From contig JAAUZN010000092.1 in the NCBI GenBank assembly GCA_014804565.1, positions 1-21,687 on the forward strand: a stretch of DNA of 21,687 bases, written 5' to 3'. This stretch comes from Lachnospiraceae bacterium. GTDB lineage: Bacteria; Bacillota; Clostridia; Lachnospirales; Lachnospiraceae. Shown piece by piece: positions 1 to 21,687 of the stretch (within the stretch, counting starts at the first letter, position 1; each line of letters begins with the position of its first letter). The notes beneath the pieces were generated by a model. That model did no database searches. It had not been told where the DNA came from and saw nothing but the letters and a program-made list of their open reading frames with translations. Made by a program: the position numbers and the translations under genes.

Positions 1-460
1 AAATCCCGGCAATCAGGGATGCTCCCTGTTTTACACCGAGTCCTCCATGAATCCCAAAAGCAGCAAACGCTGCCATAAAAGAGAGTACGGTGGCCGGATT
101 TACCAATGCCGTTGTAAATGACGACAGAAAACAAAATGCCAGTGTTCCTTTTGATTCTTTCTGTACTGTTGCCGTCTCCTTTTTGCAAAGGATGCCAAAC
201 CCAAAGAGCAGTACCAGTATTCCTCCAATAACCTGAAGCGTGTTCTGTCTGGTTGATAAAAAGTCCGAAACCACCGTAATGCCAAATACACCCACACAGG
301 AATAAACCAAATCTGCCGCAGAGGAACCCATCCCGGTCAGAAATCCGGCAACAAATCCCTTCTCCAATGTCCTTTCGATTGTCAGTGCGCCAATGGCTCC
401 GGCCGGCACTCCAAATATAAGGCCAATCAGCAGGCCTTTACAAACGTATTCTGCTATCAT
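1..460 (-). CDS. LysE/RhtB-family exporter, C-terminus cut off by window edge
   Basis: The first 153 residues of a multi-pass inner-membrane protein are present; the rest lies beyond base 1. The start MIAEYVCKGLLIGLIFGVPAG is followed by hydrophobic segments at about residues 7-27, 37-57, 68-85 and 105-125. An N-terminal glycine-rich helix with GxPxG and a second helix containing GxGxxxxD-like spacing are typical of LysE/RhtB translocators, which export amino acids or small amides by proton exchange. The ATG overlaps the TGA of the upstream 77-residue gene as ATGA, so the two are translationally coupled and this is the last visible gene of the operon starting at 2934. Family assignment is by pattern recognition; the substrate cannot be read from sequence. 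In this operon the cargo may be the product of the ligase. Confidence 0.75.
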   Translation of the reverse strand, partial: MIAEYVCKGLLIGLIFGVPAGAIGALTIERTLEKGFVAGFLTGMGSSAADLVYSCVGVFGITVVSDFLSTRQNTLQVIGGILVLLFGFGILCKKETATVQKESKGTLAFCFLSSFTTALVNPATVLSFMAAFAAFGIHGGLGVKQGASLIAGI

Positions 461-690
461 GTGCATTCCTTCCGCATCCCGCACAAGACATCATCCAAAA
501 ACTCGATACATGACCGATCCCTATGAATCCCGTCAAGCAGCATTTTCCTCTGTCCCTGCAGCAGTAAAAGCCCTTTTTTCTTCTGCCCCTGCTTTAGGCA
601 GGTCAGGACGCTGGCAACTGTTTCTTCCTCACAGCCGGCATCTACCATGTTCTGGATCAATTCCTCCTCCGTCTGGTAACCACTTAACAT
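457..690 (-). CDS. 77-residue hypothetical protein in the ligase-DUF3737-LysE operon
   Basis: I do not recognise a named family. The start chosen is the ATG 2 bp after the TAA of the DUF3737 gene (GTGTAAATATG), with a GGAGAAGAAGG ribosome binding site inside the end of that gene; a longer open frame reaching 744 has no comparable site and would overlap more. The product, beginning MLSGYQTEEELIQNMVDAG, looks like an all-helical soluble protein: an acidic N-terminal helix, a lysine/leucine-rich middle, and a C-terminal helix with three cysteines scattered through the chain (roughly residues 20, 31 and 69). No signal peptide or membrane segment is visible. It is coupled by ATGA to the LysE-like gene, so it may be an accessory to the exporter or ligase; that is inference. 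Confidence 0.7.
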   Translation of the reverse strand: MLSGYQTEEELIQNMVDAGCEEETVASVLTCLKQGQKKKGLLLLQGQRKMLLDGIHRDRSCIEFLDDVLCGMRKECT

Positions 691-692
691 AT

Positions 693-1562
693 TTACACCG
701 CCTTCTTCTCCGTTTCTGTCCGGAGTATAATCTCCCCTGTACATTCCATGACAGCATCACCCCGGATGATTTCTCCCACGCTATCCGCAATGATCCGGCC
801 GGATTTGGGATTTTTAACGGAAATGATATGGCCTTTCACATCCGCTTCCACATCTGAGTATTCAAAGGACAAATCCGTATCCTCCATTGTGCAATTTACC
901 AGTTTCAGGTTCTTGCAGTAACACAGTGGCTGTGTTCCGATAATCTTACAGTTGATCAGTGTCAAATTCTCAGAAAACCAGCCCAGATATTCGCCTTTCA
1001 CAATGCTGTCCCGCACCGTGACATCTTTGCTGTGCCAGAAAGCATCCTTCGTATCCAGTTCACAGTCATTTATCTCCAGATTTTCCATATACTGGAAGGA
1101 ATATTTCCCTTTCATCTTTACACTGCGCAGTTTCACATCCCGGCTGTCCATAAATAAATACTCAGAAACAATATCCGTATCAATCAGCTCAATGTCCTGG
1201 GACTTCCAGCCAAACTCCTGGGATTCTACCTGACAGCGCTCCAGACAGATATGTGCGCACTCCCGCACTGCCTTGATCCCTCCTAAAACACTGTCTGTGA
1301 TAACACCATTTTCCGCATACCAGATTGCGGCGCGGGTTTTGTCATCCATAGAGGATTCTGACATGGTAAATCCCTTTACGTGCCATAAGGGATAGCGCAG
1401 GGAAAAACGACAGTTTTTAAGTCCCACATCCCCAGACTCTTTCAATACAGATTCCCCATCGGCCGGGCCTGCAAATACACAATCCGTCACATCCGCGTTC
1501 TGCAGATGATACAGCGCCCTCTCCTCATCAAATTGCTTCCCGGTAATGTTTGTTCTTGTCAT
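693..1562 (-). CDS. DUF3737 family parallel beta-helix protein
   Basis: The 289-residue product matches my knowledge of DUF3737: an N-terminal FDEERALYHLQNADVTDCVF block, then KTRAAIWYAENG, followed by repeated short strand units (KDVxLRxxxM, ENLEINDCEL, KDVTVRDSIV, ENLTLINCKI, KNLKLVNCTM) that stack as a right-handed beta-helix. Cysteines and asparagines recur at the same place in successive coils. No signal peptide, so it should be cytoplasmic. The biochemical role of DUF3737 is unknown. The ATG lies inside the end of the ligase gene (35-bp overlap) and has GGAGG nine bases upstream, indicating coupled translation with the ligase. The fold is often used to bind or modify carbohydrate-like ligands, but no catalytic site is recognisable. 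Confidence 0.85.
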   Translation of the reverse strand: MTRTNITGKQFDEERALYHLQNADVTDCVFAGPADGESVLKESGDVGLKNCRFSLRYPLWHVKGFTMSESSMDDKTRAAIWYAENGVITDSVLGGIKAVRECAHICLERCQVESQEFGWKSQDIELIDTDIVSEYLFMDSRDVKLRSVKMKGKYSFQYMENLEINDCELDTKDAFWHSKDVTVRDSIVKGEYLGWFSENLTLINCKIIGTQPLCYCKNLKLVNCTMEDTDLSFEYSDVEADVKGHIISVKNPKSGRIIADSVGEIIRGDAVMECTGEIILRTETEKKAV

Positions 1563-2934
1563 CTTCCTTATCCTCCATCATTTTTATTATTAGTGGTTTT
1601 TTCCCTGTATGCTTATCCGGTATGATCTGTTCCACAAACCGGATCGAAAACTGAATTTCTTCTAAATCTTTGTCTGATAACAGTTTCCTGACATGCCGAT
1701 AAATTTCCTCCGTTACATTCGCTCGATCTGCAGATTCCTCCGCCTCCGCCAACATTTCAAAGGATATTGGGGATGTCTGGTAAAACTGATAATCCAACAA
1801 TCCTACGACGCAAAATCCTTCCATAGACAGAGGATGCAGATACTCCTTACTGCCATCCGGCTTTTCAAACCACAGCACATCCTCATTCCGGCACAGCAGC
1901 ACATCCGCCTTTGTAAAAAAACAGTCTGCATCGTCTTCCGTCTCATGCAAAACAAGTTTGTCAGAAATATGGTAACGAATTAATGGCTGCGTAAAATTGT
2001 ACAGACAGGTTACATACATCTCCCCATCGATCACTTCTATCACATTCAGATCATCAAAGAGAATCATTCCCTCATCCGCCCGTTGCTCCACTCCCAATGC
2101 AAGAGATTCACTTGCACCGTAAAAATTCACCACTTCCGTGTCAAAAGCATTTTCCAAAAACTTGCGCAGGCCGATGCTTAGCGGCTCTCCACAGGAAATT
2201 ATGCGCCTGACATGCAACGTTTCATTCTCACCGCCTGTCTGCTCCGCCAAAATCTTGACAGCAGAAGGATAACCTATAATGATATTGGGGTGAAACTCCA
2301 GTACCACCTCTCTCCATTTTGCCAGCGGTGTATTGATATCCAAAAATCTCTGCTCTGCACGGATACCCCTGATTCCATCGCCCACTGCCATAGCGCCGCC
2401 ATACCTTCCGTCCGTAGCCGCTATGTAAAGGATTCTTGGTTTCTCTGCCAATAATTTTAAGACAGAACCCATGGACATTCCCCAAAGGGCGCCCCTGATA
2501 ATTCCAATCAGCATCTGTTCCCACGCGGCATTATCGTATACAAAATATCTGGGGGTTCCGGTGCTGCCGGAGGAATGTATCACATGATATTTATCAAGAT
2601 AGATTTCTCCGCCATCTTCAGAAGCTTCATCAAACCGAAGCAATTCCTCCTGTTTCAGACTACGATCCGTCACCAGCTCGTCAAAATGTTCCATCAGGAT
2701 TCCTTTATCCAACACAGGAAAATTCTCAAGAGGTGTTCTTCTGATGTTTTCCGGGAAGATTCCCTTCGCCTCAAATACCTTCCTGTAGTAAGGGGAATAT
2801 TCATAGGCAAACAAAAGAAGTTTTTCCAGTTTCTTTTTCTGCAGCCGCTCTATCTGTTCCTTTCTCCTGCCTGCATTTCTTTTCTGCCTGTAAAGATTCC
2901 ACAACAGACGGAAATAATTGATACCTGCAGCCAT
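1528..2934 (-). CDS. PaaK/CapK-like AMP-forming acyl-activating enzyme
   Basis: A 468-residue cytoplasmic adenylate-forming enzyme of the phenylacetate-CoA ligase / coenzyme F390 synthetase / CapK group. The N-terminal helix with PYYRKVF (about 48-54) is typical of this group. The ATP-binding P-loop SSGSTGTP is at 121-128, the adenine-binding FYGASE at 271-276, and the ribose-binding segment PLIRYHISD at 317-325, where PaaK has PIIRYRTGD-like sequence. Such enzymes activate a carboxylate as acyl-AMP and pass it to CoA or to an amine. No ACP domain is present and the substrate is not predictable. Start ATG has AAGGAGGTGACAAGGC directly upstream. It heads the operon with DUF3737, the 77-residue protein and the LysE-like exporter, behind the promoter at 2980-3008. 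Confidence 0.85.
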   Translation of the reverse strand: MAAGINYFRLLWNLYRQKRNAGRRKEQIERLQKKKLEKLLLFAYEYSPYYRKVFEAKGIFPENIRRTPLENFPVLDKGILMEHFDELVTDRSLKQEELLRFDEASEDGGEIYLDKYHVIHSSGSTGTPRYFVYDNAAWEQMLIGIIRGALWGMSMGSVLKLLAEKPRILYIAATDGRYGGAMAVGDGIRGIRAEQRFLDINTPLAKWREVVLEFHPNIIIGYPSAVKILAEQTGGENETLHVRRIISCGEPLSIGLRKFLENAFDTEVVNFYGASESLALGVEQRADEGMILFDDLNVIEVIDGEMYVTCLYNFTQPLIRYHISDKLVLHETEDDADCFFTKADVLLCRNEDVLWFEKPDGSKEYLHPLSMEGFCVVGLLDYQFYQTSPISFEMLAEAEESADRANVTEEIYRHVRKLLSDKDLEEIQFSIRFVEQIIPDKHTGKKPLIIKMMEDKEDDKNKHYREAI

Positions 2935-2979
2935 GCCTTGTCACCTCCTTATTCTTGTGATTGCACTTATCATATTTAG

Positions 2980-3008
2980 AGTCTACAATCACGAAAACAA
3001 AATAGCAA
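2980..3008 (-). promoter_or_regulatory. Promoter of the ligase operon
   Basis: Read on the minus strand: -35 TTGCTA (plus-strand 3003-3008), 17-bp spacer, -10 TAGACT (plus-strand 2980-2985). The predicted start of transcription is near 2973, giving a leader of about 39 bases before the ATG at 2934. The -35, the exact spacer and the sequence just upstream are shared with the promoter at 4301-4329. Suboptimal hexamers (TTGCTA, TAGACT) fit a promoter that needs an activator. Confidence 0.6.
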
Positions 3009-3050
3009 ATACCTATATCGAATGCATTTGCATAGCATTTGGGAATGTTA
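3002..3050 (-). repeat. Shared regulatory block, copy A (probable LytTR operator)
   Basis: This block aligns without gaps to 4323-4371 at 40 of 49 positions. The invariant parts are a 16-bp core containing the -35 (plus-strand 3002-3017), GAATGC (3020-3025) and GGGAATGTT (3041-3049). The two GAATG units (CATTC on the transcribed minus strand) start 23 bp apart and the nearer one is 11 bp from the -35. LytTR regulators are known to bind pairs of about 9-bp direct repeats separated by roughly 12-13 bp just upstream of -35; here the 9-mers AACATTCCC and TGCATTCGA have a 14-bp gap. The assignment to the neighbouring LytTR protein is inference. Confidence 0.6.
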
Positions 3051-3063
3051 ATCCAAAAATCTA

Positions 3064-4221
3064 TTACTTTGTGATTTGAAAAAAATATGCTACCTCATAA
3101 TTTTCCCTGTGATAATAAGCTGCAGTCAGGGCAGACTGATCAAACACAATGCTCCACTCCGTAGACTCAAACTCTCCAAAATTATCCTTGCTCACACTGT
3201 CTAAGGCATCTCTTACTTCCGCCTGTGTCATGGACGGTTTCTCCGCAATCGTTACTGTTAATATGTCAAATCTCTCGTGGGACTGACTTGTACCGATTCC
3301 CTGCTTTTCTCCCTCCGCCAGATAAAAATTCGTCAGGACAGGCGTCTCCACCACGACCATTTCATTGTCAATATATTCCACAGCCACGCTGTTTCCGGCT
3401 GCATCCGCAATGGCAAAATGAACCATATAATTCATGGAAGCATGGAGGTCATACTGCCCCAACAGATCTAATGCTTCCTCTACTGTAGCTGCCTGATTAA
3501 GCAGCAGGCGGACAGCTGTTGTGGTGGTAATATCCGGCCTATCCGTATCCTGTGAAATCATAGCGCTATCCTGAATCATATTGACGGATATACATAAGCC
3601 CTTCTCATTCATTCCATCCAAAGGTGCGTACAGCGCTGCTATAGTCATCATATCATCGTTTAGCAGACCGCCAGCCATTCCGGCTCCCTGACGGATAAAG
3701 CCCAGGTTTACTGTGGAAACAGAAGCATACCCCTCCTGCGGATAAGATGTGACAACAAGTGCATCACAGGTATTCCAATCAAAGTTCCGCCCAAAAAGAT
3801 AACCGCCCTCTTTATTTTGTACGGAAAAGGTACTGCACCCAAAGGCCCGCGTATTCATGGTCAGACCGCTCCGGCTTTCCGCAAAAAGCTCGCTTACCAA
3901 AAACTGTACAACCTCCTGGTCCGTTTTGGCGCCTCCTCCGGCAAGAAAGGCAGCAAACCCATCTTCCCCTTCATACCGGACGGCAGAAAACCCCTTCTCC
4001 AGCTTCTCTATTTCTGAACTTACCTGTACTGTCACAGCATTATCCTCCAAAACCTCTGTTCCCTCTGACACACCTGGCCGGGCTGGAGAATAACTCTCAT
4101 CCGCATCTGAATCACGCCCTCCGCATCCCATAAGGCTCACTAATAGAATATATGTAATTGCAATAGTCACTAATTTTTTCCGTGTTCCCATTATTTTTTC
4201 TTTTTGTGTGGTATCTGACAT
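3064..4221 (-). CDS. Secreted lipoprotein, linear amide C-N hydrolase (Ntn hydrolase fold)
   Basis: A 385-residue lipoprotein: positive N-terminus, hydrophobic stretch at about 17-31 and a lipobox ending MGC with lipidated Cys33, then a low-complexity linker. The enzyme part resembles the choloylglycine hydrolase / penicillin V acylase / acyl-coenzyme A:6-APA acyltransferase superfamily: nucleophile Cys129 in AFGCSTF, followed by GRNFDW (Arg145, Asp148), GMNEKGLCISVN (Asn205, Asn214), LTNFYL (Asn298) and SHERFDIL (Arg317). Members cut linear amide bonds; many self-process so that the Cys becomes N-terminal, which would here release about 95 residues after the lipid anchor. Start ATG has GAGGAG six bases upstream; an internal Met11 lacks a good site. 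No terminator follows, so reading into the ligase operon is possible. Substrate (bile salt, N-acyl amino acid, beta-lactam, peptide) is not predictable. Confidence 0.82.
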   Translation of the reverse strand: MSDTTQKEKIMGTRKKLVTIAITYILLVSLMGCGGRDSDADESYSPARPGVSEGTEVLEDNAVTVQVSSEIEKLEKGFSAVRYEGEDGFAAFLAGGGAKTDQEVVQFLVSELFAESRSGLTMNTRAFGCSTFSVQNKEGGYLFGRNFDWNTCDALVVTSYPQEGYASVSTVNLGFIRQGAGMAGGLLNDDMMTIAALYAPLDGMNEKGLCISVNMIQDSAMISQDTDRPDITTTTAVRLLLNQAATVEEALDLLGQYDLHASMNYMVHFAIADAAGNSVAVEYIDNEMVVVETPVLTNFYLAEGEKQGIGTSQSHERFDILTVTIAEKPSMTQAEVRDALDSVSKDNFGEFESTEWSIVFDQSALTAAYYHRENYEVAYFFQITK

Positions 4222-4300
4222 ATCGTTCTCCTCACCCCAAAAATTCTTAAAACCAATCCTTTTGCTTATCTCATGGACTTGCTTATTTGCTGCTGTTTTA

Positions 4301-4329
4301 AGTATAAAGCAAGCTTAAAACGATAGCAA
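4301..4329 (-). promoter_or_regulatory. Promoter of the lipoprotein amidase gene
   Basis: Read on the minus strand: -35 TTGCTA (plus-strand 4324-4329), 17-bp spacer, -10 TATACT (plus-strand 4301-4306). Predicted start near 4294, leader about 73 bases to the ATG at 4221. Same -35 and same spacer length as the ligase promoter, with the shared operator block immediately upstream. Confidence 0.6.
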
Positions 4330-4371
4330 ATACCTATACTGAATGCTATTACATTGGTTTTGGGAATGTTT
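4323..4371 (-). repeat. Shared regulatory block, copy B (probable LytTR operator)
   Basis: Partner of 3002-3050 (40/49 identical, no gaps). GAATG units start at plus-strand 4341 and 4364, 23 bp apart, and the nearer is 11 bp from the -35, exactly as in copy A. It lies between the divergent amidase and LytTR genes; its orientation relative to the minus-strand promoter matches copy A, so the amidase promoter is the likelier target. An effect on the plus-strand promoter about 65 bp away is possible. Confidence 0.6.
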
Positions 4372-4435
4372 TAGATATGTGGACTAGCAGCTACGACCAC
4401 TTATATCATGAAAACAGCCGACTGTTGCAAATCTA

Positions 4436-4464
4436 TTGAATGCGCTACCCTTCTGCCCTATAAT
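4436..4464 (+). promoter_or_regulatory. Promoter of the LytTR-DUF3021 operon
   Basis: -35 TTGAAT at 4436-4441, 17-bp spacer, perfect -10 TATAAT at 4459-4464. Predicted start of transcription is near 4471, giving a short leader of about 25 bases containing the AGGTGA ribosome binding site. This placement argues against upstream in-frame starts for the LytTR gene. Confidence 0.6.
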
Positions 4465-4495
4465 GGCATCAGAAATGAAAAGCGAGGTGAAGAAT

Positions 4496-4936
4496 ATGCA
4501 GGTCGAGATCAAGATCGACAGTTCCTATACCGAACCTAAGATACTCATATTTACTGATTCGGTTACAGAAGACATCAACAACATTGTGAAAAAATTGTCA
4601 GAGGATGTTCCGCAGATCATTTCCGGCAGCAGAGACAATAAAATCGAAGTGCTGGATCCCGCAGAACTGATCCGGATCTATGCGAATACAGGAAAAGTTT
4701 TCGCGGTCACGGAGAAAGGGGAATACACTCTGCGCCTCAGACTGTACGAGATAGAAGGACGACTAAACCCTCATCAGTTTGTCCGCATCTCAAATTCAGA
4801 GATCATCAACCTGAACCACGTCAATAACTTTGATCTGAGCTTTACAGGTACGATCTGTGTCAAACTGTCAAACGGAACCATGACATATGTTTCCAGGCGA
4901 TATGTTTCCAAAATTAGAAAAATATTAGGAATGTGA
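4496..4936 (+). CDS. LytTR-domain transcriptional regulator
   Basis: A 146-residue protein with no receiver domain: about 45 N-terminal residues, then a LytTR DNA-binding domain (about 46-145) showing the family pattern IYANTGKVFAVTEKGEY, FVRISNSEIINLNHV and YVSRRYVSKIRKIL. Start ATG has GAGGTGA five bases upstream; an open frame extending back to a TTG at 4436 would begin inside the -35 and is rejected. It is followed after 9 bp by a DUF3021 membrane protein. Such regulator/membrane-protein pairs resemble in layout the LytTR regulatory systems HdrRM and BrsRM of Streptococcus mutans, where the membrane partner restrains the regulator. Probable targets here are the two promoters carrying the 49-bp block. 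Confidence 0.9.
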   Translation: MQVEIKIDSSYTEPKILIFTDSVTEDINNIVKKLSEDVPQIISGSRDNKIEVLDPAELIRIYANTGKVFAVTEKGEYTLRLRLYEIEGRLNPHQFVRISNSEIINLNHVNNFDLSFTGTICVKLSNGTMTYVSRRYVSKIRKILGM

Positions 4937-4945
4937 GGTATGAAT

Positions 4946-5413
4946 ATGAAAAAAAATATTATTTCGCGAAGTCTTATAGGGTTCCCGATTGGAATTATGA
5001 TTGGTTATCTAGAGAGTATCTTTATTTCCCTTATATGGGCGGACGGATATTACTATCCCTGTGTGCCCGAACTAATCAATGTCATGGGAAACGAGATCAA
5101 TGCGGTACTCGTGCAGGCTCTGCTCTGTGGATTAGTGGGCGTTGGATTTTCAGGAGGTTCCGTAATATGGGAAGTGGAGCGCTGGAGTATTGTGGTACAG
5201 ACCGGCATATATTTCGCTGTCACTGCCTTAATCATGATGCCCACTGCCTATTTCATGTACTGGATGGGGCACAGCCTGAAGGGATTTTTAAGCTATTTCG
5301 GGATTTTTGTTCTGATCTTTGCCGTCGTGTGGATCATACAGTATATGATAGGAAGGTACATCGTCAAAAAATTAAACACGAATCTGCAAAAGACAAAGGG
5401 TGTCTCGCAATAA
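4946..5413 (+). CDS. DUF3021 family membrane protein, likely partner of the LytTR regulator
   Basis: A 155-residue integral membrane protein with four hydrophobic segments (about 8-30, 46-66, 79-101 and 110-133) and a basic C-terminal tail, as in DUF3021. Two starts are possible: ATG 4940 or ATG 4946 two codons later. GAGG at 4935-4938 is seven bases from the second and only one from the first, so 4946 is preferred. The gene follows the LytTR stop almost directly. DUF3021 proteins are regularly found next to LytTR regulators and are thought to control them at the membrane; the signal is unknown. The stop codon lies in the loop of the terminator hairpin at 5398-5424. Confidence 0.85.
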   Translation: MKKNIISRSLIGFPIGIMIGYLESIFISLIWADGYYYPCVPELINVMGNEINAVLVQALLCGLVGVGFSGGSVIWEVERWSIVVQTGIYFAVTALIMMPTAYFMYWMGHSLKGFLSYFGIFVLIFAVVWIIQYMIGRYIVKKLNTNLQKTKGVSQ

Positions 5414-5424
5414 GCGAGATACCC
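5398..5424. terminator. Bidirectional terminator between DUF3021 and MATE genes
   Basis: An 11-bp stem (5398-5408 with 5414-5424, one G-T wobble) closes a 5-base loop that contains the TAA stop of the plus-strand DUF3021 gene. On the minus strand it is followed by CCCTTTGTCTTTT, which suits termination of the converging MATE gene; on the plus strand the tail CTCTTAAAT is weaker. Confidence 0.6.
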
Positions 5425-5427
5425 CTC

Positions 5428-6771
5428 TTAAATCACCTGAAACGCTTTCCATTTCCCGGACTTTTCTCTCCGGAAAAAGATCACAGCACGGATGATCCAG
5501 TCACAGACCATGGCAAGAGCGATACCGATCACTCCCATATCCAGAGTGATTCCCAGAAGATAGGATAAAACCAGCCGTCCTAAAATGGTGGAGGCAATAG
5601 AAACATACATGGTGAATTTTACATCCCCCGCCGCCCGCAGGCCGTTACTGAGTGCCCCGGAAAAAGGAAACGCCGCCGCATTGAACACATTGTGAATCAG
5701 CACAAGCCAGATCACCAGCTGCTTCGTCTGCGGCTCCAATGCGTAGAACTGCAAAAAGACAGGTGTAAGCAGGAAAATCAGAAGATTCCATGCCGTCGAG
5801 AGTAACAGCGTTATCTTCGTGAGTTTCTTAAAATAATACTCCGCCGCCTCCACATCCCGATTCCCCATACACTGTCCGATCACTGTGATAAACGCAGGCC
5901 CCATGGATACCCCTGCTAAAGCCGCCATGGACCAGATACTCTGTGCCACCCCGTTTGCGGCGATCTGATAGGTGCCAAAGAGCGCCACGATACTGCTGAG
6001 CGCCACCTTCACCAACTGAAAGATCCCATTCTCAATACCATTGGGAACCGCGATATGTAAAATACGCTTCATCAGTTCTCCGTCCCACCGGAAAATCCAT
6101 CTGGCTCGATAAACCACATCATTTTTCTTCTGAAAACAGAGCACGGTGATCACCACTGCTGAAAACAGCCGTGCTATCAGGGAAGGCCATGCCACGCCCG
6201 CCACCCCCGCGCGTAAAACGAATACACCAATGATGTTTCCCACCACATTGATCAGATTGGAAGCAATGGACAGATACATGGTCACACTGGTCTTACCAAG
6301 ACTGCGATAGACTGCGGCTCCCGCATTATAAACCGCCAGCGCAGGATAAGAATAAGCGGAAATCCTCAGATAAGTAATGCATGCCTGCATGACAGAATCC
6401 TCTACCCTGCCAAACAAAAGGCGGAGCATACCTTGATTCCCAACAAGCACCAAGACAGCGATCAAAACAGAAAACAACGTAGAAAAGAACAAAAGCTGGC
6501 TGGCGGATTCTCCCGCCGCGTCGCTCTCATTTCTGCCCACATACTGACTGATCACCACCGCTCCCCCGGATGCCAGCGCTGTAAAAAGATAAATAAAGAT
6601 CGTATTAAACTGATTGACCAGAGAAACTCCTGACACCGCGGATTCTCCCGCGTAACTGACCACAAGCGTGTCCGCCATCCCTACCAACATAACCAGAAGC
6701 TGCTCCAAAAACAACGGAATAATCATTTTCTGCAGGTCTTTTCCGGAAAACGGCATCTGTCCTTCTCCCAT
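5428..6771 (-). CDS. MATE family multidrug/cation efflux transporter
   Basis: About 447 residues and twelve hydrophobic segments, as usual for MATE proteins. The N-terminus IIPLFLEQLLVMLVGMADT, then GESAVSGVSLVNQF and ALASGGAVVISQYVG, matches the Na+ or H+ coupled MATE group common in Clostridia. The second half repeats the pattern (GISMGPAFITVIGQ-like stretch near residue 290 and a charged linker around residue 225). It would export organic cations or a natural product across the membrane; no substrate can be assigned. Start is the ATG with GGGAG nine bases upstream; an open frame extends six codons to a TTG without support. The gene converges on DUF3021 at the shared terminator and follows the DUF4358 gene by 31 bp. 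Confidence 0.92.
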   Translation of the reverse strand: MGEGQMPFSGKDLQKMIIPLFLEQLLVMLVGMADTLVVSYAGESAVSGVSLVNQFNTIFIYLFTALASGGAVVISQYVGRNESDAAGESASQLLFFSTLFSVLIAVLVLVGNQGMLRLLFGRVEDSVMQACITYLRISAYSYPALAVYNAGAAVYRSLGKTSVTMYLSIASNLINVVGNIIGVFVLRAGVAGVAWPSLIARLFSAVVITVLCFQKKNDVVYRARWIFRWDGELMKRILHIAVPNGIENGIFQLVKVALSSIVALFGTYQIAANGVAQSIWSMAALAGVSMGPAFITVIGQCMGNRDVEAAEYYFKKLTKITLLLSTAWNLLIFLLTPVFLQFYALEPQTKQLVIWLVLIHNVFNAAAFPFSGALSNGLRAAGDVKFTMYVSIASTILGRLVLSYLLGITLDMGVIGIALAMVCDWIIRAVIFFRREKSGKWKAFQVI

Positions 6772-6802
6772 GATTTTTATCTCCCGCAAACCACTTCCTG
6801 GC

Positions 6803-7297
6803 CTACAGACTTTGAAAGGCGCTGTTCATTGCATAGGCAACGTCCTTGCTGCTCATGATAAAAAAGATCACATCCCCGCGGCTCTCAATGAGCGTGGTCT
6901 CCGCGCTGACGCAGACCCACTTATCCGGATCGGCACTATTTTTCAGTGCCTCCTTGGCCGTCTCCACATCCGCCTCATCCACACGCAGCAGCACACACTG
7001 ATAAGCGACAGATGACATTTTCGGCATGGATACCACGCCTTCCGTGTAGGTGATCTCATCGGTGCCCAGAATATAGCTTTCCAGATCGTCTGTCAGCTCC
7101 AACGTGTCAAAATAGTCCAAGCCCTCCCGAAAATCTGCGTCCAGATCCGCATTGGCATTGAGAGCCGTCATGATATCCTGTAAAGACCCCTCTGGGCCCT
7201 TAGACGACGCCGTTTCCCCGCCGCAGGCGGTACAGCACACCATCAAGATTCCTATAAGCAGCATGATCACTCTGCTTCTTAACCCACTCCTGTTCAT
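6803..7297 (-). CDS. DUF4358 domain lipoprotein
   Basis: A 164-residue protein with a type II signal peptide: basic start, hydrophobic segment at about 10-22 and lipobox CTAC with lipidated Cys25. The mature part matches DUF4358: VAYQCVLLRVDEADVETAKEAL, then DPDKWVCVSAE and a final hydrophobic GDVIFFIMSS strand. Its role is unknown; members are surface lipoproteins of Clostridia, often near transporters. The ATG has an AAAGGAAA site upstream. It sits 55 bp after the PIN-domain gene and 31 bp before the MATE gene, so a shared transcript is plausible. Confidence 0.85.
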   Translation of the reverse strand: MNRSGLRSRVIMLLIGILMVCCTACGGETASSKGPEGSLQDIMTALNANADLDADFREGLDYFDTLELTDDLESYILGTDEITYTEGVVSMPKMSSVAYQCVLLRVDEADVETAKEALKNSADPDKWVCVSAETTLIESRGDVIFFIMSSKDVAYAMNSAFQSL

Positions 7298-7352
7298 AAA
7301 CCTAATTTCCTTTCCGATACCCTGTCACAGACATTCCTTATTAGTGTGTAAT

Positions 7353-7934
7353 TCAGCTTCCCTTTTTATCCGCAAGAAGCGGCTTGATGGATTTATAAAT
7401 GCTGCTGGATTTCTTATTATCGCCACTGGGATATTTTTTCATCAGCGCATTCATGATGCCCTGCTTTGTCTTATACTGCTGTATGATCTTCAGGACATCC
7501 TCCACGGTCACTCCTTCTTCTTCCTTAATGACCGCCTCAAGCTTCGCCCGAAGCTCCTGTGTCTCATGGTCATGGCTGCGCCCTGTGATATCCGCGATCA
7601 AAGTCACCGATACTCCTCTGCTCTTCCAATAGCCGCTCAAGATTTCAAAACCCTTATCCTTGCTGACAATATAATACTGTGTGGCAGCCTTGTTCGCGAT
7701 CAGAAAACCAAGCTGCGTGGCAAGCTGAAAATCCAGTGCATTTTTGCTTCCCACCTCCACCTTGCACAGTTCAATATCCGCCTTGGACTCCATGATCCTC
7801 CTGTGCTGGTCAAAGGTGATACTGTCTGCATTCTTACTGTAAAAAATGCACACCTTATCCTCCGAATTCAACAAGTGGACGCCATCCAGCCCATCCTTCT
7901 TTACATTCTCAAAATCTACCAGATAATAATTCAT
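7353..7934 (-). CDS. PIN/NYN-like domain protein (putative ribonuclease)
   Basis: A 193-residue cytoplasmic protein. The first 120 residues have the look of a PIN/NYN nuclease fold: strand with YLVDFENV (Asp7), VCIFYSKNA, ALDFQLATQLG (Asp68) and YYIVSKDKGFEIL (Asp93), giving the three spaced acidic residues used to hold a metal ion. The C-terminal 70 residues are basic and helical (EEEGVTVEDVLKIIQQYKT and a lysine-rich end) and may bind RNA. No antitoxin-like small gene lies beside it, so it is not an obvious VapBC pair. Start ATG has AAAGGAAGAAG upstream. It follows the alpha/beta hydrolase gene by 28 bp. Enzymatic activity is inferred from the fold only. Confidence 0.75.
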   Translation of the reverse strand: MNYYLVDFENVKKDGLDGVHLLNSEDKVCIFYSKNADSITFDQHRRIMESKADIELCKVEVGSKNALDFQLATQLGFLIANKAATQYYIVSKDKGFEILSGYWKSRGVSVTLIADITGRSHDHETQELRAKLEAVIKEEEGVTVEDVLKIIQQYKTKQGIMNALMKKYPSGDNKKSSSIYKSIKPLLADKKGS

Positions 7935-7962
7935 GTACTTCTTCCTTTCACCGCACGATCTT

Positions 7963-8826
7963 CTATGCCCGATTCTTCACCTCACCCAGCTTTTCCTTGA
8001 AAAAAGCAGTGATCCTCTGCCAGATCTCCTTCTGGAAGAACTGCATATCCGCATGATCTGCTCCCTCTAAGACCAAAAGCCTGACATCGGCCCCGGCCGC
8101 TTCCAGCCTATCATGCAAAATCTCCCCTTGAGAAAAGGGGACGGTATGATCGTCGTCTCCGTGTATGATCAAAAACGGCGGTGCATCCTTCGATACAAAG
8201 CTGATCGGACAGATCGCAAGCGCCTCCTCTTTGTGCTGTGCCACATTCTTTCCTAACAGCAGCGATTCCATAGACACGGCAGCCTCCACCACAGAAGGAT
8301 AGGAAAACGCTGTCACATCTGAGGGCGGATACCAGGGACAGGCCGCCTGCACCTTGCTGGAATAGGAGGTGTACTCTCCCACGTCATAAGCCTTATCCTC
8401 CACCAGCGCCGCCATAGCCGCCAGATAACCGCCCGCCGACTCTCCCATCACACCGATCCGCTCCGGGTCGATACAATAGCGTTCACTGTGCGCCTTCAGA
8501 TATCGGATTCCTGCCTTCACATCCATAAGCTGTATGGGAAAGGGACCCTCGTTTGTGGTGCGGTACTCCACGCTTGCCACCACGAACCCATTCCTCGCAA
8601 GCTCCGTCAGATAAGCCAGATGAGCAGAGCGATCCATGAGCTTCCATGCACCGCCGCAGATCCATACGATACAGGGATATTGTCTGTCTGCATCCTCCGG
8701 ATAGATGATATCCATTTTCAAATCTTTTCTCGTGTGGCCGAACCAGGCATCCACCTGCGCAAAAGACACTCCTGTCACAACAAAAAACTGCGGTGTCTCC
8801 ACCTTAATGTTAAGCTTCTCTCTCAT
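7963..8826 (-). CDS. Alpha/beta hydrolase, esterase of the BD-FAE type
   Basis: A 287-residue intracellular serine hydrolase. Visible motifs in order: oxyanion-hole region CGGAW (57-61), VASVEYR (83-89), nucleophile elbow GESAGG with Ser130, HGDDDHTVP with probable catalytic Asp226, and GADHAD with His258. This set fits the carbohydrate- or short-chain-ester hydrolases annotated as BD-FAE or esterase/lipase family. No signal peptide. The start is the ATG with GAGGAGG five bases upstream; the open frame continues further but overlaps the histidine kinase end with no ribosome binding site. It lies 65 bp downstream of the kinase gene and may share its transcript. Confidence 0.87.
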   Translation of the reverse strand: MREKLNIKVETPQFFVVTGVSFAQVDAWFGHTRKDLKMDIIYPEDADRQYPCIVWICGGAWKLMDRSAHLAYLTELARNGFVVASVEYRTTNEGPFPIQLMDVKAGIRYLKAHSERYCIDPERIGVMGESAGGYLAAMAALVEDKAYDVGEYTSYSSKVQAACPWYPPSDVTAFSYPSVVEAAVSMESLLLGKNVAQHKEEALAICPISFVSKDAPPFLIIHGDDDHTVPFSQGEILHDRLEAAGADVRLLVLEGADHADMQFFQKEIWQRITAFFKEKLGEVKNRA

Positions 8827-8891
8827 CCTGCCTCCTCTTTTTCTTTTACACTTTTCCCTATTACACGTTTCACCCGCTGTGTGCGTCTGCA

Positions 8892-11087
8892 CTATGTATT
8901 GCTGTGAATCTTCTCCTGAGGCATCCAATGCATCATCAGCCGTTCCAGCTTGGACTGATCAATGGGCTTGGCCAGAAAGTCATCGAAACCGGCCTGCAGG
9001 TACTGCTCCTTCGCTCCCATGATCGCATTTGCCGTCAACATGATAACGGGTGTATCCTTGCAGAGATTATCTTCCATCTCCCTCATAAGCCGCATGGTCT
9101 CCATACCGTCCATTTCCGGCATCATATGATCAAGGAAGATCAGATCGTAGTGCTTCTGCCTGATATGATCCAGACACTCTCTGCCGCTTCCCACATCCTT
9201 GATCTGAATCTTTGTCTGCTTCAAAAGGCCACAGAACACTCTCCGATTTACCCGGTTATCATCCACAAGAAGGATCTCCCCCTCAGGCGATGTAAAGCTG
9301 GCCCGATAAGCATGCTCTCTTGCCGCCTTTCTGGCCCTCTCCTGGAAATTGCCGATAGGCTCCCCGTTTACGACTCTCTGACGCAGCGCAAAGAAGAACC
9401 GGCTCCCCTCTCCGTAGACACTTTCCACCCGCAGATCCGTACCCATCAGTTTGAGCAGCTGAAGAGAAATATTCATGCCAAGGCCCGTGCCCTCAATGTC
9501 TCTGTTCTTCTCCTCATCGATACGCTCAAAAGCGGAAAACAGCTTGGAAATGTCCTCCTGTTTAATACCGACTCCCGTATCCCGCACCGCAAAATGGAGG
9601 ATCACATCCTCACCATCCCGTTCTCCCGACACCTGGAAGGTCACGGTTCCCTTGCGGGTATATTTGACTGCATTAGTCAATAAATTGATCAGCACCTGCC
9701 TGATCCGCAAATCATCCCCATAAAGCCTGGTGGGAAGCGCCGGGTCCACGATCACATCAAACACAAGTCCCTTCTCTTTAGCACGCAGGGAAAATATATT
9801 ATACAGGTCGTTCAACATACTGTTAAACTCATACTCTGTGGGCACAATCTCCATTTTTCCGGATTCGATCTTGGAAAAATCCAAAATATCATTGATGATT
9901 CCCAGAAGCGCCTGCGCCGACGACTTGATATCCATAGAGTACTTTTTCACGTCCTCCTCCGTGGACTCTCTGAGCACCATCTCATTCATACCCAGCACTG
10001 CATTGATGGGCGTCCTGATCTCATGGGACATCCTCGCCAGGAATTCCGACTTGGCCTGATTGGCCTGTTCCGCATTCGCCTTCAGCATCTGCATCTGCGC
10101 AAGCTGTTTCCTTCTCTGCGTAATATCTACAAACACGAGCGCATATCCCGCAAGCACCTTATTGTTCCAGAGCTTATTGGCATGCACCTCATAATCATGG
10201 TTTCCGAAACTATACTCAAAATAATCACCAGCGGAAAAGACATTTTCCAGCTTTTCTTTACACACCAGATCTCCGCTCCGATAATCTGCCAGAGCGCGAA
10301 ACTGCTCCTTCGCCATGGCGTTCGCCTCGATAAAACCGCCATCCGCATCCACGATCAACACCGCCTCGTCCATGGAGCGGATAATCTCCTCGTGGGCCGT
10401 GGCCGTTATATCGAAAATATGATAGAATATGATCACAATGCCAAACGAGAAAATTCCCAAGGCCACGCAGGCCGGCACTGCATCGAGCCCTTCGATCCAC
10501 TGCATAGCATTACACAAAAAACCAAGCGTCGGAAAGATACAACAGATTCCCAAAGCAAACACATTGATATTCAGCTTCTCCTTCTGGGATCTGTGATTTG
10601 CCAGTATCGTAAAAACGAAACCGCCTACCATATGGCACAGCATCTGTATAAAACACACATAATAAAGCGGTCCCTTCTTCAGGATCAGATGCGGAAACAA
10701 TCCCTCCTGTACAAAGGAGACCCCGGAATAATAGATCGGCGTATAGCGGTATCCCCAGACACACAGAAGCATAAGGGCATCCAGCGCAAACATGACCGCT
10801 TCCAATTTTCTGGAAATACTGTAGCCACAGTATTTTGCCACAAAGATAAAGAGAAATGTGCTGATAAAAGCACCGCCCAGATATTCCACACGCACGGCGA
10901 TCATCGCCTCGCCGATATCCCGCGACAACATTTCCAGCAGATAGCCCGCATTCTGAATCGCGCCAAAAAAGCCGACACAGAGCATCAGCTTGGAAAGTGC
11001 ACTCTCACGCTGTCTTGCCATAATGCTGACAAAGAAAAAACAGCCAAGTACCATAAGAATTTGAAAAATCACTAAAAACTTGAACAT
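8892..11087 (-). CDS. Hybrid sensor histidine kinase with C-terminal receiver domain
   Basis: About 731 residues. The N-terminus has seven or so hydrophobic segments (about 5-225), like the histidine kinase N-terminal 7TM region. A PAS domain follows (about 236-325, EEIIRSMDEAVLIVDADGG), then a HisKA domain with phospho-accepting His355 in MSHEIRTPINAVLG, a HATPase domain with NLLTNAVKYT, DTGVGI and GTGLGM, and a receiver domain with VDDN, phospho-acceptor Asp653 in FLDHMMPEMDG and Lys707 in LAKP. So it can pass phosphate from His to its own Asp; no output regulator or Hpt protein is beside it. Start is ATG 11087 with AGGA five bases and AGGTGA nine bases upstream, preferred over GTG 11099. 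Confidence 0.9.
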   Translation of the reverse strand: MFKFLVIFQILMVLGCFFFVSIMARQRESALSKLMLCVGFFGAIQNAGYLLEMLSRDIGEAMIAVRVEYLGGAFISTFLFIFVAKYCGYSISRKLEAVMFALDALMLLCVWGYRYTPIYYSGVSFVQEGLFPHLILKKGPLYYVCFIQMLCHMVGGFVFTILANHRSQKEKLNINVFALGICCIFPTLGFLCNAMQWIEGLDAVPACVALGIFSFGIVIIFYHIFDITATAHEEIIRSMDEAVLIVDADGGFIEANAMAKEQFRALADYRSGDLVCKEKLENVFSAGDYFEYSFGNHDYEVHANKLWNNKVLAGYALVFVDITQRRKQLAQMQMLKANAEQANQAKSEFLARMSHEIRTPINAVLGMNEMVLRESTEEDVKKYSMDIKSSAQALLGIINDILDFSKIESGKMEIVPTEYEFNSMLNDLYNIFSLRAKEKGLVFDVIVDPALPTRLYGDDLRIRQVLINLLTNAVKYTRKGTVTFQVSGERDGEDVILHFAVRDTGVGIKQEDISKLFSAFERIDEEKNRDIEGTGLGMNISLQLLKLMGTDLRVESVYGEGSRFFFALRQRVVNGEPIGNFQERARKAAREHAYRASFTSPEGEILLVDDNRVNRRVFCGLLKQTKIQIKDVGSGRECLDHIRQKHYDLIFLDHMMPEMDGMETMRLMREMEDNLCKDTPVIMLTANAIMGAKEQYLQAGFDDFLAKPIDQSKLERLMMHWMPQEKIHSNT

Positions 11088-11110
11088 ACTTCCTGTCACC
11101 TTTTCCTTAC

Positions 11111-11137
11111 AAAAACAGCTATGCGTCTCCGCATAGC
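11111..11137 (-). terminator. Rho-independent terminator of the CotF-like gene
   Basis: On the minus strand GCTATGCG, GAGA loop and CGCATAGC (plus-strand 11118-11137) form a perfect 8-bp stem, followed by TGTTTTTG. It lies just after the CotF-like stop at 11162 and before the kinase start, so the kinase operon probably needs its own promoter or read-through. Confidence 0.75.
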
Positions 11138-11161
11138 CATTTTTGCAGCGGTTTTTCCGCC

Positions 11162-11620
11162 TTACGCCATAGCGTTCGCCTGCTTATACTTATAAAGCAT
11201 CTCGGCATGGTTCTGCTCCTCGATCTGAATATCCGCCAGAAGCTTTCGCAGTCCGGAATTGTCACAGGAGAACACATTCGTATTATATTCTCCCGACACC
11301 AGCTTTTCCGTGCCGATACAGTCCGTGGCAAGAAAACAATCATTCTCCTTGTCAGCGGCATTGGCGCCGTCACGGTATGTGCCCTTAGGCGCATAGTTCT
11401 TACCCTGCGAATCGTTGCAGTCACATTCCGGCACATTGCCGTGAAGCGCCTGCCCGATGGACTGATAATGCTTCTGCTCATCCTGCTGCAGCGTGCGAAA
11501 CAGGCTCTGCAATTCCGTATCCTTTGCCTGGGCCGCATATTTTTCATACTTGGTGATACAGGATTTCTCCTGTGTCTGTAAATCGCGCAGCGCTGTGGTC
11601 TCTTTTTCCGTCAGTATCAT
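11162..11620 (-). CDS. CotF-type spore coat / ferritin-like domain protein
   Basis: A 152-residue helical protein resembling the Coat F family: LTEKETTALRDLQTQEKS, then TELQSLFRTLQQDEQKHY, with a second ferritin-like half ending ADIQIEEQNHAEMLYKYKQ. Glu18, Glu48xxHis51, Glu105 and Glu135xxHis138 give the ligand pattern of a di-metal ferritin-like site, with the two halves equally spaced (30 residues from each first Glu to the second). The middle section (66-119) carries cysteines at 66, 68, 95, 101 and 119, in addition to Cys21. In Bacillus CotF is a spore coat protein; the diiron-like pattern leaves an oxidative-stress role open. Start ATG has AAAGGAG eight bases upstream. Flanked by its own promoter and terminator. 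Confidence 0.8.
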   Translation of the reverse strand: MILTEKETTALRDLQTQEKSCITKYEKYAAQAKDTELQSLFRTLQQDEQKHYQSIGQALHGNVPECDCNDSQGKNYAPKGTYRDGANAADKENDCFLATDCIGTEKLVSGEYNTNVFSCDNSGLRKLLADIQIEEQNHAEMLYKYKQANAMA

Positions 11621-11640
11621 GGTCAACACTCCTTTCTTTC

Positions 11641-11684
11641 GGACGGTACAGCAGTATCCCACTTCCATACACTCTCTGCCGTCC
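11641..11684 (-). promoter_or_regulatory. Leader stem-loop upstream of the CotF-like gene
   Basis: CTGCCGTCC (11676-11684) pairs with GGACGG-TA-CAG (11641-11651, two-base bulge), and an inner GTAT/ATAC pair (11654-11657 with 11667-11670) extends the stem. It lies in the predicted leader about 20 bases before the start codon and ends just ahead of the AAAGGAG site. It may tune translation or stability. No known riboswitch pattern was recognised. Confidence 0.4.
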
Positions 11685-11742
11685 CCTATCTCCAAGTATT
11701 GCCATTTTACTGCAAATTCATACCCAAAATACTATCGCATTT

Positions 11743-11771
11743 ATTATACACGCTTTCACATAGGAACACAA
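11743..11771 (-). promoter_or_regulatory. Promoter of the CotF-like gene
   Basis: Minus strand: -35 TTGTGT (plus-strand 11766-11771), 17-bp spacer, perfect -10 TATAAT (plus-strand 11743-11748). It would give a leader of about 115 bases containing the stem-loop at 11641-11684. The hexamers look like the housekeeping sigma factor; no sporulation-sigma pattern was seen. Confidence 0.5.
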
Positions 11772-11829
11772 GAAGATCAGCGTACTTTTATCCTGTCATT
11801 AGGATTATTCATTTCTATACTTTATTGCA

Positions 11830-11858
11830 TTTTCATTTAATAAAATTTATGGTAGAAT
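11830..11858 (+). promoter_or_regulatory. Possible promoter of the PAS-GGDEF-EAL gene
   Basis: -35 TTTTCA at 11830-11835, 17-bp spacer, -10 TAGAAT at 11853-11858, in AT-rich DNA about 60 bases before the start codon. An alternative with -35 TTGCAT (11825-11830) and -10 TATGGT (11848-11853), also spaced by 17, overlaps it. The rest of the 11621-11919 gap holds the divergent CotF-like promoter and leader and nothing else recognisable. Confidence 0.4.
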
Positions 11859-11919
11859 TGTAATACCAAATACAGAATATCTGATCATTAACACATTTCA
11901 TCGAAAGGAGTCCTTGCAT

Positions 11920-13557
11920 ATGGCAAAAAATATTTTGGAAAATGAATTGTTTGAATCCTTTGCAAACGCTTCTGATAATATTTATATTTATGTATGCGAT
12001 ATGCGATCAGACCTGTCCAGATGGTCAAAAAACTCCGTGGATTATTTCAATCTGGAAGGAGAATACATAGAAGGCGCCGGCCCCAAATGGATGGAACGCA
12101 TACATCCCGATGACCGCGCCGCATACCTCAAGGATATCGAAGCAGTATTTTCCGGTGCATCCACTCGTCACAGCTGCCAATACCGTGCGAAAAACAAGTA
12201 CAATGACTATGTCTGGCTGGAATGCAAGGGCAGTGTAATTACAGGAGCGGATGGACAACCCTCGGTTTTTGCTGGGATCATGACTCGGCTTGACAACCAG
12301 AATAAATACGACCCTCTTACCCATCTGTTGACAAACTATGAAATGCAGAAATATGACTTTTCCAAGGGAAACGGTGCCATCCTTCTTCTCGGCATAAACG
12401 CATTTCGGAAGATCAACAACACAAACGGTTATCTCTACGGCAACAAGGTTCTGGTCGCCCTATCCGAATGTCTCGAACGGTTCGCCGGCAAAAATGACAG
12501 GGTTTACCGTTTTCAGGGAGATGAATTTGTCATTTTATCGCCCAACGGCTCCAAGGAAGAGTTGGGTAAGCTTTTTGAAAAAGCAAATCAATATTGTACC
12601 AATATCAGAGGACTCAAAAGCTTTTCCGTCTCCGCCGGTCTCGTGTCCTACCCGGAGGATGGAACGGATTTCAGTACATTGATGAGCAATCTGGAGCATT
12701 CCTTGGAATATGCCAAAGAGCAAAAACACGGATGGATCGCTGAATTTTCCGAAAAAATCTCACAGCGCCATCTTCGAACAAGCCGCCTCCACGAGGCGCT
12801 GACCCACAGTATCCATAACAATTTTGAGGGCTTTGAACTGTACTTTCAACCCATACTTGACGCAAAAACCAGAAAAATCATTGAATGTGAATCCTTACTG
12901 CGCTGGAAGACACCGGAAATACAGGATGCAACCCCCTATGAATTCATTAAAATTCTGGAAGACAACGGAGAAATAAGAGAGGTCGGGGTCTGGGTCATGG
13001 AGGAAGCGCTGCGGCATGCTGCTATGTGGCAGAAAAAATACGATAACATCAGCGTAAGCTTTAATGTCTCCTATCTTCAACTTCTGGACGGGGAATTTAT
13101 TGATAAACTGATCGCAAAGGCCAAAGAATTACAAGTAGATCCACGACTTGTCATGGTTGAGCTCACAGAGAGCTGCAACGCCGATGATACGGAAATGCTC
13201 TCCAGCCAGTTTGACAAGCTGCAAAAGCTCGGCTTTAAAATTGCTATGGACGATTTTGGAACAGAGTATGCCTCCTTCGGGCTTCTGCACGACGTCAGTA
13301 TGGATGTCCTGAAAATAGACCAGAAGTTTGTGCGTGGTCTTATCCGCGAAGGAAATATGACGGATATGGCCATTATTGAAAACGTTGTAAATATGTGTCG
13401 GCAGCTTAATATACAAACCGTTGCCGAAGGGATAGAGACGGAAGAAATTCAGGATATCATCCGCAGCATAGGTGTCTCCTATCTACAAGGTTTTTTATAT
13501 TCCAAACCTGTTCCTGCCGACGAGTTTGAACGGATGGTCATGAGCGAACAATGTTAA
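11920..13557 (+). CDS. PAS-GGDEF-EAL protein, probable c-di-GMP phosphodiesterase with inactive GGDEF
   Basis: A 545-residue cytoplasmic protein without membrane segments. A PAS-3-like sensor domain spans about 20-125 (IHPDDRAAY, YVWLECKGSV). The GGDEF domain (about 130-270) is degenerate: the signature reads RFQGDEF, and the metal-binding Asp of LxDxDxFK is replaced (LGINAFRKINNTNGYLYGN), so it should not make c-di-GMP. The EAL domain (about 290-540) keeps the catalytic set: ECESLLRW, SFNVS, VELTES, AMDDFGT, VLKID, AEGIET and QGFLYSKP. It should hydrolyse c-di-GMP to pGpG, with the PAS and dead GGDEF domain as inputs. Start ATG has AAAGGAG nine bases upstream. It is a single plus-strand gene ending at the terminator at 13597-13638. 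Confidence 0.9.
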   Translation: MAKNILENELFESFANASDNIYIYVCDMRSDLSRWSKNSVDYFNLEGEYIEGAGPKWMERIHPDDRAAYLKDIEAVFSGASTRHSCQYRAKNKYNDYVWLECKGSVITGADGQPSVFAGIMTRLDNQNKYDPLTHLLTNYEMQKYDFSKGNGAILLLGINAFRKINNTNGYLYGNKVLVALSECLERFAGKNDRVYRFQGDEFVILSPNGSKEELGKLFEKANQYCTNIRGLKSFSVSAGLVSYPEDGTDFSTLMSNLEHSLEYAKEQKHGWIAEFSEKISQRHLRTSRLHEALTHSIHNNFEGFELYFQPILDAKTRKIIECESLLRWKTPEIQDATPYEFIKILEDNGEIREVGVWVMEEALRHAAMWQKKYDNISVSFNVSYLQLLDGEFIDKLIAKAKELQVDPRLVMVELTESCNADDTEMLSSQFDKLQKLGFKIAMDDFGTEYASFGLLHDVSMDVLKIDQKFVRGLIREGNMTDMAIIENVVNMCRQLNIQTVAEGIETEEIQDIIRSIGVSYLQGFLYSKPVPADEFERMVMSEQC

Positions 13558-13596
13558 TACCAGAATTTCATTTTTCCGCATACTGCCGTCTGATAT

Positions 13597-13638
13597 AAAA
13601 AAGCCCCCGCAAGTCTTATAAACTCGCGGGGGTTCTTC
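13597..13638. terminator. Bidirectional terminator between the EAL gene and the GGGtGRT gene
   Basis: An 11-bp stem (13604-13614 with 13622-13632, including CCCCCGC/GCGGGGG and one wobble) with a 7-base loop. On the minus strand it is followed by CTTTTTT and on the plus strand by TTCTTCATCTTC, so it can serve both converging genes. Confidence 0.85.
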
Positions 13639-13653
13639 ATCTTCTAATTCTTC

Positions 13654-14664
13654 TTAGAACTTCCCAGCCTTAGCAGCTTCCTCAATCGAAACCGCAACAG
13701 CCACGGTAGCGCCTACCATCGGGTTATTACCCATACCGATCAGGCCCATCATCTCAACGTGTGCCGGTACGGAAGAGGAACCAGCAAACTGTGCATCAGA
13801 GTGCATACGTCCCAGCGTATCCGTGAAGCCATAGGAAGCAGGACCTGCAGCCATGTTATCAGGGTGAAGGGTACGTCCTGTACCACCGCCGGATGCCACG
13901 GAGAAGTACTTCTTATTTGCCTCTGTTCTCTCCTTCTTATATGTACCTGCTACCGGATGCTGGAATCTGGTAGGATTGGTGGAGTTCCCGGTAATAGATA
14001 CATCCACGTTCTCCTTCCACATGATCGCAACGCCCTCGGGAACGGAGTTAGCGCCGTAGCAATTTACTTTGGAACGAAGACCATCGGAATATGCGATACG
14101 GTCTACTTCCTTCACCTCATTGGTGTAAGGATCATACTCTGTCTCTACAAAAGTAAATCCGTTGATTCTGGAAATGATCTTTGCCGCATCCTTTCCAAGA
14201 CCATTCAGGATAACACGGAGGGGTTTCTGACGAACCTTGTTTGCCTTCTCTGCGATACCGATCGCACCCTCTGCCGCAGCAAAGGACTCATGACCTGCCA
14301 GGAATGCGAAGCAGTCCGTCTCCTCCTCAAGGAGCATCTTGCCTAAATTACCGTGTCCCAGACCAACCTTACGGGTGTCTGCCACGGAACCGGGGATACA
14401 AAATGCCTGTAAGCCCTCGCCAATCGCTGCTGCAGCGTCAGCCGCCTTCTTGCAGTCCTTCTTGATCGCGATTGCAGCGCCTACCGTGTAAGCCCAGCAT
14501 GCGTTCTCAAAACAGATAGGCTGGATCTTCTTCACCTGCTCATATACGTCTAAGCCGGCGTCTTTAGTGATTTTCTCGGCTTCTTCGATAGAAGAAATAC
14601 CATAACTGCTCAATACGGAATTGATCTTATCAATTCTTCTCTCATATGATTCAAATAAAGCCAT
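13654..14664 (-). CDS. GGGtGRT family protein
   Basis: A 336-residue cytoplasmic protein recognised by its signature GGGTGRT at 259-265, within a conserved C-terminal half (STNPTRFQHPVAGTYKK, HPDNMAAGPASYGFTDTLGRMHSD, GMGNNPMVGATVAVAVS). The family is defined in Clostridia and other anaerobes but has no known activity. The N-terminal half has cysteines at 51, 56, 71, 89 and 118 and a GHGNLG / AGHESF region; the GGG loop could hold a phosphate. The start ATG has AGGAGG upstream. The NifU-like gene lies 87 bp upstream on the same strand; these two families are habitual neighbours, which suggests a role in Fe-S cluster assembly or in a cluster-dependent enzyme. Confidence 0.9.
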   Translation of the reverse strand: MALFESYERRIDKINSVLSSYGISSIEEAEKITKDAGLDVYEQVKKIQPICFENACWAYTVGAAIAIKKDCKKAADAAAAIGEGLQAFCIPGSVADTRKVGLGHGNLGKMLLEEETDCFAFLAGHESFAAAEGAIGIAEKANKVRQKPLRVILNGLGKDAAKIISRINGFTFVETEYDPYTNEVKEVDRIAYSDGLRSKVNCYGANSVPEGVAIMWKENVDVSITGNSTNPTRFQHPVAGTYKKERTEANKKYFSVASGGGTGRTLHPDNMAAGPASYGFTDTLGRMHSDAQFAGSSSVPAHVEMMGLIGMGNNPMVGATVAVAVSIEEAAKAGKF

Positions 14665-14699
14665 TTTATTTTAATCCTCCTGTTTGTATTAAAGAATTC

Positions 14700-14721
14700 C
14701 GAGCCTGCGAAGCAGTGCTCG
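14700..14721 (-). promoter_or_regulatory. Intercistronic hairpin between the NifU-like and GGGtGRT genes
   Basis: CGAGC-CTGC (14700-14708) and GCAG-T-GCTCG (14712-14721) make a 9-bp stem with one bulged base and a 3-base loop. Just upstream on the transcript is the 15-base palindrome AATTCCTGCGGAATT. There is no T-tract after the stem on the minus strand, so transcript processing or protection is likelier than termination. Confidence 0.4.
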
Positions 14722-14751
14722 CGTAGTTAATTCCGCAGGAATTTACTACAG

Positions 14752-15444
14752 TTATTCGCATCTGGGATCAATGATCTTTACAGCATCGTCTACACGGCCA
14801 TACTGACCACAAGCCTTCTCATACGCTGTGTTAGGGTCATCGCCCTTCTTGATGAAGTCAGTCATCTTACCAAGGCTTACAAACTTGTAACCGATGATCT
14901 CATCATTCTTATCAAGCGCAATACCCGTCACATAACCCTCAGCCATCTCAAGATAACGGGGGCCTTTCTTAAGTGTACCATACATGGTACCCACCTGGCT
15001 TCTTAAGCCCTTACCAAGATCCTCAAGACCTGCACCGACCGGAAGTCCTTCCTCAGAGAACGCGGACTGTGTACGGCCGTATACGATCTGTAAAAACAGC
15101 TCTCTCATAGCTGTATTGATCGCATCACATACCAGGTCTGTGTTGAGCGCCTCCATAACCGTCAGCCCCGGAAGAATCTCGGAAGCCATAGCTGCGGAGT
15201 GCGTCATACCGGAACATCCGATGGTCTCTACAAGAGCCTCCTGGATGATTCCCTCCTTCACATTCAGGGTCAACTTACAAGCACCCTGCTGAGGAGCACA
15301 CCAGCCTACGCCGTGTGTCAGACCGGAAATGTCCTTCACTTCCTTCGCCTGCACCCACTTTGCCTCCTCGGGGATAGGAGCACAGCCATGATGAACGCCC
15401 TGTGCCACTGTACACATTTCTTCAACTTCTTTTGAATAGATCAT
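14752..15444 (-). CDS. NifU-like iron-sulfur cluster assembly scaffold protein
   Basis: A 230-residue protein whose first 120 residues follow the NifU/IscU scaffold: GACKLTLNV with Cys56 (first cluster Cys) and ETIGCSGMTHSAAMASE with Cys77 (second), then a helix ending YGRTQSAF where the usual third scaffold Cys is absent. Other cysteines are at 11, 21, 49, 106 and near the C-terminus. The last 100 residues (GPRYLEMAEGYVTGIALDKNDEIIGYKFVSLGKM and DDPNTAYEKACGQYGRV) are specific to this variant and are not part of IscU. It would hold or transfer an Fe-S cluster, perhaps with the GGGtGRT protein as partner. Start ATG has AAAGGAG seven bases upstream. No isc/suf desulfurase lies nearby. A weak GCCTGT/ACAGGC hairpin lies in its leader around 15483-15500. 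Confidence 0.85.
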   Translation of the reverse strand: MIYSKEVEEMCTVAQGVHHGCAPIPEEAKWVQAKEVKDISGLTHGVGWCAPQQGACKLTLNVKEGIIQEALVETIGCSGMTHSAAMASEILPGLTVMEALNTDLVCDAINTAMRELFLQIVYGRTQSAFSEEGLPVGAGLEDLGKGLRSQVGTMYGTLKKGPRYLEMAEGYVTGIALDKNDEIIGYKFVSLGKMTDFIKKGDDPNTAYEKACGQYGRVDDAVKIIDPRCE

Positions 15445-15575
15445 GTGATAACTCCTTTCGATTATGTATTGATTATTTGATAACAGGCCAAACGCCTGTC
15501 ATAACCGCTTGTTTTATTTTCTCATATCAAGAGAAAAAAATCCAGATGTTTGTGAATTTTTTCTTGCGCTCTCAA

Positions 15576-15745
15576 TAACAGTTCAGCCCCTCTGCATTCA
15601 TAAAAGCGTCTGCTTCGCATCCGTCGCCGCATATGCGGCTCACCTTTTATTTCATTTGAGGGCGCTCCGCTCATGAAATCACGATAAAGTTGCTTTTTGT
15701 GCAAGCACCCCGCATCTTTATCATGATTTCATGGCTGAACTGTTA
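15576..15745. mobile_element. Candidate 170-bp MITE: perfect 13-bp terminal inverted repeats with nested hairpins
   Basis: TAACAGTTCAGCC at 15576-15588 is perfectly repeated in inverse at 15733-15745. Inside is an 18-base inverted pair (15672-15689 with 15716-15733, one mismatch) and a second arm formed by CCTC/GAGG (15589-15592, 15658-15661) and ATAAAAG/CTTTTAT (15600-15606, 15644-15650) around a CCGCATATGCGG palindrome (15627-15638). The whole folds as a stem with two arms. Both ends carry TA, the target duplication of IS630/mariner-type elements. The single mismatch in the long arm is G-U on the minus-strand RNA but C-A on the plus strand, so the minus transcript folds better. No transposase or convincing ORF is inside. 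A structured RNA or long terminator is the alternative. The remaining gap 15445-15575 has only an AT-rich leader with no clear promoter. Confidence 0.55.
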
Positions 15746-17941
15746 CCCCATAAAATATTCTGAGATATCGAAACTGTTTATCATGGCAAGGCCGTTCTCC
15801 TCCCTGCACTCCAGCCAGCTGGCGCTGCATCTGGTCCAGCTGCGCAGCGAGTAGTTAAACAGCTCCTCCGTACAACGGCTATGCGGATCATTTTTATCCA
15901 GATTGCGCAGGATACAGTTCTCGCACGGCGTATCCCTGTTTTGCAGCGCTCTGTAACAGGTATCGCCGATCTTTACGTCCGGTGAATCTATCACTACTTT
16001 TTTATTGATAAAACTGATCTCATAGGTATCAGGATTCACCACATAGACAAAGCTGTCCATATTGTCAAAGATGGCAATCTGCGCCACGAAATTCTGCAGT
16101 CTGTCCATCAGGCCGATCTGGAGGATATTCGCCTCCATGAGACGGAAGAGAGACCGTATCTCCTCCATTTCACTTTTACTCAGCTCCATCTGCACATCCT
16201 CGTGGTTCTCAAAAACAATGGCACCTTGGAACTCTCCCTTGGAGGTCAGCGGATAATAAAGCATACTCTTAATGCCCTCCGCCCGGAAATAATCATGCAT
16301 CTCCTCTGCCGTCAGGTCATAATCATGGATCATAGTCACGCCTGGGAAGGAAGCATAGAGGATCTCATTCACAACCCTCTTTAACTCATAATGCTCGTCG
16401 GTTTCTTTTCCTGTTGCGTAGCTCTTCACGGTAAACTGTATCGTGCGGGAAATGGGCAGCGAGTCGTTACCACAGATATAGCCTCTGTGGAACTGATACT
16501 TCGCTGTCATCAGCTCTATAGCGGATTTCAGGGCAGACTCAAGCACCCTGTCCTCAAACAGAAGCTGCATCACCTGATCCTCAATATTTCTCTCGTAATC
16601 CAGCGTCTTCGACATATCGTAGCCAACTTTTCTGTTGGCGTGATAAACCGTGGTAGAAGCGGCATGATAGACACGATAACCGTCTTTACCGTTTGCCTTG
16701 ACCGTATATACCGCCCTGTCCGCCTTCTCGAAGAGCGCCTCAAAGGTATCTCCATGATAGGGATAGATGGCCACACCCACACTACAGGTCACATGGATCG
16801 GCTGTCCCTCAAAATCCAGATCATATTTTACATTCTTTACAATGTTGCCGGCCATCTCATCCGCATCGGAGATTGTTGACAGATTTCTCATGTAGACTAT
16901 AAACTCATCGCCGCCGATACGGCCGATAATATCGCCTCCCTTAAACATCTCCTGCAAAATACCTGCCGTCTTCTCCAGAAGCTGATCCCCGTTGGCATGC
17001 CCCAGAAGATCGTTGGCCTCCTTAAAGTTATCCAGATCAATGATCATCAGCGCACTTAAGGAACCGTCGCTGCCTTCCTCGATGGAGTTTCGGATCAGCT
17101 GCTCAGCGGCGCCCTGGTTATAGATGCCCGTCAGCGCATCCTTCTCCGCCCGCAGAAGGAGTTCCATCTCCTTCATCTTTCTGTCGTTGATATTGATCAT
17201 ACGGCCCACAATACGGGTCACATATCCCTCTGCCCCCAAAAGGGAGGTCAGATTTGCCTGATACCAGGTATAATCTTCGTCAAAACGATTGATCCGGAAT
17301 TCGATGGTATCGTGCTTCGGAGATTTTAACAGACTATCCATAACGGCTTTGTAATAGGCCACATCCTCATGATAGATCGTCTGGGTCTGAAACTTCTCCA
17401 TATATCTGCCGTGGATCTCGTCCTTCGCCATTCCATACTCATCGGAGGAACGGATGATCATAACATCTGTCTTGGCATTGTAGTCAAGAATCTTTTCTCC
17501 TTCAGCCTCCGACAGGATATGCAGCCGCTCTGCCTGTCTTTGCAGCTCCTCCTCCACGATCTTTCTCTCGGATACATCCTCAATGATCGTGACGATCGTA
17601 TACTTCTTTCCCTCTCTGGCATAGAGATTGCCCCGCACATGCAGCCACCGCAGTCCGCCGCTTGCCGTCACGGTACGAAACTCCACATCCACTACACCGT
17701 CATCCTTTAAGACATCCTCGATCGCCTGCTTAAAGGTGGGAATATCCTCCGGAATAATGCACAGCTCGATCATCTCCAGATACTTCATACCTTGTATTCT
17801 GGTATAACCAAGCATACGGAAAAACCCTTCATTAACGAAAATGGGAGTCAATTCTCCCCCTTCATACTCGAAGAAACAGATTCCGGCTATCACATTGTCG
17901 ATCATAGAGCTAAAGTTTTCAATACTTAAATCAATCGCCAT
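15743..17941 (-). CDS. PAS-PAS-GGDEF-GAF-PAS diguanylate cyclase
   Basis: A 732-residue soluble signalling protein. PAS domain 1 spans about 8-125 (with FFRMLGYTRIQGMKYLEMI), PAS domain 2 about 145-258, then a GGDEF domain about 262-425 with intact IDLDNFKEANDLLGHANGD and RIGGDEF at 341-347, so it should make c-di-GMP from two GTP. The inhibitory site RxxD five residues before GGDEF reads KGGD, so product inhibition may be weak. A GAF-like domain follows (about 455-625) and a C-terminal PAS-like domain containing GDTCYRAL, then PCENC, a cysteine motif suited to metal or redox sensing. Start ATG has GAGG eight bases upstream. It ends YFMG at a TAA supplied by the inverted repeat of the neighbouring 170-bp element. 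It follows the beta-helix gene by 61 bp. Confidence 0.9.
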   Translation of the reverse strand: MAIDLSIENFSSMIDNVIAGICFFEYEGGELTPIFVNEGFFRMLGYTRIQGMKYLEMIELCIIPEDIPTFKQAIEDVLKDDGVVDVEFRTVTASGGLRWLHVRGNLYAREGKKYTIVTIIEDVSERKIVEEELQRQAERLHILSEAEGEKILDYNAKTDVMIIRSSDEYGMAKDEIHGRYMEKFQTQTIYHEDVAYYKAVMDSLLKSPKHDTIEFRINRFDEDYTWYQANLTSLLGAEGYVTRIVGRMININDRKMKEMELLLRAEKDALTGIYNQGAAEQLIRNSIEEGSDGSLSALMIIDLDNFKEANDLLGHANGDQLLEKTAGILQEMFKGGDIIGRIGGDEFIVYMRNLSTISDADEMAGNIVKNVKYDLDFEGQPIHVTCSVGVAIYPYHGDTFEALFEKADRAVYTVKANGKDGYRVYHAASTTVYHANRKVGYDMSKTLDYERNIEDQVMQLLFEDRVLESALKSAIELMTAKYQFHRGYICGNDSLPISRTIQFTVKSYATGKETDEHYELKRVVNEILYASFPGVTMIHDYDLTAEEMHDYFRAEGIKSMLYYPLTSKGEFQGAIVFENHEDVQMELSKSEMEEIRSLFRLMEANILQIGLMDRLQNFVAQIAIFDNMDSFVYVVNPDTYEISFINKKVVIDSPDVKIGDTCYRALQNRDTPCENCILRNLDKNDPHSRCTEELFNYSLRSWTRCSASWLECREENGLAMINSFDISEYFMG

Positions 17942-18002
17942 ATGCTCATCCTCAACACACTTTTTTCTCTGTCGTTTTATCGTTATCTGCGTTCCACGGT
18001 GT

Positions 18003-18677
18003 TTACCGCTTGTCAGCTATCTCGCCCTGACGTTTGTAGATACTCCCTGCCGGGATAACGCCCCGCACCATGGATGTGGGGTAGATGTTCGTGTTTTTAC
18101 CGATCACGGTGCCGGGATTCAACACAGAATTACATCCCACCTCTACCTGATCCCCCAGCATAGCGCCGAATTTCTTAAGACCTGTCTCAAAGGTCTCTTC
18201 TCCTGCCTTTACCACCACCAATGTCTTATCGCTCTTCACATTGGAGGTAATGGATCCGGCACCCATATGTGCTTTATATCCCAGAATACTGTCTCCTACA
18301 TAATTGTAATGGGGCACCTGCACCTTATTGAAAAGGATCACATTTTTCAGCTCTGTGGAGTTGCCTACCACTGCGCCCTTCCCGACGATGGCGCTGCCTC
18401 TGATGAATGCACAGTGACGAATTTCCGCTTCTTCATCAATGATAGCCGGCCCACCGATATAGGCGCTTGGAAACACCTTCGCATTTCTGGCGATCCACAC
18501 ATTACCCTCTCTTTTTTCGTATTTCTCTTCCGAAAGCGTCTCCCCGAGAGCAATAATGAAATCCTTAATCTTCGGTAAGACTTCCCATGGGTACGTTGCT
18601 CCCCGAAACAATTCCGCCGCGATCGTTTCCTCCAGCGTGTACAACGCTTCGATCGTGGTATCCTGTAATCCTGTCAT
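18003..18677 (-). CDS. Left-handed beta-helix (hexapeptide repeat) protein, GlmU C-terminal-like
   Basis: A 224-residue protein: a short helical N-terminus (about 1-55), then hexapeptide repeats (VWIARNAKVFPSAYIGGPAIIDEEAEI and onward) forming a left-handed beta-helix. The block PHYNYVGDSILGYKAHMGAGSIT (122-144) resembles the acetyltransferase site of GlmU (HLTYLGDAEIG...GAGTIT), with His123 in the place of the catalytic His. The uridylyltransferase half of GlmU is absent, so it is not a bifunctional GlmU; it may acylate an amino-sugar or nucleotide sugar, or be an inactive relative. It is often annotated as a UDP-N-acetylglucosamine pyrophosphorylase-related protein. Its ATG overlaps the topB stop (ATGA), so it is translationally coupled to topB. 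Confidence 0.8.
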   Translation of the reverse strand: MTGLQDTTIEALYTLEETIAAELFRGATYPWEVLPKIKDFIIALGETLSEEKYEKREGNVWIARNAKVFPSAYIGGPAIIDEEAEIRHCAFIRGSAIVGKGAVVGNSTELKNVILFNKVQVPHYNYVGDSILGYKAHMGAGSITSNVKSDKTLVVVKAGEETFETGLKKFGAMLGDQVEVGCNSVLNPGTVIGKNTNIYPTSMVRGVIPAGSIYKRQGEIADKR

Positions 18678-20716
18678 ACACTTTTCCCCTTCCCCTTCTT
18701 AGTCCCCTTATAAAACTGAGATGCATACTGAAATCTGCTGTAAAGCATCCCCTGATTCGACATCTGTTTGACGGCGTTCGTCCTTCTGGTGACGAAGTCG
18801 TCAAGCTTCCCCATATACTCTTCTTCTGTGATCTCTCCCGTAGCTACCAGCGTAAGGCCCTTTTCCCAGCTGGCTGTCAATCGGGGATCCAAAAGCGGTC
18901 TTATCGCTCCCGCAACCACCTCGTAAACCATCTCTCCTAAAAGCGTCGGTGTGATCATCTGGGTTTTCTTATTCAGATCCAGATATTTGATATGTACCAG
19001 CTTTTTCAGGATCTCCGCTCTGGTGGCGGAAGTGCCGATACCGCTTCCCTTGATCTGCGCCCGCAGTTCCTCATCCTCTATGAACTGCCCCGCATTCTCC
19101 ATCGTGAGGATCATGGTGCCGGAGTTATAGCGTTTGGGCGGAGAAGTCTCTCCCTCTTTTTTCTCCAACGCTTTTTTCGTAAGGAAATCTCCCTTTTTAA
19201 GCGTTTTCAGCGCTTCCATGAGAACTGCGTCGCAGGAAGCCTCCTGCTGCTCCTCAGTCCCCTCTTCTCCAGTATACTCCTCTGTTCTCTTTCTTGCAAA
19301 AGAATTTTGTGAAATTGCAAGATATCCCGGTTCCGCCAGCACCTTAAAGCCACAGCCAAAGGTTTCTTCCTTAAGCCTCGCCGTCAGAGATATCTTCTGA
19401 TAGACCGCCGCCGGATAAAAAATACTTAGGAAACGCCTTGCAATGATCTCATACACCTTCGCCGAGGTAGGATGCAGGCTGTTCAGTGCGCCAAGCCCCT
19501 GCCCGGTAGGGATGATCGCATAGTGATCCGTGATCTGCTTGTCATTCACATATCTGGTCTTCGCAATATTCTGAAAACTGCCCTTCTCCAAAATATCCGA
19601 CGCAAAGGCGCTCACCGGCTGATAATTCTGCAGCCCTCTGATATTCTTGCTTATTTCCTTTGCTACCGCCGTAGAGAGCACTCTCGCATCTGTCCGGGGG
19701 TAGGTGGTCAACTTTTTCTCATAGAGCTCCTGCGCGATCCGCAGGGTTTCGTCAGGACTTATCTTGAAAAGCTTGGAGCAATCGTTCTGCAGCTCCGCCA
19801 GATTATACAATAAAGGCGGATTCTTCGTCTCCTTCTTTTTCTCGATCTTTTCCAGCTGCGGCTGTTTGTCCGGCTCTTCCTCCAACCAGGCAATGAACGC
19901 ATCCGCATCCTTCTCCTGTAAAAAACCATTGTCCTTATAAAGCGCCGGAGACTGATAATACCGGGAGCCTTCCACAGCTTTCCATTCCAGGCTGCAGTTG
20001 TGTCCCGCTATCTCCGCCTGCAAAATAATGCGGTAAAAGGGAATCTTTACAAATTCCCGAATCTCCCGCTCTCTGTTGACCACCATACCGAGCACACAGG
20101 TCATAACGCGGCCTACAGAAACCACCGCCTTATCTGTATTCAAATAACTTTTAATCGAGTTGCTGTATTTCAAGGTAAGTGCACGGGAAAAATTGATTCC
20201 CATGAGATAATCCTCTTTTGCCCGAAGATAGGCAGCATTGGAGAGATTGTCATAGGCTGAAAGATCCTTGGCCTCCCGGATCCCGCGCAGGATCTCCTCC
20301 TCTGTCTGGGAATCGATCCACACCCTTCTGCGGGTCTTCCCCACCACGCCTGCCTGCTGTTCCACCAGACGGTATATGTACTCCCCCTCCCGCCCGGAGT
20401 CGGTGCAGACATAAATGGTCTCTACATCCTCCCGATTCAAAAGACCGCTCACAATGCCAAACTGCTTTTTTACTCCGTCGATGATCTCATACTTAAATGT
20501 GTCCGGAATAAAGGGAATCGTCTCTAAGGACCACCTTCTGTACTTCTCATCGTATGCTTCCGGATAGCTCATCGTCACCAGATGCCCCACGCACCAGGTC
20601 ACCACAGCTTCTTCTGATTCCATATAGCCATCGCGGTTTTTCATGTTATATTTTAATGCCTTTGCGAACTCCCGCGCTACACTGGGCTTCTCCGCAATAA
20701 ACAAGCTTTTTCCCAT
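18674..20716 (-). CDS. topB: DNA topoisomerase III (type IA)
   Basis: A 680-residue topoisomerase of the TopB type, close to the usual 690-720 residues in Firmicutes. It starts with the Toprim motif SLFIAEKPSVAREFAKAL, has the second metal-binding motif TDSGREGEYI (106-115), and the catalytic Tyr339 in LTTYPRTDARVLS. Near the C-terminus GSGIGTSATRAEI stands for the usual GIGTPATRA. No zinc-finger tail is present. It relaxes negative supercoils and unlinks DNA through a single-strand break. The start lies 21 bp after the ATPase gene, with only a weak GGTGGA site, consistent with operon coupling; the C-terminal lysine-rich end overlaps the beta-helix gene. Confidence 0.95.
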   Translation of the reverse strand: MGKSLFIAEKPSVAREFAKALKYNMKNRDGYMESEEAVVTWCVGHLVTMSYPEAYDEKYRRWSLETIPFIPDTFKYEIIDGVKKQFGIVSGLLNREDVETIYVCTDSGREGEYIYRLVEQQAGVVGKTRRRVWIDSQTEEEILRGIREAKDLSAYDNLSNAAYLRAKEDYLMGINFSRALTLKYSNSIKSYLNTDKAVVSVGRVMTCVLGMVVNREREIREFVKIPFYRIILQAEIAGHNCSLEWKAVEGSRYYQSPALYKDNGFLQEKDADAFIAWLEEEPDKQPQLEKIEKKKETKNPPLLYNLAELQNDCSKLFKISPDETLRIAQELYEKKLTTYPRTDARVLSTAVAKEISKNIRGLQNYQPVSAFASDILEKGSFQNIAKTRYVNDKQITDHYAIIPTGQGLGALNSLHPTSAKVYEIIARRFLSIFYPAAVYQKISLTARLKEETFGCGFKVLAEPGYLAISQNSFARKRTEEYTGEEGTEEQQEASCDAVLMEALKTLKKGDFLTKKALEKKEGETSPPKRYNSGTMILTMENAGQFIEDEELRAQIKGSGIGTSATRAEILKKLVHIKYLDLNKKTQMITPTLLGEMVYEVVAGAIRPLLDPRLTASWEKGLTLVATGEITEEEYMGKLDDFVTRRTNAVKQMSNQGMLYSRFQYASQFYKGTKKGKGKSV

Positions 20717-20737
20717 AATTCTCTATCCACCATACTC

Positions 20738-21687
20738 TCACAGATCGGAGATCTGCACCAGTTTCAGATTCGATTTGACCTTGGCCTCCAGATTCAGCTT
20801 TTCATCAAACCGGAAAGCCGTATACATGTAAATGTAATCTGCACTGATCTTGGCCTTTTTGGCGTAGAGAAGAAGATTTTCATAATCTTCATAGGTCATG
20901 GGCTTTTCCCAGTTACACAGACCGATGATCGTGCGTCCCTCATCGTCCTGCGCAATGATATCCAAAGACCCCACCTTGCCGATCCACTCTCCGATCGAGC
21001 CGCAGTTGATGGGAAGTCTGTGCCTTTCCCCGAGTCTGGAAAGATGCTGTCTGCACACCTGCTTGAAATAGCCGGCTACATAGCGTCTGAAATCCCGCAT
21101 AATGTAATGATTATAAAACTCTCCCACCGAGAGCATCTGCAGATCGCTCAGGTGAGGATAAATATAGGTATAATAAAAGTCCACAAAGGGATGACTGATC
21201 CTGTAGATACCCTTCTGCACATTCTCCTTGCCCGCCGTATCGTAGGAAAATACCTTCTCCACCAGCTCAAGCTCGATCAGATTTTTCAGATACACACTGA
21301 TCTTCGCCCGGGAAAACTCTGTGTGCAGATGCAGATCGTTAAGCTTGTGATCTCCTGCAGCAATAGAAGCCATGATCGTGTTATAAACGCCCGGCTCCCT
21401 GAGCTGTTCTGTCAGGATCCGCTCTCCCTCTTCAAAGAGAAAACTGTTGCAGTCTAAAATATTACGGCAGATATTCTGCTGAATCGTGAGTCTGTCATCA
21501 AACTGATTCCAAAGACCGGGGATCCCTCCTAAAATGGCATAGGCCTCCACGCACTCCTCAATGCGAAAGTTGGGAAACCGTTCCACGATATCCGAAAAGG
21601 GCATCTCTTTTATCTTTAACAGGCCCGAAAGCTCATAAGCCGCCTCTCCGATCCTGGTGATCATACTGTTTTCGATCCAGCCGATAG
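20738..21687 (-). CDS. ATP-binding protein of the DUF234 (archaeal ATPase-like) type, N-terminus beyond window edge
   Basis: Only the C-terminal 316 residues are in the window; the frame stays open to base 21687, so the apparent ATG at 21664 is internal and the AAA+ nucleotide-binding domain (Walker A and B) lies outside. What is visible is the linker AAYELSGLLKIKEMPFSDIVERFP, a winged-helix region (LHLHTEFSRAKISVYLKNLIELELVEKV) and the DUF234 C-terminal domain with FYYTYIYPH, CGSIGEWIGKVGSLDIIAQDDEGRTIIGLCNW and a lysine-containing strand, reminiscent of a nuclease-like fold (ExK-like). Such ATPases are common and poorly characterised; they may act on DNA. Its stop is 21 bp before topB. Confidence 0.8.
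   Translation of the reverse strand, partial: IGWIENSMITRIGEAAYELSGLLKIKEMPFSDIVERFPNFRIEECVEAYAILGGIPGLWNQFDDRLTIQQNICRNILDCNSFLFEEGERILTEQLREPGVYNTIMASIAAGDHKLNDLHLHTEFSRAKISVYLKNLIELELVEKVFSYDTAGKENVQKGIYRISHPFVDFYYTYIYPHLSDLQMLSVGEFYNHYIMRDFRRYVAGYFKQVCRQHLSRLGERHRLPINCGSIGEWIGKVGSLDIIAQDDEGRTIIGLCNWEKPMTYEDYENLLLYAKKAKISADYIYMYTAFRFDEKLNLEAKVKSNLKLVQISDL

Follow-up and report, generated by a model that had tools for sequence, protein, structure and literature searches.

Two matching promoter blocks beside a LytTR gene as predicted operators of one LysR-type regulator in Lachnospiraceae

Two blocks and the genes behind them

In a Lachnospiraceae draft genome, nearly the same block of 49 bp precedes an amidase gene and an operon that begins with a gene for an AMP-forming ligase, and a gene for a LytTR regulator starts 124 bp from the second copy. 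Which regulator do these blocks serve? A sequence-only reading of the window, i.e., of the whole stretch of 21,687 nucleotides that was analysed, had proposed that both transcription units are activated by the LytTR protein through the GAATG direct repeats of the blocks. Our comparisons of sequences make it very probable instead (roughly 0.92) that the two blocks serve as operators for a single LysR-type regulator, encoded just outside the window, and not for the neighbouring LytTR protein. The observations behind this view are the conservation of the sites, the geometry of the promoters, the co-occurrence and linkage of the sites with the LysR gene, and the sequence of the operator that precedes the LytTR gene.

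When the window is compared with itself, the two blocks align without gaps at 40 of 49 positions, which is its best same-strand match of 49-mers, and the best matches in three Markov-1 windows reach 31-32. In both blocks, GAATG units start 23 bp apart (3020/3043 and 4341/4364), TTGCTA lies 11 bp on from the nearer unit and the -10 follows at 17 bp, which confirms the pairing noticed earlier. The genome search suggested at that time, for GAATG-N18-GAATG with TTGCTA 11 bp from the nearer repeat, was run with the shorter TTGC: on the minus strand, CATTC-N18-CATTC-N11-TTGC is exact at both blocks, and at up to one mismatch the sole further match in the draft genome is C20:1270-1312, in a second copy of the locus on contig C20. 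A longer block pattern with up to three mismatches likewise finds only the two blocks and contig C20 in the 3.1-Mb draft genome, and it is found in none of 100 shuffles of the window. Because the sequences flanking the blocks show 23-37% identity over 60 and 100 bp, the pair does not reflect a duplication of the region, tandem duplication having been rejected before as well; furthermore, both copies are kept separately in three relatives (G066, G018, and G063).

Table 1. Features of the window and their coordinates.
Feature	Position	Strand	Remarks
LysE-type translocator	2-460	-	PF01810; cut by window edge
Conserved cluster protein, 95 aa	457-744	-	no Pfam or NCBIfam family
DUF3737 protein	693-1562	-	PF12541, 1.5e-113
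AMP-forming ligase related to F390 synthetase/PaaK	1528-2934	-	gene 1 of ligase operon; PF00501; TIGR02304 below its cut-off
Ligase operon promoter	2980-3008	-	-35 TTGCTA 3008-3003, 17 bp, -10 TAGACT 2985-2980
Block 1, predicted LysR-type operator and promoter of ligase operon	3002-3050	-	PWM score 64.8, itself a PWM seed
Block 1, upstream dyad	3046-3043 / 3035-3032	-	ATTC / CTAT
Block 1, register A	3023-3020 / 3012-3009	-	ATTC / GTAT
Block 1, register B	3016-3013 / 3005-3002	-	ATAG / CTAT
C45/choloylglycine-hydrolase-type amidase	3064-4221	-	PF02275, PF03417; NF040521 above cut-off
Amidase promoter	4301-4329	-	-35 TTGCTA 4329-4324, 17 bp, -10 TATACT 4306-4301
Block 2, predicted LysR-type operator of amidase gene	4323-4371	-	PWM score 60.3, itself a PWM seed
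Block 2, upstream dyad	4367-4364 / 4356-4353	-	ATTC / CAAT (imperfect, not CTAT)
Block 2, register A	4344-4341 / 4333-4330	-	ATTC / GTAT
Block 2, register B	4337-4334 / 4326-4323	-	ATAG / CTAT
LRS operator of LytTR operon	4396-4425	+	ACCACTTAT (4396-4404), 12 bp, GCCGACTGT (4417-4425)
LytTR operon promoter	4436-4464	+	TTGAAT, 17 bp, TATAAT; 10 bp after LRS repeats
LytTR regulator without receiver domain	4496-4936	+	PF04397, 7.1e-23, only Pfam match
DUF3021 protein, predicted LRS partner of LytTR regulator	4940-5413	+	PF11457, 3.4e-31

By eye, the N-terminus of the amidase is lipoprotein-like. Our guess from the protein families of the cluster (amidase, AMP-ligase, transporters, aldo-keto reductase) is that it might handle an amide or acyl compound. 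Literature searches for DUF3737, for choloylglycine hydrolase with LysR and Lachnospiraceae, and for LysR with Lachnospiraceae, operator, and amidase found nothing.

The LytTR-DUF3021 operon and its operator

LytTR regulators recognize direct repeats located immediately before the -35, and the LRS class combines a LytTR regulator without receiver domain with a subsequent DUF3021 or DUF2154 membrane protein; in LRS operators, the 9-bp repeats are mostly separated by 12 bp and tend to lie 10 bp upstream of the -35 (PMC6193735, in the portion available). This habit of binding and the short distance of the gene from block 2 speak for the LytTR protein as regulator of the blocks. A domain search identifies a LytTR-DUF3021 gene pair at 4496-5413, and the region upstream (4396-4464) has the layout ACCACTTAT-12-GCCGACTGT-10-TTGAAT-17-TATAAT, i.e., 9-12-9 direct repeats about 10 bp before the -35. 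Judged by this layout, the LytTR-DUF3021 operon has an operator of its own and would be a separate LRS, a class in which the membrane protein inhibits the regulator and the operon is under positive autoregulation.

By counting of mismatches, this operator is present with at most 3 of 20 in 21 of the 22 LytTR loci (20 from the genus and two from other families of the order), the remaining locus, L151, having 5; a strict regular expression finds it in 13 of the 22. Shuffled upstream regions (1100, of up to 330 bp) show 4-10 mismatches, mostly 7-9, with 4 as the best. Across the genome, the operator at 4396 is the best match with 0 mismatches and the next place has 3. As a second place with at most 2 mismatches was not found in the genome, the LytTR regulon may comprise only the operon itself, or it may use diverged sites. 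The two blocks differ from this operator, showing 8-10 mismatches of 20 to the LRS consensus on either strand over 91-96 bp, the same as shuffled DNA. LytTR-bound direct repeats would be 9 bp long, separated by a spacer of 11-13 bp, and placed before a -35, whereas the repeats of the blocks start 23 bp apart, compared with 20-22 bp in the accessible text of PMC6193735.

A LysR-type gene and its sites in relatives

Positions 4316-1 of the window (contig C92) correspond to 1-4316 of contig C20 (L046) with 98.8% identity over 4316 bp, and C20 continues past the left end of the window; the presence of the locus on both contigs of the draft genome is likely due to two strains in one assembly. A LysR gene that is divergent from the amidase gene in a relative (G006) leads to its counterpart at C20:5100-5987, which encodes a protein of 295 aa with HTH_1 and LysR_substrate domains (Pfam). 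By sequence, BenM is the closest solved relative of this LysR. The gene is encoded on the opposite strand and converges on the ligase operon. Past lysE follow a gene for a cyclophilin-like lipoprotein, lysR, and, transcribed away from lysR, an ABC exporter; the short lysR/ABC gap contains a weaker site (C20:6005-6052, 25.4 bits). As placed on C20, the only contig on which it is seen, lysR lies 0.8-1.7 kb beyond the left end of the window, next to the distal end of the ligase operon and beyond the edge of the window's own contig, and was missed earlier because it lies outside the window. For a paralogous LysR on C4 (43% identical to the L092 LysR query), no site above 14 bits was found in the locus of 18.5 kb.

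A PWM was built from 12 seeds of our own choosing and used to scan 40 LysR loci, taken from named records, most of them metagenome assemblies, whose titles point to Lachnospiraceae and other Clostridia, with Longibaculum muris in addition; to judge from the names, these would be gut bacteria. The scan finds 74 sites above 14 bits in 39 of the 40 loci and in 0 of 40 Markov shuffles. Four of the seeds lie within these loci, and a PWM rebuilt without them returns the same 39 loci and 74 sites. L209, the one locus in which the scan finds no site, is a fragment of 3.5 kb that retains 34 LysR residues. All 74 sites either have a same-strand cluster gene within 900 bp or are situated at a divergent lysR promoter (34 sites); for the other 40, the nearest downstream cluster gene codes for the amidase (14), the MATE exporter (9), the ligase (7), DUF3737 (5), the lipoprotein (4), or the ABC exporter (1). 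A LytTR gene is present in one of the 40 LysR loci (L208), and 27 of them extend at least 7 kb beyond lysR on that side, its absence from shorter ones being uninformative. LytTR orthologs that have no block beside them were covered by 28 stretches, some of which overlap, and only one of these stretches exceeds 14 bits (L045, 17.5).

Alignment of the 73 distinct sites above 30 bits gives the consensus.cATTCcTAaAA.CTATgcAAatacATTC.ATATAg.TATTTGCTATt, in which three T-N11-A dyads can be recognized, the last one covering the -35. The upstream dyad (ATTC-N7-CTAT) is centred 30 bp from the -35 dyad (ATAG-N7-CTAT), and the third dyad (ATTC-N7-GTAT), which overlaps the latter, has its centre 7 bp nearer, i.e., 23 bp from the first. 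T-N11-A is kept in 73 of 73 upstream dyads, 67 of 73 middle registers, and 72 of 73 -35 dyads, and TTG in 73 of 73, counts that are not independent because the dyad bases belong to the PWM by which the sites were selected. An independent check is offered by the -10, which is not in the PWM: TAnnnT is found exactly 17 bp from the -35 in 64 of the 73 sites, and in 0-5 of 73 at seven other offsets. LysR regulators are tetramers that occupy a T-N11-A site near -65 and a second site near -35 (PMC5603801, available part). If transcription starts 7 bp after the -10, the centres of the outer dyads would lie near -66 and -36, which resembles this arrangement.

The GAATG repeats are present at the spacing reported earlier, although they are not the conserved core. 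The CATTC/GAATG pair represents the left half-sites of the first two dyads, both of which read ATTC in 46 of 73 sites, and the -35 dyad (ATAG/ATAA-N7-CTAT/TTAT) is better kept across relatives. A second LysR clade (44-47% identity) is encoded beside the amidase and has the same site layout; the left half of its upstream dyad is ATAG or ATGC, and its middle register starts with AT but, as judged by eye, not with ATTC at amidase promoters. As the left halves differ in this way, the direct repeat belongs to the first clade and not to the core. In the -35 dyad, the two halves show weak compensatory change (pairs 35/43: GC 40, AC 15, GT 7, AT 7, GA 3, TC 1), which for this reason was not used as evidence. 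A larger regulon in this genome was also considered and rejected. Searched alone with at most one mismatch, the -35 dyad gives 7 genome matches, 3 of them exact, compared with 6 for a reversed control, which is the level of chance. At the four further places, each with one mismatch, the PWM found no site (best -4.4 bits), and longer stretches around two of them had none either.

Among 77 genomes of the genus, which are related to one another and in many cases incomplete, the block pattern is present in 13, a close ortholog of LysR (at least 81% identity) in 14, and a LytTR ortholog in 20. Block and LysR occur together in 12 genomes (Fisher 3e-11). Block and LytTR coincide in 9 of the 13 block genomes, which is above chance (Fisher 4e-4) and favours a role of LytTR; however, the presence of LysR and LytTR correlates as well (Fisher 9e-4), so that the co-occurrence of block and LytTR may reflect shared ancestry. 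Beyond this residual association, the presence of blocks does not track the LytTR gene: four block genomes lack a LytTR ortholog (G027, G084, G092, and G032), three of which are at least 94% complete, and 11 of the 20 LytTR genomes lack the block. The LytTR gene adjoins the block in only three of the nine genomes that have both (G000, G018, and G066) and is situated on a different contig in the other six. LysR and block share a contig in 9 of 12 genomes, in keeping with the linkage of LysR-type genes to their targets, from which they are often divergent. In the remaining three (G018, G083, and G084) contig ends are nearby, and a split assembly is the likely cause of the separation. Two LysR genomes missed by the pattern carry weaker sites, G093 before the MATE gene (PWM 35.8) and G087 beside lysR (45.3), and therefore all 14 LysR genomes have a site. 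The one block genome without a LysR match at E 1e-70, G086, has an orphan block-like site (L158, 9436-9483) surrounded by only distant matches (23-39%) to cluster proteins, which is probably a remnant.

Relatives of the amidase are encoded in 27 of the 77 genomes (E 1e-30 or better). The block precedes the amidase or ligase gene in six (G066, G018, G063, G081, G062, and G027), the equivalent of block 1 being located upstream of the ligase gene in G066, G018, and G063, and it precedes the MATE exporter gene in G066, G018, G063, G084, and others. The comparison of related genomes, which the sequence-only reading had called for, thus finds the block upstream of orthologous genes, as expected of one local regulon common to both operons, yet with a distribution that follows LysR more than LytTR. 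G063 contains two copies of the cluster (L097 on C111 and L079 on C15), each with its own LysR and operators; on C111, the MATE gene seems to be followed by no more than a fragment of the amidase.

Proposed regulon, other readings, and known systems

The amidase gene and the ligase operon probably form one local regulon under the control of LysR. In full, this regulon would comprise the amidase, which in relatives is joined by the MATE exporter, as well as the operon for ligase, DUF3737, LysE, and lipoprotein and the ABC exporter encoded divergently from lysR. A LysR tetramer might anchor one of its dimers on the upstream dyad. If no effector is bound, the second dimer would occupy the -35 dyad and block the -35; with effector, it would slide 7 bp back, and polymerase could start or would even be helped to do so. 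Here we infer the binding of LysR, the slide, the sign of control, the effector, and which register represses. On a tentative view, the cluster is an uncharacterised Lachnospiraceae LysR regulon with a two-position switch built into its promoters (overlapping dyads 7 bp apart, one of them over the -35). Its signal might be an amide or acyl compound on which a C45 amidase at the surface, an AMP-ligase, and as many as three transporters (MATE, LysE, and ABC) act. Since the divergent control region is shared with the LRS in three genomes, the two sensory systems could cross-talk there.

Block 2 seems to have a history of its own. Relatives (G066, G018, G063, and G084) have a MATE gene between block 2 and the amidase gene that is missing in this genome, where a junction with a 5-bp overlap is found at 4176-4180 and about 14 first codons of the amidase ORF derive from the MATE gene; an identical MATE-amidase fusion is present on C20. 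The junction likely marks a deletion, which is more plausible than insertion elsewhere because several relatives have the gene. With the MATE gene lost here, block 2 was probably once the promoter of a MATE-amidase operon.

Among other readings, the one that survives best is compatible with control by LysR. It supposes that LysR acts on block 2 and that LytTR, bound at 4396-4425, also affects the amidase promoter wherever the LRS adjoins (three genomes). The LRS operator begins 24 bp beyond block 2, and both lie within one divergent region of 274 bp (4222-4495); however, only 3 of the 20 LytTR genomes of the genus show this arrangement, block 1 has no LRS neighbour, and no sequence feature requires an interaction, and we consider such dual control rather unlikely. 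Very improbable is a conserved strong promoter or UP element without dedicated regulator. The block does contain a -35 and an A/T-rich stretch upstream of it, but an element of ordinary promoters would be expected throughout the genome, whereas this one occurs at two places and on the duplicate contig, all sites in the 40 LysR loci go with a single gene cluster and its lysR, and the dyads keep their spacing of 30 bp. Least probable of all, to the point of being nearly dismissed, is activation of both units by LytTR through the GAATG repeats, a protein with a different operator of its own and a gene that block genomes can lack.

The LysR reading provides a predicted regulator and a testable operator code for a conserved cluster (C45 amidase, DUF3737, cyclophilin-like lipoproteins, and transporters) and sets this cluster apart from the neighbouring LRS. 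With 73 natural sites aligned, it could also be tested how LysR tetramers move from one overlapping site to another. The case also teaches that proximity and a direct repeat can indicate the wrong regulator.

With regard to known systems, the HdrRM and BrsRM LRS resemble the LytTR-DUF3021 operon of the window, with 9-12-9 repeats 10 bp before the -35 (PMC6193735, as far as its available text goes), a likeness that concerns this neighbouring operon and not the 49-bp blocks. CcpC at citB (ATAA/TTAT boxes, with a dyad near -66 and a half-dyad near -30; PMC8514465, accessible portion) is likewise a LysR-type regulator of Firmicutes, and its A/T-rich dyad at about -66 is also combined with a second element close to the -35. 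In the sites described here, this second element differs in being a complete dyad that spans the -35 and is overlapped by an additional register. BenM and CatM shift between two downstream sites on binding of effector (PMC6628147, in the part at hand). Their operators (Sites 1, 2, and 3; ATAC-N7-GTAT) also consist of T-N11-A dyads of the 4-N7-4 type, with an upstream anchor and two alternative downstream sites. In contrast to ATAC/GTAT of BenM and CatM, the half-sites here are ATTC/CTAT and ATAG/CTAT, and the LysR regulator belongs to Lachnospiraceae and would serve at least three predicted promoters within one cluster.
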